Shown piece by piece: positions 1 through 64,000 of a stretch of 64,000 bases of DNA (position 1 is the first letter of the stretch; each line of letters begins with the position of its first letter). Source of the DNA: Acinetobacter sp. A47 (GTDB lineage Bacteria > Pseudomonadota > Gammaproteobacteria > Pseudomonadales > Moraxellaceae); NCBI RefSeq assembly GCF_000805455.1, contig NZ_JSUS01000001.1, positions 248,001-312,000 of the forward strand. Reading direction: 5' to 3'. A program made the translations under genes and the position numbers. The notes beneath the pieces are model-generated. The model was not told the origin of the DNA. It did no database searches and worked only from the letters and a program-made list of their open reading frames with translations.

Positions 1-1448
1 GGAATTATGAAAATGTTATGAACTGTATGAAGGAATTTACAGTTGCTCAAACTCGTTTAACACCAGCCAATGCTGCGCTTGAGATTGATCGTGTTTTACG
101 ACAATGCATTATTGAAAGACGACCTGTATATATACAAATACCTTCTGATATAACTCATATTAAAATTAGAGTAAATCCAGAACCATTAAACCTAAACTTA
201 CCTTTAAGTGATCCAGAGCTATTAGATATTGCAACAGAACAGATATGTAAAGCTCTGTCAAAAGCAAATCGACCAGCTTTTTTAATTGATGAAGCTGCGA
301 AAATTTTTGGGGTGAGTCCAATTTTAACGCAGATAGCTATACATCATAATATTCCGTATGCTTGTTTATGTTCAGCAAAGAATGTGATGGATGAATCGCT
401 ACCTCAATATGCAGGTACCTATATGGGGCACCTTAGTCAGCCTGAAACTCGAAAAATTATTGAGCAATCAGATTGTCTAATTGGTGTTGGTGTGCGCCTT
501 AGTGATGCCAGTACATGTTTATTTACCCACCAACTTCCTAAAGAAAACTTTATTGAAATATCTCAACATGATCTAAGTATAGAAAATCGCAATTTTCCAG
601 GCGTGGGAATGACACAGCTCTTTGAAAAACTTCAACATCGTTTAAAGCTATCTCCCACTGCACCATTCAAATTGGAAAAGTCGAAGGCAAAGTTTGAGAA
701 GATCATTGAAGATGAGAGTTTGTCTCAAGCTGTTCTATGGAAATATATAGAACGTTTTTTTAAGCCTCATGATGTCATTATTGCTGAAATAGGAACTTCA
801 AGTTCAGCTTTGGCAGCAATGCAATTACCAGCAACAGCTGATTTTATTTCGCAGACCCAATGGGGGGCGATAGGTTTTACACTACCGGCTATGTTGGGAA
901 GCCTTCTGGCCCAACCAGAACGACGTCATATTTTATTTATTGGCGATGGCGCAATTCAGCTCACTGTTCAAGAGCTTTCTACAATTATCCGTCATAAGCT
1001 TAAACCTATAATTTTTGTAGTAAATAATGGAGGTTATACCATTGAGCGGCTAATTTTAGGTGAGAACTCATCTTATAATAATATCCAAAATTGGAAATAT
1101 ACCGAAATTGTGCCAGTGTTTAATGAAGGCGAGCAATATCGTAGCGTTGTCGTGGAAACAGAAGGGCAATTAAGCGAAGCATTAAATATGGCGGCTGATA
1201 CAAATAGCCTGACCTTGATTGAGTTAAAACTCCCCATGATGGATGCTTCGGTTAACTTACGCAAATTTGGTGATATGACTGCTCAACATGATTTTGGTGA
1301 TTTCGGTTATAAAAAACTGCAGTCAAATCAGGGGAGCAAAAAAGATCTGTGTAATTTTGCCCAGCCGTTTAATTATTCCAGTCTGGTTGAGATGAAAGAA
1401 CGTCAGTTGCATTCTAAAAAACCGAGTTTTCATTTTCCTGAAAACTAA
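1..1448 (+). CDS. Thiamine-diphosphate alpha-keto acid decarboxylase (indolepyruvate/pyruvate decarboxylase family), 5' truncated by window
   Basis: The frame is open from the first base, so the true start lies upstream; roughly 90 residues of a normal ~550-residue enzyme are missing. The visible N-terminal part matches the end of the Pyr domain (LTPANAALEIDRVL, then RPVYIQIPSD), followed by a central domain. The C-terminal PP domain carries the ThDP/Mg motif: GDGAIQ about 300 residues in, then NNGGY about 27 residues later. Enzymes of this family decarboxylate 2-keto acids such as indole-3-pyruvate or pyruvate in the cytoplasm; the substrate cannot be read from sequence. The gene ends only ~50 bp before a terminator-like hairpin that belongs to the phage tail block. 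It is therefore either the chromosomal flank of a truncated prophage or cargo within it. The 3' end appears intact. Confidence 0.85.
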   Translation, partial: NYENVMNCMKEFTVAQTRLTPANAALEIDRVLRQCIIERRPVYIQIPSDITHIKIRVNPEPLNLNLPLSDPELLDIATEQICKALSKANRPAFLIDEAAKIFGVSPILTQIAIHHNIPYACLCSAKNVMDESLPQYAGTYMGHLSQPETRKIIEQSDCLIGVGVRLSDASTCLFTHQLPKENFIEISQHDLSIENRNFPGVGMTQLFEKLQHRLKLSPTAPFKLEKSKAKFEKIIEDESLSQAVLWKYIERFFKPHDVIIAEIGTSSSALAAMQLPATADFISQTQWGAIGFTLPAMLGSLLAQPERRHILFIGDGAIQLTVQELSTIIRHKLKPIIFVVNNGGYTIERLILGENSSYNNIQNWKYTEIVPVFNEGEQYRSVVVETEGQLSEALNMAADTNSLTLIELKLPMMDASVNLRKFGDMTAQHDFGDFGYKKLQSNQGSKKDLCNFAQPFNYSSLVEMKERQLHSKKPSFHFPEN

Positions 1449-1498
1449 GGTATAGTTTTATTAGTGTGGTCGTACTTTAGTTTGATCATGTAAGTATT

Positions 1499-1527
1499 AA
1501 AGCTCATCAATTTGGTGAGCTTTTTTT
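1499..1527 (+). terminator. Terminator-like hairpin before tail gene M
   Basis: The stem AAAGCTCA / TGAGCTTT is followed by a T-run. It lies 16 bp before the M start and is the first of five similar hairpins between prophage late genes. It could end the decarboxylase transcript or be native to the phage. Confidence 0.7.
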
Positions 1528-1542
1528 GTGCCTGAGAAAAAT

Positions 1543-1887
1543 ATGAGTAATTTGGTTTTCAACTGGGAGTGTGACTTAAACGGTAATTCTCAAACCCAGA
1601 ATTTTAAAGTTTTAAACACATCCTTTGGTGATGGTTATGAGCAGAATACCTCAGTCGGCATCAACAACATCAAGGGTGAATGGAAGTACCAGCGGACGGC
1701 TTATAAAAGCGAAATTTTAGCGATTAAGGCGTTCTTTGATAAGCACCGTGGTAGTGAGTCATTTTTATGGAACTCACCCCTTGATGGGCAAGTGCGCGTG
1801 AAAACGGATGTCAATTATAACCATATGCAACTGGGCGGTGATGTGTGGCAAATCTCAACAACTTTTAAGCAGGTTTTCCACCCTTAA
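1543..1887 (+). CDS. Phage minor tail protein M (lambda gpM-like)
   Basis: A 114-residue protein whose motifs are typical of the phage minor tail M family: NTSFGDGYEQ near the N-terminus and FLWNSPLDGQVRV in the middle. In lambda-type siphophages gpM acts at the tail tip with gpL downstream of the tape measure. A GTG at 1528 is also in frame but abuts the T-run of the hairpin, so the ATG at 1543 with a weak GAG upstream is preferred. The following genes L, K, I and J keep lambda order. The tape-measure gene H expected just upstream is absent and replaced by a metabolic gene. Confidence 0.85.
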   Translation: MSNLVFNWECDLNGNSQTQNFKVLNTSFGDGYEQNTSVGINNIKGEWKYQRTAYKSEILAIKAFFDKHRGSESFLWNSPLDGQVRVKTDVNYNHMQLGGDVWQISTTFKQVFHP

Positions 1888-1901
1888 TCATTATTTCATT
1901 T

Positions 1902-1924
1902 AAGCCCTGGATGGGGCTTTTTTT
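1902..1924 (+). terminator. Hairpin between tail genes M and L
   Basis: AAGCCC pairs with GGGCTT and a T-run follows; the next start codon is 12 bp away. Confidence 0.65.
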
Positions 1925-1935
1925 GTGAGTAAAGA

Positions 1936-2655
1936 ATGGCATTAACAAGTGATTTTCAAAAACTGGAGGTTGATGGATTAATCTCTTTATTCGAGCTGGA
2001 TGCTTCACATTTTGGTATTGGAGTTTTGCGTTTTCATGGCCTAATGGCTCAGCGCAATGGCGAAGAATGGAGACCTAACATAATTTGGCAAGGTCAAGTA
2101 TATGAACCGATTTCAATTGAAGCAAAAGGGATGGAAATGCGCTCTGATGGACGTGCTTCAGCGCCTATATTAACCATTGCAAATAATATCAATGGAATCC
2201 AAGGTGCTATTTCAGCCTACTGTCTGCAATATGGTGATTTTGCTGGAGCAAAGCTCAAAGTCATTACAACGCTTGCTAAATATCTGGACGCTGCAAACTT
2301 TCCGGACGGCAATCCCACAGCTTCAAATGAATCAAAAGAGCAGCATTGGTATATCGAGCAAAAGATTTCTGAAAACCCGATGCAAGTCGTTTTTGAATTA
2401 TCAAACCCGATAGATTTTGAAGGTTTGCGTATTCCAGCGCGTCAGATTACCTCACTTTGTGATGAAGCCTGTAAAGGCCGTTATCGTGGTGAAGTTTGCG
2501 GATACATCGGTACAAAATTTTATACGGATAAAGATGAGCCTACTACAGATCCTGCTTTGGATCGTTGCTCTGGGCGTTTAAAAGCTTGTCGCCTTCGTTT
2601 CGGTGAAAATTCACCTTTACCTTTCTGCGGTTTCCCTGCATCTAACTTAATGTGA
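1936..2655 (+). CDS. Phage minor tail protein L (lambda gpL-like)
   Basis: A 239-residue protein of the phage minor tail L family. The C-terminal third has spaced cysteines (LCDEACKG, EVCGY, DRCSG, KACRLRFG, LPFCGFP). The lambda homologue is known to hold an iron-sulfur cluster through such cysteines, so the same is inferred here. It would work in tail-tip assembly between M and K. Its stop codon overlaps the start of the next gene (TGATG), indicating translational coupling. No frameshift or truncation is visible. Confidence 0.88.
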   Translation: MALTSDFQKLEVDGLISLFELDASHFGIGVLRFHGLMAQRNGEEWRPNIIWQGQVYEPISIEAKGMEMRSDGRASAPILTIANNINGIQGAISAYCLQYGDFAGAKLKVITTLAKYLDAANFPDGNPTASNESKEQHWYIEQKISENPMQVVFELSNPIDFEGLRIPARQITSLCDEACKGRYRGEVCGYIGTKFYTDKDEPTTDPALDRCSGRLKACRLRFGENSPLPFCGFPASNLM

Positions 2656-3407
2656 TGAATATGAGACTGACTTTAAAAATTAAGAAAGCAATTGCATTAC
2701 ATGCGAAGGATAGTTACCCGTCAGAGTGCTGCGGCGTTATTGTTAATCGAGAATACATTCCTTGTCGCAACATTGCTAAATCTAATGATCAATTTGAGAT
2801 TGATCCAGTGGATCTGGCCGCAGCCGAAGACAAAGGCGAGATTACAGCTTACGTGCACAGCCACCCTGATGGTACCACGACTGCATCGGAGCTAGATTTA
2901 AAGCAAATTGAATTGCATGAAAAGCCGTGGGTCATTTGCTCATATCCTGATTTAGATTTTGAAGTGTACAAACCCTATGGATATCGCGCCCCTTTATTGG
3001 GGCGTAATTATTTTCATGGATGGCAAGATTGTTACTCACTTATTCAGGATTTTTACGAACGTGAGCTTGGAATCAACTTGATTGATTTTGAGCGTGCGGA
3101 CGCGTGGTGGGAAGATCCAGAGCACGCATCACTTTATCTTGAAAACTATCAAAAAGCAGGCTTTTACGAAGTCGATAGTCCACAGTATGGCGACATGATT
3201 ATTTGCCGTGTTGGACGAACTGAACACCCGAATCACGCTGTACTTTGGCTGGGTGATCATTGGGATTTGAAATCTGAAGAAACCGATCCGTGCTTTGGCA
3301 ATTCATTGATTCTGCATCACCCGTATGGCCGTAAATCCGTGCGCGAAATCTATGGCAAACAATGGCTCGATAGAACCGTCAAAATTTTAAGACATCGCGA
3401 TATTTAA
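2655..3407 (+). CDS. Phage tail assembly protein K: JAB metalloprotease plus NlpC/P60 hydrolase
   Basis: About 250 residues with two domains. The N-terminal half is a JAB/MPN+ zinc metalloprotease with an early Glu (PSECCGV) and the motif HSHPDGTTTASELD. The C-terminal half is an NlpC/P60 peptidase with a candidate catalytic Cys in WQDCYSLIQDFY and His in NHAVLWLGD. This is the layout of lambda gpK, needed in tail-tip assembly and possibly for peptidoglycan processing at entry. GTG 2652, ATG 2655 and ATG 2661 are all in frame; 2655 overlaps the L stop and is preferred. Confidence 0.88.
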   Translation: MNMRLTLKIKKAIALHAKDSYPSECCGVIVNREYIPCRNIAKSNDQFEIDPVDLAAAEDKGEITAYVHSHPDGTTTASELDLKQIELHEKPWVICSYPDLDFEVYKPYGYRAPLLGRNYFHGWQDCYSLIQDFYERELGINLIDFERADAWWEDPEHASLYLENYQKAGFYEVDSPQYGDMIICRVGRTEHPNHAVLWLGDHWDLKSEETDPCFGNSLILHHPYGRKSVREIYGKQWLDRTVKILRHRDI

Positions 3408-3464
3408 ACGATTCATCAATCCGATGAAAAAACCGCCGCAAGGCATAACTTTGGAGTAAATAGT

Positions 3465-3665
3465 ATGACAAATTCAGTCCCTAAAAGCGTATCAATCACC
3501 GAAGCAAATCTCATCAACTGGTTTGATGGTCAGTTGAAATCTTTAAGATTTAACGACAATCTCGACGTGGAAAAGCTATCTTTAACTTTTGATAAAAAAA
3601 CAGGTTATTCAATTCTTTTAGAAACTGCCCCTATTCAGGAATTACCTGCGCCTGACGAAGCTTAA
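3465..3665 (+). CDS. Small prophage protein of unknown function between K and I
   Basis: A 66-residue ORF with a good ribosome binding site (GGAG ahead of ATG 3465). It ends 10 bp before the next gene, whose own AAGGAG site overlaps the gap. Its position inside the conserved K-I-J tail block and its clean spacing argue that it is real. No domain is recognised. The sequence is mixed charged/hydrophobic with no signal peptide or membrane segment. Confidence 0.65.
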   Translation: MTNSVPKSVSITEANLINWFDGQLKSLRFNDNLDVEKLSLTFDKKTGYSILLETAPIQELPAPDEA

Positions 3666-3675
3666 GGAGAAGGGA

Positions 3676-4329
3676 ATGCTCAAAACAATCAAATTATACG
3701 GTGTACTGGGAAAGAAATTCGGTAAAGTCTTTAAGCTTGACGTTTCAAGCACTAAAGAAGCGGTACGTGCCCTATGTGTCCAGGTGCCGGGTTTTGAGCA
3801 TTTCATGATGAACGCTCATCACCAAGGTATGGAATTTGCCATTTTCTTAGATGGTAAAGATCTTGGTATCGCAAAAAGGGGCAAAAAAAAATCATCATTT
3901 TATGATCCGGATACCAAGCGGACAATCAATGGAAATAATATCGGCATTGAACAAGTCGAAATGCATACAGAATCAAAAGTAATTCATATCGTTCCAAGAA
4001 TTATAGGTGCAGGTGGTGGTGGCGTATTCCAGACAATCTTAGGCGTGGTGCTTGTTGTAGTTGGCGCGGTCGCTATGGCTTACGGACAAGCTTGGGGGGC
4101 AAGCTTAGTTGGTACAGGTATAGGGATGATCGTTGGAGGTGTCGCGCAAATGCTGATGCCTAAAATCGACAATGAAAATCAAAACCAAGACGGGAACCGG
4201 GCCAATAAAGGCTTCGGTGGGGCCGTGACTACGGTTGCTCAGGGTAACCCGGTTCCGGTTCTCTACGGCCAGCGTGAGATCGGCGGATTTATTGTAAGTG
4301 CAGGACAGTTCCCTGAAGACCAGATGTAA
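3676..4329 (+). CDS. Phage tail assembly protein I (lambda gpI-like)
   Basis: A 217-residue protein with a strong AAGGAG site. The N-terminal ~100 residues are a ubiquitin-like region (IKLYGVLGKKFGKVFKLDV, AVRALCVQVPGF). A glycine/alanine-rich hydrophobic stretch follows around residues 113-160, then a C-terminal segment with NPVPVLYGQREIGG typical of gpI homologues. It acts with K and J in tail-tip assembly. It sits directly upstream of J and is separated from it by a terminator-like hairpin. Confidence 0.88.
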   Translation: MLKTIKLYGVLGKKFGKVFKLDVSSTKEAVRALCVQVPGFEHFMMNAHHQGMEFAIFLDGKDLGIAKRGKKKSSFYDPDTKRTINGNNIGIEQVEMHTESKVIHIVPRIIGAGGGGVFQTILGVVLVVVGAVAMAYGQAWGASLVGTGIGMIVGGVAQMLMPKIDNENQNQDGNRANKGFGGAVTTVAQGNPVPVLYGQREIGGFIVSAGQFPEDQM

Positions 4330-4346
4330 AACAATTAGTTGTAATG

Positions 4347-4370
4347 AACCGGCTTTAAGCCGGTTTTTTT
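4347..4370 (+). terminator. Hairpin between tail genes I and J
   Basis: AACCGGC pairs with GCCGGTT, followed by a run of seven T. The J start is 20 bp downstream, so complete termination here would shut off J. Confidence 0.7.
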
Positions 4371-4390
4371 GTGCGAGAGATTTATTTTAT

Positions 4391-7300
4391 ATGACCATCA
4401 TTAAAGGCGAGAAGAAAGGAAGCAAACAAGCTCGCAAGCCTAAAATTGCCCGGGACTCGGCCCAGTCTAAAACCTACATTAAAATTTTATACGGTCTGTC
4501 TGAAGGTGAGATTGCGGGGCTGGCCAACGGAAATCAATCCATCTATCTTGAAGGTACACCGCTTTTAGATGCCAACAATAAAGAGAACTTTAGTGACATC
4601 AAAGTCGATTACCGGCCGGGTACCAATGACCAGACATATATCGAAGGCTTTCCTGCCGTTGAAAGTGAAACCGCTATCGATGTTGAGCTCACTGATAAAA
4701 CCCCATGGGTTAAAGCATTCAAGAATCTGGAGCTTGATGCTGTACGTGTAAGACTTAAATGGGGGCCATTGTTTAACCAGAACATGAGCAATGGTGATGT
4801 AGACGGATACACCATTGAATATGCCTTGGATGTGCAAGTTGATGGTGGAGCATGGACAGAAGTCTTAAAAACAAAAATTTCAGATAAAACATCTGCGAAC
4901 TATGAGCGTGCACACCGTGTAGATCTCCCTAGAGCTGATAAAGGGTGGCAGGTACGGGTAAGAAGAATTACACCGAACCGCAATGCTGATGATGTCAGCG
5001 ACAAAATGTATGTATCCGCAATTACCGAAGTTATCGATGTAAAGCTCCGCTATCCGAATACAGCATTATTGGGCCTTCAGTATGATGCCGAGACCTTTAG
5101 CAATGTTGCCAAGTTTTCGGCTGATACCAAGGGGCGCATCATTAAAGTCCCTTCAAATTACAACGCGGTATCCCGTAAGTATAACGGGATCTGGGACGGA
5201 ACCTTCATTGAAGCATATACCAATAACCCGGCATGGATTTATTACGATATCTGTTTGAATGACCGTTATGGTTTAGGCGACCGCTTAACCCCATTCATGA
5301 TTGACAAGTGGTCTATCTATCGTTTGGCCCAGTACTGTGATCAGCTCGTTTCTGATGGCCAGGGTGGTGAGGAGCCGCGTTTTACGTGTAATGTGTATTT
5401 GCAGAATGCTGAAGATGCCTATTCGATTTTAAGCAAATTAGCCGGTGTATTCAGAGCTATTTCGTACTGGGACGGGAATAGTATCGTGTGTGACGCTGAC
5501 ATTCCACAAGACACGTATTTTGCTTATAGCCGTGCCAATGTCATCGATGGGGTTTTTGAGTATACGGGCACCCGCGCACGTGACCGGCACAATGTCGTGA
5601 AGGTTGCATGGGATAACCCGGCCAATCATTATAAAACTGAATATGAATATGTCCGGGATGAAAATGCGATTGCGGAAATGGGGCAGGTACGCATTCTGGA
5701 TCTTGATGCATGGGGCTGTACTTCACGTGGACAGGCGCAACGGGCGGGGCTTTGGGCTTTAAAATCAGAGCAGGTAGAAACCCGCACTGTCACTTTTAAA
5801 GTCGGTTTAGATGGTCATCTACCGGCACCTGGGCGCATCATCGAAATTTCGGATGAGCTCTTCGCCGGCCGGGCAAACGGTGGACGTGTCGCTGCAGTTT
5901 CAAAAGACCAAAAAAGCGTGACGCTTGATCGAGACAAGGTGGTTGTAAAAGCCGGCGACAAGCTGGTTGTAAATGGTGAAGACGGGAAAGCACAGACGCG
6001 TATTGTCCAGTCCGCGAAAGGCCGTTTGATTACCGTTACGGAAGCCTTTAAAAATATTGCTGCACAAAATGTCTGGGTTCTGGATGCCAAGGATCTGGCC
6101 ACCATGAAGTTCCGGGTCATTTCAATTTCTCCGGAAGAAAAGCACCAATTTACGATTACTGCGCTACAACACAGCCCGACCAAATTTCAAGAGATCGATA
6201 ACGGCACTTACTTTGAAGATATTCCCAATTCCATCATTAACCCGACCACTCAAGAACCGGTTGCCAATGTAGAGATCAGCCAGCTCAACCGGGTTGAACA
6301 AGGTTTAACTGTGACCACCATGGTGATTGCATGGCCACAAGCCAAAGGTGCGGTGAAATATCAAATCGAGTGGCGTAAAAATGATGGTTCGTGGCTCAAG
6401 TTGCCGAACACTGGTAATAACTCTGTAGAGGTTCCTGGTGTATATGCGGGTAACTATCAGGCGCGGGTAACCGCAATCTCCGCTTTTGAGGTTCCGTCAC
6501 TCCCAGTGTATTCAGTTTTGACGGAATTGAATGGCAAACAGGGATTACCACCGAAGCTTGCAACCATTAAAGCCACTGGCATCTTGTTCGGTATGCAGCT
6601 TGATTGGTCATTTCCGAAAACTGGTGCGCTTGATACAGCGTATACAGAAATCGAAGTTTCACCAGATGGGAAAAGCAATATTACTCAACTGGGCTTATTT
6701 GCCTACCCAACGTCTACAACCACAATTCAGGGACTGCAAGGTAACTTAACTCAACATTACCGTGGCCGCTTAATTGACCGGATCGGTAATATTGGTGCGT
6801 GGTCGCAATGGGTGGAAGGAACAACCTCGGCAGATCCGGAAGAGATTTTAAAAATTATTGAGGGAGAAATTGGCGAGGGCGTATTTGATCCGAAGACCAA
6901 AGAGCAATTAGAACAGATTAATAAAAATGCCCAATCAATTGCTGCAGAATCAAAAGCACGTGCAGAAGCTGACGCTGCAGAGTCGAAAGCCCGTGCAGAT
7001 GCCATTGCCGCCGAAGTACAAAGAAATACCAAGGCATTGACAGAAGCTGCCCAGAAAGAAGCCATTGCACGCGAAAAGGCAATTAACAGCAAAGCAGATG
7101 AAATTAATAAATCCATTTCGTCTGTATCCAAGGCCGTTACACAAGAGGTAAATGACCGGAGAATTGCAGTCAAGGCTGAAAGTGATGCCCGGATCAGCGC
7201 AGTTTCAAAGCTGGAAGACGGTTTAACGGTCGAAAGAAGCGAGCGTAAAAATGAAGATGCGTCTTTATTAAAAAATATTGAGACTTATAAAGCCAGTACC

Positions 7301-10300
7301 AACAATACACTTGCGTCAGTACAAAACCAGATTACAGTCAATGCCAATAATATCAGTGCTCAAGCCTCAAAAACCACGGCGCTGGATGGCCGGGTTTCGG
7401 CTACTGAAAAGGGGATGGCCAAAAAGCTGGATGCCTCGGTAATTGAAAAATATTCGACCACGGTTGAAACAGACAATGCGATTGCTGAGCGTATCAATGC
7501 ATATAACGCATCGTTAAGCCTGGGCGGTACCAATATGGCTTATGGTACGGATTCTGATGTATTCATCCCATACATTGCCACTGGTGCTGACTCTACAATT
7601 CGTTATTTTGATGCATATCCGACACGTTTGGCCCGTGTAGATTTTAAATCATTGCCGATCATGGGGCTGATTACCCCACGTGAGTTACGTCAAACGCAAT
7701 TGATCACCGGCAAAACCTATACATTGTCATTCCTTGGCCAGGGTACGATGCCGCTGTTGAACTATAACTATATCATTGTAGAGGGCGGCACCAACTTTCG
7801 ATTACCGAATATCCCTTTAGGCGCGGGTAATAACAATCTCAGAAGTTTAACATTTACATGGACTGAGCCTACTACTTCGACTACGGGTATTTTGCTGGCA
7901 GCCTCAGGTAAAGCCGGTGACTGGTTTAATGTTCGTGGAATCATGCTTGAGGAGGCCACAAAACCCTCATCCTGGAGTCCAAACCCAAAAGAGATCCAAT
8001 CTTCTTTAGACGCCAATGCTTCAGCAATCCAAAGCACTCAAAGTGAGGTTAAAAAGCTGGAAGGCCGGGTAACGTCCAACTCAAGCTCTATTATCGGTTT
8101 AAAGAATGACATGTCTGTAGTAAAAAATGATGTGTCTAAAAAGGCCGATAGTTCAGCTGTTTCAGCGATTAAATCAACCGTAGAGCAACATGACAAGACT
8201 TTAACAAGCCACGGTAGCTCACTGAATGAGTTAAAAAACTCTATTGATACACTGCAGCGTGACAACTTACTGGTTGAAAACAAAGACCAGGTGGTCACCG
8301 GTGCGGTATATCAACAAGCTATCGTTGCAACCAAAGGGCCGTTAAATCTAAAGCAGGGCGATTCAATCACCGTTCGCGGAAAACTGTCTTTTGAGCATCC
8401 CAATGAATTGGCCGCTAATCAGGGCTTAGCCCTATATCTGGATGCCTCTCAACGTCTCGGCACGCCATTATTATTTAAGCAAGGAAATGACCAGACTTTT
8501 GAAGTCACCACAAGAATGCCGAATGATAAAACATTCAGTTCGTTCCGGCTTTACTTCTTGCAAAACGGTACAGCCGTAGCATCAACAAAAACAACACTGC
8601 ACTGGGTTGAGTTGTATCGAGGCGAGTCCTTGATTGGTACCAAAGCCGATAGCACAGCATTTAACGGCCTAAAAAACGAAGTTAAGGAAATCGATGGCAA
8701 GGTCTCAACCAATAGTTCCGCTATTATCCGTGTAGAGGGAAAAATCACGGAAGTTGACACCAAAGCAGGCACAGCCCTTAAAAATGCAGCTTCAGCACAA
8801 ACCACAGCGAATTCGGCGGTTGATCAGGCCAATGCCAATGCAAGCAACATTACCAAACTTCAAGGCTCGATTGCCGACAAACCAAATAACGTGATTAAAA
8901 CTTCAATTTTTGAAGAGGGTGAGCGGAAATCATGGCAAGGAACTCAAATCCGGGTAATTGATATTACGACACACCCAACATACAAGAAGGGTATCACTGG
9001 CCGTCCTGGTACTTATAATTGGGAGGAAAATATCCAGCCGGCACAAGCAGGAGATGTATTCGATTTAAAAGCCTTCTGTGACTTTACCGGAACAACTGTT
9101 ACGTCTGGACGTGTAGGTATTGTAGGACTTCGGTTCTGGAATAAAGACATGACATCACTAGGATTTAACGGTATCAGCTTCCTGTTTAGTGATGGGACTG
9201 GCTATAAAACTGCTACAGTCACTGCACCGGTCAATACCGCATTTATTCAGCCGTTTTTTTATCACGATGGTGCCGGCTCAACGACAGCATTTACTGACCT
9301 GACGATTACCAAGCGAACCGCGATTGAAGAGGCAAATGCCGCTGGTATTTCTGCGATTACAATCCGTGTTTCAAAAACTGAAGATAAGCTTGAATCTCAG
9401 TCAACAAGCATGATCAAGCTTCAAAATGATCTTGAAGTCACCAAGAACAACGTCACTAAAAAAGTAGATAGCTCGGCGCATAATGCCCTTGATAGTAAGG
9501 TGAATAGTGTTGATGGCCGGGTGTCGGCAAATACCAGCGCGATTACGAATCTAGGGGGCCGTTTAAGTACGACTGAAAAAGGACTGGATAAGAAGCTGGA
9601 TGCCTCGGTAATTGACAAATATTCGACCACGGTTGAAACAGACAATGCGATTGCTGAACGTATTAACGCTTATGATGTCAATCTTAAACTCGGTGGTACC
9701 AATTTACTCTATGGAACCGACAACCGGGGTTTAATCGCTTATACCTCGGCAGCGGCAAATGCCCGGTTATCTTGGTCTGATGCAGATCCGACAGAAATGG
9801 TACGGGTTGATTACAATGGCCAGAACACGATGGGCGTTATTACCTCACGTGAATTGCGTAAAACCACGCTGATCAAAGGCCGAAAGTATATCTTGTCCTT
9901 CCTTGGCCAAGGCACCATGCCTGTCTTGAACTATAACTACATCATCATTGAAGGTGATGCCAATGTCCGTCTGGATACCTTGCCGTTAGGCCCGGGCGGA
10001 TCTACCCAGCGGACAATTGCGTTTGAGTGGACTGGTGAAACGACAACTGCTGCAGGTGTGCTGTTAGGATTTGGCGGAGCCAAGGCCGGTGACTGGTTTT
10101 CAGTGCGTAGCCTGATGCTTGAAGAAGCAACAAAAGCCTCATCCACGTGGTCACCCAATCCGGTTGAAGTCAAATCCTCTTTAGATGCCAATGCCAAGGC
10201 GATTACAGACACGCGGGCCAGCGTAACTGCAGTCGAAGATCGCGTTGATTCGGTGAGTAGTAACGTAACCCGGCTTGAGAATCGCGTAGGCAAGAGTGAG

Positions 10301-12808
10301 GAGGCGCTATCAACAAAAGCTGATAGCTCAGCCATGAATTCTCTCAAAAATCAGGTGGTGCAACAGGGTAAAGATATTCAGCTCAACGGTAACTCGATTA
10401 CCGATCTTAAAGCAAAACTGGATCAGGGATTAAATACCAAAGCCGATAGCTCCGCACACAATGCCCTAAAAAATGAAGTCACTCTGATTGATGGGCGGGT
10501 TAAGACCAATAGTTCCGCGATAACTGAAGTCAAGGGACAGGTAGCATCGGTTGAGGGCCAAGTGGCACAGAAAGCGGATGCTGCAGCATTAAACCAATAT
10601 TCAACCAAGACCGAGACCAATAAAGCAATTGCCGAAGGGATTACGTCTTTCAAGGCAAGTCTGAATATTGGTGGTACTAACTTGATTTATGGGTCAAATA
10701 ATAGAGGGTTAATTGCATTTGTAAGTGCCAATGCAAATGCGCGCTTAAGTTGGATCTCTGAAGATCCAACAGATATGGTGCGCGTTGATTACAATGGCCA
10801 AAATACCATGGGTATCATGACGCCGGTTCAATTGCAATTGACCAAGTTAACCAAAGGCAAAACCTATACCTTATCTTTCCTTGGCCAAGGCACTATGCCG
10901 GTACTGAACTACAACTATATTGTGGATCAAAAGAATGGCAATGTGCGTCTGCCAAGTATGACTTTTGGTGCGGGTGGTTCTATTCAACGAACGATTACCT
11001 TTACCTGGGAGTCCGAGACAACGAATAGTGCTGGCATTCTGTTAGGGTTTGGTGGTGCTAAGGCTGGTGACTGGTTCTCAGTGCGTAGCTTAATGCTTGA
11101 GGAAGCGACTATTGCTTCTGCATGGAGTCCAAATCCACAGGAAGTAAAAGAAGCTGTTGAAGCGAATGCTGCAGCGAATCAGGCAACCCAGGCTGAAGTA
11201 AAAAAAGTCGACGGAAAGCTGACAGCACAAGCTACACAGATCAATAACCTTCAGGCGCAAATGGGGGCAACGAATGCCAATATTGCGAACAACTATTACA
11301 CCAAGGCAGAAGCCAATTCGGCCATTGCCTCTGCTTCTACAACTTTAGAATCTAAAGTTAATAAAACGACAGATGAGAAGATTGAGCAGGCACAAGGCAA
11401 AACAATCATTCTAGATCTAACCAAACTCGATAATGAAACATATTATCCTGTAACCACCTGGCTGCCGCCGGCGGGGAATAAACGGCATAGATTCACGCTT
11501 ATTCGCTACTTAACAGAGTTTGAAGGCGTCAACCCTGTTTATTGGTCAACTCATGCAAGTAAAACTTTCTCTGTTGAACTGACATGGGAGGTCGCAGCAG
11601 ATGGCTGGGGTGCCAATAATACAGACCGGAAGATTTTTTCATCTCAATATGCATGGACTGGTTGGTCGCCGGTACTTGGTCCAGAGCAGATGGTTAGAAG
11701 CTCTGAAGAAGTCATTTACTTACGGGGCGGTGCACTTTACAGATTTATCTGTGACCCAAAACTTACCCCTACAGTGAGAACAGAGCCTTATACCGTTGAA
11801 GGGATGACGGTTAAGCCTATTAAATATAATGCTGAGATGGTTCCGGACTCTGATGTAGGCAAGCTCAGTGTAAGAATCAATGAACAATCCACAGTGATTG
11901 ACGGTGTTAAAGCGGTTAAATCAGTTACCGTGGACAATAATGGCATGGTTTCCGGCTGGGGAATGGTCTCTGAGCTAAAGGACGGCAAGGTTAACTCAAT
12001 GATTGGATTTAAGGCTGATCAGATCTATTTTGAATCACCAGACGATGGAAGAAAGCCTTTTATTATTTTGACTGAACCGCGTGAAATTAACGGAACTTTA
12101 TATCCAGCTGGTACGTGGATTGATGCGGCATATATTGCTCAGGCCACAATCAAGAATGCACATATTCAAGATGGCGCTATTACTAACGCAAAGATCCAGG
12201 ACGCAGCAATCGATAATGCAAAAATCGGCGATTTGCAAGTAGACACGATCAAGATTAAAGATAATGCAGTGACGGTACCAGTCGGAGTTAACTTCGCCAA
12301 TAAAGTTTGTCCTAATGGCCCACTTTGGCCAAAAAACACGGATTACTGGGATCAGTTCAATGAGTGGGTGGATTTCTTCGGGGAACTGGGAAGCATTAAG
12401 TTTAATAAATCAGGCGGCAAGGTAAGGCTTGATGCAAGTTTTATCTTTAAAGAAAACGTTGGATCAAGCCTTTGGGCACTGGAAGGGAATAACAGTGCTC
12501 TGCCTGCAGCTGAGCGCTATAACATGCGTATGATTGTCGCAATTTATAAGGATGGTGTACTGATTGGCCATACAAATATTGCGCCGGTCAACACGGTGGG
12601 AGATGGGCCGGTATTGTTTTCTGGGGGCGTGTCTCTGGTTTCAATTATCGATAGTACCGGCGATGTGGGTGAAGTTACCTACAGTCTTAGATTTGGTTTT
12701 GGTTATCTGGGCAGTCGGAAAAAAGGAGGGAAAGTGGCATTAACCAGCCAGAATGCTGCATTTGAATTAAATGATATTCGCATGAGTCTAATGGAGCTGA
12801 AAAAATGA
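4391..12808 (+). CDS. Giant host-specificity tail protein J (2805 aa)
   Basis: This is the receptor-binding central tail-tip fibre of a lambda-like phage, at 2805 residues far longer than lambda J (~1130). The N-terminal ~700 residues are the conserved tip region (KILYGLSEGEIAGL, LNDRYGLGDRL). Fibronectin-like and alanine-rich coiled-coil segments follow at about residues 800-1010. Then come five ~150-200-residue modules separated by KADSSA-type coiled-coil linkers; three are clear copies of one another (about residues 1011-1205, 1733-1930, 2066-2255). The C-terminal part contains a DUF1983-like region (GKLSVRINEQ, SGWGMVSELKDG) and a terminal domain. ATG 4391 is chosen because the upstream in-frame region contains the I-J hairpin. 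The reading frame is intact, so it may still be functional. Confidence 0.9.
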   Translation: MTIIKGEKKGSKQARKPKIARDSAQSKTYIKILYGLSEGEIAGLANGNQSIYLEGTPLLDANNKENFSDIKVDYRPGTNDQTYIEGFPAVESETAIDVELTDKTPWVKAFKNLELDAVRVRLKWGPLFNQNMSNGDVDGYTIEYALDVQVDGGAWTEVLKTKISDKTSANYERAHRVDLPRADKGWQVRVRRITPNRNADDVSDKMYVSAITEVIDVKLRYPNTALLGLQYDAETFSNVAKFSADTKGRIIKVPSNYNAVSRKYNGIWDGTFIEAYTNNPAWIYYDICLNDRYGLGDRLTPFMIDKWSIYRLAQYCDQLVSDGQGGEEPRFTCNVYLQNAEDAYSILSKLAGVFRAISYWDGNSIVCDADIPQDTYFAYSRANVIDGVFEYTGTRARDRHNVVKVAWDNPANHYKTEYEYVRDENAIAEMGQVRILDLDAWGCTSRGQAQRAGLWALKSEQVETRTVTFKVGLDGHLPAPGRIIEISDELFAGRANGGRVAAVSKDQKSVTLDRDKVVVKAGDKLVVNGEDGKAQTRIVQSAKGRLITVTEAFKNIAAQNVWVLDAKDLATMKFRVISISPEEKHQFTITALQHSPTKFQEIDNGTYFEDIPNSIINPTTQEPVANVEISQLNRVEQGLTVTTMVIAWPQAKGAVKYQIEWRKNDGSWLKLPNTGNNSVEVPGVYAGNYQARVTAISAFEVPSLPVYSVLTELNGKQGLPPKLATIKATGILFGMQLDWSFPKTGALDTAYTEIEVSPDGKSNITQLGLFAYPTSTTTIQGLQGNLTQHYRGRLIDRIGNIGAWSQWVEGTTSADPEEILKIIEGEIGEGVFDPKTKEQLEQINKNAQSIAAESKARAEADAAESKARADAIAAEVQRNTKALTEAAQKEAIAREKAINSKADEINKSISSVSKAVTQEVNDRRIAVKAESDARISAVSKLEDGLTVERSERKNEDASLLKNIETYKASTNNTLASVQNQITVNANNISAQASKTTALDGRVSATEKGMAKKLDASVIEKYSTTVETDNAIAERINAYNASLSLGGTNMAYGTDSDVFIPYIATGADSTIRYFDAYPTRLARVDFKSLPIMGLITPRELRQTQLITGKTYTLSFLGQGTMPLLNYNYIIVEGGTNFRLPNIPLGAGNNNLRSLTFTWTEPTTSTTGILLAASGKAGDWFNVRGIMLEEATKPSSWSPNPKEIQSSLDANASAIQSTQSEVKKLEGRVTSNSSSIIGLKNDMSVVKNDVSKKADSSAVSAIKSTVEQHDKTLTSHGSSLNELKNSIDTLQRDNLLVENKDQVVTGAVYQQAIVATKGPLNLKQGDSITVRGKLSFEHPNELAANQGLALYLDASQRLGTPLLFKQGNDQTFEVTTRMPNDKTFSSFRLYFLQNGTAVASTKTTLHWVELYRGESLIGTKADSTAFNGLKNEVKEIDGKVSTNSSAIIRVEGKITEVDTKAGTALKNAASAQTTANSAVDQANANASNITKLQGSIADKPNNVIKTSIFEEGERKSWQGTQIRVIDITTHPTYKKGITGRPGTYNWEENIQPAQAGDVFDLKAFCDFTGTTVTSGRVGIVGLRFWNKDMTSLGFNGISFLFSDGTGYKTATVTAPVNTAFIQPFFYHDGAGSTTAFTDLTITKRTAIEEANAAGISAITIRVSKTEDKLESQSTSMIKLQNDLEVTKNNVTKKVDSSAHNALDSKVNSVDGRVSANTSAITNLGGRLSTTEKGLDKKLDASVIDKYSTTVETDNAIAERINAYDVNLKLGGTNLLYGTDNRGLIAYTSAAANARLSWSDADPTEMVRVDYNGQNTMGVITSRELRKTTLIKGRKYILSFLGQGTMPVLNYNYIIIEGDANVRLDTLPLGPGGSTQRTIAFEWTGETTTAAGVLLGFGGAKAGDWFSVRSLMLEEATKASSTWSPNPVEVKSSLDANAKAITDTRASVTAVEDRVDSVSSNVTRLENRVGKSEEALSTKADSSAMNSLKNQVVQQGKDIQLNGNSITDLKAKLDQGLNTKADSSAHNALKNEVTLIDGRVKTNSSAITEVKGQVASVEGQVAQKADAAALNQYSTKTETNKAIAEGITSFKASLNIGGTNLIYGSNNRGLIAFVSANANARLSWISEDPTDMVRVDYNGQNTMGIMTPVQLQLTKLTKGKTYTLSFLGQGTMPVLNYNYIVDQKNGNVRLPSMTFGAGGSIQRTITFTWESETTNSAGILLGFGGAKAGDWFSVRSLMLEEATIASAWSPNPQEVKEAVEANAAANQATQAEVKKVDGKLTAQATQINNLQAQMGATNANIANNYYTKAEANSAIASASTTLESKVNKTTDEKIEQAQGKTIILDLTKLDNETYYPVTTWLPPAGNKRHRFTLIRYLTEFEGVNPVYWSTHASKTFSVELTWEVAADGWGANNTDRKIFSSQYAWTGWSPVLGPEQMVRSSEEVIYLRGGALYRFICDPKLTPTVRTEPYTVEGMTVKPIKYNAEMVPDSDVGKLSVRINEQSTVIDGVKAVKSVTVDNNGMVSGWGMVSELKDGKVNSMIGFKADQIYFESPDDGRKPFIILTEPREINGTLYPAGTWIDAAYIAQATIKNAHIQDGAITNAKIQDAAIDNAKIGDLQVDTIKIKDNAVTVPVGVNFANKVCPNGPLWPKNTDYWDQFNEWVDFFGELGSIKFNKSGGKVRLDASFIFKENVGSSLWALEGNNSALPAAERYNMRMIVAIYKDGVLIGHTNIAPVNTVGDGPVLFSGGVSLVSIIDSTGDVGEVTYSLRFGFGYLGSRKKGGKVALTSQNAAFELNDIRMSLMELKK
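7423..8010 (+). repeat. J module copy A
   Basis: First copy of a ~195-residue module within J. It begins with KKLDASVIEKYSTTVETD and includes GGTN, LSFLGQGTMPLLNYNYI, GDWFNV and SWSPNP. It resembles a carbohydrate-binding jelly-roll, but this is inference. Confidence 0.75.
9589..10185 (+). repeat. J module copy B
   Basis: Second copy. It shares LSFLGQGTMPVLNYNYI, AGDWFSVRSLMLEEAT and WSPNP with copies A and C. The first ~70 bases are almost identical to copy A, suggesting recent duplication or gene conversion. Confidence 0.75.
10588..11160 (+). repeat. J module copy C
   Basis: Third copy, closest to B in protein sequence (DPTDMVRVDYNGQNTMG, GAKAGDWFSVRSLMLEEA), but its N-terminal part is more diverged. 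Confidence 0.75.
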
Positions 12809-13350
12809 CAGCAATTATTAACGAGGTTGGCCAGATCATTCAGATTATTCATGCCAATGAAGAAACGGTGCAATTGAATACACCAGCCGGCTGCCGGGCC
12901 GTAGCAGATCCACCACACTTGAATTTGAACATGTATTACAAGGATGGATGGGTGGAACTGCCAGAGCGGCCCACTTCTTATCATACGTTTGATTACGCAC
13001 AGCATGATTGGGTAGATACAAGATCACTCAGCAATGTGAAGGCGCAGAAATGGGAGGAAATAAAGCGGGAAAGGGATTCAGTAGAATATGGCGGGTTCAC
13101 CTATAACGGCCATATTTATGATTCAGACATTCAATCCCAGACCCGCATTACAGTCGCAAGCAATAGCGATCTGGATGTGGAATGGACGACACAAAGCGAT
13201 GAGGTGGTATTGCTCTCACCAGAACAGTTTCAAGAGCTCTTAAAGGCAATGACGGCCCATATTTCAGAGTGCCATGAACGGGGGCGCATTGCACGTCAAA
13301 AAGTGAATGAAGCTATGACGATTGAGGAGGTTGAAGCGGTAGTTTTTTAA
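12805..13350 (+). CDS. Phage tail-associated protein, DUF4376-like
   Basis: A 181-residue protein whose ATG overlaps the J stop (ATGA), implying translational coupling. The N-terminal part resembles short tail-fibre-associated proteins (YYKDGWVELPERP, DYAQHDWVD). The C-terminal ~110 residues fit DUF4376 (KWEEIKRERDSVEYGGFTYNGHIYDSD). Such proteins follow receptor-binding genes in many phages and are thought to be fibre components or chaperones. The exact role here is not visible. Confidence 0.75.
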   Translation: MTAIINEVGQIIQIIHANEETVQLNTPAGCRAVADPPHLNLNMYYKDGWVELPERPTSYHTFDYAQHDWVDTRSLSNVKAQKWEEIKRERDSVEYGGFTYNGHIYDSDIQSQTRITVASNSDLDVEWTTQSDEVVLLSPEQFQELLKAMTAHISECHERGRIARQKVNEAMTIEEVEAVVF

Positions 13351-13391
13351 CACCACGATTTATGAACATTTATTTTAACTGTAATAGACAG

Positions 13392-13414
13392 ACACCCATA
13401 GGGGTGTTTTTTTT
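13392..13414 (+). terminator. Hairpin before holin
   Basis: ACACCC pairs with GGGTGT, followed by eight T. The holin start is 18 bp downstream. Confidence 0.7.
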
Positions 13415-13431
13415 CGTCTCTAGGAAAGGGT

Positions 13432-13728
13432 ATGGATAACTTTTTGGATAATTTTACTTTGTTTTTAACTGAGTACGGCGAAACCCTTATTGGCTTCATC
13501 CTGGCATTTTTAATGGCTCTGTTCCGGACTGCCCAGAAGAATGGTAAAGCGGATCTAGCTGAAGCATTCATGTGTAGTGGATTAACCCTGGGAGCCTCTT
13601 CAATTCTTGGATGGCTACAGCTCCCCCAAAGCTTTGCTGTAGGTTTAGGGGCTTTTATCGGTTATATGGGTACCAACTATGTAAGAGAGGAGATCGTCAA
13701 AAGATTTAGTAAAGACAACCAGAAATAA
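13432..13728 (+). CDS. Phage holin (lambda-type holin superfamily III-like)
   Basis: A 98-residue protein with hydrophobic segments at about residues 17-32, 46-62 and 64-80 and a charged C-terminus (REEIVKRFSKDNQK). This is the pattern of a small phage holin. AGGAAAGGG gives a good ribosome binding site before ATG 13432. It would form membrane lesions that release the endolysin encoded 63 bp downstream. No recognisable Rz/Rz1 spanin pair was seen after the endolysin. Confidence 0.82.
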   Translation: MDNFLDNFTLFLTEYGETLIGFILAFLMALFRTAQKNGKADLAEAFMCSGLTLGASSILGWLQLPQSFAVGLGAFIGYMGTNYVREEIVKRFSKDNQK

Positions 13729-13750
13729 ACAATGAAACAGAAATTACGTC

Positions 13751-13771
13751 ACCGCCGCAAGGCGGTTTTTT
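13751..13771 (+). terminator. Hairpin between holin and endolysin
   Basis: ACCGCC-GCAA-GGCGGT with a T-run, 21 bp before the endolysin start. The same 13-mer ACCGCCGCAAGGC occurs at 3432-3444, but there without the completing arm. Confidence 0.7.
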
Positions 13772-13791
13772 ATTATCAAAAGGAAATCAAA

Positions 13792-14358
13792 ATGGATAGA
13801 ACACCATTTTTTATCGAAGCACGTGCCTTACTGGGTGGTAAATTGACCCAGCATCAAGTTGACAGATTTAATGAACTCCTTGATGAGTTCCAAGGCCAAA
13901 GCCCGGGCAATAAGAGCATGACAACCAGCCCAGTGGGCATCAATTTGATTACCAGTTTTGAAGACTTAAAATTAACAGCGTATCTCTGCCCAGCAAACGT
14001 TTGGACGATTGGTTTTGGTACCACCGTTTACCCGACCGGCACCCGGGTTAAACAAGGGGATAAATGTACTGAAGCCCAGGCCAAAGCGTACTTTACTCAT
14101 GATTTAAAACGCTTCGAGCGGGCAGTTAATGGATCTGTTGGTGTACCGCTTACACAAAATCAATTTGATGCGCTGGTGAGTCTGACTTACAACATCGGTG
14201 AAGGAAATTTTACATCTTCAACACTTTTGAAAATGCTTAATGCCGGGAATTACCGGGGTGCTGCGGATCAGTTTCTGGTATGGAATAAATCAAAAGGACA
14301 GGTCTTAAATGGTCTCGTTCGCAGACGTAAAGTGGAGCGTGAGCTATTTTTAAAATAA
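13792..14358 (+). CDS. Phage endolysin, GH24 lysozyme
   Basis: A 188-residue muramidase. An N-terminal ~45-residue segment (LGGKLTQHQVDRFNELLDEF) precedes the GH24 domain. The catalytic region reads SFEDLKLTAYLCPANVWTIG: Glu, then Cys nine residues later, then Thr six residues further. It thus has the Glu-8aa-Cys-5aa-Thr form of the usual Glu-Asp-Thr triad, a known variant of this family. NQFDALVSLTYNIGEGNF and RRRKVERELF are standard GH24 motifs. ATG 13792 with AAAGGAAA upstream is preferred over in-frame ATG 13732, which lies before the hairpin. No signal-anchor is seen, so export is expected through the holin. Confidence 0.9.
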   Translation: MDRTPFFIEARALLGGKLTQHQVDRFNELLDEFQGQSPGNKSMTTSPVGINLITSFEDLKLTAYLCPANVWTIGFGTTVYPTGTRVKQGDKCTEAQAKAYFTHDLKRFERAVNGSVGVPLTQNQFDALVSLTYNIGEGNFTSSTLLKMLNAGNYRGAADQFLVWNKSKGQVLNGLVRRRKVERELFLK

Positions 14359-14440
14359 TCATTTTATCAATGTCATGCGCGGGGATTATAACCGGGTGCA
14401 CGGCGCATACGATCAATAATAATATTCAGGTGGGAATATG

Positions 14441-14470
14441 TGTAAAAGCCCTCTGATGAGGGCTTTTACA
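14441..14470. terminator. Bidirectional hairpin after the lysis genes
   Basis: A perfect 13-bp stem (TGTAAAAGCCCTC / GAGGGCTTTTACA) with loop TGAT. It lies between the convergent endolysin and the small secreted peptide gene and probably ends both transcripts. Confidence 0.75.
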
Positions 14471-14493
14471 GGCTGTGATGAGGTTGTTTAATA

Positions 14494-14631
14494 TTAACGC
14501 GGTCCGCAACCTACAAAGCCACAACCATGGCCTCCAATGAAGCCTGTTTCAGATTTAGGTGTAAAATCAGCTGCCATAGCACCAGTAGAAACTGCTAATA
14601 GAGTTGCAACCGTTAAAAGTACTTTTTTCAT
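14494..14631 (-). CDS. Small secreted peptide, 45 aa, Cys/Gly-rich C-terminus
   Basis: This short ORF has a GAGG site 8 bp before its ATG. It starts with a textbook Sec signal peptide (MKKVLLTVATLLAVSTGAMA, then ADF). The mature part is about 24 residues and ends GGHGCGFVGCGPR with two cysteines, so a disulfide or metal site is possible. It resembles small exported hypothetical proteins of Acinetobacter, but no function is known to me. It sits opposite the lysis genes and may be a prophage accessory gene. The ~190 bp upstream are very AT-rich and probably hold its promoter. Confidence 0.6.
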   Translation of the reverse strand: MKKVLLTVATLLAVSTGAMAADFTPKSETGFIGGHGCGFVGCGPR

Positions 14632-14817
14632 GCGTAAACCCTCAAATTAATTGGTTTTAAAGTCGTAATTTTATGATTAGTAGAATAATGGGATTCATTC
14701 TTAATCACGTAAATAATAATTAATTGAATAGAATGTTTACATTGTAATTTATAGATGTTCTTTTATATGTTTTATGTATACAGGGTTGTCTGTATATAAA
14801 GAAATCCTTATTTTTAT

Positions 14818-14845
14818 AAAAAAAAAGACCACTCGAGCAGTGGTC
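14818..14845 (-). terminator. Terminator for the PAAR gene
   Basis: On the minus strand GACCACT pairs with AGTGGTC around a 5-nt loop, followed by about nine T. It lies ~130 bp past the PAAR stop. Confidence 0.75.
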
Positions 14846-14972
14846 CTCACAATAACGTGAAAAAGTGATTAATGGGGTTCAAATTAATCACGTGTTGAAT
14901 GATGGATAATATAGACAATTTACATTGTTATTTTTTCGTTCTTTTAATTACATTACATGTTTCACTTTATAG

Positions 14973-15224
14973 TTAAGCTTCTTCTGTTTGTAATAACTTA
15001 CAACCGCATGAGAGTGAATCACCGACGCGCGCAATAGGGCTGCCGCCAATATGATAGGTTGGGTCGCCAGTAGAAATAGATGCTATTGTATTATGAAGGG
15101 GGCATGTTGCTTCGTCCCCAATGCAAGCGATAGGTTTTCCTTTGATTAAAAAGTTTCTATTACCCGTCATGACTTTTCCGCCACCTGTTGTAGGGCAGCC
15201 TACAACAATATATCGTTCTGGCAT
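14973..15224 (-). CDS. PAAR-domain protein
   Basis: An 83-residue single-domain PAAR protein: GNRNFLIKGKPIACIGDEATCP, THxxG-like turns (YHIGGSPIARVGDSLSCGC) and a short tail. PAAR proteins form the sharp tip on VgrG spikes of type VI secretion systems or on phage tail spikes. No toxin extension is attached and no VgrG or effector gene is adjacent, so this is an orphan. It lies on the strand opposite to the tail genes, beyond the lysis cassette, so it is probably prophage cargo or a leftover of host T6SS DNA. No clear ribosome binding site precedes ATG 15224. Its own terminator follows at 14818-14845. Confidence 0.85.
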   Translation of the reverse strand: MPERYIVVGCPTTGGGKVMTGNRNFLIKGKPIACIGDEATCPLHNTIASISTGDPTYHIGGSPIARVGDSLSCGCKLLQTEEA

Positions 15225-15428
15225 AATGAATTACGATGGTATGAAGTTCATGGGGCATATTATCAAATAAATGCAGACAGGTCTGTATATTAACCATAAA
15301 GTCTATAATAACCATAAGCCACTTAATTGGCATTTTCTTCCAAGTAATTTTTTTGGCCACAAGATCTGCAGCTGAGATCCTGGTGAACGGTCGACAACCT
15401 AAGTTGTTGAAAAATATGTAAACCATAA

Positions 15429-15458
15429 AAAATGCCAATTTTTAGGGATTGGCATTTT
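15429..15458 (-). terminator. Hairpin terminator
   Basis: An 11-bp stem AAAATGCCAAT / ATTGGCATTTT with T-runs on the minus-strand side. It follows the 57-residue ORF. Confidence 0.65.
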
Positions 15459-15481
15459 ATTACATTGAAAGAGATTCTAGT

Positions 15482-15655
15482 TTAACCAGTAGGACTGGAC
15501 AGGCAAAGTATCGTATAGAGCATAGGATTAGCAACCTCCCATTTATACTTGGCGTTTGACAATGCTTCAGCTTTACAGGATGCTAAAAATATCCCACTTT
15601 TAAAAACCTCTAAATTCTGATCATCACTATAAAAACAAACTTGATATCTTTCCAT
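15482..15655 (-). CDS. Small hypothetical protein, 57 aa
   Basis: A short ORF with an AGAGGG site before its ATG, 22 bp after the frameshifted small gene upstream, ended by a hairpin. The sequence (MERYQVCFYSDDQNLEVF, ASCKAEALSNAKYKWEV) looks soluble. Small single-strand beta/helix proteins like this are common among prophage accessory genes. Function unknown. Confidence 0.5.
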   Translation of the reverse strand: MERYQVCFYSDDQNLEVFKSGIFLASCKAEALSNAKYKWEVANPMLYTILCLSSPTG

Positions 15656-15676
15656 TTCCAGATCCCTCTTAAGTCG

Positions 15677-15894
15677 TTAATCTACAGTTCCCACAATTGG
15701 TATTAGTTGGGGGCCAGCCAATCTAGCCTTTCCAATTATTTCAACCAGCTCATCATAAGTTAATTCAAACTTTCTTCACTATCAAAAACATATACCATGT
15801 TTTTGCCTTCAAATTCTGGCGGCTTCTCAGGCACAAATCGTTTTGGAATAAGTATCTGTGCAAGCTGTTCGTTTGTTAATTTAAATAAAGGCAT
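15677..15894 (-). pseudogene. Small hypothetical prophage gene with a -1 frameshift
   Basis: From ATG 15894 (AGGA upstream) the frame codes for MPLFKLTNEQLAQILIPKRF and on to VYVFDSEES. It then stops at 15760 after 44 residues. Losing one base near 15768 would explain this: a shifted frame continues with FELTYDELVEIIGKARLAGP and stops at 15677, for ~72 residues in total. Both halves look coding. Either the gene is inactivated or a one-base sequencing error is present. Confidence 0.5.
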
Positions 15895-16319
15895 GTGGGT
15901 TTATCCTACTCTAAAGAGTTCTGACCAGTTTGTTAAATAAGAGGGGGAGCGGCGGTTCTGGTTCATCTACCAGATGTGACCTATTGCGCATTTGGTCGGA
16001 AAATGCTCATCATGAAATTATTGGCTTACAGTGTAAACAAGCTGAATTAATCTTAAAAATTAGGCCATTTTATGTTTTATTTATTAAAAATCTGTACCAA
16101 GATATTTCTAAGTTATCAATATTATACTTATCCACAGAGTTAACTATAAGCCTTTTATAACGGCTTTGTTATGCTATGTCCTTGTCAATTCAACAGTTAA
16201 TACATGAAAAAAAAATTAGTAGAATGTCAAGGATTGATCTACTTAACAAAATACCTTACTGTACTGAATATCAAGTAAAAATTATTTGATACCTAGGGTA
16301 TATAAAGATATTTATAAAT
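15895..16319. other. AT-rich stretch without a supported gene
   Basis: Contains a 76-codon open frame (15930-16160 +) without a ribosome binding site or recognised motif, and a weak hairpin at 16148-16168. The right-hand ~50 bp carry the promoter candidate of the RNA described next. No other supported feature. Confidence 0.5.
16286..16314 (+). promoter_or_regulatory. Candidate sigma70 promoter for the structured RNA
   Basis: TTGATA at 16286-16291, a 17-bp spacer and TATTTA at 16309-16314 would start transcription near 16320, at the point where base composition changes. The -10 match is moderate; TATAAA at 16313 is an alternative with long spacing. Confidence 0.35.
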
Positions 16320-16722
16320 CTTAGAAGAAGGCTGCCACTTACTTTCGAAATTTTGGTCAAGGACGAAAGCAAGTGGCGTTGTATAAAACTGCGAAGCTAG
16401 ACGAAGTCTAACGAAGCTAAGTTTCCAACTTTTAAACGTAAGTTTTAAGCGGTAATTTCTACCGTACAAACTAACGACGAAGTTTAAAAGCGGAAAATAA
16501 GCTGAGCTTTATAACTTATGGTTTTAATGTACCAAAAGAAGACGACGTTTAGCAACGCTTATTTAACGGAGTATTGGTACGATGACTATTTTAGTCATGT
16601 TATTGCGACTGATCGGCATACTTGCTGATATGTTGCAAATAGCCGATTTCATTATACGCTGACCATAACTAGCGTACGTTAATACAATCGAAAATCGCTT
16701 GTTCCGACAGGCGATTTTTTTG
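16320..16722 (+). ncRNA. Candidate large structured non-coding RNA (~400 nt)
   Basis: No coding frame fits, but the stretch is packed with hairpins and is less AT-rich than its left flank. Helices seen: 16334-16347/16364-16377 (14 bp, one A-C mismatch); 16398-16402/16406-16410; 16429-16437/16482-16490 (9 bp) enclosing 16450-16454/16460-16464; 16499-16502/16506-16509; 16529-16535/16574-16580 (7 bp); 16582-16588/16592-16598 (7 bp, TTT loop); 16612-16617/16642-16647; 16655-16660/16671-16676; and a terminator. Positions 16391-16420 are three 10-nt repeats each holding CGAAG. I do not recognise the family. It could be a phage-borne ornate RNA or a regulatory RNA. Confidence is for a transcribed structured RNA, not for any function. 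Confidence 0.55.
16691..16722 (+). terminator. Intrinsic terminator ending the structured RNA
   Basis: A 12-bp stem AAAATCGCTTGT / ACAGGCGATTTT (one G-U pair) with loop TCCG, followed by a T-run on the plus strand. It ends 3 bp before the stop of the minus-strand SRAP pseudogene. Confidence 0.8.
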
Positions 16723-16724
16723 TT

Positions 16725-17354
16725 TCACCTTTGACTTATTTCTTCCTTAGGCTTTGCGGTGTATTCGTTTAGCGGCATATCAACTAAAAAATCCAGTGCT
16801 TGATCATGGCTACATGTAAGCCAGTCTTTACGTCGACCTTTCGGAATAACGACAATTGAGCGCTTTTCATCGTCAGGCGCATGGAATTGCTTCATGAATG
16901 GATGCATGTCTGCATTGATCGTTAACATGCTCATCGATACGACTGGTTCGCCGTTTACAGTGGCGTACTCATAAATACCAGCAACAGTAAAGGGCATATC
17001 ATCCTGACGATAGATACCGTACTAATTTGCCTTACCATCGATATACTTTGGCTCAAAAATAGTTTCAACTGGTATTAAGCAAAATTGATTCTTTGCCCAA
17101 GCGTGGCGAAAGCTTGGCTTTGATGCAACGGTTTTAGAACGGGCATTATGAGTATTGCGTATTTTTTTAATATCGTCCGCCCAGTTTGGTACCAGACCGA
17201 ATCTGGCTGGTCTCCATTCAATGCCGTGCTCGGTCGAGATAAGAATAGGGCCGCCGTAGCCGGGATATAGATCCGCTTTGTAATCGAAAGTAGGTTCAAG
17301 CAGATTAAGTAGCTGTGCTCGACTTCGAGCTATAGGTTCGTAGTTAGCGCACAT
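16725..17354 (-). pseudogene. SRAP / YedK (HMCES) protein gene with an in-frame amber codon
   Basis: SRAP proteins crosslink to abasic sites in single-stranded DNA through Cys2. The frame starts MCANYEPIARSRAQ with the catalytic Cys2, a GGAAATAAA ribosome binding site and the conserved NTHNARSKTV region. A TAG at 17022-17024 interrupts it after FEPKYIDGKAN. Translation resumes in the same frame with YGIYRQDD and GIYEYATVNGEP, and continues to the normal C-terminus at 16725. The total of 210 codons is the usual size for the family. A single substitution such as TGG to TAG would explain the break, so the gene is inactivated, suppressed or mis-sequenced. It lies in the prophage near the integrase, and SRAP genes are common mobile-element cargo. 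Confidence 0.82.
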
Positions 17355-17445
17355 TTTATTTCCATATTTAATAATTTTATTTTTTATTATCCATCAATTT
17401 ATAATAAAAATTTGTAAAGATTATTTAAATATTGGTTTTAGAAAA

Positions 17446-17468
17446 CATTTATACTAATAGTATAAATG
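17446..17468. promoter_or_regulatory. 23-bp palindrome between divergent SRAP and 110-aa genes
   Basis: CATTTATACT-AAT-AGTATAAATG is a perfect inverted repeat with 10-bp arms. It lies in a very AT-rich 220-bp divergent intergenic region, a typical operator position. The cognate regulator is unknown. Confidence 0.45.
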
Positions 17469-17575
17469 ATTGAAATAATGAAAAATTATTTTTATTTGAC
17501 TTGAAATAATGAAATTGATTCCAAATTAAGATAGAGCTTTTAAATGGTTTAAAAGCAACTTAAAAGGTTTTTATT

Positions 17576-17908
17576 ATGTCAAGTCACGATTTTTTACTAA
17601 CTTATTCAGTATCTCCTGCAGAACCTGCAACAGATAGAAGAAAAAAATTAGCTGATAATGTGCGAGATAAAATCGCCGAAATCGATGTGCCAAACTGGTT
17701 TAAATTAAAAAATGTAGAAACTACATTTGCAGGGGAAATTGATGTTACTGGTATAACAGATAAAAATAAATGGGATAATGCTGCTAATGAGGTAAAGCGT
17801 GTTATTGCACAAGCCTATCGAGATTGTGATGCATCAACGAATGATGTGGTTGTGAATTATGCAATGTTACTCAGTAAGGCGGGTGAAGCATTTACTTTTA
17901 AACAGTAA
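17576..17908 (+). CDS. Hypothetical protein, 110 aa
   Basis: A 110-residue soluble protein (MSSHDFLLTYSVSP at the start, NWFKLKNVETTFAGEIDVTG in the middle, KRVIAQAYRDCDAS near the end). It has an AAAAGG site before ATG 17576 and a strong terminator after the stop, so it is very probably expressed. The order FLLTYSV, helix, NWFKLKNVETTFAGEI, helix is faintly like small ferredoxin-fold proteins (Cas2/VapD-like), but no catalytic motif supports this. It sits between SRAP and the integrase, the usual place for lysogeny accessory or defence genes. Function unknown. Confidence 0.7.
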   Translation: MSSHDFLLTYSVSPAEPATDRRKKLADNVRDKIAEIDVPNWFKLKNVETTFAGEIDVTGITDKNKWDNAANEVKRVIAQAYRDCDASTNDVVVNYAMLLSKAGEAFTFKQ

Positions 17909-17917
17909 TATATAAGG

Positions 17918-17953
17918 CTTAAAAGTCATCTTATTTATAAGATGACTTTTAAG
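17918..17953. terminator. Bidirectional terminator between the 110-aa gene and the integrase
   Basis: CTTAAAAGTCATCTTAT is mirrored by ATAAGATGACTTTTAAG at 17937-17953, giving a nearly perfect ~16-bp stem with T-rich flanks on both strands. Confidence 0.85.
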
Positions 17954-17969
17954 TTTTTATTACTAATAC

Positions 17970-19328
17970 TTAGCTATTTACTGCATTTTTTAAAATATTA
18001 TTATTGTGCTCAATCCACTTTTCTTGGATATTCCGTACTGATTTATTTTTTTCAAAATAAATTCTATTTTTAATTAAGGCTTTGGAAATATCAGATAGCA
18101 CAACATTTTCAATCATATTCATAGCTTTGCGCAGATCTTCAAAAGTTACCTGAACATATCCATCTGTGACATCATTATCATCATCTTCGGTGGTATGGTT
18201 GATAAGTTTCTTGATTGTATAGCTGCCAATTGCCAGACTGTTTGCGATTGTGCCGAAGGTTCTTCGCAAGTCGTGAAATGTAAATTGAATACCCGTAGTT
18301 TCTGTTATTGTATGTCGAGCTTCACGCTTATCAACGATATGTGAATCAGGTGTATCCCCAGCAAAAACATATTTATTCTTGCCTGCAAACTTCTTCCTTT
18401 CCTTCATGATGTACCAGAGCATATCACCCATTGGAAGAAGTAGATCTTCATGGTTTTTAGGATCTTGAATCTTTATAGTTCCATACTTCAAATCAACATT
18501 TGGCCATTCCAGTGTTTCGCCTTCTTCTCTACGAAATCCGGTTAAAATCAAGAGAAGTAAGAAATCCTGATTTGTATAACCTCTATGATTTGCATTTTGG
18601 TTGCCAGCCCACCAGGTGGTACATACAGCTAGAGACCAGTCATGTATCTGATCTGAACGGATATAGCCCTTACGGCGTTTTATCTTATTCCATTTCTTCT
18701 CTTTATAAAGCACCCCAACCGGGCTTTTTTCTGTAATAATTTTTTCGTCATTATCGTTATAAAGAATAGAGGCATTAAAGTTGTAGACTGCAGATAAAAA
18801 TTTCATTGCCAGATTAGCCTGGGCTAAACTTCGCTCTGATAGATCCATATGCTTATTTAACGCCATCTTCTGCGTAATTTCGGTAATCTTGATGTCTTTC
18901 CAATCACTAAAATAATCATTGGCGCAGCGATCATAGGCATCAATCGTACTATCACTTAGCTTTTTTTTGCTTTTATAGACTTCATAGGCTTTCCCAAGTG
19001 TTGGGATTAATTCATTAGATTCTTTTTCATTTTTAAAATCTGTTTTTAATTGGCGTTTCTGGGCAACTGGATCAATACCCTGATGCATCATTAACAATAT
19101 TTTTTTCGCTTCAGTACGGGCCTGTTCAAGAGTGTATACGCCGTGTTTACCAATAGACTTACGTTTATTGCGCCCATCTGGCATTCTCGTTTCAACAAAA
19201 TAGGTTTTAGATTTGGTTGCAATTAAACCAAAGCCGATTGTTACTGAGTCGCGATAAAATTTGCTTCCAGATTCTTCAAGAGGGATGCTGTCGATAAAGG
19301 TTTTGGTGAGTTTATATCTTTGGCTCAT
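17970..19328 (-). CDS. Prophage tyrosine integrase (P4-type, DUF4102 N-terminus)
   Basis: 452 residues from ATG 19328; an upstream in-frame ATG at 19361 is less likely. The N-terminal ~90 residues are the P4-type arm-binding domain (GFGLIATKSKTYFVETR, RKSIGKHGVYTLEQAR). The catalytic domain shows the active-site set: Arg in LTGFRREEGETLEW, HDLRRTFGT, LINHTTEDDD, and the Tyr in VTDGYVQ. It catalyses site-specific integration and excision. Its 5' end faces the 6S RNA gene ~150 bp away, so attachment is expected there. It is complete and could be active, although the prophage around it is not. Confidence 0.93.
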   Translation of the reverse strand: MSQRYKLTKTFIDSIPLEESGSKFYRDSVTIGFGLIATKSKTYFVETRMPDGRNKRKSIGKHGVYTLEQARTEAKKILLMMHQGIDPVAQKRQLKTDFKNEKESNELIPTLGKAYEVYKSKKKLSDSTIDAYDRCANDYFSDWKDIKITEITQKMALNKHMDLSERSLAQANLAMKFLSAVYNFNASILYNDNDEKIITEKSPVGVLYKEKKWNKIKRRKGYIRSDQIHDWSLAVCTTWWAGNQNANHRGYTNQDFLLLLILTGFRREEGETLEWPNVDLKYGTIKIQDPKNHEDLLLPMGDMLWYIMKERKKFAGKNKYVFAGDTPDSHIVDKREARHTITETTGIQFTFHDLRRTFGTIANSLAIGSYTIKKLINHTTEDDDNDVTDGYVQVTFEDLRKAMNMIENVVLSDISKALIKNRIYFEKNKSVRNIQEKWIEHNNNILKNAVNS

Positions 19329-19480
19329 GATGATTAAAAAGTACGAAACGATACACGGCAATATAGCACAATATTTTTGAAGCCTACTATAAGCCTATTT
19401 TTGATGAAATTAAGTTGGTGTAGAAAGGTTTTAAAATGGATTTATGTTTATAAGTTATTGTTTTTATATTAAAAATAATG
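19329..19480. other. Probable prophage/chromosome junction (att region)
   Basis: This gap separates the integrase start from the 6S RNA 3' end and should contain one attachment site plus integrase arm sites; a short direct repeat AAGCCTA occurs at 19380-19399. No matching core repeat was found elsewhere in the window, so att is inferred only from position. Confidence 0.4.
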
Positions 19481-19656
19481 CTCCAGAGGTGCCGCTGCAT
19501 GGTCGTTACCCTGAACCCGATGAGTTCAAGGTGGAGGTGACGTATACTTACTGGGTTTCCTACTCGAGGCAGGCATACACTCAAAATATACAGAACACAT
19601 CCATAAATTTAAGTATCGGCAGGGGACTAGACGTACTGGCGAACACCCTAGAGACA
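19481..19656 (-). ncRNA. ssrS: 6S RNA
   Basis: The minus strand reads GTCTCTAGGGTGTTCGCC and AGTCCCCTGCCGATA near the 5' end. Near the 3' end it has CACCTTGAACTCATCGGGTT, CAGGGTAACGACC and GCGGCACCTCTGGAG. This matches the known 6S consensus, and the two ends pair to close the long rod (CTCTAGGG with CCTCTGGAG). 6S RNA binds sigma70-RNA polymerase as a promoter mimic and lowers transcription in stationary phase. It lies downstream of zapA in the same direction, as in other gammaproteobacteria. The ygfA-type gene that often follows is displaced by the prophage. Confidence 0.92.
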
Positions 19657-19661
19657 GTTTT

Positions 19662-19689
19662 AGTATAACCGATCTTTACACGATGACAA
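19662..19689 (-). promoter_or_regulatory. sigma70 promoter of 6S RNA
   Basis: On the minus strand TTGTCA (19684-19689), a 16-bp spacer and TATACT (19662-19667) place the start near 19656, matching the predicted 5' end of 6S RNA. Confidence 0.8.
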
Positions 19690-19747
19690 TCCTTGCAAGG
19701 CAGTTATCTGTAAAGATACTTACTAATTGATGGGGCTTTGTGCAATT

Positions 19748-20035
19748 TTACTCAACAGTTTGTTCAACATCTTCCAGAATGGCCTGAAGCAAGCGTTCAC
19801 AATGCGCATATTCCTGTAATGACTTGTTCAGGCTGAAGACTTCCTGCGCCATTTGCAAGGCCACCATGATCACCAGTTTATTATGTTCAACCCGTGGTGC
19901 ACTGCGTCGCATATCATGAAATTTCTGGTTTAATAATTCAGCCGCACGTTCCAGTTCTTCACGTTTATCTACAGTGGTATTTAAGCGGAAAGTCTGTTCA
20001 ATCAAGCGAAGTTCGACAACAATAGATTCACTCAT
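19748..20035 (-). CDS. zapA: Cell division protein ZapA
   Basis: 95 residues, typical ZapA length. VELRLIEQTFRLNT and ELERAAELLNQKFHDMR match the N-terminal FtsZ-interacting domain, followed by a C-terminal coiled coil. ZapA crosslinks and stabilises FtsZ filaments at the division ring. The start follows the stop of the upstream coiled-coil gene by 2 bp, so they are co-transcribed. Adjacency to 6S RNA agrees with the assignment. Confidence 0.9.
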   Translation of the reverse strand: MSESIVVELRLIEQTFRLNTTVDKREELERAAELLNQKFHDMRRSAPRVEHNKLVIMVALQMAQEVFSLNKSLQEYAHCERLLQAILEDVEQTVE

Positions 20036-20037
20036 GA

Positions 20038-20592
20038 TCAGGTCTCCTCGTGAGTTTCAGCATTTGGATGGGCCAGTTGCTGAATTTCTTGTGCATGTTG
20101 ATCTTGTGCAGTGCCTAAAATGGCAAGACGCTGAATGATGGCTTCTACTTTAGATTTTGCCAGCTCGTTTTTTTGCAATAAACGATCACGATCCTGTTGT
20201 AAATCCTGTATTTCTTGCTGACTGTGACGCTGCTGGGCCTGTAATTTTTCTTTATTGACCCGCAAATCATTCCGCTCGGCCAGAATTTCCTGAAAACGAT
20301 TTTTTAAATCAGTGGTGCTCTTCTCCAGACGGCTATAACGTTCCGCTAAAGTTGTTGCATCCTGATTCAGTTGTTTAAATTGATCTTGTAACTGGGTCAG
20401 TTGTTCAGTTAAGTTATCAACTTCTTCCTGTTTTTGCGTGATGATGCTATTTTTCTGCACAATTTGTGCATGATGGTCAGTTTCAGCTAATTGTTTAGCC
20501 TCGGTGAGCGACGCGTTTTCTCGCTCTAAATGATGTAAGCGTGTTTTTAAAACACCAATATGCGCTTGTAGACGCTGTAATTGTTCTAACAT
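20038..20592 (-). CDS. Coiled-coil protein upstream of zapA
   Basis: 184 residues from the ATG at 20592 (MLEQLQRLQAH). Almost the whole chain is predicted coiled coil with heptads rich in Leu, Gln and Glu; there is no signal peptide or membrane segment. In related genera a short coiled-coil protein (TIGR02449 type) precedes zapA. This may be a longer relative with a division role, but that is inference from position. The ribosome binding site is weak. It is probably transcribed divergently from ygfB. Confidence 0.72.
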   Translation of the reverse strand: MLEQLQRLQAHIGVLKTRLHHLERENASLTEAKQLAETDHHAQIVQKNSIITQKQEEVDNLTEQLTQLQDQFKQLNQDATTLAERYSRLEKSTTDLKNRFQEILAERNDLRVNKEKLQAQQRHSQQEIQDLQQDRDRLLQKNELAKSKVEAIIQRLAILGTAQDQHAQEIQQLAHPNAETHEET

Positions 20593-20658
20593 AACGAAGG
20601 TCGCACAGAGTTGCAATCAAAGGTAATATATACAGCAGTATAGAGATTGGATAAACGA

Positions 20659-21294
20659 ATGCAAGACGATATTTCAGGTTGGACCGAATGGAATGCCCAT
20701 TTTGATGGGATTGAGGAAATTTCAAGTCCAAGTGAGTTACACGGTTTACTAACAGGTATAGTTTGTGTGACACAAGCGCCAACCGCAGATGAATGGTCAC
20801 AAATCTTAAACACCCTGAATGTGCCTGCTTTACAGCCAGAAGCGCTCGAAAGCCTGACAGATGAAGCTGAGGATGTTGCCCATGCTTTATCTGATGATGA
20901 ATTAGACTACTTACCTATGCTGCCAGATGATAGCCATTTACTGGGCGATCGTGTTCAGGCACTGGCAGACTGGTGTGCCGGGGTGGTACTTGGTTTTGGT
21001 CTGGCTTCGGGTCATATTCGTGGCGAGGAGCAAGAGCTGATTGAACATTTACAAGATGTTGCAGCGGTTGAGTTTGAAGACTCGGACAATGATGAAGAAG
21101 GTGAAGAAAGCTATCAGGAGCTGTATGAGTTTGTGCGCCTGATTCCTGTCAGCCTGTCAATTGGCCGTAAAAAGATTGCTGTCGCTGAAAGTTCGCTATT
21201 ACAGAATTTTCATGCCAAAAGCAGAAATCAGGACGGGCAGGCAACTGATCCACAAACCGTGGTAGAAATGTTTACCCCGCATCGTCCAAGTTAA
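20659..21294 (+). CDS. ygfB: UPF0149 family protein YgfB
   Basis: 211 residues. SELHGLLTGIVCVTQAP near the N-terminus, an acidic mid-region and LADWCAGVVLGFGLASGHI are hallmarks of UPF0149/YgfB. Work in Pseudomonas links YgfB to transcriptional control of amidase and beta-lactam-resistance genes. The neighbours zapA/6S on one side and pepP-ubiH on the other form the conserved gammaproteobacterial cluster. ATG 20659 is chosen over in-frame TTG 20647. Confidence 0.87.
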   Translation: MQDDISGWTEWNAHFDGIEEISSPSELHGLLTGIVCVTQAPTADEWSQILNTLNVPALQPEALESLTDEAEDVAHALSDDELDYLPMLPDDSHLLGDRVQALADWCAGVVLGFGLASGHIRGEEQELIEHLQDVAAVEFEDSDNDEEGEESYQELYEFVRLIPVSLSIGRKKIAVAESSLLQNFHAKSRNQDGQATDPQTVVEMFTPHRPS

Positions 21295-21377
21295 TGCGGT
21301 TTTAAATTTCCTTTACGGAACTTTAGTCATTCCTCACCCTCTTTAATCAAAGAGGGACTTTCTCACTGTAGGATAAT

Positions 21378-22691
21378 ATGAAATTAAGTCAGACCGATTT
21401 TAAACAACGTCGTGATCTTCTCGCCAGACATATCGGTCGCAATAGCATTGCAATTATTGCGACGCGGGCAGAAATGTATCGTAATCGTGATGCGGATTAT
21501 AAATACCGTGCCGACAGTAGTTTTTATTATCTGACCGGATTTGCAGAGCCAGAAGCGGTGGCCGTGATCGAAACCTTTGAAGAGGGTGAGGAATATAGCT
21601 ATAGCTTGTTCTGCCGTGAACGTAACCGTGAAATGGAAATCTGGAATGGCTATCGTGCCGGGATCGATGGCGCAATTGAAATTTATGATGCTGATGAAGC
21701 TTATGCAATTGATCTGCTTGATGAAGAAATCATCGACAAGTTATTAAGTAAACAGCGTCTTTACTATCGTATCGGACACAATGCCGAATTTGATGCACGT
21801 GTAAGCCAGTGGATTCAAAAGGCGGATGCACATCGTGGGGGAACTGCGCCAGCAGAAGTGCTACAGCTTGACCGTATTGTTGATGAAATGCGGTTAAAAA
21901 AATCGGCACAAGAAATTGAGCTGATGCAGATTGCAGCCAATATCAGTGCCGAAGCGCATACCCGTGCCATGCAAACGGTTAAACCTGAGATGATGGAATA
22001 CGCACTCGAAGCGGAACTGAATTATATCTTTGGTCAAAATGGCTGTGTGCCGGCGTATAACAGTATTGTTGGTGGCGGTGAAAACGCCTGTATCTTGCAT
22101 TATGTTGAGAATAACAAGCCGTTAAAAGAGGGTGATCTGGTACTGATCGATGCGGCCTGTGAATATGAGTTCTATGCATCGGATATTACCCGTACATTTC
22201 CGGTAAATGGTAAATTTAGCCCTGAACAAAAAGCGTTATATAACGTGGTACTTGAAGCACAGCTGGCTGCGATTGATGCAACCCGTATCGGCAATCACTA
22301 TAAATATCCGCATGAAGTGGCCGTAAAGATTTTAACCCAAGGATTGGTTGGTCTTGGGTTACTGCACGGTAATGTGGATGAGCTGGTCGAAAATGAAGCC
22401 TTCCGTCAATTCTATATGCATGGTACAGGGCATTGGCTCGGTATGGATGTGCATGATGTCGGCGCTTATAAGAATGGCGAAGACTGGCGTGCTTATGAAG
22501 CCGGTATGGTGGTGACCGTTGAGCCAGGTTTGTATGTTGCACCAGATGATGAAACCGTTGATGCAAAATGGCGTGGTATCGGGATTCGTATCGAGGACGA
22601 TATTGTCGTGACAGAAAATGGTCCATTGGTTCTGACCAAAAATGTAGTGAAAACGGTTGAAGAGATTGAAAGCTTGATGGCGAGTCGCTAA
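21378..22691 (+). CDS. pepP: Xaa-Pro aminopeptidase (aminopeptidase P)
   Basis: 437 residues, the length of E. coli PepP. The N-terminal domain has YLTGFAEPEAV. The C-terminal pita-bread domain has the dinuclear metal ligands in LIDAACEYEFYASDITRTFP (two Asp), MHGTGHWLGMDVHD (His), VTVEPGLY (Glu) and GIGIRIEDD (Glu). It removes N-terminal residues preceding proline in the cytoplasm. AGGA lies 5 bp before the ATG. It is followed by ubiH in the conserved order; a decayed small gene now separates the two. Confidence 0.95.
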   Translation: MKLSQTDFKQRRDLLARHIGRNSIAIIATRAEMYRNRDADYKYRADSSFYYLTGFAEPEAVAVIETFEEGEEYSYSLFCRERNREMEIWNGYRAGIDGAIEIYDADEAYAIDLLDEEIIDKLLSKQRLYYRIGHNAEFDARVSQWIQKADAHRGGTAPAEVLQLDRIVDEMRLKKSAQEIELMQIAANISAEAHTRAMQTVKPEMMEYALEAELNYIFGQNGCVPAYNSIVGGGENACILHYVENNKPLKEGDLVLIDAACEYEFYASDITRTFPVNGKFSPEQKALYNVVLEAQLAAIDATRIGNHYKYPHEVAVKILTQGLVGLGLLHGNVDELVENEAFRQFYMHGTGHWLGMDVHDVGAYKNGEDWRAYEAGMVVTVEPGLYVAPDDETVDAKWRGIGIRIEDDIVVTENGPLVLTKNVVKTVEEIESLMASR

Positions 22692-22731
22692 TCAGTCGAG
22701 TTGCAAAACCGAAGCCTTAGTTTTAATGAAT

Positions 22732-22756
22732 GCCTCTTCATCATGTATGAAGAGGC
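22732..22756 (+). terminator. Hairpin after pepP
   Basis: A 10-bp perfect stem GCCTCTTCAT / ATGAAGAGGC with loop CATGT. No T-run follows, so it may be a weak terminator or mRNA-end structure. Confidence 0.45.
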
Positions 22757-22799
22757 AAACAAAAAATTATAATAATATTTAGAAAAATAAGAGGCTTAT

Positions 22800-23232
22800 A
22801 TGAAATTGTCGAGCTGTGTTTATCGAATAGTCGCTGATATTTATTTGATTTCATTCATTTATGTATATTGAAAGGTTCTTCATTATTACTTTGATCTGAC
22901 ACGGTGGGAGTGGCATGAAGATCGACAGATACTTTCCCTGCTGTTTATTTCTTTTATATTTTTTGTCAGTGTAACGGCATTATTTATCTATACTATTTTT
23001 TATAACGTTGGGAAATATCGATCTATTGAGTGGGCTTTGTATTTTATTTATTTTTGTTTGATGAGTTCAGTTTGTATCGTCTATCTTCCAAGAAAATATA
23101 TTTAAGCTAGTGACTTCTATCTTCTTTCCTGCGGAAAGACCTACTCAGGTGAAAAGGCTGATTAAGATAGATGAGCGTGTTTCTTTCCTATTGATGCTCA
23201 AAACAACTTTTGAAGATATTTTAAAAACATAG
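22800..23232 (+). pseudogene. Decayed small membrane protein gene
   Basis: ATG 22800 has an excellent AGAGG site. After 23 codons (MKLSSCVYRIVADIYLISFI) a TGA at 22869-22871 interrupts. The same frame continues with FDLTRWEWHEDRQIL and two hydrophobic spans (LLFISFIFFVSVTALFIY, WALYFIYFCLMSSVCIVY) to a stop at 23103. A shifted frame then gives FPAERPTQVKRLIKIDERVS up to a TAG at 23230. This reads as a ~140-residue two- or three-span membrane protein broken by one nonsense and one frameshift mutation. The original function is unknown. Confidence 0.55.
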
Positions 23233-23323
23233 ACCAAACAAAGTACAAATTCCCTTCCTGATTTAAGTTAGAGTAAGATAGTCCCGAAACTCAAGTCATG
23301 AAAAACTGATAAGGAATAATATT

Positions 23324-24535
23324 ATGCAGCAACAAGTCATCATTGTCGGTGGAGGTATGGTTGGACTCAGCCTTGCTTTAATGTTGGCAAAATCTAATAT
23401 CGCGGTAAAGCTATTAGAAGCTGTGAAATATCCGAATTATGACGATGAAAATGTTGCCCCTTATCATTCCAGTTTTGATGCGCGTAATACCGCATTGTCA
23501 CGTCGTAGTGTACAGATTTACCAAAAATTAGGTTTATGGGAAGCTTTACAGCAACATGCGACCCCGATCTTACAAGTGCATATTACCGAGCAGGGCAGTT
23601 TTGGTAAGGCACGCCTTGTTGCTGAACAGGAAAAAGTAGAAAGCTTTGGACAAGTGATCGAGAATGCATGGCTAGGCCGTGTATTACTGACCCAAGTACG
23701 TCAGCAGCCATTGATTGAGCTGATTGACGGGGTGCAGGTGACCTCACTCACACAAAATGAAGATGAGGTTCACATCGAAGCGATGCGCAATGGGGAGTAT
23801 ATTCATTCCTTAAAATCCAGATTGGTGATTGCTGCCGATGGTCGTGATTCTTTCTGCCGACAAGCCATCGGTGTCGGTGTGGATGAACATGACTATGATC
23901 AGGTCGCGATTGTCACGACCGTACAAACCTCTAAACCGCATCAGCAGGTTGGTTTTGAACGTTTTAGCGCATTAGGGCCATTGGCACTGTTGCCTTTACC
24001 GGGGGAATACCGTCGTTCAGTGGTATGGCCGGTGAAGAAAGGTACAGAAGCAGAATGGTTAGGTGAGGAAAATGATCAGCACTTCCTCGATGCGTTGCAG
24101 CAAACCTATGGTGATCGTGCGGGTAAATTTGAAAAAACCGGCAAGCGTTTTAGTTATCCATTGTCACAAGTTCTGGCGCATAAGCAGGCCGTTGGACGTG
24201 TGGTACTGATGGGGAATGCCGCACATACCATTCACCCCGTTGCAGGGCAAGGGTTTAACCTGTGCTTGCGTGATGCAGATGTACTGGTGCGCTTCCTGAT
24301 GGAGCAACTGGCCAAGTCCGATGATATTGGTGCGCCTGAAAATTTACTGGCCTATGAGCAATCCCGTTTAAAGGATCAGCAACGTGTGATCAAGTTCTGT
24401 GATTCGGTGGTGCGTGGTTTTAGTAATCAGAATCCGGTCCTTAAATTATTGCGCAATACCGGCCTGATTGCATTTGATGTGATTCCGGGGGTTAAGCCGT
24501 TGGTTGCCAATTATGCGATGGGGCTAAAAGCATGA
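23324..24535 (+). CDS. ubiH: Ubiquinone biosynthesis FAD monooxygenase UbiH
   Basis: 403 residues. It shows the dinucleotide-binding GGGMVGLSLALMLA, the mid-chain AADGRDSFCRQA, and GNAAHTIHPVAGQGFNLCLRDA that closes the FAD site; all are diagnostic of the UbiH/COQ6 family. It hydroxylates the aromatic ring during ubiquinone synthesis. AAGGAA precedes the start. Its last bases overlap the next hydroxylase gene (ATGA), so the two are coupled, as in the pepP-ubiH-ubiI order of other gammaproteobacteria. Confidence 0.92.
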   Translation: MQQQVIIVGGGMVGLSLALMLAKSNIAVKLLEAVKYPNYDDENVAPYHSSFDARNTALSRRSVQIYQKLGLWEALQQHATPILQVHITEQGSFGKARLVAEQEKVESFGQVIENAWLGRVLLTQVRQQPLIELIDGVQVTSLTQNEDEVHIEAMRNGEYIHSLKSRLVIAADGRDSFCRQAIGVGVDEHDYDQVAIVTTVQTSKPHQQVGFERFSALGPLALLPLPGEYRRSVVWPVKKGTEAEWLGEENDQHFLDALQQTYGDRAGKFEKTGKRFSYPLSQVLAHKQAVGRVVLMGNAAHTIHPVAGQGFNLCLRDADVLVRFLMEQLAKSDDIGAPENLLAYEQSRLKDQQRVIKFCDSVVRGFSNQNPVLKLLRNTGLIAFDVIPGVKPLVANYAMGLKA

Positions 24536-25764
24536 GTGAACTGTTAGATGTGGTCATCGTCGGTGGTGGTCTGGTAGGCGGACTAACGGCCTTATTATTG
24601 GCTCAAGGTGGGGTACAGGCTACAGTGCTGGATGCTGCGCCTGTACTTGATCAGGACAAAACGCTAGCGGTGATGAACCCGCGTGTATTGGCACTCAGCC
24701 AAGCCACCATTCACTTACTCAAAACGGTTGATGTCTGGAATGATCTGGCACGGCAAATGCCTTATTCGGGCATGCAGGTCTGGAATAAAAATGGCTATGG
24801 CGAAATCAATTTTGGCCATGCTTCGGAGCAGCCTCCCCATGCAGATCAGGCCTTAGGTTCGATGGTTGAGCCGAGTGTGCTGAATGTTGCCATTCAACAG
24901 AAAATGTTGCAGCAGCTTAAAGACTACCGTACTCAGGTCAAAGTCATCCGGATTGAACAGATTCCACAAGGCTGGTCGATTCAACTGGCAGATGGCACAA
25001 CATTAAAAACGAAGTTGCTCATCGGTGCAGATGGTGCCAACTCTTTTGTCCGTGAGCAAGCCTATATCGATCTGGATGTACTGGATTACAAACAGGCTGC
25101 CATCAGTTGTGCGATTAAAACCACACAACCGAATCAGTATGTGGCTCGCCAGATTTTCTTGCCGACCGGCCCGTTGGCCTATTTACCGATGGCCAGTCTG
25201 GAGGCAGAGGAAAATGGTTACTGGCAGTCGATTGTCTGGACTTTGCCTGATGATTATACCGATGAATATTCGGCATTAAGTGATCAAGAGTTTATGCAAT
25301 TGCTGACTCAGGAAAGTTTGCAAATGCTGGGACAAGTGGTGGAGGTGCGTTCCAGAGCGCAATTCCTGCTAAAAGCACGTGCAGCGCAGCGTTATATTAA
25401 ACCGGGACTGGCATTGATTGGTGATGCAGCCCATGTGATTCATCCGCTGGCAGGGCAAGGCGTGAATATCGGCTGTCTGGATGCCGCAGTACTTTGTGAT
25501 GTCTTACTACATGACTTAAAACGTGGTGCATGGGCCAACGAGCAGACTTTGTTGCGTTACGAGCACCAGCGTAAAGGGCAGAATGATGCCATGATGCACA
25601 GCATGTCGGCGATTGGCTGGCTGGAAAGTTCGGAGCTGTTTCCGTTGGTCTGGGCCCGAAATTTTGGCTTGAAACAGGTTGAACAATTCGACGGGTTTAA
25701 AGATCGTTTCATGCAGCAGGCCAATGGACTGGGAGCACTGAAACACACCCGCTACGCTTGCTAA
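24532..25764 (+). CDS. Ubiquinone biosynthesis hydroxylase, UbiI/UbiF/VisC family
   Basis: 410 residues, paralogous to the preceding UbiH: GGGLVGGLTALLLA, GADGANSFVREQA and GDAAHVIHPLAGQGVNIGCLDA. It introduces another ring hydroxyl in ubiquinone biosynthesis. The exact position (C5 as UbiI or C6 as UbiF/Coq7-type) cannot be told from sequence alone, so no symbol is given. It starts within the ubiH stop codon. Confidence 0.88.
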   Translation: MSELLDVVIVGGGLVGGLTALLLAQGGVQATVLDAAPVLDQDKTLAVMNPRVLALSQATIHLLKTVDVWNDLARQMPYSGMQVWNKNGYGEINFGHASEQPPHADQALGSMVEPSVLNVAIQQKMLQQLKDYRTQVKVIRIEQIPQGWSIQLADGTTLKTKLLIGADGANSFVREQAYIDLDVLDYKQAAISCAIKTTQPNQYVARQIFLPTGPLAYLPMASLEAEENGYWQSIVWTLPDDYTDEYSALSDQEFMQLLTQESLQMLGQVVEVRSRAQFLLKARAAQRYIKPGLALIGDAAHVIHPLAGQGVNIGCLDAAVLCDVLLHDLKRGAWANEQTLLRYEHQRKGQNDAMMHSMSAIGWLESSELFPLVWARNFGLKQVEQFDGFKDRFMQQANGLGALKHTRYAC

Positions 25765-25972
25765 AAAAGAGTAGATATTTTTTAAACAATCATTTATAAA
25801 TCGGAGTGAATTTGGTCGCAAAAAATACGATTTTAGCAATATTGTACTTTGCGAAATGAGAAGAGCTTGCTAAATTTCTTCAAGTTCTGATGACCAAATA
25901 GCGATGATGAGAGTGAGGGCTTGCTGGCATGATCTCAATGCTGACAGCCCCTGATCTTGTGGGGAGATTAAT

Positions 25973-26221
25973 ATGACGGATATGAATGATTACGACGAAA
26001 ACACAGAAGATTCTGCTGTAGATGACGAAGAGGCGAAAGCGGCAGAAAATGGAGCAGATAGCGAAGAATCAAGCGCTAATGATGCTGATCTGGCTGAAGC
26101 AGAAACCTTGACGGTGACCGCCAAGCAGAAACAGCGTCAGGCACTGGAAGATGAAGTCGCTGCATTTCTGGCACGTGGTGGGCGTATTACCGAAGTGCCA
26201 CCCGGTGAACATCAGGACTAA
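25973..26221 (+). CDS. SutA-like RNA polymerase-associated acidic protein
   Basis: 82 residues. The first ~45 are extremely acidic and probably disordered. The C-terminal part AKQKQRQALEDEVAAFLARG followed by GRITEVPPGE matches the conserved helix and FLxRGG motif of Pseudomonas SutA, which binds RNA polymerase and raises ribosomal gene expression in slow growth. GGGGAGA precedes ATG 25973. It is a single gene between ubiI and a merR gene. Homology rests on a short motif. Confidence 0.7.
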   Translation: MTDMNDYDENTEDSAVDDEEAKAAENGADSEESSANDADLAEAETLTVTAKQKQRQALEDEVAAFLARGGRITEVPPGEHQD

Positions 26222-26245
26222 GCTGAATCAGCTCATAAAAAGGCA

Positions 26246-26695
26246 TCACGGTTGTGGTGCTTTTTTATGTTGATGGGATTCATGCGCACAGTCGAGTGGC
26301 TGATGCAGTTCTTTTAAAATTCCACATTGTTCAATAGTGCGGTGCTGGGAGCATTGCTGTTTTAAATGGGTTAAATCCTGTTTGAGATGTTCCAGATTTT
26401 TAATCTTCTGGGAAACCTCGGCCAGATACTGATCAATCAGATGATCGACCTGCATACAGGTCTGCTTTGGATTTGCGGCCAGCTGCTTAAGCCTTTGAAT
26501 GTCCTGCAAGGTAATGCCCAGTTCGCGGCAATGCTTGAGAAATAAAAGCTCGGACAGCATCTGTTCAGAATAATGCCGATAATTGCCCGCCGTGCGACCG
26601 GCTTTCTCAAGCAGTCCAATTTTTTCATAATAACGAATGGTATCGACAGATACGCCGGTCTTTTTAGCCAGTTGTCCAATCGTAAAATTCATCAT
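26246..26695 (-). CDS. MerR family heavy-metal regulator (CadR/PbrR-like)
   Basis: 149 residues. The N-terminal winged helix has IGQLAKKTGVSVDTIRYYEK and NYRHY. A dimerisation helix follows, with cysteines in KQTCMQ, LKQQCSQ and IEQCGI as in Cd/Pb-sensing CadR proteins, and a His-rich tail (CAHESHQHKK). It faces a cation transporter gene across a short promoter with the long spacer used by MerR activators, and probably activates that gene when metal binds. In-frame ATGs at 26695 and 26692 are both possible starts. Confidence 0.88.
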   Translation of the reverse strand: MMNFTIGQLAKKTGVSVDTIRYYEKIGLLEKAGRTAGNYRHYSEQMLSELLFLKHCRELGITLQDIQRLKQLAANPKQTCMQVDHLIDQYLAEVSQKIKNLEHLKQDLTHLKQQCSQHRTIEQCGILKELHQPLDCAHESHQHKKAPQP

Positions 26696-26697
26696 GC

Positions 26698-26729
26698 TTG
26701 ACTCTGGAGTTACTCTAGGGTTTTAAATC
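26698..26729 (+). promoter_or_regulatory. MerR-type promoter/operator for the cation transporter
   Basis: TTGACT at 26698-26703 is followed by a 19-20-bp spacer to TTAAAT/TAAATC. The spacer holds the imperfect dyad ACTCTGGAG-TTA-CTCTAGGGT (26701-26721). Over-long spacer plus dyad is the MerR-family signature. Confidence 0.75.
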
Positions 26730-26756
26730 ACTATAAAAGATTATGTGAGAAAAGTC

Positions 26757-27398
26757 ATGGCTGGATGTGGTTGCAATACAAGCTGTTCCCCAACACAAAA
26801 GATAAGTCCCAAGTTTAGAAAAGCGCTATGGTTTGCGCTGATCCTGAATGCGCTGATGTTCTTTGTCGAGATCATCGGCGGGTCGCAGGCACGCTCGGTT
26901 TCACTGTGGGCAGATGCCCTCGATTTTGCTGGCGATGCTGCCAATTACGCGATTTCGTTGGCGGTACTCTCCATGACCCTGTACTGGCGGGCAACGGCCG
27001 CCTTGCTCAAAGGCATCACGATGGCTGCATTTGGAGTTTTTGTAATTGTAAAAGTGTTCTGGTCATGGTGGCTGGGAATCACACCAGAGCCAATGCTGAT
27101 GGGAATGATCGGAGTGCTGGCCTTGACGGTGAATGTGGTTTGCGCATTGATGCTCTATGCTTTCCGTGACGGCGATGCCAATATGCGTTCGGTGTGGTTA
27201 TGTAGCCGGAATGATGCGATTGCCAATATTGCAATTATCATTGCCGCGGTTGGGGTTTTTGGCACAGAAACCATGTTTCCCGATTTATTGGTGGCTTTTG
27301 TAATTGCATACCTGGGGGTGTCTTCAGGACTGAGTGTGATTAAACAGGCGAGAGCTGAACGTAAGCAAGATAAAACCGGGACGTTGAGTTCTGTTTAA
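26757..27398 (+). CDS. Cation transporter (CDF-like), MerR-controlled
   Basis: 213 residues from ATG 26757 (GAGAAAAG upstream); GTG 26745 is also in frame. The N-terminus is Cys-rich (MAGCGCNTSCSP), followed by about six membrane spans. The second span region SLWADALDFAGDAANYAISL recalls the Asp pair of cation-diffusion facilitators, and SRNDAIANIAIII resembles the later CDF motif. The usual large C-terminal cytoplasmic domain is missing. It probably exports a divalent metal such as Zn, Cd or Pb; the ion is inferred from the CadR-like regulator. Confidence 0.8.
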   Translation: MAGCGCNTSCSPTQKISPKFRKALWFALILNALMFFVEIIGGSQARSVSLWADALDFAGDAANYAISLAVLSMTLYWRATAALLKGITMAAFGVFVIVKVFWSWWLGITPEPMLMGMIGVLALTVNVVCALMLYAFRDGDANMRSVWLCSRNDAIANIAIIIAAVGVFGTETMFPDLLVAFVIAYLGVSSGLSVIKQARAERKQDKTGTLSSV

Positions 27399-27410
27399 AT
27401 GGTTGAAAAG

Positions 27411-27533
27411 TTTTAGGCTGAGCGGGCATCTCGATACGCTTTCGTGGGGCGGCATGAATGCCGCCGTTCGCCTGTCTTGCGCTGCTTCAAAGTGTTATTT
27501 TGAAATTGTTCAGGATGTGTCATCAGCCTAAAA
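27411..27533. repeat. 123-bp element bounded by 11-bp inverted repeats
   Basis: TTTTAGGCTGA at 27411-27421 is the exact reverse complement of TCAGCCTAAAA at 27523-27533. Inside are further hairpins (GGCGGCATGAATGCCGCC; TTCAAAGTGTTATTTTGAA) and no ORF. It could be a MITE-like or palindromic intergenic repeat, or the terminator region of the transporter gene. No second copy was seen in the window. Confidence 0.4.
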
Positions 27534-27627
27534 AAGGTTTCTGCTTACTTTTTTTAAGTAACCGGCCAAAGGCATTTCCTGAAATCTGGACAAGAACCCA
27601 GCAAGACTTCGTAGTTAAAACGTTTTT

Positions 27628-28473
27628 CTACGATTGATTATTTTGAGTCAACTCCAAAGCACGCTGATAAGCCACTTTCTTTTTAATACCCGTCAAATCA
27701 GCAGCCAGTTGCGATGCCGCTTTTACCGATAAATCCTGTAATAAGCGCTTTAATAACTCATCCAGTTTATCCTGTTCCATATCTTTTTCGGCAGCGGCGC
27801 CACCCACCACAACCACGATTTCTCCTTTTTCCTGATTGTGATCATTTTCAATAAAAGTCACCAGTTCCTTTAAGGTCATTTTACGGATGGTTTCAAAGGT
27901 CTTGGTAATTTCACGGGCAAAGCCTACCGGGCGATCTTCACCGAACACCTGAACCATATCCTGGATACAGGCCAGAATACGGTGTGGCGCTTCATAGAAA
28001 ATCAGGGTCTGGGTTTCATCTTTGAGCTTTTCCAGCTGGCTAATCCGTTGAGACGCTTTCGAGGGTAAGAATCCTTCAAAACTGAAACGATCACTCGGTA
28101 GGCCTACCGCACTCAAGGCAGCAATGGCTGCACAGGCACCCGGTACCGGAATCACGCGAATGCCGTGTTCCTGTGCTGCCCGCACCAGTTTAAATCCCGG
28201 ATCACTAATCAGTGGTGTTCCGGCATCACTAATTAAGGCAACATTCTCACCATTTAGCATTTTTTGGAGAAGTTGATCAATTTTGTTACTTTCGTTGTGA
28301 TCGTGGCACGCTGTCAGCGGAGTTGAGATATTATAGTGCTTGAATAACTGAGCAGATTGACGAGTGTCTTCTGCGGCAACTACCGATACGGACTTCAAAA
28401 TATCAATTGCACGAAAGGTCATGTCATCTAAGTGCCCAATCGGGGTTGCTACAACAAATAATTGAGCACTCAT
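27628..28473 (-). CDS. rsmI: 16S rRNA (cytidine1402-2'-O)-methyltransferase RsmI
   Basis: 281 residues from ATG 28473 (MSAQLFVVATPIGHLDDMTF). A later in-frame ATG is not needed, and the upstream one at 28491 is less likely. VVAAEDTRQSAQLFKHY, ALISDAGTPLISDPGF and IFYEAPHRI are characteristic of this tetrapyrrole-methylase-fold enzyme. It methylates C1402 of 16S rRNA with SAM. It is divergent from the lpoA-like gene with almost no gap, matching the conserved rsmI-lpoA-yraN-dolP locus. Confidence 0.95.
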   Translation of the reverse strand: MSAQLFVVATPIGHLDDMTFRAIDILKSVSVVAAEDTRQSAQLFKHYNISTPLTACHDHNESNKIDQLLQKMLNGENVALISDAGTPLISDPGFKLVRAAQEHGIRVIPVPGACAAIAALSAVGLPSDRFSFEGFLPSKASQRISQLEKLKDETQTLIFYEAPHRILACIQDMVQVFGEDRPVGFAREITKTFETIRKMTLKELVTFIENDHNQEKGEIVVVVGGAAAEKDMEQDKLDELLKRLLQDLSVKAASQLAADLTGIKKKVAYQRALELTQNNQS

Positions 28474-28489
28474 AAAAGGTAACTCCCTC

Positions 28490-29422
28490 ATGTATTACAA
28501 AAAATATTGGCTGCTACTCAGTTTGGCAGCAATCGTAAGCCCGGTTTATGCGGACGTACTGGTGATTCTACCTGAATCTGGTACGATGGCGCGAGCTGGT
28601 CAGAGCATAAAACGCGGTTTCTTGAGCGCTTATACAGCATCTGGCAGTAAAGAAAAAATCATTTTTGTCGATTCGGCCAAAAACAGTATCGATACTATTT
28701 TTAAAAAGCGGGTCAATAACAAGACCAGCCTGATTGTTGGGCCATTGGCCAGACCCGAGATCGAAAGTGTCATGCAGCGCCAGCCTGCGATTCCCGTGTT
28801 GGCATTGAATGATGTAAATACCCAGACCACCAATGTCTGGCAGTTCAGTCTGGCCAAGCAACATGATGCAGTCGCCTTAAACCAGTTGCTGAAAAAAGAC
28901 AAGGTGAAAAAGTTGCTGGTGCTGCGTCAGCCGGGAACAGAGTCTGCAACAGAGTTGTTTATGATGGCCCTCATGTCCGAATTTGGTCCCGATATTCATG
29001 TGATAAGTGACATTCCGAAGAAACTGGCTCGCAAAGAAGGCTTGTTATTGCTTGGTGATTATCAATGGGTGGCACAATTGGGGTCACTGCCGGAAAAGAA
29101 TATTTATGCGACCGCATTAAGTATTGAACAGGATAAACCGATTCCGGCAGGTTTGAGTTTCTGCGATACGCCTGCCTTATATAACGGGCAATGGGCCGAT
29201 GTGATCAAGGCCTATAAAGAGCAGCCTGAAAATATGGCATTTCAGCGCTTACTGGCTTTTGGTGGCGATGCCTGGACGATCAGCCAGCAGTTTTTAACCA
29301 GTCCGGAGCGTAAGTTTAATTTTGAAGGGCGTACCGGCGCCATTAATGTCAGGGATGGTAAAATTGACCGGCAGCCTTATTGCTATCAGCAACAGAAAAA
29401 TGGCCTGCAGGTATTGAAATAA
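28490..29422 (+). CDS. LpoA-like penicillin-binding protein activator, short form
   Basis: 310 residues. The first 21 form a Sec signal peptide with an AYA-D-type cleavage site (PVYADVLV). The rest is a periplasmic-binding-like fold matching the C-terminal domain of LpoA/LppC (VLVILPESGTMARAGQSIKRGF at the start, LAFGGDAWTIS near the end). Classical LpoA is ~600 residues, has an N-terminal TPR domain and is a lipoprotein. Here both the TPR domain and the lipobox Cys are absent, so the protein is probably soluble in the periplasm. Position next to rsmI and yraN supports orthology. It may regulate PBP1a, but that is unproven for the short form. Confidence 0.8.
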   Translation: MYYKKYWLLLSLAAIVSPVYADVLVILPESGTMARAGQSIKRGFLSAYTASGSKEKIIFVDSAKNSIDTIFKKRVNNKTSLIVGPLARPEIESVMQRQPAIPVLALNDVNTQTTNVWQFSLAKQHDAVALNQLLKKDKVKKLLVLRQPGTESATELFMMALMSEFGPDIHVISDIPKKLARKEGLLLLGDYQWVAQLGSLPEKNIYATALSIEQDKPIPAGLSFCDTPALYNGQWADVIKAYKEQPENMAFQRLLAFGGDAWTISQQFLTSPERKFNFEGRTGAINVRDGKIDRQPYCYQQQKNGLQVLK

Positions 29423-29431
29423 GGTCTGGCC

Positions 29432-29839
29432 ATGCAAGCACAAGTTCAGGATTTGGGGCAATGGGCTGAGCAGACGGCGCTGGCCCTTTTACAATCACAT
29501 CAATATGAATGTGTTGAGCGGAATTACCATTCTCGTTATGGTGAAATTGACCTGATTGTAGAGCGACAGCATGAGCTGGTGTTTGTCGAGGTTAAAGCCA
29601 GATCGGCTGGAAGTTATGCCGGGGCGAGTGAAGTGCTTTCTTCTGCCCAGCAGCGGAAAATTATTAAAACCGCACAGCTATTTTTACAGAAATATCCTAA
29701 ATATTATGACTTTGACTGCCGTTTTGATGTGATTTGTTTTGATTTTCCACAGAAATTTGCAAAAACAGTACAACCAGATTTTTCAAAATTGCAGTATGAT
29801 CAGCAGTGGATTGAACATGCCTTTACTTTAGATGAGTGA
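29432..29839 (+). CDS. yraN: YraN family endonuclease-like protein (UPF0102)
   Basis: 135 residues. [20 protein letters not shown] followed by VFVEVKARS is the GEIDLI...VEVK core of the UPF0102 family, a restriction-endonuclease-like fold. It starts 10 bp after the lpoA-like stop, so the genes form an operon. The molecular role in the cell is not established. Confidence 0.92.
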
Positions 29840-29906
29840 ATGGATAAGGTCTGAAACTGAATATTGCAATTGAACACATGTGTTTGTAGTTAGGGAGTCT
29901 TGCCAA

Positions 29907-30620
29907 GTGTTAAAACGTTTAACGATTACGTTACTTTGCGCTGCAAGTTTATCGGGATGTGCGAGTTTTATTTCTGGTGGTACCGGAACTTCACCAGTCG
30001 GAACAGAGAGTGGTGAACGTAGTCTAGGGCAGATCTTTATTGATTCATCAATCAAACGTACTGCAAATATCAATTTATATAAGCTGGATCATCGCTTCAA
30101 GCAGTCCCGTATTAATATCGAAAGCTTTCATAGTAATGTTTTATTGACCGGGCAAGTACCAGATCCTTATTTGAAACAGCTGGCAGAAGACAATTTGCGT
30201 TCAATGTCGGATGTTAAGGCTGTACACAACTATATTACCGTTGGCGACAAGGTGGGCTATAACACCATTATGCAGGATGCAACCGTGACTGCAAATACGC
30301 GTGGCCTGTTAATGAAAGCACCGGTGGTTTCGGACAGTAAAGTGCTGGTCCATACCGAAAATGGTGTGTTGTATGTGATGGGGCGTTTAAACACAGCTGA
30401 ATCAAGAGATCTGGATGATGTTTTACAAAAAGTCGGTAATGTGACTAAAATTGTGACACTCATTGACAATACGGATCAGCCTACAGGGACTGTAGCAAGC
30501 TCAACTGCAGCAGCAACGCCGATGGTCGGAACAGCAACCACACAACCTTTAGTTGAGACACCGGTTGCAATTGATCCTGATCAGGCGGACCCTGCGACCA
30601 TTACCCCAACCAATCCTTAA
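29907..30620 (+). CDS. dolP: Outer-membrane lipoprotein DolP (dual BON domains)
   Basis: 237 residues starting at GTG 29907; AGGGAG lies 9 bp upstream. The signal peptide ends in the lipobox LSGC (LLCAASLSGCASF), so it is lipidated. Two BON domains follow (about residues 45-115, HRFKQSRINIESFHSNVLLT; and 120-190, LVHTENGVLYVMGRL). The C-terminal ~45-residue tail is Thr/Pro-rich and unusual compared with E. coli DolP. DolP binds anionic phospholipids and supports outer-membrane integrity and BAM function. It is the last conserved member of the rsmI locus. Confidence 0.9.
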   Translation: MLKRLTITLLCAASLSGCASFISGGTGTSPVGTESGERSLGQIFIDSSIKRTANINLYKLDHRFKQSRINIESFHSNVLLTGQVPDPYLKQLAEDNLRSMSDVKAVHNYITVGDKVGYNTIMQDATVTANTRGLLMKAPVVSDSKVLVHTENGVLYVMGRLNTAESRDLDDVLQKVGNVTKIVTLIDNTDQPTGTVASSTAAATPMVGTATTQPLVETPVAIDPDQADPATITPTNP

Positions 30621-30623
30621 TCT

Positions 30624-31496
30624 ATGAAGCAGCTCATCCAGCAAGTACAAGAAAATGTCAGCAAGGCGAAAACGTTTTATCAGGAGTTTCGCCTTTATGA
30701 TTTTGCCAGTTATTCGCTTAACTATTTGACGCCTAAAGATAGCTTTGAAAAAGAAGAGCATCTGGCCTATGGACTCAAGGCAAGACAGCGTCTGGATTTG
30801 TATCGTACCAAAACGCCGAAAAAGCAAAGACCGCTGATTGTTTTTGTACACGGCGGTTCCTGGCAGCATGGCAATAAACGTGACTATTTGTTTGTTGGAG
30901 AAAGCTTTGCCAAAGAAGGGTATGATGTTGCGGTCATCAATTACCATCTTGCACCTGCGTATATCTTTCCGACTTTTATTGATGACCTTGCACTGGCAAT
31001 TCATTACCTCAACCAGAATCAGGAAAAACTGCATATCTCTACAGAGAATATCATTCTGATGGGGCATTCTGCCGGTGCATTCAATGTCATGTCTGTCGTG
31101 TATTCAGCCTATTCGCATAACTTCAGGTACAAGGACAAGATTCGTGCCATTGTTGGTATGGCGGGACCTTATCATTTTGATTATAAAGGTGATCCACTGG
31201 CAGAGCATGCTTTTGACCAGAAGGTTTCGTATCAGCAGGTGATGCCTTATTACTTTATTGAGCCGAACCGGATTAAGCATTATTTGCTGATGGCTGAACA
31301 GGATCAGCTGGTGGGTAAAGAAAACAGTTTTGATCTGGATAAAGCTTTAAGAGAAAAGGGCAATCATAGTCATATCGCCGTGATACCCAAAACAGGGCAT
31401 ATTACCATTGTGGCGACGCTGGCAAGCCTGATGAGTCATTATTTCAAGACAAAACGTACCATCCTGCATTTTCTTGATGAGGCATTGGAATCCTGA
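30624..31496 (+). CDS. Alpha/beta hydrolase (esterase, HSL-like)
   Basis: 290 residues, starting 4 bp after dolP, so co-transcribed. The oxyanion-hole motif HGGSWQHGNK at about residue 76 and the nucleophile elbow GHSAGA at about 148 fit the hormone-sensitive-lipase/carboxylesterase branch. A C-terminal His (KTGHIT) completes the triad. There is no signal peptide. Substrate unknown. Confidence 0.85.
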   Translation: MKQLIQQVQENVSKAKTFYQEFRLYDFASYSLNYLTPKDSFEKEEHLAYGLKARQRLDLYRTKTPKKQRPLIVFVHGGSWQHGNKRDYLFVGESFAKEGYDVAVINYHLAPAYIFPTFIDDLALAIHYLNQNQEKLHISTENIILMGHSAGAFNVMSVVYSAYSHNFRYKDKIRAIVGMAGPYHFDYKGDPLAEHAFDQKVSYQQVMPYYFIEPNRIKHYLLMAEQDQLVGKENSFDLDKALREKGNHSHIAVIPKTGHITIVATLASLMSHYFKTKRTILHFLDEALES

Positions 31497-31534
31497 GGTC
31501 CTTTTAATATAGACAGAGCTCGCTGAGCAGATGA

Positions 31535-31568
31535 GGCAGATTGTCGGAATACGGCAGTCTGCCTTTTT
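31535..31568 (+). terminator. Terminator after the esterase gene
   Basis: GGCAGATTG pairs (with mismatches) with CAGTCTGCC and is followed by TTTTTAATT. It overlaps the stop of the converging XRE gene. Confidence 0.6.
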
Positions 31569-31815
31569 AATTGGACTGCAGGGCATCTATCACCAGATGA
31601 ATACCGGTGTGTGGATCAATGCTTAATGCATCGCAATACCATACATATTCAACGACATCCAGACGGCGTTCGCCTTGCTCGACTTTTTGTACATACGAAT
31701 GTGGCTTAGCCATGCGCGATGCCAGTTCACGCATGGTCAGTTTTTGAATTTTGCGCTGCTGCTTAAGCCATTGGCACAAAATGTTCATTTCATCGGTATG
31801 GATGCTACTTGTCAT
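31567..31815 (-). CDS. XRE-family helix-turn-helix regulator
   Basis: 82 residues. The HTH domain spans about residues 13-60 (LCQWLKQQRKIQKLTMRELA, then SYVQKVEQGERRLDVVEY). Small single-domain XRE proteins often repress their own promoters. Two matching operator-like half-sites lie directly upstream of its start, supporting autoregulation. Confidence 0.82.
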   Translation of the reverse strand: MTSSIHTDEMNILCQWLKQQRKIQKLTMRELASRMAKPHSYVQKVEQGERRLDVVEYVWYCDALSIDPHTGIHLVIDALQSN

Positions 31816-31861
31816 TGTACCTATTTATGATACATTGGCTTAATTACCCAAAATAGGTACA
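31816..31861. promoter_or_regulatory. Paired inverted operator sites upstream of the XRE gene
   Basis: TGTACCTATTT (31816-31826) is exactly mirrored by AAATAGGTACA (31851-31861). Each half also forms a smaller dyad of the form GTAyC-N7-GrTA. They abut the XRE start codon, so they are likely its own binding sites. Confidence 0.5.
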
Positions 31862-32021
31862 AAAAACTGTTTTGGAACATCGTGTAAATAAAGCTTTGTT
31901 GATTGTTAACTCGATAACAAGAAAAGATGCAGGAACACGGTAATGTTGTGTGATCAGGTTAAACAGACCTTGGCTGTATTTGTCTTAAGGTCAGCAGGCA
32001 ACTAAAAACAGGAGAAACCAA

Positions 32022-32564
32022 ATGGAGGAAAAAAATTTCAATCGTGATATCAAGCATTGGACTCAAGCCTTGATCAAGAAAAATAACGCTGTTCCCGACA
32101 TTTTATCTTTACAGGTCCATTTGCTTGATCAGGATGTCTTGTTTCCAGATGTCGTCGCTGCCACATTGGCAAATCTTTTTCATTATTTGATACGCCATGA
32201 AAATGGACAATGTGAGCCGAACCTTTCTGCCCAGATTCAACAATTATTCCAATATTATCCTGTTACACAGCAAAAACTGGTGCAACATATACTTGATTCA
32301 GGCTCCACACTGACTGTGGAGCATATTGCTGCACAACTCTGCAATATTACTCATTTTCTTGATCAACCTGGCCGTTACTGGTTAATCCGGCAGTCGCTCA
32401 GAATCATGTTTTATCGGCAGTGGCCGGATGAGCAGGTCAGGGAGATACTTGATCATTTCTTTGGCGCCTTACAGCTGGATGCAAATCAGGTGCTGCAAGC
32501 TGTTTGGGGGGCACCAGACGAAACAGGGCAGTTGATCCGGCCTGTTACCGGGTCAACTGAATAA
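32022..32564 (+). CDS. Hypothetical protein, 180 aa
   Basis: A 180-residue, mostly helical soluble protein (NFNRDIKHWTQALIKKNNAV near the start, SLRIMFYRQWPDEQVREILD late). CAGGAG lies 13 bp before the ATG. No domain recognised. It converges with nudC and is preceded by ~165 bp of promoter-like AT-rich DNA. It may be a conserved Acinetobacter protein of unknown role. Confidence 0.65.
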   Translation: MEEKNFNRDIKHWTQALIKKNNAVPDILSLQVHLLDQDVLFPDVVAATLANLFHYLIRHENGQCEPNLSAQIQQLFQYYPVTQQKLVQHILDSGSTLTVEHIAAQLCNITHFLDQPGRYWLIRQSLRIMFYRQWPDEQVREILDHFFGALQLDANQVLQAVWGAPDETGQLIRPVTGSTE

Positions 32565-32571
32565 ACCGGCT

Positions 32572-33324
32572 TCAGGCAGTTTTTTGCTTTCCGGTCATCT
32601 GCATGATCATGTTATGCGCAATACTGCCTTTGAAGGGAATTTCTGGCAGCTGGTCAAATTTAAAGAATTGAGCATCACTAATTTCTTCAAGCTGTAGCCG
32701 GATATCTCCCGACTCGTATTCGGCATGAAAGGCAATCATCAGATTGCTTGGAAAAGGCCAGGGCTGGCTCGACATGTAACGGATATTTTTCAGTTTTAGG
32801 CCGACTTCTTCAAAAGCCTCTCGTTGCACGGCTTCTTCCAGTGTTTCCCCAACTTCAACAAACCCTGCAATGAGACCATACATATTGCTTTTGTTATGTG
32901 CTGACTTGGCCAGCAGCACTTCATCATCACCTTTGGTAATAATCGTGATAATACATGGCTGAACACGCGGATATTGGTGATAGCCACAAGCCGGGCAGAC
33001 CATGGCATACTCTTTGGCATGTACCTCGGTTGCATGGCCGCAATGGCTACAGAATTTATGGTTACGTCGCCATTCTAGCAGCTGTACGGCTCGGCTGGCT
33101 TGCAAGAAGTCGCTACCTGACCAGCGCTGGATCAGTTCCCGTATAGGAACCAGTTGGTAGCCTTCGGGAATGGCTTCATGCTCGAGAAGATCACGTGCAA
33201 TGACGTGATCATCTTGATGGACAGGCAGGTCACTTGCCAGTTTTTCAACTTTCGGTAGTTGAAAGTTTTCGTCTACTAAAAGCTTTTGATGTTGAAAAAT
33301 ATAGGCAAGTGAGAGCTGGGTCAT
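32572..33324 (-). CDS. nudC: NAD(+)/NADH pyrophosphatase (RNA deNADding) NudC
   Basis: 250 residues. The zinc ribbon CSHCG...CPACG, the Nudix box GFVEVGETLEEAVQREAFEE and the NudC-specific SQPWPFPSNLM are all present. It hydrolyses NADH and removes NAD caps from RNA. The start overlaps the fimL stop region by 1 bp, so the two are an operon. The same nudC-fimL pairing is known from Pseudomonas. Confidence 0.94.
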   Translation of the reverse strand: MTQLSLAYIFQHQKLLVDENFQLPKVEKLASDLPVHQDDHVIARDLLEHEAIPEGYQLVPIRELIQRWSGSDFLQASRAVQLLEWRRNHKFCSHCGHATEVHAKEYAMVCPACGYHQYPRVQPCIITIITKGDDEVLLAKSAHNKSNMYGLIAGFVEVGETLEEAVQREAFEEVGLKLKNIRYMSSQPWPFPSNLMIAFHAEYESGDIRLQLEEISDAQFFKFDQLPEIPFKGSIAHNMIMQMTGKQKTA

Positions 33325-34970
33325 TATGCGGCTTTGGTTTGTAATTGCTGACTGTTTGATAATGCCACATCAAACATAGATTGCAAGACCGGTTGCTTGT
33401 TCTTCAGGTTGTCGACCAGCAAATCCAGCCCTGCCACAACATTTAAAATACAGTTAATTTCGTCTGCTGAAAAAGCCTGATGCTGCGCCAGACGATTTTG
33501 AGCGAATTGTGCTGTACCCAATAATGCATTTTGCTGGGCTGAACTGCCGAGGAACAGGGCAGCTCCGGCAAGTTCTTTGAGGTAGTCCGGTAAGGCATCC
33601 AGACTATGGGCTGCCGGGTCCTGCGTATACAGGCTGACAGTCTGTGTCAATGTGTCTACCAGAGTTTTGGTTTCAGTCAATAAGGCCTGATGTGCTTCGT
33701 CGAGACGATCCAGCGAGATTTGCATGTTATTGACGCGTAACTGTAGGCGGCTTGAGGTGTAGTTGCGCTCCAGGATACCAATCGAGTTCATCGATGCCAG
33801 AATGCTGTTCATGAGCTGCTGAACTGAGGTGGCATCGGTTAAAGTGTTAGGCAAGCTCAGTTTTTCAGCCTGCTGGGTTAACTCGCGTGCAGCCTCATTA
33901 AGATTGAGTACCTTGAAAACATTGCACAGCTGGGTTAACTTTTGCTGAATTTCCCGGGTTTTTTCCGGAGACATATTTTGATGGTTATATTCAATCTCAT
34001 TACGGATTTGTGCCATCTCTTCAGTCATCAACTGACTAACAGTATGTACGGTTTCATAGTCAGGGCCATATAAATGGCGGCTTAATACTTGAAGCTGGGT
34101 ATCACTGAGTAACTCATCACCGATATTCAGCTGTTCACGGATATGCTCAGAAATTTCATCTTCCTGACTGATACAGATACACAAGATGTCGGCAAGGTCG
34201 GCGATGCTATTTTTGAATGTTGCCGGTTGTGCCAGAAACTTGCCCAGATTGGTTTCAATTTGAATCAGGGTGCGTAAGCGTGCTTCAGTAATTGAAAGTT
34301 CATCAATATGGCTTAAACCGACATTGACCAGTTGCCAGTATTGCTGGCTCGGCTGATGCTGGGCCAAACCGGCCGCATAGACGCCAACCAGCTTGATACC
34401 CTGCAAATCAAGTGGCGTTTCTAGCTGTTTGATCAGCTTGTTTAAACACAGTTTATAAAGTTGATGGATGTATTGTGATTTTTCCAGATTTGGGGCCTGA
34501 GGCAAATTAAAGCTTGGTGTAATCAGTTCAAGCAAGGGCTGAACGGTCTGACCTTCTTTGGTGAGCGGTTTGCCTAAAGCCTTCTCTAAACGGTTCAGGG
34601 TATCGAGCAGGAACTGGGGAACTTTAACTTCGCGTAAGCAGATAAATTCAATATAACGCTTCAGCATGGTGGTGCCTTCACTGAGGGCAACCACATCACT
34701 GGTCTGGATGTGCTGGGGATGCGCCATGATTTTACGCATCAGCTCGGCAGAGTATTGGGTAATCTGTGACAAATGAGGCATATCAATCAATGCAAGCACC
34801 TGCGTACATTGTTCAAACTGGTTAAGTGCGTCATCAATTCCGAATGGTAAGGCTTGTTCTTCGGCAAGGGTATTGACTGCTGTTTCTACCAATTTAATCG
34901 AGTTATCGATCTCATTTTTTATTATTAATAGTGCTGTTGGGTCGAAGTGAATCGAGGTTTGGTAAGACAT
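33324..34970 (-). CDS. fimL: Type IV pilus regulatory scaffold FimL
   Basis: 548 residues, helical, without a signal peptide or catalytic motif. The length (~550) and the location next to nudC match Pseudomonas FimL. That protein resembles the N-terminal part of the chemotaxis kinase ChpA without phosphotransfer histidines, and raises cAMP by linking the Pil-Chp system to adenylate cyclase. The N-terminal region (SIHFDPTALLIIKNEIDNSI) and the heptad-like helices agree. Assignment rests mainly on size, helix pattern and synteny. Confidence 0.78.
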   Translation of the reverse strand: MSYQTSIHFDPTALLIIKNEIDNSIKLVETAVNTLAEEQALPFGIDDALNQFEQCTQVLALIDMPHLSQITQYSAELMRKIMAHPQHIQTSDVVALSEGTTMLKRYIEFICLREVKVPQFLLDTLNRLEKALGKPLTKEGQTVQPLLELITPSFNLPQAPNLEKSQYIHQLYKLCLNKLIKQLETPLDLQGIKLVGVYAAGLAQHQPSQQYWQLVNVGLSHIDELSITEARLRTLIQIETNLGKFLAQPATFKNSIADLADILCICISQEDEISEHIREQLNIGDELLSDTQLQVLSRHLYGPDYETVHTVSQLMTEEMAQIRNEIEYNHQNMSPEKTREIQQKLTQLCNVFKVLNLNEAARELTQQAEKLSLPNTLTDATSVQQLMNSILASMNSIGILERNYTSSRLQLRVNNMQISLDRLDEAHQALLTETKTLVDTLTQTVSLYTQDPAAHSLDALPDYLKELAGAALFLGSSAQQNALLGTAQFAQNRLAQHQAFSADEINCILNVVAGLDLLVDNLKNKQPVLQSMFDVALSNSQQLQTKAA

Positions 34971-35097
34971 ATGACCTACACCTTTCCTGAGTTGTTATAT
35001 CCATGGGTCTTCTTTTTCAGAAGACCTAAATCTTTAATAGTTAATATAACGTAAGTTTTTAAACTTGAAATACAAAAAATTACATTGAGCGGTAAAT

Positions 35098-36447
35098 TTA
35101 TTTTGCGAAAAGGCAAGGCTCTCCATGTTTTTGCTCAAATTGTTTGACCCAGGTCTCATGTTGGTTAAGTTCATGTTCTGAAGGTTCAATGACGGGTAGT
35201 TCAACCTCGATACGTTGACGGGTGGTTTTATTCTGTTTCTGTTCAGCCTGGGAAAGGGCATCCATATCAAATGAAACCTGTCCACCGGTCATGGCCAGAT
35301 AAACATCTGCCAGAATTTCCGCATCGAGTAATGCGCCGTGGAAAGTACGATCCCGTGCCGGAATTTCATAACGGCGTACCAGCGCATCCAGTGAGTTTTT
35401 TTGTCCCGGATGTTTATTTTTGGCCAGTGCCAGCGTATCGGTAACTTCACAGACTTCCGACAGCTGAGGCAAGCCGACCCGCTGGAACTCCATGTCCAGG
35501 AAGTTCATATCGAAGGTTGCGTTATGCGCAATGATTTCTGCGCCTTTCAAGTAGGCAAACAGGGTATCGGCAATTTCTGCGTATTTGGGTTTGTCCTGTA
35601 AAAACTCATCGGTAATACCGTGGACATTGACCGAGTCACCTACAGGTTTTTCAGGATTGATATAGATATGGATGGAGCTGCCGGTCAGTTTGCGGTTGAT
35701 CATCTCGATGGCGCCAACTTCAATAATCCGGTCACCATCCTGATAGTAAAAGCCTGTCGTTTCGGTATCCAGAATGAGCTGACGCGGGCCTTGCAGTTTT
35801 AATTTTGCCTCGGTCATCACGATCTGCGGGTGCTGATTGCTAATGACCGGTTGTACTGTTTCCTGCACCGTTTCGGTTTCTTCTGGTGCATCAGCTTCTA
35901 TTTCTTCCATTATTTCAGCATCATCCACATCTGTATCCAGGTCCAGGCCGAAAGGATCATTCAAGAGCCAGTCAGCTTCAGGCTTTTTTATATCAGCGTT
36001 AGCCTGAGATGGTTTTTTTAATTGCTGGGCAGTTTGTTCGGCGCCTAAATTTGCCAACTGATCTGCCATTTCATTACCTTCGTGGCCGGCATGGCCCTTA
36101 ATCCAGTTCCACTCAATCTTGCGGTTGGCACAGACGGCATCCAGCTTTTGCCACAAGTCCGGATTTTTAACATCTTTCCAGTTTTTCTTTTTCCAGCCAT
36201 GAATCCATTCAGTAATGCCTTGTTTTACGTAATTGGAGTCAGTCCAGATAATGAGCTGGGCATCTACCGGGCAAAAAGAAATACCTTCGATGGCGGCCTG
36301 AAGTTCCATCCGGTTATTGGTTGTTTCCGGCTCTCCGCCACAAAGTTTGTGTTCACCCTGTTCGGTAATGACATACGCACCCCAACCACCGAGACCCGGG
36401 TTTCCCTTGCATGCGCCATCAACGTAAAGCGTGATTGTTTGTGACAT
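35098..36447 (-). CDS. Fusion: ribonuclease HI - DNA polymerase III epsilon (DnaQ) exonuclease
   Basis: 449 residues from ATG 36447. Residues ~1-145 are RNase HI: VDGACKGNPGLGGWG, NNRMELQAAIEG, WTDSNYV and NEMADQLA give the catalytic D-E-D-D set. An acidic linker of ~60 residues follows. Residues ~225-400 are the epsilon 3'-5' proofreading exonuclease: LILDTETTGFYYQDGDRIIE (Exo I), IAHNATFDMNFLD (Exo II), FHGALLDAEILADVY (Exo III). The C-terminal tail PCLFAK may bind the alpha subunit/clamp. This fusion is a known trait of Acinetobacter and relatives, tying RNA-DNA hybrid removal to replisome proofreading. Confidence 0.93.
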   Translation of the reverse strand: MSQTITLYVDGACKGNPGLGGWGAYVITEQGEHKLCGGEPETTNNRMELQAAIEGISFCPVDAQLIIWTDSNYVKQGITEWIHGWKKKNWKDVKNPDLWQKLDAVCANRKIEWNWIKGHAGHEGNEMADQLANLGAEQTAQQLKKPSQANADIKKPEADWLLNDPFGLDLDTDVDDAEIMEEIEADAPEETETVQETVQPVISNQHPQIVMTEAKLKLQGPRQLILDTETTGFYYQDGDRIIEVGAIEMINRKLTGSSIHIYINPEKPVGDSVNVHGITDEFLQDKPKYAEIADTLFAYLKGAEIIAHNATFDMNFLDMEFQRVGLPQLSEVCEVTDTLALAKNKHPGQKNSLDALVRRYEIPARDRTFHGALLDAEILADVYLAMTGGQVSFDMDALSQAEQKQNKTTRQRIEVELPVIEPSEHELNQHETWVKQFEQKHGEPCLFAK

Positions 36448-36779
36448 ATCTGAACCTGAACAATAAATAATAAACAGCGTGAAAATATATGTATTTGCAA
36501 TCTGCAACAGATTGCCAATAATTCAATTGAGCCTTAACTCATTTAACCGGAACCGGGGCGTTTTGCCGGGTTCTGGTCAAGCGGGAATTTTAGCATCCTC
36601 ATGCGCTCAGGTGTATTGTAAAGCCAAATTCTGTTTTTGAACGTTACAAAACTCATCTTTTTTAATTTCTTGTAACATTTCCATGCAAATCACGTTAAAT
36701 TATTACCTTGTCTAAGCGACATGCTTTAATACAATGGCAAATCTAAAGTAAAACTAGCGTGAGTTGACTGGAAGTTTTT
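36448..36779. other. Divergent intergenic region between rnhA-dnaQ and the mltD-like gene
   Basis: 332 bp with an imperfect GC hairpin near 36548-36572 and AT-rich promoter-like DNA near 36660-36740. No ORF or clear operator seen. Confidence 0.5.
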
Positions 36780-39700
36780 ATGTATAAATCGGGCACATTG
36801 GTGTGGCAAGCATCTGCAACATCATTATTCAAAATTACTGTACTCACTTCTGCTCTCGCCGCGTTGGGAATTACCACGGGTTGTTCATCAACACCTCAAT
36901 CAAGCAAGGCTTCATCTTCTAAACAGGTGGGTTCTGGCTATCTGGATGCCAGCAGTCTGGATTCTCTGGAAGACCTGCTGTCTGCAACCGATATGCGTGC
37001 AGTGGAAGGAGACCGTTTGCTGGTTTTAAAACATGGTGACGTGTGGAAACGTATGACAGTCGGTTTCAAGATGGACCTGAACCACTGGGATTCGCGTATT
37101 GAAGCGCAACGTAGCTGGTTTATTTCACGTCAACCTTATCTGGACCGTTTAAGTGCCCGTGCCAGTCGTTATTTATATCACACCGTAAAAGAAGCAGAAC
37201 GTCGCGGTATGCCGACCGAGCTGGCTTTACTTCCGATTATTGAAAGTTCGTATGACCCGGCAGCCACCAGTAGTGCAGCTGCTGCGGGTTTGTGGCAGTT
37301 TATCCCGAGTACGGGCCGTATTTATGGTTTACAGCAAACCAGCCTGTATGATGGTCGCCGTGATGTGGTTGAGTCAACCCGTGCCGCCTACGAGTTTTTT
37401 GGCAGCCTGTATAACCAGTTTGGTTCTTGGGAGCTTGCACTTGCTGCTTATAACGCAGGCCCGGGGCGTATCCAGCAGGCGATCAACCGTAACCGCGCTG
37501 CTGGTTTGCCAACCGATTACTGGTCATTAAAGCTTCCGCAAGAAACCATGAACTATGTACCGCGTTTCTTGGCTGTGGCGCAGATTATTAAAAATCCGGG
37601 TGCCTATGGGGTGAGTTTACCGCCAATTGCAAACCGTCCGCACTTCCGTGAAGTCAGCCTGTCTGCACCACTCGAGTTAAACCAGATTGCTGCCATTACC
37701 GGTTTAAGCCGCGCAGAACTGTATGCCTTGAACCCGGGATATCGTGGGGAAATGGTCGATCCAATGAGCCCGATGCGGATTTTGATTCCGGCCGATCTGA
37801 GCCCTTCAATTGATGCCAAGTTGCGTTCGGGTAAAGCAAGCTCTGGTGGGTTCTGGGCAAGCAGTAAAACGCCACCACCAATGGCCACCAATCCTTTGAG
37901 TAGCTCAACGACCATTCGTACCACAACCAGTAGTGGACAGACAACCCGTCCTTCTACCAGTACGCCACCGAACCTGACGGCAAGTAATACCACGCGGGTA
38001 ACAGGTTCAGCTACGACCACCTCCAAGATCAATACGCCCCGCGGTTCTGATGCCCTGGCTTCTTTCGCGGCAGCAGCAGATGTTCCAAGTGCACCCCGAA
38101 TTCCGGTCGCGATTACACCTGCGGCAAATATCAAGCCTGTAAAAACAGAACCGCCAATTTCAATGAAAGAGCGTGAGCAAATCACTGCTGCCATCAAGGA
38201 AGAAGGCAAAAAGGAAACTGTTGCCCAAGTGCTGGAACCACAGGCTACCCAGGCTGAGCGGGATCAGGTTGTCGCAGAAATCAAGGCCATTGCGCCGAAA
38301 GGAACCGAAATTATTGATCCGTTTGATGGCAAGATCAAACTGACTGCCATTCAAACCAGTCAGTCGGTTGCAGACGAGAAAGGGCAGGAAGTCAGTAAAG
38401 GATTTGCTTATCCGAAGAATCTGGTGGAAGACTCGGCAACTGCCAACAGTGAAGAGGCCAAGCGCAATCAGGGCAAACCGTATATCAAGACAGATACTGA
38501 TGTGGTCGTCACTGCACCTAAAGGCAAACGTAGTACCTATGTGGTGCAGCCAGGTGATACGCTGGCCATCATTGCCCAGAAAAATGGTGTGAACTGGCGT
38601 GATATCGCGCAGTGGAACCAGATTGATCCGAATGGAACCCTGTTTGTGGGGGCAAGCCTATATTTATATGATGCCAAGCCTCAGCCCGAGGCACCAAAAG
38701 CTGCTGAAAAACCTGACAGCTATGTGGTGCAATCGGGGGATAGCCTGACTAATCTGGCTGCACGTTTTGACTTAAGCCTGAAACAGCTTGCCGATTATAA
38801 CAACCTGTCTGTCACGGACGGTTTGTTTGTTGGGCAAAAACTAACCTTGATCGAGCCTAAAAATAGTTCACGTGCGCCGGCGCAAACAAGCCGTAACAAT
38901 GACACCAAAGCGCCTGTAACCGCCAAGGTTGCGACAAAATCCTATACGGTTAAACGCGGTGAATATCTGAAACTGATTGCTGACCGTTATGCATTGTCGA
39001 ATCAGGAACTGGCTGCTTTGACTTCGGGGTTAACTGCGGGCAGCAGTCTGTTTGTCGGGCAAAAAATCAATGTACCGTTGCATGAGGTTTCTCAGACCGA
39101 AGAAGCTGCTGAGCCTGCTAAAAATACGGTTAAATATGAAAATGTCAGTGCTTCGACCAGTTATAAAACCGAAAACTATACTGTGCAACGTGGCGATACC
39201 TTATCAAGCATTGCGACCAAGTCAAAAATTACGTTAAGTGAACTGGCTGAGCTGAATAACCTAAAGACAAATAGTGGCGTGCGTTTGGGACAAAGCCTGA
39301 AAATCCCGGCTGGTGCAACCGTGCCGGATCAGTATGTGGTTCAGTCGGGAGATAGCCTGAATGCGATTGCAGCCAAGTATAACCTGCAGTTGAGCTATCT
39401 GGCAGACCTGAATGGTTTGGAGCGCACGGCAGGTGTCCGTGTCGGCCAGCGTTTAAAACTTACAGGTGATGTACCTGCCAAAACCGCTGTCAGCAATAAT
39501 GCCAAACCAAAAGAAAATACTACCCCGGATGTATATACCGTAAAGTCGGGTGATTCTTTGGGAAATATCGCAAACCGTTATAATTTACAGCTGGACTATA
39601 TCGCCGCTTTAAATGGTCTGACCCGCACCAGTAATGTCCGTATTGGTCAAAAGCTGAAACTGACCGGAGAGCTGCCAAAAGCAGAGACCGCAAGTACCGA

Positions 39701-40034
39701 TACAGCCAAGCCGACACCTAAGGCTGCGGGCAGAAATACGGAAAAATATACGGTCAAGGCAGGTGAATCACTGAATAGTCTTGCCAGCCGTTTTAATATG
39801 TCTGGCCGTGAACTGGCAGATTTGAATAATCTGAAAGCCAATACCAGTTTACAACGTGGACAGAGTATTCTGGTTCCTAAAACCATTGCCCAATACACGG
39901 TGAAACGTGGTGATACCCTGATTGGACTGGCAAGTCGTTATGGCATGGAAACCAACGCTTTGGCAGAAATGAATGACTTGACACCGAGTACCCAGTTACG
40001 TATTGGTGATGTGATTAAAGTTCCTAATCTGTAA
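36780..40034 (+). CDS. mltD: Membrane-bound lytic transglycosylase D-like lipoprotein with eight LysM domains
   Basis: 1084 residues. The N-terminal signal ends in ITTGC, so it is a lipoprotein. The SLT catalytic domain lies at about residues 130-260: LPIIESSYDPAATSSAAAAG (catalytic Glu in ESSYDP), GLWQFIPSTGR, LAAYNAGPGRI. A Ser/Thr/Pro-rich linker leads to eight LysM repeats from about residue 590 to the end (e.g. YVVQPGDTLAIIA, YTVKRGDTLIGLA). E. coli MltD has only two LysM. It cleaves glycan strands to anhydromuropeptides at the outer-membrane inner leaflet. yejA follows 6 bp later. Confidence 0.9.
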   Translation: MYKSGTLVWQASATSLFKITVLTSALAALGITTGCSSTPQSSKASSSKQVGSGYLDASSLDSLEDLLSATDMRAVEGDRLLVLKHGDVWKRMTVGFKMDLNHWDSRIEAQRSWFISRQPYLDRLSARASRYLYHTVKEAERRGMPTELALLPIIESSYDPAATSSAAAAGLWQFIPSTGRIYGLQQTSLYDGRRDVVESTRAAYEFFGSLYNQFGSWELALAAYNAGPGRIQQAINRNRAAGLPTDYWSLKLPQETMNYVPRFLAVAQIIKNPGAYGVSLPPIANRPHFREVSLSAPLELNQIAAITGLSRAELYALNPGYRGEMVDPMSPMRILIPADLSPSIDAKLRSGKASSGGFWASSKTPPPMATNPLSSSTTIRTTTSSGQTTRPSTSTPPNLTASNTTRVTGSATTTSKINTPRGSDALASFAAAADVPSAPRIPVAITPAANIKPVKTEPPISMKEREQITAAIKEEGKKETVAQVLEPQATQAERDQVVAEIKAIAPKGTEIIDPFDGKIKLTAIQTSQSVADEKGQEVSKGFAYPKNLVEDSATANSEEAKRNQGKPYIKTDTDVVVTAPKGKRSTYVVQPGDTLAIIAQKNGVNWRDIAQWNQIDPNGTLFVGASLYLYDAKPQPEAPKAAEKPDSYVVQSGDSLTNLAARFDLSLKQLADYNNLSVTDGLFVGQKLTLIEPKNSSRAPAQTSRNNDTKAPVTAKVATKSYTVKRGEYLKLIADRYALSNQELAALTSGLTAGSSLFVGQKINVPLHEVSQTEEAAEPAKNTVKYENVSASTSYKTENYTVQRGDTLSSIATKSKITLSELAELNNLKTNSGVRLGQSLKIPAGATVPDQYVVQSGDSLNAIAAKYNLQLSYLADLNGLERTAGVRVGQRLKLTGDVPAKTAVSNNAKPKENTTPDVYTVKSGDSLGNIANRYNLQLDYIAALNGLTRTSNVRIGQKLKLTGELPKAETASTDTAKPTPKAAGRNTEKYTVKAGESLNSLASRFNMSGRELADLNNLKANTSLQRGQSILVPKTIAQYTVKRGDTLIGLASRYGMETNALAEMNDLTPSTQLRIGDVIKVPNL

Positions 40035-40040
40035 TTCGGC

Positions 40041-41882
40041 ATGCATGCATTGCTTTGTACAAAAAGGCTTAGTCTGTTTTATGGACTAAGCCTTTTTGCT
40101 CCGGTTTCTTTTGCAGCCATGCAAACCACAGCGTATTTGGCCATGCATGTGCAGCCTAAATACGCCCAGTTCAAGGCCATGCCGTATGCCAATCCTAATG
40201 CACCAAAAGGCGGGATGTTGAGCCAGTCCAGTCTGGGCACCTTTGATAATTTAAACAGCATGAATGGCAAGGGCAGTTCGACTGAAGGTGTCAACTACCT
40301 GTTTGACAGCCTGATGGATCGTTCGCTTGATGAGCCACGGGTCATGTACCCCTTGCTGGCTGAAAAGGTCAGTTATGATCCAGACCATCTACAGGCAGTA
40401 ACCTTTCACTTAAACCCCAAGGCCCGTTTTAACAATGGGTTGCCGTTAACGGCAGACGACGTCAAATTTACCTTTGATACCTACCAAAGCAAAGCCAATC
40501 TGGGCTTTCAAATGTATTTATCTGATCTGGCAAGAACAGAAGTGCTGTCCAGACATCAGGTTAAATTTATTTTCAAATCTAAAAATAATGTCGAAATGCC
40601 CCTGATTGTGGCAAGTTTACCGATCTATTCCAGACAGGACTGGAAAAATAAAGATTTTAGCCGCGTAACACTACAGCCGATTGTAGGCTCCGGGCCTTAT
40701 GTGGTGGAGCATATTGATGCCGGGCGCAGTATTACCTATAAGCGTAGTCCGGATTATTGGGCCAAACACCTGCCTGTCAATCAAGGACGTTATAATTTTG
40801 ACCGGCTCAAATACGTTTACTATCGTAATTTGGAAGTCAGTTTTGAAGGTTTTAAAGCGCGGCAATTTAACTTATATGAAGAAAAAAATATCCGTAACTG
40901 GATGACATCCTATAACTTTCCCGCAGTCCAGTCAGGGCAGGTCAAAAAGTACAAGGCCCGTTTAGGTACGCCGCTTGATATCCAGAGCCTGGTGTTTAAT
41001 ATCCGTCGCGCGCCTTTAAATGATATTTATCTGCGTCAGGCTCTCACCTATGCCTATGATTTTGAATGGCAAAATAAGGCCCTGTTTTTTAATCAAAACC
41101 GTCGTTTGCAGAGTTACTTTGATAATACCGATCTGGCTGCCACAGGACGGCCCGGTGCGGCGGAGCTGAAGATACTGCAGCCTTATCTGGCACAACTCAA
41201 TCCGGTCATGCGACAGGGGGTAATGGCTGACTGGCATTATCCGGTTTCTGATGGCAGTGGTTTTAATCGCCGCAATTTACTGATCGCGCAAAAGATTTTA
41301 AAAGATGCCGGCTATGTTATTCGTGATGGCAAATTATATGACCATACTGGCAAAGCGGTTCAAATTGAGCTGTTGATGCAGCAGGAAAATCCGCAGCGTG
41401 AGCTGATGCCTTTTGTACGTAATCTGAAAAGACTCGGGATTCAGGTCAATCTTAGACAGGTAGATGTGCCGCAGTATATGGAGCGGATTCGCCGTCAGGA
41501 TTTTGACATGATGGTATTAAAATTGCCGCAGACCTTAACACCGGGTAAAGAACAGGCCCAGTTCTGGGGAAGTGCTGCTGCAGATGAAGCAGGCAACTAT
41601 AACTATTCAGGGATTAAACATCCTGTCATTGACCAGATGATTACAAAAATTGTCAGGGCCAGAACCCGTGAAGAGGTGGTGCTGTATAGCCGTATCCTCG
41701 ATCGATTGTTACGTGCCGGTTATTACCAGATTTTGACCTATGGCAAACCTGAACGCTGGTTTGCTTATTGGGATATCTATCAGCAACCGTCAGTGAAGCC
41801 AAAGCTTTCTGTGGGATGGGAATATTGGTGGGTGGATGCAGATAAGGCCAAGAAACAGGGACAGTCTATACAAAAGCATTAA
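40041..41882 (+). CDS. yejA: Periplasmic oligopeptide-binding protein of Yej-type ABC transporter
   Basis: 613 residues with a signal peptide ending SFA-AM. It is a solute-binding protein family 5 member: YANPNAPKGGMLSQSSLGTF, GLPLTADDVKFTFDTY, LRQALTYAYDFEWQNKALFF. This fits YejA, the binding component for oligopeptides and microcin C-type antibiotics. yejB, yejE and yejF follow after a 393-bp non-coding gap. It starts 6 bp after mltD with no evident ribosome binding site, so coupling to mltD is likely. Confidence 0.9.
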   Translation: MHALLCTKRLSLFYGLSLFAPVSFAAMQTTAYLAMHVQPKYAQFKAMPYANPNAPKGGMLSQSSLGTFDNLNSMNGKGSSTEGVNYLFDSLMDRSLDEPRVMYPLLAEKVSYDPDHLQAVTFHLNPKARFNNGLPLTADDVKFTFDTYQSKANLGFQMYLSDLARTEVLSRHQVKFIFKSKNNVEMPLIVASLPIYSRQDWKNKDFSRVTLQPIVGSGPYVVEHIDAGRSITYKRSPDYWAKHLPVNQGRYNFDRLKYVYYRNLEVSFEGFKARQFNLYEEKNIRNWMTSYNFPAVQSGQVKKYKARLGTPLDIQSLVFNIRRAPLNDIYLRQALTYAYDFEWQNKALFFNQNRRLQSYFDNTDLAATGRPGAAELKILQPYLAQLNPVMRQGVMADWHYPVSDGSGFNRRNLLIAQKILKDAGYVIRDGKLYDHTGKAVQIELLMQQENPQRELMPFVRNLKRLGIQVNLRQVDVPQYMERIRRQDFDMMVLKLPQTLTPGKEQAQFWGSAAADEAGNYNYSGIKHPVIDQMITKIVRARTREEVVLYSRILDRLLRAGYYQILTYGKPERWFAYWDIYQQPSVKPKLSVGWEYWWVDADKAKKQGQSIQKH

Positions 41883-42275
41883 TTAGAATGGTTTTGTCTG
41901 GCATTTGATGAAGTTGTTAGATTAATATGACAGAGCCAAACCGGGTTGTTATCTTGATTTTAGGCCAAGCTTTTTGCTGGAGTGACTTTGGTTTCGCCCA
42001 ATAAGAAGCGATGCTACGAAAGCAAGAGTTCTGGCGCCGCCATAAACGTCGCTCACTACAAAACCTGAGGTGCGAATAGCAAAGATTTATTATCTTTGCC
42101 GTACCGCAAGGCGAAAGCTATGCTTGAGTATAGACTACGCAGGTTGTTGCCTTGCGCTTCACCAAAGCTTTAGTCGCTTTGGCTTGCTCAGGTTCTGGAT
42201 GGTGTTTCCGTGTATTTTATCTCATGTTCGATTTCATAAAAACTTAGTAAATGAATGAATAAGGGTTCGATTTCA
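41883..42275. other. Non-coding, hairpin-rich gap inside the yej operon
   Basis: No supported gene. Hairpins: GCAAAGAT/ATCTTTGC near 42080-42100, CGCAAGGC/GCCTTGCG about 42107 to 42156, and CCAAAGC/GCTTTGG near 42162-42182. The left part (about 41960-42070) looks like degenerate Acinetobacter intergenic repeat DNA. It separates yejA from yejB, which are usually adjacent, and may contain a second promoter. Confidence 0.4.
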
Positions 42276-43343
42276 ATGGTTCACTATATTCTCAAAAGAA
42301 TGTTGTTGATGATCCCGACACTATTTTTTATTTTATTGATCAATTTCTTGATTGTGCAAATTGCGCCTGGCGGGCCGGTTGAACAGGCCATCCAGCAAAT
42401 TCAGACTGCACAAGGTCTGGGAACTGGCGCAAGTGGTCAGTCGAATCTGGCAAATCTGGCCCAATATCAGGGGGCACGGGGGTTAAGCCCCGAAATGATT
42501 GAAACAATCAAAGCCCAGTACGGTTTTGACCGCCCCGCTACAGAGCGGTTCTGGTTAATGCTGAAAGGATATGCACGTCTGGATTTTGGCAGCAGTTTTT
42601 TTAAGGATAAGCCTGTTACCCAGCTATTATACGAAAAAATGCCTGTGACCCTGTCTTTAGGGTTGTGGAGTACTTTCCTGATCTACCTGATTGCCATTCC
42701 ATTGGGGATTAAAAAAGCCAAAAGTAATGGCTTGCTGTTTGATCAATCCACATCATTACTGCTGGCAGTAAGTTATGCCATTCCATCGTTTGTTTTTGCT
42801 ATCTTATTAGTCGTTTTTTTTGCCGGGGGGAGCTATCTGCAATGGTTTCCTTTGCAGGGGCTGGTCTCTGAAAATTTTAGCCAGTTGAGTTTGTTGGCAA
42901 AAATCAAGGACTATCTGTGGCATATGTGTTTGCCGATTCTGAGCATGCTGCTGGGCAGCTTTGCAGCTCGTAGCTATCTCACCAAATATGCCTTTGTAGA
43001 AGAGCTGAACAAGCCTTATGTATTAACAGCCCGGGCCAAGGGGTTAAGTGAGCACCAGGTCCTGTATGGACATGTATTTCGTAACGCGATTCTGATTGTG
43101 GTGGCAGCCTTGCCTGAAACGCTGGTGGGGATTTTCTTTGTCGGAAACCTGTTTATCGAGATTATTTTTAATCTGGATGGGATTGGCCTATTAGGTTTCG
43201 AGGCGATTACCCAGCGGGATTATCCGGTTATTTTTGGTACCCTGTTTTTATTTACCTTATTCGGCATGATTTTACGCCTGATCGGTGACTTGCTTTATCA
43301 GGCCATTGATCCTCGCATTGATTTTGAGTCAAGAGGTCGTTAA
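42276..43343 (+). CDS. yejB: Oligopeptide ABC transporter permease YejB
   Basis: 355 residues from ATG 42276 (AAGGG ~10 bp upstream). The BPD transport permease has about six membrane helices. It has an N-terminal MVHYILKRMLLMIPTLFFIL, the YejB-type insert PGGPVEQAIQQIQTAQGLG, and the EAA-loop-like region ARAKGLSEHQVLYGHVFRN. It forms the inner-membrane channel with YejE. The stop overlaps the yejE start. Confidence 0.93.
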   Translation: MVHYILKRMLLMIPTLFFILLINFLIVQIAPGGPVEQAIQQIQTAQGLGTGASGQSNLANLAQYQGARGLSPEMIETIKAQYGFDRPATERFWLMLKGYARLDFGSSFFKDKPVTQLLYEKMPVTLSLGLWSTFLIYLIAIPLGIKKAKSNGLLFDQSTSLLLAVSYAIPSFVFAILLVVFFAGGSYLQWFPLQGLVSENFSQLSLLAKIKDYLWHMCLPILSMLLGSFAARSYLTKYAFVEELNKPYVLTARAKGLSEHQVLYGHVFRNAILIVVAALPETLVGIFFVGNLFIEIIFNLDGIGLLGFEAITQRDYPVIFGTLFLFTLFGMILRLIGDLLYQAIDPRIDFESRGR

Positions 43344-44356
43344 TGATGTCACCTTTGATGCGTGCACGATTCGGGCGTTTCCGGCAAAATAAACTCGGCT
43401 TTGGCTGTCTGATCCTGTTTCTGATCATTTTTGTGCTGTCCTTGCTGGCCGAGCTGATCGCCAACGATAAACCGTTGCTGGTCCGTTATGAGCAGTCCTT
43501 TTATTTTCCAGTGCTAAAGGATTATCCGGAAACCACCTTTGGTGGAGCATTTGAAACTGCGGCCGACTATCAGGACCCGGTTGTAAAACAGCTGATACAG
43601 GCGCATGGCTGGATGATTTCTCCACCTGTGGCTTTTTCCTATCAGACGCCTAATCTGTCGCTTGCGGTCCCTGTACCTTCTGCACCGAGTGCGCAGAACT
43701 GGCTGGGTACCGATGATCAGGGGCGTGATGTATTTGCCCGAATCCTGTATGGATTGCGGATATCTTTATTATTCGGATTTGTGCTTACATGTTGCTCAGC
43801 AGGAATAGGCATAATGGTCGGGGCTATACAGGGCTATTATGGAGGCTGGGTAGACCTGATCGGACAGAGAGTCCTGGAAGTATGGGGAGGATTACCCATG
43901 CTGTTTATCGTGATGATTCTGGTCAGTATGTTTAGTCCGAGTGTGTACTGGCTGTTTGTGATCATGTTGCTATTTGGCTGGACGGAACTGGTCGGGCTGG
44001 TACGGGCCGAATTTCTACGTGCCCGCAATCTGGATTATGTTCGGGCAGCACAGGCTCTGGGCGTGAGCCATCACAAGATTATCGTTAAGCATATATTACC
44101 CAATGCCATGAGCTCCAGCCTGTCACAGATTCCGTTTATGCTGACTGCAAATATTATTGCCTTGACTGCCCTGGATTTTCTGGGCTATGGCCTTCCAGCC
44201 GATGCAGCTTCACTTGGTGAGCTGCTATTGCAGGGCAAAAATAATCTGGATGCGCCGTGGCTGGTGTTGTCGGGGTTTTTTAGCCTGGCAATTGTTTTGT
44301 CTTTACTGATTTATATCGGGGAGGCGGCACGAGATGCTTTTGACCCAAGAAGCTAA
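43343..44356 (+). CDS. yejE: Oligopeptide ABC transporter permease YejE
   Basis: 337 residues. The N-terminal helix FGCLILFLIIFVLSLLAELI is followed by a periplasmic insert (NWLGTDDQGRDVFARILYGL) and a BPD permease domain with RAAQALGVSHHKIIVKHILP. It is the second permease of the Yej transporter. AGAGG precedes the start, and the last 23 bp overlap yejF. In-frame ATGs at 43343 and 43346 both fit. Confidence 0.93.
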   Translation: MMSPLMRARFGRFRQNKLGFGCLILFLIIFVLSLLAELIANDKPLLVRYEQSFYFPVLKDYPETTFGGAFETAADYQDPVVKQLIQAHGWMISPPVAFSYQTPNLSLAVPVPSAPSAQNWLGTDDQGRDVFARILYGLRISLLFGFVLTCCSAGIGIMVGAIQGYYGGWVDLIGQRVLEVWGGLPMLFIVMILVSMFSPSVYWLFVIMLLFGWTELVGLVRAEFLRARNLDYVRAAQALGVSHHKIIVKHILPNAMSSSLSQIPFMLTANIIALTALDFLGYGLPADAASLGELLLQGKNNLDAPWLVLSGFFSLAIVLSLLIYIGEAARDAFDPRS

Positions 44357-45923
44357 ACTATCTCGGTTTCAACCTCTGCTTAACGTACAGCAGCTCAGTA
44401 TTTGTAGCGGAGCTAAAACGCTGCTTGAACAGGTAAGTTTTGTGGTTTATCCGGCACAGACCGTTGCCATGGTCGGGGAGAGCGGTTCGGGTAAATCTAT
44501 TACTGTACTGGCACTGCTGGGTTTATTGCCTACGGCATTGAGCGTGTCCGGGGCTGTGCAATTTCAGGGTCAGGATTTACTAGGGCTCAGCCAGACACAA
44601 TTGCAGCACATACGTGGCAAAAAAATTGCCATGATTTTTCAGGAACCGATGACTGCATTGAACCCTTTGCATACCGTGGAAAAAATGATCAGGGAAAGCC
44701 TGCTTTTACAGGGACATGCAAAAGCGAGGGTAGCGCAACACACGCTCAACCTGTTACATGAGGTGGGCCTGACTGAAGCAGAACAGATTTTAAAATGCTA
44801 CCCCCATGAGCTGTCGGGCGGTCAACGTCAGCGTGTGATGATTGCCATGGCTCTGGCGTTAGAGCCAGATATTCTGATTGCTGACGAACCCACGACAGCT
44901 CTGGATGTCGTGTTACAGGCACAGGTGGTGAGTTTGCTCAAAAAAATACAGCAACAACGGCAGATGGCGATGATCTTAATCAGTCACGACCTGCATCTGG
45001 TGAAGCAATATGCAGATCATGTGGTCGTACTGAATCAGGGGCAGATCGAAGAGCAGGGAAGCAGTGCTGAAATTTTTACGCAACCTCAGAGTGCCTATAC
45101 ACAAAATTTATTAAATCATGATTTTGGGCAAGCTTTGACCTTACAAGCGACCAAGCCTGTACTTGAACTTAAACAGGTCACAGTAACATATCCATTAAAA
45201 CGGGGTTTATTGAATCGGGTACAGTCTTATCAGATTGCCGCTGAATCCATCAGCTGCCGGCTCATGCAAGGTGAGGCGCTGGGCATTGTCGGGGAAAGTG
45301 GTTCAGGCAAGTCCTCGATTGCCTTGGCGATTGCCCGCTTGATTGCCAGTCAGGGCGAAATCATTTTTCAGACTCAAGACCTGAACCGGCTGAATCAGAA
45401 ACAGCTTCGACCGGTTCGCAGTGAGTTGCAAATTGTTTTTCAGGACCCGTTCAGCAGTTTAAATCCACGGATGACCGTCGAGCAGAGTCTTGCCGAAGCA
45501 CTCGGATTACACACGATATCCCGGCAACAGCGGGCTGCAAGAATTACCGAAGTCTTGCTCAAGGTCGAGTTGGCTGCTGAGGATAAGCACAAATACCCGC
45601 ATCAGCTTTCAGGCGGACAACGGCAACGGGTAGCGCTGGCACGGGCGTTGGTGGTGCAACCAAAACTGATTATTCTGGATGAACCCACTTCGGCCCTGGA
45701 TCGGTCTACCCAGCTTGCCATCATTCAGTTATTACGGCGTTTACAACAGCAAGAGCAGATCAGTTATGTGTTCATTAGTCATGACTTGCAAGTCATAAAG
45801 GCCCTGTGTCAAAAAGTGTTGGTGATGCATCATGGAAAAGTTGTGGAATATCAGTCCACTGTCACTTTATTTGCTCAGCCCCAGACTGAATATACCCGTC
45901 AGCTCATTGCTGCCAGCGGGTAG
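44334..45923 (+). CDS. yejF: Oligopeptide ABC transporter ATP-binding protein YejF (fused tandem NBDs)
   Basis: 529 residues with two complete ATPase domains. NBD1: Walker A GESGSGKS at ~50, signature LSGGQRQRVMIAMAL, Walker B ILIADEPTTALD. NBD2: GESGSGKSS at ~320, LSGGQRQRVALARAL, LIILDEPTSALD. This fused form is typical for YejF. It energises peptide uptake through YejBE. Confidence 0.94.
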   Translation: MLLTQEAKLSRFQPLLNVQQLSICSGAKTLLEQVSFVVYPAQTVAMVGESGSGKSITVLALLGLLPTALSVSGAVQFQGQDLLGLSQTQLQHIRGKKIAMIFQEPMTALNPLHTVEKMIRESLLLQGHAKARVAQHTLNLLHEVGLTEAEQILKCYPHELSGGQRQRVMIAMALALEPDILIADEPTTALDVVLQAQVVSLLKKIQQQRQMAMILISHDLHLVKQYADHVVVLNQGQIEEQGSSAEIFTQPQSAYTQNLLNHDFGQALTLQATKPVLELKQVTVTYPLKRGLLNRVQSYQIAAESISCRLMQGEALGIVGESGSGKSSIALAIARLIASQGEIIFQTQDLNRLNQKQLRPVRSELQIVFQDPFSSLNPRMTVEQSLAEALGLHTISRQQRAARITEVLLKVELAAEDKHKYPHQLSGGQRQRVALARALVVQPKLIILDEPTSALDRSTQLAIIQLLRRLQQQEQISYVFISHDLQVIKALCQKVLVMHHGKVVEYQSTVTLFAQPQTEYTRQLIAASG

Positions 45924-45990
45924 CCGGGCAGCACTTCCTGATATTGTAAATAAACTGACATGTGGTATTGTCAATTTGTCGGAATAGCTA

Positions 45991-46018
45991 TTGACACCAA
46001 TATTAATCGGATTAAATT
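45991..46018 (+). promoter_or_regulatory. Candidate sigma70 promoter
   Basis: TTGACA at 45991-45996, a 16-bp spacer and TAAATT at 46013-46018, 35 bp before the oxidoreductase start codon. Confidence 0.5.
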
Positions 46019-46052
46019 AGAGTAAACGCTCTAATCGGGACAGAGGATGATC

Positions 46053-47297
46053 ATGAGTCAGATTGCAGACAGTATCCAGATACGCAATACCACATTTAAG
46101 AATCGCATTATCAAAGGGGCAATGAGTGAAGCGCTTGCCAATGATGCAGGGCAGCCGAATGATGTGCTGATTGGCTTATATGAAGCCTGGGCAAAAGGCG
46201 GTCTGGGATGTGCCGTTACCGGCAATGTCATGGTCAATATTGAAGCCAAGAATGAACCGGGTGTAGTTGCAATCGAAACTGAACGTGATCTGGAAAAGTT
46301 AAAACAATGGGCCGCTGTCGGCAAAAAATATGGCATGGTGCAGTTGATCCAGTTATCACATCCGGGACGCCAATGCCCAAAAGGTTTAAATAAGGAAACA
46401 GTCGCTCCTTCAGCAGTCCCTTTTAGTCCGGTACTGGCAACCATGTTTGGTACTCCGCGTGAACTGACGCATGAAGAAATTCTGGATATTGTCCAGCGTT
46501 TTGCGACCGCCGCTGCGGTCTGTGAAAAGGCAGGTTTTGAAGGGGTGCAGTTTCATGGAGCACACGGTTATCTGATCAGCCAGTTTTTATCGCCTTTGAC
46601 CAATAAGCGTACTGACCAGTGGGGCGGTTCAATCGAGAACCGGATGCGTTTCTTGCTGGAAATCTATCGGGCCGTGCGTGCGGCAACCTCTGAAGATTTC
46701 ATCATTTCGGTTAAATTGAATTCGGCTGATTTCCAGCGTGGGGGAATTACCGAAGAAGATGTGATTACTGTATTTAAAGCCATTGATGCAGCCGGTGTTG
46801 ATATTATTGAAATTTCGGGCGGAACTTATGAGGCACCTGCGATGGCAGGTGTGAAAGCTGAAAAAAGGAAGGCCAGCACCATCGCCCGTGAAGCATACTT
46901 TTTAGAGTTTGCCGAAAAGATCCGTGAGCATGTGTCATGCAAACTGATGGTGACTGGTGGCTTTCGTACCGTTGCCGGAATGAATGCAGCATTGGCAAGT
47001 GGGGCATGTGATTTTATCGGGATTGCAAGGCCTTTGGCTGTTGAACCGGATTTGCCGGCGCGTTTAATTGCAGGTCATGATGTACGTTATGCCGTCAAAC
47101 CGATTAAAACCGGCATTCCCTTTGTCGATAAAATGGCAATCATGGAAATTATCTGGTATGCAGCACAATTCAAGGCCATTGGCCTGGGCAAAAAGCCAAA
47201 CCCGAAACTGTCTCCTTTATTGGTATTCCTGAATTATGCCAAAGGCAATATCAAGGCTGTAGTCAAAGGCCGGGTCAATTCACGGAAGTCTGCATAA
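46053..47297 (+). CDS. NADH:flavin oxidoreductase, old yellow enzyme family
   Basis: 414 residues from ATG 46053; AGAGG lies 6 bp upstream, which excludes in-frame ATG 46047. It is an FMN-binding TIM barrel: LIQLSHPGRQ, EGVQFHGAHGYLISQFLSPL (His-x-x-His-type substrate site), TDQWGGSIENRMRF and MVTGGFRT. There is no C-terminal 4Fe-4S/FAD extension, so it is a single-domain OYE-like reductase. The substrate is not predictable. It is a monocistronic unit followed by a strong terminator. Confidence 0.9.
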   Translation: MSQIADSIQIRNTTFKNRIIKGAMSEALANDAGQPNDVLIGLYEAWAKGGLGCAVTGNVMVNIEAKNEPGVVAIETERDLEKLKQWAAVGKKYGMVQLIQLSHPGRQCPKGLNKETVAPSAVPFSPVLATMFGTPRELTHEEILDIVQRFATAAAVCEKAGFEGVQFHGAHGYLISQFLSPLTNKRTDQWGGSIENRMRFLLEIYRAVRAATSEDFIISVKLNSADFQRGGITEEDVITVFKAIDAAGVDIIEISGGTYEAPAMAGVKAEKRKASTIAREAYFLEFAEKIREHVSCKLMVTGGFRTVAGMNAALASGACDFIGIARPLAVEPDLPARLIAGHDVRYAVKPIKTGIPFVDKMAIMEIIWYAAQFKAIGLGKKPNPKLSPLLVFLNYAKGNIKAVVKGRVNSRKSA

Positions 47298-47304
47298 TGA
47301 TTTT

Positions 47305-47330
47305 AGGGCTCTGCGGAGCCCTTTTTATTT
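47305..47330 (+). terminator. Intrinsic terminator
   Basis: AGGGCTC-TGCG-GAGCCCT followed by TTTTTATTTT, directly after the oxidoreductase gene. Confidence 0.9.
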
Positions 47331-47417
47331 TAATTATGGTTTAAACACTGCTGGATTAAGTTCTTTTGTTCGCTTGATTTTTTCATTTAGAATATTTCCT
47401 GTATGAGGGGGATATTT

Positions 47418-47963
47418 ATGATTTGGATCATTATTTTAATTATTGTCTTTACAATTATAATTTTGGTTTTAGGCAATACAAATAAAGCAAAAAAAGCAAG
47501 TATGCGTAGTCCGATTAAGGGTAAACGTGTGCTAACCATGAATGAACAACCAACCTTTCTAAGGTTAAGGGAAGCCTTGCCAGAACATATTATTTTGGCT
47601 CAGGTTGCATTTAGTGCATTCATGACAGCTCAGGGTTATGCGACTCGAAATTTGTTTAACCGGAAGGTTGCTGATTTTGTGGTGTTAGATAAGCAGTTTA
47701 ATATTGTGGCTGTTGTTGAGCTTGATGATTCATCCCATCGGGGAAAAGAAGATAAGGATGCGCATAGAGACAGTTTAATTGTTGAGGCTGGGCATCGGAT
47801 CATCCGTTATGCAAGAACACCTGATATAGAGCAGATTAAGCAAGATTTTGGGATAAGTGTTGTGGAGGCTACCACAATTGAAACTGAAAATCCGGAGAAA
47901 ACGGCATTTGTTGCCGAAGCCTTTGTTTTTGAAACCGAAACAAAACAACAAAAAGGCTGGTAA
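47418..47963 (+). CDS. DUF2726 protein with N-terminal membrane helix
   Basis: 181 residues from ATG 47418 (AGGGGG upstream). Residues 1-19 are a membrane anchor (MIWIIILIIVFTIIILVLG). The rest fits DUF2726, a restriction-endonuclease-like fold: TRNLFNRKVADFVVLDKQFN, VAVVELDDSSHRGKEDKDAH RDS with the catalytic-type D...E-x-D pattern. Substrate and role unknown; it may be a membrane-tethered nuclease. Confidence 0.8.
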   Translation: MIWIIILIIVFTIIILVLGNTNKAKKASMRSPIKGKRVLTMNEQPTFLRLREALPEHIILAQVAFSAFMTAQGYATRNLFNRKVADFVVLDKQFNIVAVVELDDSSHRGKEDKDAHRDSLIVEAGHRIIRYARTPDIEQIKQDFGISVVEATTIETENPEKTAFVAEAFVFETETKQQKGW

Positions 47964-47991
47964 TTGTTATAGGCTAGATTTTGATTAAATA

Positions 47992-48028
47992 AAAAAAGCC
48001 ACTGTCTGAATGATGCAGTGGCTTTTTT
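47992..48028. terminator. Bidirectional terminator between DUF2726 and tRNA-Glu
   Basis: AAAAAAGCCACTG pairs perfectly with CAGTGGCTTTTTT; T-runs on both strands. Confidence 0.9.
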
Positions 48029-48033
48029 GAATT

Positions 48034-48109
48034 TGGCGTCCCTACGGGGATTCGAACCCCGGTTACCGCCGTGAAAGGGCGATGTCCTAGGCCTCTAGAC
48101 GATAGGGAC
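48034..48109 (-). tRNA. tRNA-Glu (TTC)
   Basis: 76 nt on the minus strand including an encoded CCA. The acceptor stem GTCCCTA pairs with TAGGGAC; the anticodon loop CTTTCAC sits on a GCC/GGC stem; the T-arm GGGGTTCGAATCCCC is canonical. It is transcribed in the same direction as rnt/pyrC. Confidence 0.96.
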
Positions 48110-48128
48110 TTCTTGAGGTGGGTGTATA

Positions 48129-48794
48129 TTAGGGCTCTGTCACCAAAGTGTCAAGAAGGTGAGGAGACAGTTTGTTCAAAATATAGCAAAACAGTTCTGC
48201 TGTCTTCTGGGTATCGTATAACGCAGAGTGCGCTTCTTTACCATCAAACTCGATTCCAGCCTGAATACAGGCACGTGCCAATACGGTTTGTCCAAACATC
48301 ACCGCACTCAACGTAACAGTATCGAATACCGAAAAGCTATGGAACGGGTTCTGGTTTTTGGTACCAGAGCGTGCAATGGCTGCTTGCAGGAAACCTAGAT
48401 CAAAGTGTGCATTATGTCCCACCAAGACCGCATGGGTACATTGCTGGGCCTTGCGAACTTCATTTAAAGATTTGAAAATACGGCGTAAAGCAGTACGTTC
48501 ATCTTCAGCCATAGCGATACGCATTGGATTGAATGGATCAATCCCGATAAAATCCAGAGAGCGGCGATCCAGATTGGCTCCTTCAAACGGATTGATATGG
48601 GCCTGAAATGCCGGCCCCGGCACGAATTGGCCATGCTCATCATAGACAATTGGAATGCAGGCAATTTCAAGCAAGGCATCGGTTTGTGAATTAAAACCCG
48701 CGGTTTCAACATCAACCACAACAGGTAAAAATCCACGAAAACGCTGGCCAATCACAGGAGCTTTGTTTTCTTCTTGTGTCACACTTTTCTCCAT
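48129..48794 (-). CDS. rnt: Ribonuclease T
   Basis: 221 residues. The DEDDh exonuclease motifs are [31 protein letters not shown] and [14 protein letters not shown]. RNase T trims tRNA 3' ends and 23S/5S rRNA. Its start overlaps the pyrC end by 16 bp, so it is translated from the pyrC mRNA. The tRNA-Glu gene follows 20 bp later on the same strand. Confidence 0.95.
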
Positions 48795-49813
48795 TGCAGG
48801 GTCTTGCCAGCATGAAGTGGAATGATTTTTTGATCTTCAAGATAATCAAAAGAGTCGGCAACGGTATGCTCTTCCTTGATCAACGTGATGGTTGACGTAT
48901 TACGCGGTAAACCATAGAAGTCAGCACCAAACATACTCGCAAAGCCTTCCAGACGGTCAAGTTTGCCTACCTGGTCAAATGCCTGTGCATAAAGCTCGAT
49001 AGCATTTGGTGCACTATAGCAGCCTGCACATCCACAAGCATTTTCTTTGGCATTTTGCGCATGTGGGGCGCTATCTGTACCAAGGAAGAATTTTGGGTTA
49101 CCGCTGGTGGCGACTTCCAGCAATGTCGTCTGATGGGTTTGACGTTTCAAGATCGGTAAGCAGTAGAAATGAGGCTTGACGCCGCCAACCAGCATGTCAT
49201 TACGGTTAAACAGTAAATGTTGAGGGGTAATGGTCGCTGCAACGTTACGGTCTTGCTCAAGCACAAAATTGGCCGCATCACTTGTTGTAATATGTTCTAA
49301 CACGACTTTTAATTGAGGGAACTGGCGGAGTAACGGTGCAAGTACTTCGTCCAGGAACCTTTTTTCACGATCAAAAATATCCACATGATTGTGGGTGACT
49401 TCACCGTGTAGCAATAAAGGTACCTGATATTCCTCAAGCTTTTCAATAACGCCATATACCTTGCGGATATCGCTTACGCCATTGTCCGAATTGGTCGTTG
49501 CACCGGCGGGGTAGAGTTTAATGGCATTGACCGACTCGGATTCCTTGATTTTACGGACTTCATCTGGCGAGGTATGGTCAGTAAAATAAAGTACCATGCG
49601 CGGGTCAAAGTTAAGGCCTTCAGGAACATGGGCAAGAATACGCTCACGGTACGCTAAAGCTTCTTCAACCGTTTTAACCGGTGGAACCAGATTCGGCATA
49701 CAAATTGCGCGTGCAAACTGCTTGGCCAGATCAGGAACAGTACGTTTTAAAGCTAAACCATCACGCAGGTGTGCGTGCCAATCATCGGGTTGTAAAAGTG
49801 TAAGAGTATTCAA
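48779..49813 (-). CDS. pyrC: Dihydroorotase (class II)
   Basis: 344 residues, typical for the E. coli-like class. The metal motif [10 protein letters not shown] lies at ~11, a lysine region [16 protein letters not shown] at ~98, and [14 protein letters not shown] at ~245. It cyclises carbamoyl-aspartate to dihydroorotate in pyrimidine synthesis. Upstream of rnt in an operon, as in pseudomonads. Confidence 0.96.
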
Positions 49814-49975
49814 GGTCTACTTCAAACTTAAAAATAATACAAATAATAATGCATAAAGTGTGAAAATGGTAACTAGAATTACGGATAAGTGGTTAAGCAA
49901 AGCGCATGACAAAATGAGAAATTGTGTTATTTTTATGCGGCACAAGAATAGTGCATTGTAAAAAGAGTAGTCGGG

Positions 49976-51253
49976 ATGGATAACCAGTATGATCTTGATC
50001 AATTACGGCGGTCGAAAGAAGATCTAGAGCAACTTGTTGCCCAGCATGTCCAGTCCAAAAATGCCCATCAGATGTTACCCCGGCAACTCGAAAATGAATT
50101 CTGGCGGTTTAACATTGACCGGACACGAAGTAATGCCATCCAGTTTTTTGGACAGGGGGTGATTACCTATACTATTTTTGTGCTGTTGATCTTACCCTCC
50201 AACTTTATTGTCATTCGCAACAGCGACAATTTCGTGCTGGACTTTGTTTACAGTATTCTCAGCCTGATTGTGGTGGGCATGGCACTTTTCCTGTTTTGGG
50301 CCGTTTCCCGTTTTAAACAGGCTGGTTCCATCTTTTATCCTGCCGTCTGCAGTATTGTTTTTTTAACGATCGTATTGAGCTCATTATTAATGATGAGTGT
50401 CTCTAACCTGGTCTTGCAGAATCAGGCCATGGTGCTGGTTGCTTTCCTGTATATGCTGGGTTTTATCCTGAGTGGCATTCGGCCTGTCCATATGTTGTGG
50501 ATTGGTGCTTTTGCGGCGGCGACCATTCTGCTGTTTTTATATATATTGAATATTCCCGGCGATGTGTTAATGATTGGCAGAACGCTGATCGGAAGCCTGC
50601 TTCTGGGGTTCTCAATTAGTGTCATGCTGACCTCCAAAGAACGAAAAATATTTATCAAGTCAAAGATTTCAGAAATTGATGAGCAGATTTTAAGAATTCA
50701 GGCTTCCGAATTGCTGCATTTAAGCCAGCATGATGAGCTGACCAATGTATCCAATCGGCGTACCTTTGAAGAAATGTTCAGTCATTATTATGAGCAGGCC
50801 TGTAAAGACAGGAAGGCCTTATCGGTACTGTTTATCGATATCGATTATTTTAAAAACTATAATGATTTTTATGGTCACCAGATGGGAGATCAGGTCATTT
50901 CCGAAATTGCAAAAACCATAAAGAGTGCGATCCGGCATATGGATTTTGTGGCGCGCTATGGTGGCGAAGAGTTTGTGGTATTACTGCCTGAAACACCGGC
51001 TCAGGGAGCTTATGCGGTTGCAACCAATATATATCGGGCCATTGACCGTTTAATGATTCCACACCAGAAGTCGCTGGTTTCACGCTATGTCACCATCAGT
51101 CTGGGTATTACGGTGTTTAATGGCAATCCGGCGATTCGTCAGGAAAAGCTGATTCATACTGCCGATAAAGCCTTATACCGTGCCAAGCAGCTTGGCCGTA
51201 ACCAGATCTACTATCAGCCATTGACCAGTGAAGAAACAATGTCTGGAGAATAA
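49976..51253 (+). CDS. Membrane-bound diguanylate cyclase
   Basis: 425 residues. A short cytoplasmic N-terminus is followed by about six membrane helices (residues ~55-220) of an uncharacterised sensor type. A GGDEF domain then follows: LTNVSNRRTFEEMF, FIDIDYFKNYND and the active site RYGGEEFVVLLPE at ~325. An RxxD inhibitory site (RHMD) lies five residues before GGEEF, so product inhibition is expected. It makes c-di-GMP; no EAL domain. The gene stands alone and is divergent from pyrC. Confidence 0.92.
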   Translation: MDNQYDLDQLRRSKEDLEQLVAQHVQSKNAHQMLPRQLENEFWRFNIDRTRSNAIQFFGQGVITYTIFVLLILPSNFIVIRNSDNFVLDFVYSILSLIVVGMALFLFWAVSRFKQAGSIFYPAVCSIVFLTIVLSSLLMMSVSNLVLQNQAMVLVAFLYMLGFILSGIRPVHMLWIGAFAAATILLFLYILNIPGDVLMIGRTLIGSLLLGFSISVMLTSKERKIFIKSKISEIDEQILRIQASELLHLSQHDELTNVSNRRTFEEMFSHYYEQACKDRKALSVLFIDIDYFKNYNDFYGHQMGDQVISEIAKTIKSAIRHMDFVARYGGEEFVVLLPETPAQGAYAVATNIYRAIDRLMIPHQKSLVSRYVTISLGITVFNGNPAIRQEKLIHTADKALYRAKQLGRNQIYYQPLTSEETMSGE

Positions 51254-51255
51254 AA

Positions 51256-51284
51256 AAACCGGATATCAAACTGATATCCGGTTT
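51256..51284 (-). terminator. Terminator between the GGDEF and L,D-transpeptidase genes
   Basis: A 13-bp perfect stem AAACCGGATATCA / TGATATCCGGTTT. The T-run is on the minus-strand side, so it mainly ends the transpeptidase transcript, although it may serve both. Confidence 0.8.
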
Positions 51285-51308
51285 GGCTGGATGGGTCAAT
51301 CCTGAAGA

Positions 51309-52508
51309 TTATTCAAGGAATTTGACCGTCACGCCTGAACGGACTTTACCGCCCAGATCATTGGCATCCCAGTTGGTCAGACGGATACAGCCATGCGATG
51401 CAGTCTTGGAAATTAAAGACGGGTTTGGTGTACCGTGAATACCAAATGATTTTTTGCTCAAACCGATCCAGATATTACCCACTGGGGCATTCGGGCCTGG
51501 TGGTAAAGTAAGTGGCTTCAGGTTTTTGCCTTGTACAAAGTTTGATGGCGAATAGCTGTAGTACGGGTTGCGGGCAACACCGACGACTTTATATGTACCT
51601 GTTGGTGAAGGGGTGTCCGAACTACCGATGGTTGCCGGGAATGATGCAATCATCTGGTTACGGCTGTTAAACAAATACAGCTGACGTGCACCTTTATGTG
51701 CCACAATCAGGTGGATGTCTTCAGGTAAATCATTGCGGACATTGGCAACAATAATTTTTTCACCCGGCTTTTTAAAGGTAGCAGTCGGATTAAGCTTTTT
51801 CAGGAAAGCTTCGTCCATATGGAACTTTTCACCCAGCATTTCTGTGACACGGGTGTAATACAAGCCTTTCATTTTTGCTTGCAGGGCGTAGTCTGACGGA
51901 ATTGAATCGGCATACGGCCCTTTAAAGTCAGCATCCGTCGTGGTGTATTCGACATAGGCTGGTTTGGTCTGTTTGGCAACCAGCGCATCCCAGGTTTCTT
52001 TGTTGAGCTGGCCTGTTGGAGTAATACCATTCATCTGCTGGAATGATGCAATGGCTTTGAGGGTATTTTTACCATTTGAACCGTCAATTGCCCCAGGAGA
52101 AGCATGTGAATTGTTCAGCATCACATGGGCACGCGCGTAGGCAGGAAGCTGTCCTTTTGGCAAATCTGCAGGCCATTCAGCATTATTCATGCTGTCCAGT
52201 GTCCATGAAATTTTAGCTGCTGGGGCTGCTGTTTTGCTTGAATCCGGGGTGTTTTCTAGTTTTTGCGATACAGCAGAAGCAGCACCGGTATCAACCTGAG
52301 GTTCAGATGCAGCCTGGGCAGCCACGCCAGATGCGGGTTGTGCCGCAACAGCTGATGCAGGGCGCTCAATCGCCAGAGGATCAATTGGATCTTGTACTGA
52401 GCCTGCGATTTTTTTTGGATTTAATGGTTGCTCAGTTGTTGGAGCAGCAAAAGCAACATTAGCAAGAATACAACTTAAACTCATAGCGAGTAATGAGCGA
52501 ACAAACAT
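51309..52508 (-). CDS. L,D-transpeptidase (YkuD domain) with peptidoglycan-binding domain
   Basis: 399 residues from ATG 52508. The signal peptide ends ANVAFA-AP. An Ala/Pro-rich low-complexity region (~25-95) precedes a peptidoglycan-binding domain (AIDGSNGKNTLKAIASFQQM). A YkuD domain follows with HGTPNPSLISKTASHGCIRL, where Cys is the nucleophile. Such enzymes form 3-3 crosslinks or attach proteins in the periplasm. Length and layout resemble the LdtJ-type enzymes of Acinetobacter. Confidence 0.9.
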   Translation of the reverse strand: MFVRSLLAMSLSCILANVAFAAPTTEQPLNPKKIAGSVQDPIDPLAIERPASAVAAQPASGVAAQAASEPQVDTGAASAVSQKLENTPDSSKTAAPAAKISWTLDSMNNAEWPADLPKGQLPAYARAHVMLNNSHASPGAIDGSNGKNTLKAIASFQQMNGITPTGQLNKETWDALVAKQTKPAYVEYTTTDADFKGPYADSIPSDYALQAKMKGLYYTRVTEMLGEKFHMDEAFLKKLNPTATFKKPGEKIIVANVRNDLPEDIHLIVAHKGARQLYLFNSRNQMIASFPATIGSSDTPSPTGTYKVVGVARNPYYSYSPSNFVQGKNLKPLTLPPGPNAPVGNIWIGLSKKSFGIHGTPNPSLISKTASHGCIRLTNWDANDLGGKVRSGVTVKFLE

Positions 52509-52707
52509 GTAATTCAACCTTATGAATTATTCATATTGAGATATAAGATATTGCAAGTATTACAGAAAATGAGCCTGCTTGCAGTAGCAGTTTTGTGTCA
52601 AAGCGAAAATTTATTTTAAGTCAGGAAGTTTGTATGGATTTCAAATTATAAATTCCAGCCTAACTTTGTTATCATGCGCGTTATATGAAAAGATTTAGAG
52701 ATGGTTA

Positions 52708-53781
52708 ATGACAACGTTGAAAAATGATCGTTTTTTACGAGCTTTGTTACGTGAACCTGTAGACACTACACCGGTATGGATGATGCGTCAGGCAGGGCGT
52801 TATTTACCAGAATATCGGGAAACACGCGCTCAGGCTGGTGATTTCCTTTCTTTGTGCAAGAATACCGAATTTGCCTGTGAAGTAACTTTACAGCCCTTGC
52901 GTCGTTATGAACTCGATGCGGCAATTCTGTTTTCAGATATCTTAACGGTTCCCGATGCTCTGGGGTTAGGACTGTACTTTGAAACCGGTGAAGGTCCGAA
53001 GTTCCATAAAACGGTACGTACCGAACAGGACGTTGCCAATCTGCTTAAACTCAATGCCAAGTCCGATCTGGCCTATGTCATGAATGCAGTTTCGACCATT
53101 CGTTCTGCTTTGGGCGGTCAGGTGCCATTAATCGGTTTTTCGGGCAGTCCCTGGACACTGGCTACCTATATGATTGAAGGTGGTTCAAGTAAAGAGTTCC
53201 GTTTTACCAAGCAGATGATGTATGCGCAGCCAGAAGTTTTGCATGCTTTACTGAATCATCTTGCAGATTCAGTGATTGATTACCTCAATGCCCAGATTGA
53301 TGCAGGTGCTCAGGCGATCCAGATTTTTGACAGTTGGGGCGGTGCACTGGCGCATAGAGAATATGTTGAGTTTTCCCTGAACTATATGACCAAAATCATT
53401 GCTGGGCTGCAACGGGAAAAAGACGGCCGCCGTATTCCGGTGATTGTGTTTACCAAAGGTGGCGGGCAGTGGCTGGAAAATATGCTGACTACAGGTGCAG
53501 ATGCATTCGGTCTGGACTGGACCACACCGCTATATACCGCACGTGAAGTCATGGCAGGTCGGGCGGCCTTGCAAGGTAATCTGGACCCGGCGGTACTTTA
53601 TGGTTCAGCCGCTTCAATTGAGAAATCGGTCAAAGCCATGCTGGATGATGCTTATGCCAATGGTGAAAAAACTGGTTATATTGCCAACCTGGGGCATGGG
53701 ATTACCCAGTGGGTTGATCCGGCACAGCCGAAGATTTTTGTGGACACCGTACATGAATACAGCGCGAAATATTTAGGCTGA
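52708..53781 (+). CDS. hemE: Uroporphyrinogen decarboxylase
   Basis: 357 residues. The N-terminal signature [20 protein letters not shown], the second signature [19 protein letters not shown] and [11 protein letters not shown] are all present. It decarboxylates uroporphyrinogen III to coproporphyrinogen III in haem synthesis. Preceded by ~190 bp of promoter-like DNA; the DUF817 gene follows immediately. Confidence 0.96.
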
Positions 53782-53783
53782 TA

Positions 53784-54620
53784 TTGAACAGACACTTCAA
53801 TCTTAAACACGCCAGGATCAGTTTCGTGCAGTTGATTGTATTACCACTCAGTTTTATTACTAAGGCAGCTTCGGCTGCCTTATTTGGGTTATTGTTGCTG
53901 ATTGCCTTTGCAGTCACTGCACCGATGGGAAGCCACGAATATGGAGGCTTCTTCCGCTATGACTACTTGCTGTTTTATGCATTGATCATTCAGGTATGCC
54001 TGATCTATTTAAAGCTGGAATCATGGGCCGAGGCAAAGGTGATTGCCTTGTTTCACATCATGGCAATGGGGATGGAGATCTTTTTGACCCATCCGGCAAT
54101 TGCTTCCTGGCAATATCCGCAACCTGCCGTATTTAAATTGTGGACTGTACCCTTGTTTGCAGGTTTTATGTATTCGGCTGTGGGGAGTTTTTTTGCCCGT
54201 TCTTTACGCTTGTATCAGGTTTCATTCGAAGCTCTGCCACGTTTTAGCAGCATGTTGTGTCTGGCGGTGTTATCGTATTTAAACTTTATGACCAAGTTTT
54301 TCATTCCGGATATCCGGATCGCTTTATTTGTCTGGAGTGTGCTGATTTTCTGGAACACCAGACTGCATTTTCAATTGCAGCAGCATCGCTTTAAGGTGCC
54401 GATGTTGCCTGTGTTGTTGCTATTGGCTTTTTTGATCTGGGTTGCTGAAAATATCAGCACCTTTTATAAAATCTGGCTTTATCCAAGTCAGGTCGATGCC
54501 TGGCATATGGTGGGGTGGGGCAAGCTCGGGTCCTGGTATCTGTTATTATTACTCAGTCTGGTGCTGGTATTAAAGATTTTGGGAACGCGCGATAAACATG
54601 GCGCATGGCGGTTAAATTAA
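53784..54620 (+). CDS. DUF817 integral membrane protein
   Basis: Up to 278 residues with about eight membrane helices. ESWAEAKVIALFHIMAMGME, SWQYPQPAVFKLWTVPLFAG and FMYSAVGSFFARSLRLY match DUF817. No ATG fits near the front. TTG 53784, 3 bp after the hemE stop with AGG upstream, is the probable start, suggesting coupling to hemE; GTG 53826 is an alternative. Function unknown. Confidence 0.8.
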   Translation: MNRHFNLKHARISFVQLIVLPLSFITKAASAALFGLLLLIAFAVTAPMGSHEYGGFFRYDYLLFYALIIQVCLIYLKLESWAEAKVIALFHIMAMGMEIFLTHPAIASWQYPQPAVFKLWTVPLFAGFMYSAVGSFFARSLRLYQVSFEALPRFSSMLCLAVLSYLNFMTKFFIPDIRIALFVWSVLIFWNTRLHFQLQQHRFKVPMLPVLLLLAFLIWVAENISTFYKIWLYPSQVDAWHMVGWGKLGSWYLLLLLSLVLVLKILGTRDKHGAWRLN

Positions 54621-54792
54621 GCCAGCGGGTTGAGGGGCGCTTGCCCCTTATATGAATATTTCAGATATATTGCAAAATTTAATTGCTAAAACAGGCCAAG
54701 CTGGTTATTTTAATTTCTGTGTAAGCAGAATTACACAACACAATAGTGATAACAAAGCGTTAAAAAAATAATTGATACTGGAGATCATTCCT

Positions 54793-55263
54793 ATGTTAAA
54801 AAAAATTGCATTCGCTGCATTATTGGCTGCTGGCTCGACGGTAGCAATGGCAGATAATGATGTGGGCTGTGGTGTGGGTACACAAGTTTGGGCGGGTAAA
54901 AAAGGTGTTGCACCAAAAATTCTGGCTGCAACGACCAATGGTATCTTTACCAACCAGCTACTCGGTATTACGTTTGGTACTTTAGGCTGCCGTCAGGGTG
55001 GTACGGTTACGGCACAGGTCGTGACATTTACCAATGAAAATGCAGAGTCTTTGGCGCGTGATATGGCAGTGGGTCAGGGCGAAAGCCTAAATGTACTGGC
55101 TGAATTGATGCAGATCAAGGCCAGCGATAAAGCACGTTTCTTTGCTGTTTCTAAAGCCAATTTTGCGCAAATTTATTCAAGTAAAAATACGAACTCGCTT
55201 CAGGTGTTAGATGCTTTGCAAAGTGTGATGGCAAAAGACGCCGTGCTGAAAGCATACGTTTAA
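54793..55263 (+). CDS. DUF3015 periplasmic protein
   Basis: 156 residues from ATG 54793 with GGAG 9 bp upstream. A Sec signal peptide (KKIAFAALLAAGSTVAMA) is followed by DNDVGCGVGTQVWAGKKGVA, TFGTLGCRQGG and a helical C-terminus, as in the DUF3015 family. Two conserved Cys may form a disulfide. Function unknown; the DUF4105 gene follows after a terminator, a pairing also seen in Pseudomonas. Confidence 0.85.
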   Translation: MLKKIAFAALLAAGSTVAMADNDVGCGVGTQVWAGKKGVAPKILAATTNGIFTNQLLGITFGTLGCRQGGTVTAQVVTFTNENAESLARDMAVGQGESLNVLAELMQIKASDKARFFAVSKANFAQIYSSKNTNSLQVLDALQSVMAKDAVLKAYV

Positions 55264-55276
55264 TTTACTGTCTGAT

Positions 55277-55303
55277 AAAACCCTGTCTTGATGGCAGGGT
55301 TTT
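55277..55303 (+). terminator. Terminator after the DUF3015 gene
   Basis: AAAACCCTG pairs with CAGGGTTTT; the T-run is short (TTTTCTTAT). Confidence 0.75.
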
Positions 55304-55344
55304 CTTATACTTGATTTTTCATACCTAAAAATATTTGCTGCTGA

Positions 55345-57225
55345 ATGAAATTAATTACTTTTGCAATAGCGTCTTTGCTGTGCCATTTTGCCCATGCTAC
55401 GGTTGAATCCGATGCAGACAAATATTTAGACCTTGCTCAACAAAAACAATTAGACCGGCACATCACATGGCAACGCCTGCTGTATGCCGATCAGCAACAA
55501 CACAGTGAAGTGACCTATAGCGGATATTTCTACGCAGAAGATGGAAAAACGAATCTAAAACATGAATTACAGGCAGACATTAAGGCCTTATTTGTTGGGG
55601 CTGCCGATAACCAGTCAATCCGGTGCAAATTTCCTGCACGCAGCCGCTGGTTAATGCAGCAGCTTCAAATTGCCCCCCAACAGCTTCCCACAGTCAGTTG
55701 TCCTGAGTTTGCAGACTGGATTAATCAGATCAAGCCTTATAAAGCCACGCTGATTTATGCCACAGATTTTATGGGCAATCCGAGTTCCATGTTTGGGCAC
55801 ACCTTGTTACGCCTTGATCCGAAAGACCAGAAGCAGCTGAATCTGGTGTCATACGCAGTCAATTATGCGGCTACCGTAAAAGGTGAAGACAACTGGTCTT
55901 ATGCATGGAAAGGCTTAACCGGACAGTATCCCGGTGAATATTCATTAATGCCGTATTACCGCAAGGTCAAGGAATATGGTGATTTTGAGAGCCGTGATTT
56001 GTGGGAGTACGAACTCAATCTGACACCGGAAGAAACCCGCTTTCTGGTGGAGCATATCTGGGAAATGCAGCACGTCAGTTTTCCCTACTATTTTGTCAGC
56101 GATAACTGCGCCTACCGTCTACTTGGCTTGATTGATCTGGTGCGGCCACATTTAAACCTGAAACAGCAGTTCAGTTATGCTGCGATTCCGATTGAAACCT
56201 TAAAAGCGGTTGATCGGCAAAATCTGGTCAAAGAGGTGGTATACCGGCCTGCACTGGAATCCCAGTTACTTGCTCAAGCCAAACAGCATGGCACAGCTTT
56301 GGCAAAAGTTGCACATAAAGTCGCCTTTAACGAGGTCGAACAGACACAGCCAATTCTCAAAAATTACAGTCAGTCTGAGCAGGCCAAAATTCTTGAGATG
56401 GCCTATGACGATTTATACCTGCAATTTATTAGCCGTAAAGTTGATACTGATTTTGCCCAACCACAACTGCGCCAGCTCCTTGCTGAGCGTAGTCAGATTC
56501 CGGTGGATAAACAACGTCAGGAACCGACCCGACCACAGAAACAGCCGGTCGAAGGGCATCATGCACGTAATATTTCAGTCAATGTGGGTGAAGTACAAGG
56601 CCAGAGTTTTGTTGAGCTAGGCCATCGTCAGGCCTACCATGATCTGATTGATCCTCAAGGCGGTTACCGTACCGGCACACAATTACTGTTTCTGGATGGC
56701 AGCCTGCAATATCGTGATGACAAGCTTAAACTTGAGCATCTGGATGTATTATCGGTCAATTCATATAATCCGATTCAACCTTTTAAATCGCCCTTCAGCT
56801 GGGGATTTAATCTGGGCTGGAAACAGGAAGCCATTGAAAACGGACAGTTTAGCGAAGATAAACAACATGGCGTGATGAACCTGAACATGCAAGCTGGCTA
56901 TAGTCTGGCAGATTATGACCGTCAACATATTTGCTATGGTCAGCTGCAAAGTCATATTCAAGGTGGCAAAGCGCTGGATAAAGGCTGGCGCGTTGGTGTC
57001 GGGCCAACGGTTGGCTGTATGAATCAATGGTCAGACAAAATTAACAGCGTGGTACAGGTAGAGTTGCCGTACTGGCAAGATTTAAGTCAATGGAATTTAA
57101 GAGTTGCTACCCAGCTACAATATAGCCTGAGTACCAGTCATGCTGTACGTTTGAATTGGGATTTTGAGCAGCAGGATCATCAGGACTGGAATAAGCTAGG
57201 TCTAGCTTATGTACGGTTTTTTTAA
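55345..57225 (+). CDS. DUF4105 envelope protein
   Basis: 626 residues with a signal peptide (ASLLCHFAHA). The DUF4105 core lies at about residues 120-290: YATDFMGNPSSMFGHTLLRL, then SYAWKGLTGQYPGEYSLMPY and FVSDNCAYRLLGLIDLV, with Cys/His residues recalling a papain-like hydrolase. The C-terminal half is beta-rich and could sit in the outer membrane. Role unknown; probably linked with DUF3015. Confidence 0.85.
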   Translation: MKLITFAIASLLCHFAHATVESDADKYLDLAQQKQLDRHITWQRLLYADQQQHSEVTYSGYFYAEDGKTNLKHELQADIKALFVGAADNQSIRCKFPARSRWLMQQLQIAPQQLPTVSCPEFADWINQIKPYKATLIYATDFMGNPSSMFGHTLLRLDPKDQKQLNLVSYAVNYAATVKGEDNWSYAWKGLTGQYPGEYSLMPYYRKVKEYGDFESRDLWEYELNLTPEETRFLVEHIWEMQHVSFPYYFVSDNCAYRLLGLIDLVRPHLNLKQQFSYAAIPIETLKAVDRQNLVKEVVYRPALESQLLAQAKQHGTALAKVAHKVAFNEVEQTQPILKNYSQSEQAKILEMAYDDLYLQFISRKVDTDFAQPQLRQLLAERSQIPVDKQRQEPTRPQKQPVEGHHARNISVNVGEVQGQSFVELGHRQAYHDLIDPQGGYRTGTQLLFLDGSLQYRDDKLKLEHLDVLSVNSYNPIQPFKSPFSWGFNLGWKQEAIENGQFSEDKQHGVMNLNMQAGYSLADYDRQHICYGQLQSHIQGGKALDKGWRVGVGPTVGCMNQWSDKINSVVQVELPYWQDLSQWNLRVATQLQYSLSTSHAVRLNWDFEQQDHQDWNKLGLAYVRFF

Positions 57226-57227
57226 TC

Positions 57228-58088
57228 ATGTATCATATTGATCAAGCTCATGAATTTGAAAAACTACACCAGCTGCTTGAGGAGCTAAACGGTGTTGTTT
57301 CCGATGCACAGAACTGGAGAGTATCGTATCCCGGGTCTTTTGATCACTGGAACAGTATCAAAGAGCAAATCATTGAATATAAACAGAATGAGTATTTGTT
57401 TTTTGATTCGTGTCGCCCGGAAACTAGCGATATTTATCAGTTATTAGAACTGGAAATCCATTTTAAAAATTTCTGTCTCGAGATGACCTATCTGATTCGT
57501 CTCGGCTATGATCTTGGCCTGGCAGCCCGCCAGATCCGTGAACTTTATCTGTCTGTCTATGCGTTCTGGTTGGCTTATGCGGATTTACTTGCTCTGATTC
57601 AACAGCAGGGCCATGCGACGGGTATCACTCCGATTCAACTCGCAACAGACTATGCGCATGCCTTGTTATTGCTGTGCTGTGCCATCTGTTATGGCGATGA
57701 AAGTGATATTGTAAAAATAATTGACGGGTTACTGGGTTATCCTTCCGACTGTTTCATTGATCTGATCAGTTATCCTTACCTTGAGGTAGAAACCATCAGT
57801 CCCGATTATGCGGTCAACTATCCGTTTCAACAGCTCGATCAGCTCCTGAATACCAGCGTAGAGGCCTCAACCTTAGGGGGATATGTCCAGCAGATCGAGC
57901 AGGACCAGCAACAAGGCAAATACTGGTCAAAGAAGTTTTTTCATCAAATTGCACTATTTGGAAAATGGCGCTTTGAAGCCTTGATTATCGCTAAACTGTA
58001 TCAAATTGACCTGAATGAAATGACGCAATATCAGAGTTTTCCAGAGGCATTTTCAAAAATATCTGATCAGACCTCTGTAATCACATAA
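57228..58088 (+). CDS. PoNi-like protein (DUF1911), possible orphan immunity protein
   Basis: 286 residues, cytoplasmic, no signal peptide. The C-terminal part (GKYWSKKFFHQIALFGKWRF, then EALIIAKLYQIDLNEMTQY) resembles the conserved end of DUF1911/PoNi_C. Residues ~60-150 resemble the helical PoNi_N. PoNi proteins neutralise PoNe DNase toxins delivered by T6SS. No toxin, VgrG or PAAR gene is adjacent. The ATG follows the DUF4105 stop by 2 bp without a clear ribosome binding site, so it is likely coupled. Confidence 0.6.
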   Translation: MYHIDQAHEFEKLHQLLEELNGVVSDAQNWRVSYPGSFDHWNSIKEQIIEYKQNEYLFFDSCRPETSDIYQLLELEIHFKNFCLEMTYLIRLGYDLGLAARQIRELYLSVYAFWLAYADLLALIQQQGHATGITPIQLATDYAHALLLLCCAICYGDESDIVKIIDGLLGYPSDCFIDLISYPYLEVETISPDYAVNYPFQQLDQLLNTSVEASTLGGYVQQIEQDQQQGKYWSKKFFHQIALFGKWRFEALIIAKLYQIDLNEMTQYQSFPEAFSKISDQTSVIT

Positions 58089-58429
58089 TATTTTTTGACG
58101 GCTTCTACCACTTCAAAGGTTCCGGCAAATGCAGGTGGAATAATACCTGCATGGCCAGCAGTCACTTCAATAAAGTCATTGCTTTTGGCATCATGGATGC
58201 GCACAACGCCTTCAATGACCTGAAAGAATTCTTGCTTGTTTTCAGCAAATTGAATCTTCCATGCACCGACTTCACACTGCCAGATGCCACACTGCATATG
58301 CGGATGTTCATACAGGCTATAGGTAAGCCGTTCAGGATTACCCTGAACCAGGCGGTCTGGCCGAGGATAATCAATGCTGGCTTCACTTTGTATTAAATGA
58401 CCGAAACCGGCGAGCTGAATCGATGACAT
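58067..58429 (-). CDS. Cupin domain protein (DUF861 type)
   Basis: 120 residues. GIWQCEVGAWKIQFAENKQE, FFQVIEGVVRIHD and HAGIIPPAFAGTFEVVEAVK outline a single cupin barrel of the DUF861/Cupin_3 type. It converges with the PoNi-like gene with a 22-bp overlap and lies 13 bp after folE on the same strand, so it is likely co-transcribed with folE. Function unknown. Confidence 0.82.
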   Translation of the reverse strand: MSSIQLAGFGHLIQSEASIDYPRPDRLVQGNPERLTYSLYEHPHMQCGIWQCEVGAWKIQFAENKQEFFQVIEGVVRIHDAKSNDFIEVTAGHAGIIPPAFAGTFEVVEAVKKYYVITEV

Positions 58430-58442
58430 CTCAGTACCTGGA

Positions 58443-58997
58443 TCAATAGCTTTCTGGTACAGCGCTTAAAAATTCACGACGGGACTCTTTATCGGTTTTG
58501 AATTCACCAATAAAAGAAACCGTACGTGTGGTCGATTCTTGCTTGCCCACACCACGCATCATCATACACATATGTGCAGAGTCAATCACCACAGCAACAC
58601 CACGCGCCTGGGTGACCTGGGCAACAGCTTCAGCAATCTGCTGGGTCAGGTTTTCCTGAACCTGCAAGCGGCGCGCAAACATCTCGGTAATGCGAGCAAA
58701 TTTTGACAGGCCCAGTACCTGTCCTTCAGGTAAATAGGCGATATGCACGCGACCATAAAATGGCAATAAGTGATGTTCGCAAAGCGAATAGAATTCGATG
58801 TTTTTAACCAATACCATCTCGTGGTTATCGGAAGGGAAGAGTGCGCTATTCGTAACTTCCTCAAGGGTTTTGCTATAACCGGAAGTTAAAAAAGAAAAAG
58901 CTTTCGCCGCACGCATCGGGGTATCTTGTAAGCCCGGGCGATTTAGATCTTCACCAACGGCAGTTAAGATATTTGCGTACGATTGCTGCATAGACAT
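58443..58997 (-). CDS. folE: GTP cyclohydrolase I
   Basis: 184 residues from ATG 58997; GTG 59009 is also in frame. [20 protein letters not shown] has the zinc Cys and active-site His, and [16 protein letters not shown] the second zinc-site segment (with AHMCMMMRG). It converts GTP to dihydroneopterin triphosphate, the first step of folate synthesis. Confidence 0.94.
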
Positions 58998-59082
58998 AAC
59001 AATGTTCACTTAGGTAGGTTGAACAAAAACGGCAATTGTATCAGAAAACGATTAAAAATCTTAATTTTGATATAAATGCCGA

Positions 59083-59769
59083 TTATTGCTTATATTTCGG
59101 GTTTTTTTCAGCGCGTTTGAGCAACACCAGCACAGCACCGGTGCCACCCTGATTTTCAGGGGCACTGACAAATGCCAATACATCACGGTGTTGTCTCAGC
59201 CAGCCATTCACATAGGTTTTTAAAATCGCTTCCGGGCCTTTACCATGCACAATCTTGATGACATTCTGGTTTTCATCTTTGGCCATCTGGATAATTTGCA
59301 AAACCGCTGCACGCGCCTGTTCAACGGTACAACCATGCAAATCCACTGCTTCAAACCAGCGAATTTTACCGGCTTTTAAGTCTTCAAAGACTTTATGTTG
59401 CAAGGTGGCAATGCGATAGCTCAAGGCAGCCTGACTTGCAACCGGGTTCAAGATCGCCTGGGTATCTGAAATTTCGGTTAGCTCTTGCTCGGCACCACCT
59501 TCTGCTGCAGCACGTTTTGCCAGTGTCTGGGCATCAACTTTTTTGCTACGCGTCACTTTGGTATCGGCAATATTGTTATTGTCGATGGGTTTGACCCCAA
59601 GCAGGGCTTTTTTAAACAGTTCTGTATCTTCCAATTCTTCAGCAGCTTGAGCCTTTTTTGACTCGGCTTGCTTGGCAATCGCGCTGGATTGAGGATGAGA
59701 GATTTGCTTTTTAAAGGCTTTCAGCAGGTTGTACTGATCTTTAGAAAGCGATGAATCATGTTTACTCAT
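59083..59769 (-). CDS. Smr/MutS2-type endonuclease domain protein
   Basis: 228 residues. The first ~120 are charged and poorly ordered. The Smr domain covers ~140-220: VDLHGCTVEQARAAVLQII, VIKIVHGKGPEAILKTYVNG and NQGGTGAVLVLLK. Stand-alone Smr proteins have nicking or RNase activity in some bacteria. It is the gene upstream of folE; co-transcription is possible. Confidence 0.88.
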   Translation of the reverse strand: MSKHDSSLSKDQYNLLKAFKKQISHPQSSAIAKQAESKKAQAAEELEDTELFKKALLGVKPIDNNNIADTKVTRSKKVDAQTLAKRAAAEGGAEQELTEISDTQAILNPVASQAALSYRIATLQHKVFEDLKAGKIRWFEAVDLHGCTVEQARAAVLQIIQMAKDENQNVIKIVHGKGPEAILKTYVNGWLRQHRDVLAFVSAPENQGGTGAVLVLLKRAEKNPKYKQ

Positions 59770-59964
59770 AATTTTAGAACAATAGGCAAGATACCAGAGA
59801 GGTGTGAAATTATAGTCTGAAACCGAGATAATTTGAACCGATTGTATACATGCTCATTGTATGAGTTAAAAAGTTAAATAGTCCAACCATTCTATATGAT
59901 CAAAAATGAATGTTTTTAAATGCTTATAATATTTCTGTCCTGTAAATCTGTCAGGTAGTGTCCA

Positions 59965-60555
59965 TCAAGGATGATAATAAGAAAGCGCTCTTTGGGCAAA
60001 AAAAGCAATATCCTGATCTGATATGGCATCTCCAGTAATGAAAACCCGATAAAATATAGGTGCGGCGGCGAGCTCAAAAAAATCACGAACCTGTGTTGAA
60101 GCAGACAATTCACCGCGTTGAATGGCTCGGTCAATCAGGGGGTTTGCTAACAAGAAACGCTCTTCCCAAAAATGTTTCCTTGCGGTTTGCACCTGTTCAT
60201 CAGAGCCTAAGCTTGCTTTTAGAAGGTTGAGGATAAAGGGGCCAGACAGGCTGCTCACAATATTTTTTAAAAACAGGCAGAGATCTTGAAGCGTATCGCC
60301 TGTATCGGGTAACACCACATCTGCTTTGATTCTTGTGGATACTACATCCAGAATAAGTTCAATTTTAGACGGCCAACGGCGATAAATCGTGGTTTTGTTG
60401 ACCTGTGCCAGTTTTGCAATTTCTGGTATTTCAATATTTTCATAATCTGTTGTTAGCAGTAATTGATAAGTTGCCTGATGTATTGCTGTCACTATTTTTT
60501 CAGCACGTCCGCCGGGACGTCTTTGTTTTTTGACTTCTGATTCTGTATTTAGCAT
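59965..60555 (-). CDS. TetR family transcriptional regulator
   Basis: 196 residues from ATG 60555 (MLNTESEVKKQRRPGGRAEK); in-frame ATGs at 60567 and 60579 are possible, none with a good ribosome binding site. The HTH region is ITxHQATYQLL...IPEIAKLAQVNKTTIYRRWP, typical of TetR, and the ligand domain looks like the TetR_C_16/AcrR group. It faces an unknown gene across a perfect 52-bp palindrome, which is likely its operator. It probably represses both genes. Confidence 0.87.
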   Translation of the reverse strand: MLNTESEVKKQRRPGGRAEKIVTAIHQATYQLLLTTDYENIEIPEIAKLAQVNKTTIYRRWPSKIELILDVVSTRIKADVVLPDTGDTLQDLCLFLKNIVSSLSGPFILNLLKASLGSDEQVQTARKHFWEERFLLANPLIDRAIQRGELSASTQVRDFFELAAAPIFYRVFITGDAISDQDIAFFAQRALSYYHP

Positions 60556-60585
60556 CTGACCATTCATCCAAAACTGCATATACTG

Positions 60586-60637
60586 CTTTATATCACCCAC
60601 TAAAGCAACTATAGTTGCTTTAGTGGGTGATATAAAG
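60586..60637. promoter_or_regulatory. Perfect 52-bp palindrome, probable TetR operator
   Basis: Two 26-bp arms mirror each other exactly. The core is AAAGCAACTATAGTTGCTTT and the outer arms hold TATATCACCCACT and its complement. It fills most of the space between tetR and the 245-aa gene. The core has the size and form of a TetR-family site; the long extension could bind two dimers. Confidence 0.8.
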
Positions 60638-60649
60638 GGTGATTCTTCA

Positions 60650-61387
60650 ATGTATTCTAACATTCAGGTTTATATAAACGGTCAGAACATAGCAAATGCC
60701 GAGATACTTCAATGGGAAAAGCGACGGGCCCGTCTCGTATTAAAAAAACTGGGACTGAGTTCTAACAGCAATGATTTAATTGTGCTCAGACAGCTGTTGC
60801 TTAAAAGAAAGCGTGAATTGGGGCAAGAGGGAATTAAAGCACGTCTGAAAAACGAGTTAAGAATTTCAGATTTTGTTGCGAAACTGATTGCACGTTTATC
60901 ATTTGGCTATCGCCGATTAAGTATGACTGAAATATTTGTAGAAAATGCGCGGGCAGAGCAGTTTGTAGAATGGTTTGAAACCTGTACTAAACAGAACAAT
61001 GAAGACGCGATGCTGGCTGGAACGCCTGATCATTACCTTATTTCAACGGCGCATGGTGTTCAGGAAGTGATTGAAACCAATGGAGGCTCACCTTTAGCAG
61101 CCCATTTCTATATCGACTACAAAAACTTATCCAGCTTACGTTCAGATAGTGATCCAGACTTTCCTTTGCAAATCGCAGGTGTTGCAAGATCACGTCATGG
61201 CTTGGCCATTGGTGGAGTTCGGCATCAATTCCGGAACGAGGGGAATGGTTTTAGGGCAAAATTAACGGTTGAATATCCTTTGTTGATTTTGCCAACCGTC
61301 ATTTCAGGACATCAATGGCATCTGGCAAATGAGTTTTCTAACTGGAACAGTATTGCATTTGGATGGTCATTGAGTGAGAAAAACTAG
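60650..61387 (+). CDS. Unknown protein under TetR control, 245 aa
   Basis: 245 residues from ATG 60650; AAAGGGTG lies 8 bp upstream. The first ~90 residues are strongly basic (WEKRRARLVLKKLGL, LLLKRKRELGQEGIKARL); the rest is mixed (AHFYIDYKNLSSLRSDSDPD, PLLILPTVISGHQWHLANEF). No signal peptide, no membrane helix, no recognised domain. Divergent placement across the palindrome makes it the probable TetR target, so it may respond to a small molecule. Confidence 0.75.
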   Translation: MYSNIQVYINGQNIANAEILQWEKRRARLVLKKLGLSSNSNDLIVLRQLLLKRKRELGQEGIKARLKNELRISDFVAKLIARLSFGYRRLSMTEIFVENARAEQFVEWFETCTKQNNEDAMLAGTPDHYLISTAHGVQEVIETNGGSPLAAHFYIDYKNLSSLRSDSDPDFPLQIAGVARSRHGLAIGGVRHQFRNEGNGFRAKLTVEYPLLILPTVISGHQWHLANEFSNWNSIAFGWSLSEKN

Positions 61388-61420
61388 TCCACTTATTCTT
61401 TTTATACATCGAGAGATCGA

Positions 61421-61448
61421 GGCTCAAGCTAGAATTTTACCTTGAGCC
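61421..61448. terminator. Hairpin between convergent genes
   Basis: GGCTCAAG / CTTGAGCC with a 12-nt loop, between the 245-aa gene and trpC. T-run weak. Confidence 0.5.
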
Positions 61449-61456
61449 TGATTCAC

Positions 61457-62263
61457 TTAAATTTGCTTAGGCTGACCAAACAATTCATTAAACGCCTGAT
61501 CTGGGCGAGGTTGCTTCATAAAACTTTCACCGACCAGGAAAGTATGAATGTCATGGGCTTGCATCATGTCTACATCTGCAGGTGTGGCGATGCCACTTTC
61601 AGTAACCAAGGTGCGAGAGGCAGGTAATAATTTCTTTAAACGCAATGAGGTGTTTAAATCTACATCAAAGGTTTTTAGATTACGGTTGTTGACACCCAGA
61701 ATGCATTGCTCAGACAGCTTTAAAGCACGTTCTAATTCATATTCATCATGCACTTCAACCAGCACATCCAGCTGTTGCTCAAAGGCCGTTTTCGACATTT
61801 CTTCCAGCTGTTGATCAGATAGGCAGGCCACGATCAGTAAAATACAATCGGCCTGTAACGCACGTGCTTCAACCACGTTATAAGGATCAACCAGAAAGTC
61901 TTTGCGCAAGGCAGGCAGGGCACAATGCTGACGTGCAATGGCAATATTTTCATCGGCGCCCTGAAAGAAATCCACATCCGTTAATACAGATAGGCAAGCA
62001 GCACCGGCCTGTTCATACTGCTGGGCAATTTCTGCCGGATTAAAATCCGCACGAATCACGCCTTTAGACGGCGATGCTTTCTTAATTTCGGCAATCACGG
62101 CCGGGCGTTTATGTTGCAAGGCCTTTGCAAAACCACGTACCGGGCTTGCCTGTTTTGCCCATTGTTCAACGTCGTGTAAGCTACGTTGTTTTAACCGTGC
62201 TGCCAGCTCCTCATGTTTGCGGTCAACAATTTTACCTAAAATGGTATTTTGAATATCGATCAT
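61457..62263 (-). CDS. trpC: Indole-3-glycerol phosphate synthase
   Basis: 268 residues, mono-functional. AEIKKASPSKGVIRADFNPA, LTDVDFFQGADEN, LRKDFLVDPYNV and GVNNRNLKTFDVD are diagnostic. It closes the indole ring of tryptophan from CdRP. It starts 9 bp after trpD, so both are translated from one mRNA; trpC in Acinetobacter is not fused to trpF. Confidence 0.96.
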   Translation of the reverse strand: MIDIQNTILGKIVDRKHEELAARLKQRSLHDVEQWAKQASPVRGFAKALQHKRPAVIAEIKKASPSKGVIRADFNPAEIAQQYEQAGAACLSVLTDVDFFQGADENIAIARQHCALPALRKDFLVDPYNVVEARALQADCILLIVACLSDQQLEEMSKTAFEQQLDVLVEVHDEYELERALKLSEQCILGVNNRNLKTFDVDLNTSLRLKKLLPASRTLVTESGIATPADVDMMQAHDIHTFLVGESFMKQPRPDQAFNELFGQPKQI

Positions 62264-62272
62264 GAGAAGTCC

Positions 62273-63322
62273 TTAGTCTGCCTGATATTGTTTCAATGTT
62301 TTGGTAAATTCAGCGAGAATGCTCATTTTTTCCAAGGCCTGTCCGCCATAAAGAATATCCTGAGCCAGCTCAACGGCCTGTTTATAGGTTTTGGTAATCC
62401 CTGCAACGTAAATCCCTGCACCTGCATTAAGGGCAATCATGTTGGCGGCCTTTTCACCAGTCGCCGATTTGTCACGGCTTAACGCATCCTTGATCAGCTT
62501 TAAACTTTCTTCCGAGCTATTCACCACTAAACCTGACAAGGTCTGAGAGGGGATGCCGACATCGTCCGGATTGAGTATCCATTCGGTGACTTCGCCATCT
62601 TTTAGTTCAGCCACAGTGGTGGGTGCAGCCAGACTGATTTCATCCAGTCCATCTTTAGAATGTACCACCAGTACATGAGTCGCCCCCAGCTGTTTTAATA
62701 CCTCGGCAATCGGACGGCACAATTCATCTGAAAATACGCCAATCACAAAGCGGTTAACACCCGCCGGATTGGTCAATGGGCCAAGCAAGTTGAAAATACT
62801 CCGAATGCCCAATTCACGACGTGGTGCAGCAGCGTATTTCATGGCTTTGTGATGATTTGGTGCAAACAGGAAACCGACGCCAATTTCACGGATACAACGT
62901 TCGGTTTGCTGCATATCCAGATCAAGATGGATACCGGCCTGTTCGAGTAAGTCTGAAGAACCCGATTTGCTCGACACGCCACGGTTACCGTGTTTGGCAA
63001 TGGTCGCCCCCGCAGCAGCAATGACAAAGCTGGAAGCGGTAGAAACATTAAACAGGTTCTGGCCATCACCGCCAGTACCGACGATATCCACCAGATGTGG
63101 CAGGTCGCTGACATCAATCTTGATGGCAAATTCACGCATGATACGAGCAGCTGCGGTCATTTCATCAATACTTTCACCTTTCATGCGCAAGCCCATCATC
63201 AGCGCACCGATCTGGGCCTCTGTGGCTTCGCCCTGCATGATACTGCGCATGACATCTTCCATTTGGGACTGGGTTAGATGAATGTTCTTGGTAATGTGAT
63301 TCAGCGCCTGTTGGATATTCAT
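62273..63322 (-). CDS. trpD: Anthranilate phosphoribosyltransferase
   Basis: 349 residues from ATG 63322; ATG 63328 is also in frame. [20 protein letters not shown] (PRPP site), [20 protein letters not shown] and [20 protein letters not shown] are characteristic. It transfers the phosphoribosyl group to anthranilate. A trpG gene, often just upstream in Acinetobacter, is not seen here; a TonB receptor gene begins instead. Confidence 0.95.
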
Positions 63323-63676
63323 AGTCATGAGTTATAGCATCAATGATTAAAATTTTGTGTGGGGTCGGTTATCAGGATAGAGGTTTGGCTTGATGTGATC
63401 CAGTTTCACAAGCTGCGAGTTATGTTAGCAGAAAATAAGCAAAGATTTTTGTTGTTGCCGCAGAGTTTTGAAAAAATTGCTGTTGTATGGGCGCTTCCGG
63501 CATTGATCAGTTCAACGGCTTTGTTGAAAAAGGTTTTAATTTATTCTGAGTTTTTATGATAAATAATCAAGCTTTTGGTATATCTTAATCTTACATATCA
63601 CTAGAAAAAATGCGTATAAATCAAACAAATAAAAGTAGATATAGTAGGGCGGTCTTTCTCTTTTCCATCAATCAAT
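63323..63676. other. Intergenic region between trpD and the TonB receptor gene
   Basis: 354 bp with divergent promoter potential. A GTG-started 66-codon frame at 63359-63559 (+) has a hydrophobic C-terminus but no ribosome binding site or recognised motif; it is not called as a gene. The last ~110 bp are AT-rich. Confidence 0.45.
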
Positions 63677-64000
63677 ATGTATTTAAATAACTTGAAATAT
63701 CTAGGGGCTATAAATCATAAACGCTCATTGGTTTTGATATGTGTTGCATTTTTCTATCCCTTACAGGCCCATGCGGAAACCGGGCCTGTAACACCCAGAC
63801 CGGAGGGAGCTTCGGATAAGGTTGTTCGTGTTGCAGTGACGGGGTCCCGTATTTCTAAAGCGCAAAAAGACGGCCCGACCAGTGTAACCGTGATTACCGC
63901 AGCCGATATTGAAAAACACGGCTATAGCAATGCTTTTGATGCATTAAATAACCTGACCCAGAATACCGGTTTTGTACAAGGGGCCGACTATGGCAATACC
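63677..64000 (+). CDS. TonB-dependent receptor, 5' part only
   Basis: 108 codons to the window edge. A signal-peptide region (SLVLICVAFFYPLQAHA) is followed by VVRVAVTGSRISKAQKDGPT, SVTVITAADIEKHGYSNAFD and ALNNLTQNTGF. These are the TonB-box-like start and plug domain of an outer-membrane receptor. The substrate cannot be told from this fragment. Confidence 0.88.
   Translation, partial: MYLNNLKYLGAINHKRSLVLICVAFFYPLQAHAETGPVTPRPEGASDKVVRVAVTGSRISKAQKDGPTSVTVITAADIEKHGYSNAFDALNNLTQNTGFVQGADYGNT

Follow-up and report, generated by a model that had tools for sequence, protein, structure and literature searches.

The window, meaning the whole 64,000-nucleotide stretch of Acinetobacter DNA analysed here, includes a prophage end at which a phage lysozyme gene (13732-14358) lies on one side and a SRAP gene and an integrase gene on the other. 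Between them, about 2 kb from the lysozyme gene, is the region 16320-16722. The SRAP gene (16725-17354, minus strand) is convergent and lies just outside the RNA described below; it is broken by an in-frame stop into ORFs 17022-17354 and 16725-16997, and the same break is present in the copy L004. Two further features were noted beyond the lysozyme gene within the prophage: a 45-codon ORF (14494-14631) with a signal-peptide-like start and no Pfam match, and a gene for a PAAR-motif protein (PF05488, 14973-15224). On the far side, the phage integrase gene, identified by Pfam, adjoins the 6S RNA gene (RF00013, 19476-19657; region 17970-19657), which makes ssrS a possible attachment site of the prophage.

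The first-pass annotation had described 16320-16722 as a candidate non-coding, undescribed structured RNA of about 400 nt, not recognised as GOLLD or ROOL, with a candidate promoter at its left edge and an intrinsic terminator at its right. The structure was confirmed: the given strand folded at -128 kcal/mol versus -87.5 in dinucleotide shuffles (z -7.44; 0/100 shuffles). The opposite strand folded almost equally well (z -6.66; 0/100 shuffles), so the strand is not given by folding alone. A terminator scan of 801 bp returned a single intrinsic-terminator-like site versus 0.4 expected, at 16690-16719 on the plus strand, which agrees with the proposed terminator and marks the end of the predicted transcript. 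In nine relatives, the equivalent helix had 100% of cells paired and double changes in four pairs. The left-edge promoter fared less well, as the promoter scan of 801 bp gave four promoter-like sites versus 3.1 expected, none of them at that edge, and the nearest same-strand site was 16197-16225. An Rfam search, proposed in the annotation as a check, found no family at gathering score, and a permissive search of 16000-17000 gave four sub-gathering matches only; a covariance-model match to GOLLD or ROOL was absent. The source genome carries one copy of the RNA.

Homologues were found in genomes of the genus and in viral contigs. Sixteen distinct loci have an intact ORF within the RNA, in Acinetobacter genomes, one plasmid and viral contigs (the window, L003, L007, L009-L011, L013, L015-L018, L021, L052, L055, L065 and L066); L004 and L063, which come from a different collection, represent the prophage of the window itself and were excluded from the relatives. 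When 96 genomes were searched with the RNA, two matched, namely the genome of origin and, over 36 nt, G008 (taken as A. nosocomialis GNU001). What G008 shares is the 5' stem-loop: the loop is almost identical and the outer stem differs. A loop probe detected three of 175 genomes of the genus, including that of the window (the others being G008 and G184, the latter taken as Acinetobacter sp. Ac_5812), together with viral contigs L009, L010, L011, L013 and L015-L018. With a peptide profile, five of the 175 genomes reached E below 1e-8, two of which were further ones: G048 (taken as A. baumannii ACIN00150) and G051, where the copy sits on the A. piscicola plasmid pYH12207-1; L021 is a plasmid copy from this species. 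Viral contigs L055, L065 and L066 also encode the peptide. Since L021, L052, L055, L065 and L066 were retrieved by peptide searches, the ORF in these five is not an independent finding. In a seventeenth locus, on the A. lwoffii plasmid pALWVS1.2, IS982 splits the leader from the ORF and appears to have inserted a few codons into it.

Among 390 genomes of the order, a strong peptide match came from the window's own genome only, and two partial matches outside the genus (E 0.0018 and 0.0064; 14 positions) were dropped. Weak peptide matches (E up to 10), which accounted for 131 of the 136 matching genomes out of 175, were also dropped; a subset of them is one common 13-residue match within a 73-95-residue frame, and the rest were taken as chance. 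Viral loci L008, L012, L014 and L019 were discarded because they had the 16-nt pattern without the hairpin. No match was obtained by BLASTN of the window RNA against phage and plasmid collections, by BLASTN of the L003-type RNA against phages and plasmids, by a strict stem-loop pattern in genome contigs or by tblastn of the peptide against phages, and a DNA search in phages with the L052 locus gave three short matches that were taken as chance.

The claim that the region is non-coding did not survive. On the plus strand, 16582-16662 is a 26-codon ORF, MTILVMLLRLIGILADMLQIADFIIR followed by TGA, with a Shine-Dalgarno-like CGGAG (16567-16571) 10 nt 5' of the ATG. The first-pass annotation had named a conserved ORF across the region as evidence against its own proposal, and this one occupies 81 of the 403 nt. 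The ORF was intact in 11/11 loci retrieved via the 5' stem-loop of the RNA alone, and in the alignment of these loci it was the best conserved downstream part. For eight sequences, pN/pS over the last 18 codons was 0.05-0.35 in 28/28 pairs. In a test on six sequences (window, L003, L013, L021, L025 and L065), summed amino-acid identities reached 177 versus 108 (sd 14) in column shuffles (0/5000), and the variable columns at codon positions 1, 2 and 3 numbered 11, 1 and 17 of 18. The peptides are 26-30 residues long, with GRAVY values of 1.34-1.75 (TisB, 1.62), the L003 peptide being MLRLKVLKFLCFHLIGILADLIQIADFVIR. Residues A, D, Q, I, A, D, F and R were invariant in an eight-row alignment; in L065/L066, which lie outside this alignment, S replaces the first A. 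Pfam and NCBIfam searches with the peptide gave no match, short peptides being hard for such searches. Judged by these comparisons, the ORF is a gene for a small hydrophobic peptide whose protein sequence is under selection, as is expected of a type I toxin-antitoxin system. The region would thus most probably be an mRNA, its structured leader having a length of ~250 nt, rather than the stand-alone ornate RNA of ~400 nt that had been proposed.

The leader (16334-16581, plus strand) extends from a 5' stem-loop to the start codon. The stem-loop (16334-16377, plus strand) consists of 7 bp, an A.C mismatch and 6 bp around a 16-nt loop, AAATTTTGGTCAAGGA, and lies 155-239 nt 5' of the ORF start in seven loci. 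Over 11 sequences (7 distinct), 96.7% of its cells were paired and three pairs had double changes, a number reached in 27/500 shuffles. The covariation score was 0.176 versus 0.093 in shuffles (0/500), and lower at every slide; further pair types were not raised over shuffles in these 11 sequences. For nine L003-type RNAs, with a consensus structure from RNAalifold, double changes affected 14 of 94 pairs, of which 6 belong to the leader, 4 to the ORF interior and 4 to the terminator. The doubly changed cells numbered 24 versus 7.6 in shuffles (0/500; slid partners, 0-6), but as these RNAs are closely related and are themselves the source of the structure, the cells count sequences, not events. 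Further pair types (34 versus 31.7; 63/500 shuffles) were not exceptional. A second leader type, represented by the window and L007, shows double changes in 2 of its 113 pairs. The compensatory changes whose absence the first-pass annotation would have counted against its proposal were thus present, with covariation above shuffles.

From the stem-loop to the end of the ORF, z was -6.47 in the window and -1.9 to -6.3 in nine relatives. The z-scores of the ten leaders were -6.5 (window), -5.1, -2.2, -6.1, -1.9, -2.6, -3.8, -6.3, -3.6 and -1.9, folding being weak in L003 (-2.2), L010 (-1.9) and L066 (-1.9). The middles of the leaders differ and align poorly between types; the 5' stem-loop and the ORF are retained. 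The three CGAAG repeats pointed out earlier are present in the window, but the array is not kept in relatives: L007, the closest, has only two of them, and in the 300 nt 3' of the stem-loop L003-type leaders carry between zero and two CGAAG and no array.

At the start of the ORF, a hairpin formed by ATGACTA-TTT-TAGTCAT (16582-16598, plus strand) is predicted to bury the AUG, whose predicted unpaired probability in the window is 0.03-0.06; that of the Shine-Dalgarno-like region is 0.33-0.38 on average. The AUG is predicted to be mostly paired in the window, L007, L021 and L052 (unpaired, 0.03-0.27) and less so in L003, L013 and L065 with the leader present (0.25-0.74), being largely open in L003 and L065 (0.51-0.74) and intermediate in L013.

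Upstream of the RNA, a block TGTCAAGGATTGATC (16225-16239), 81-95 nt 5' of 16320, recurs in several relatives and is a candidate -35 region (TTGATC, N17, TACTGT at 16257-16262); this candidate promoter was absent from the promoter scan output. The block takes the form TGTCAA-n-TTG in the window, L007, L052 and L055, TGTAAAC-TTGA in L021 and AGTCAAGATTGAT in L003-type loci and L013, and a block of this type was not seen in L065/L066. A palindromic operator at TGTCAA-n-TTGA was disfavoured, because its spacer varies from 1 to 3 nt across loci, and two opposed candidate promoter elements fit better. In most loci, the -10 elements that would go with them looked poor by eye. Further upstream, a DnaA-box-like TTATCCACA (16128-16136, plus strand) lies 215 nt 5' of the conserved loop region. 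No second exact copy exists in the 64 kb of the window, a length in which 0.72 would be expected by chance. DnaA-box-like TTATNCACA on either strand was found within 500 nt upstream in 15/16 loci, L021 being the exception. Seven representatives had eight such boxes (seven with L065 replacing L066) versus 0.3 in shuffles (0/300 each). In eight loci (L003, L009, L011, L015-L018 and L066), two opposed DnaA-box-like sites lie between the umuD side and the RNA, at -204 to -420 from the loop.

We also looked for damage operators. A UmuDAb-type operator, TTGA-N4-GTnAC-N4-TCAA, in the form given in an excerpt of PMC11332147, was present upstream in 8/16 loci, on the umuD side and 337-475 nt from the loop. 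None was found within 500 nt upstream in the window, L007, L010 (259 nt only), L013, L015, L021, L052 and L055, and the window copy has no LexA box either. In L021, CTGT-N8-ACAG, the E. coli LexA form, occurs inside the best promoter-like site (TTGATA-18-TATAGT), between the hexamers and 81 nt 5' of the loop; the genus is reported to be without LexA. As a single such box in 16 upstream regions was met in 25/300 shuffles, it is suggestive only.

The gene neighbourhood recurs in the relatives. A SRAP gene (PF02586) converges from the right in 13/16 loci (the window, L003, L007, L009-L011, L013, L015-L018, L065 and L066; Pfam-checked, the window via its longer fragment) and is one long ORF in all 12 other than the window; it is lacking in L021, L052 and L055. 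On the left, a UmuD-like S24 gene diverges in 9/16 (L003, L009, L011, L015-L018, L065 and L066), and in eight of these nine a umuC-like ORF was seen by eye beyond it. L007 and L013 have a 208-residue gene in the place of umuD, the first 60 residues of which gave no Pfam match in L007. The window has neither a UmuD-like gene nor the 208-residue one, and the L010 contig is too short to tell. In the A. baumannii 17978 prophage, SRAP A1S_2014 and umuC A1S_2015 are DNA-damage induced according to excerpts of PMC3978071 and PMC7273328, data that concern the SRAP and umuC genes alone.

With moderate confidence, we interpret the leader, ORF and terminator as parts of one short mRNA for a 26-residue single-span hydrophobic peptide that would work like TisB or DinQ. 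The peptide would probably be a toxin in the manner of type I systems, linked to DNA damage and kept off by the structure of its own mRNA. This interpretation builds on the conserved ORF and its protein-level selection, the covariation, the terminator, the neighbourhood, the recurring DnaA-like box and the loop inversion described below. The RNA would be transcribed, its translation would be kept low by the folded leader and start-codon hairpin, and expression would rise on DNA damage, replication trouble or prophage induction, like that of the umuDC/SRAP genes that adjoin it in most loci. The peptide would enter the inner membrane and, at high amounts, depolarise it and stop growth.

The SOS-induced type I system tisB/istR-1 of E. 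coli is alike in its hydrophobic peptide of about 26-30 residues, its long leader, its DNA-damage neighbourhood and a similar-looking C-terminal Q-x-x-D pattern. It differs in that the window locus has no divergent IstR-1-type repeat and no SOS operator at its promoter, the UmuDAb-type sites of other loci being distant. To our knowledge, neither a stem-loop with an invertible loop nor a DnaA-like box is known in tisB. Kinship with TisB found no support: the family profile scored 24.0 on TisB, a score reached by 214/3000 shuffled TisB sequences, and PF13939 (TisB) gave no match, its model also falling below cut-off in an E. coli control. The peptide may work like TisB without being TisB. A second parallel, by description and not by sequence, is dinQ/agrB of E. 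coli, an SOS-linked single-span toxic peptide for which an excerpt of PMC3567139 reports one translated form among five transcripts. The ddrR-umuDAb regulon is from the same genus, and UmuDAb-type operators lie upstream on the umuD side in half of the loci; it differs in that the operator does not adjoin the RNA.

An RNA antitoxin, perhaps an opposite-strand transcript over the 5' stem-loop, would otherwise silence the peptide. Direct repeats of at least 11 nt between upstream region and RNA, as for an IstR-like divergent antitoxin, were found in 2/13 loci only (L009 and L013), both of them chance-like, and a search for antitoxin repeats in seven loci gave AT-rich 9-12-mers only. The 16-nt loop sequence AAATTTTGGTCRAGGA is retained in the window, L003-type loci and L013; L007 has it in altered form, as has the pALWVS1.2 leader L092, where it sits on an unrelated stem. 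The loops of L021, L052 and L065/L066 matched more closely as reverse complement. L021 scored 29 against the L003 loop in this orientation (0/1000 shuffles) versus 12 as transcribed (37/1000), and against the L092 loop L052 scored 18 (0/1000) versus 8 and L065 20 (0/1000) versus 6; comparisons with the window loop were weaker (L052, 228/1000 shuffles; L066, 94/1000). The loop is thus inverted in three lineages, on changing stems. A loop that flips while a stem stays suggests, from these alignments, a function available from either strand, be it that of a DNA site or of paired sense and antisense RNAs. The inverted loops are compatible with a cis antisense RNA. It is conceivable, though we lean against it, that the stem-loop is a DNA element within the leader (a cruciform or protein site), an account of the stem-loop only that is compatible with the other explanations. 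It would explain inversion in three lineages on a kept stem without an antisense RNA; the constant placement 5' of the same ORF, over the 155-239 nt range, suits an RNA element too.

The TisB-like toxin mRNA must also be weighed against a rather unlikely alternative, a prophage accessory membrane protein that does not arrest growth, acts for example in superinfection exclusion or lysis modulation, and has its expression tuned by the leader. Small hydrophobic peptides serve such roles, and the setting near a prophage end, with lysozyme on one side and SRAP and integrase on the other, fits; genes of lysis type were recognised by eye close to L052 and L055 as well. Indeed, the lysozyme gene at this distance suits a lysis or other phage role and counts against the toxin. 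However, the ORF also occurs on plasmids, and the frequent UmuD-like and SRAP neighbours point away from an accessory function. Less probable still is a dual-function RNA in which the leader is the regulatory RNA itself and the peptide a minor partner. The 5' stem-loop does persist over leaders with poorly aligning middles, and its loop recurs at other sites of Acinetobacter genomes and viral contigs, within hairpins that resemble terminators, but the leader middle varies by type while the ORF is kept, and a loop found in both orientations means that a trans target would need either strand. It is highly improbable that a large GOLLD- or ROOL-like non-coding RNA stands here on its own and that the ORF is incidental: GOLLD and ROOL are strongly folded, phage-associated RNAs, and the strong fold, length of about 400 nt and prophage location are similar here, but this RNA lacks an Rfam match and encodes a conserved peptide under protein-level selection.

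The toxin mRNA we favour is apparently, and provisionally, a peptide-mRNA family not described before. Among the literature matches listed, with subscription papers mostly outside the scope, this peptide or RNA is described in no title or opening of an abstract; a term search in the texts of PMC11472050 and PMC12802169 gave no toxin, prophage or umuD, and the excerpts of PMC11264685 contain no mention of Acinetobacter. The family adds a peptide without a Pfam or NCBIfam match and an RNA without an Rfam match. More speculatively, and we regard this as doubtful, the loci may represent a new class of toxin mRNAs on mobile elements of LexA-less Acinetobacter, in which a TisB-like peptide of independent origin is coupled to replication or DNA damage by DnaA and UmuDAb-type control and is silenced by sense-antisense pairing at a stem-loop usable in both orientations, whose loop could flip in evolution with its function intact. 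If the toxin interpretation holds, the mobile elements of an important hospital genus without LexA would bring along a growth-arrest peptide of their own, associated with DNA damage and frequently encoded next to genes for error-prone polymerases, with a bearing on drug tolerance following such damage, and the orientation-independent loop would offer a testable handle on the silencing of such mRNAs.

In other Acinetobacter genomes and viral contigs (L071, L077, L079, L084, L085 at about position 1501, L086:3241-3282, L089 and L091), the 16-nt loop was also seen, with 0-1 mismatches, within terminator-like hairpins of the form AAAAAGCCC-CG-loop-CG-GGGCT. A pattern allowing 2 mismatches had a high chance rate, its reversed control also matching many genomes. 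The L086 hairpin follows a 274-codon ORF (2400-3224), and an ORF of similar appearance (664-1473) occupies this position in L079.
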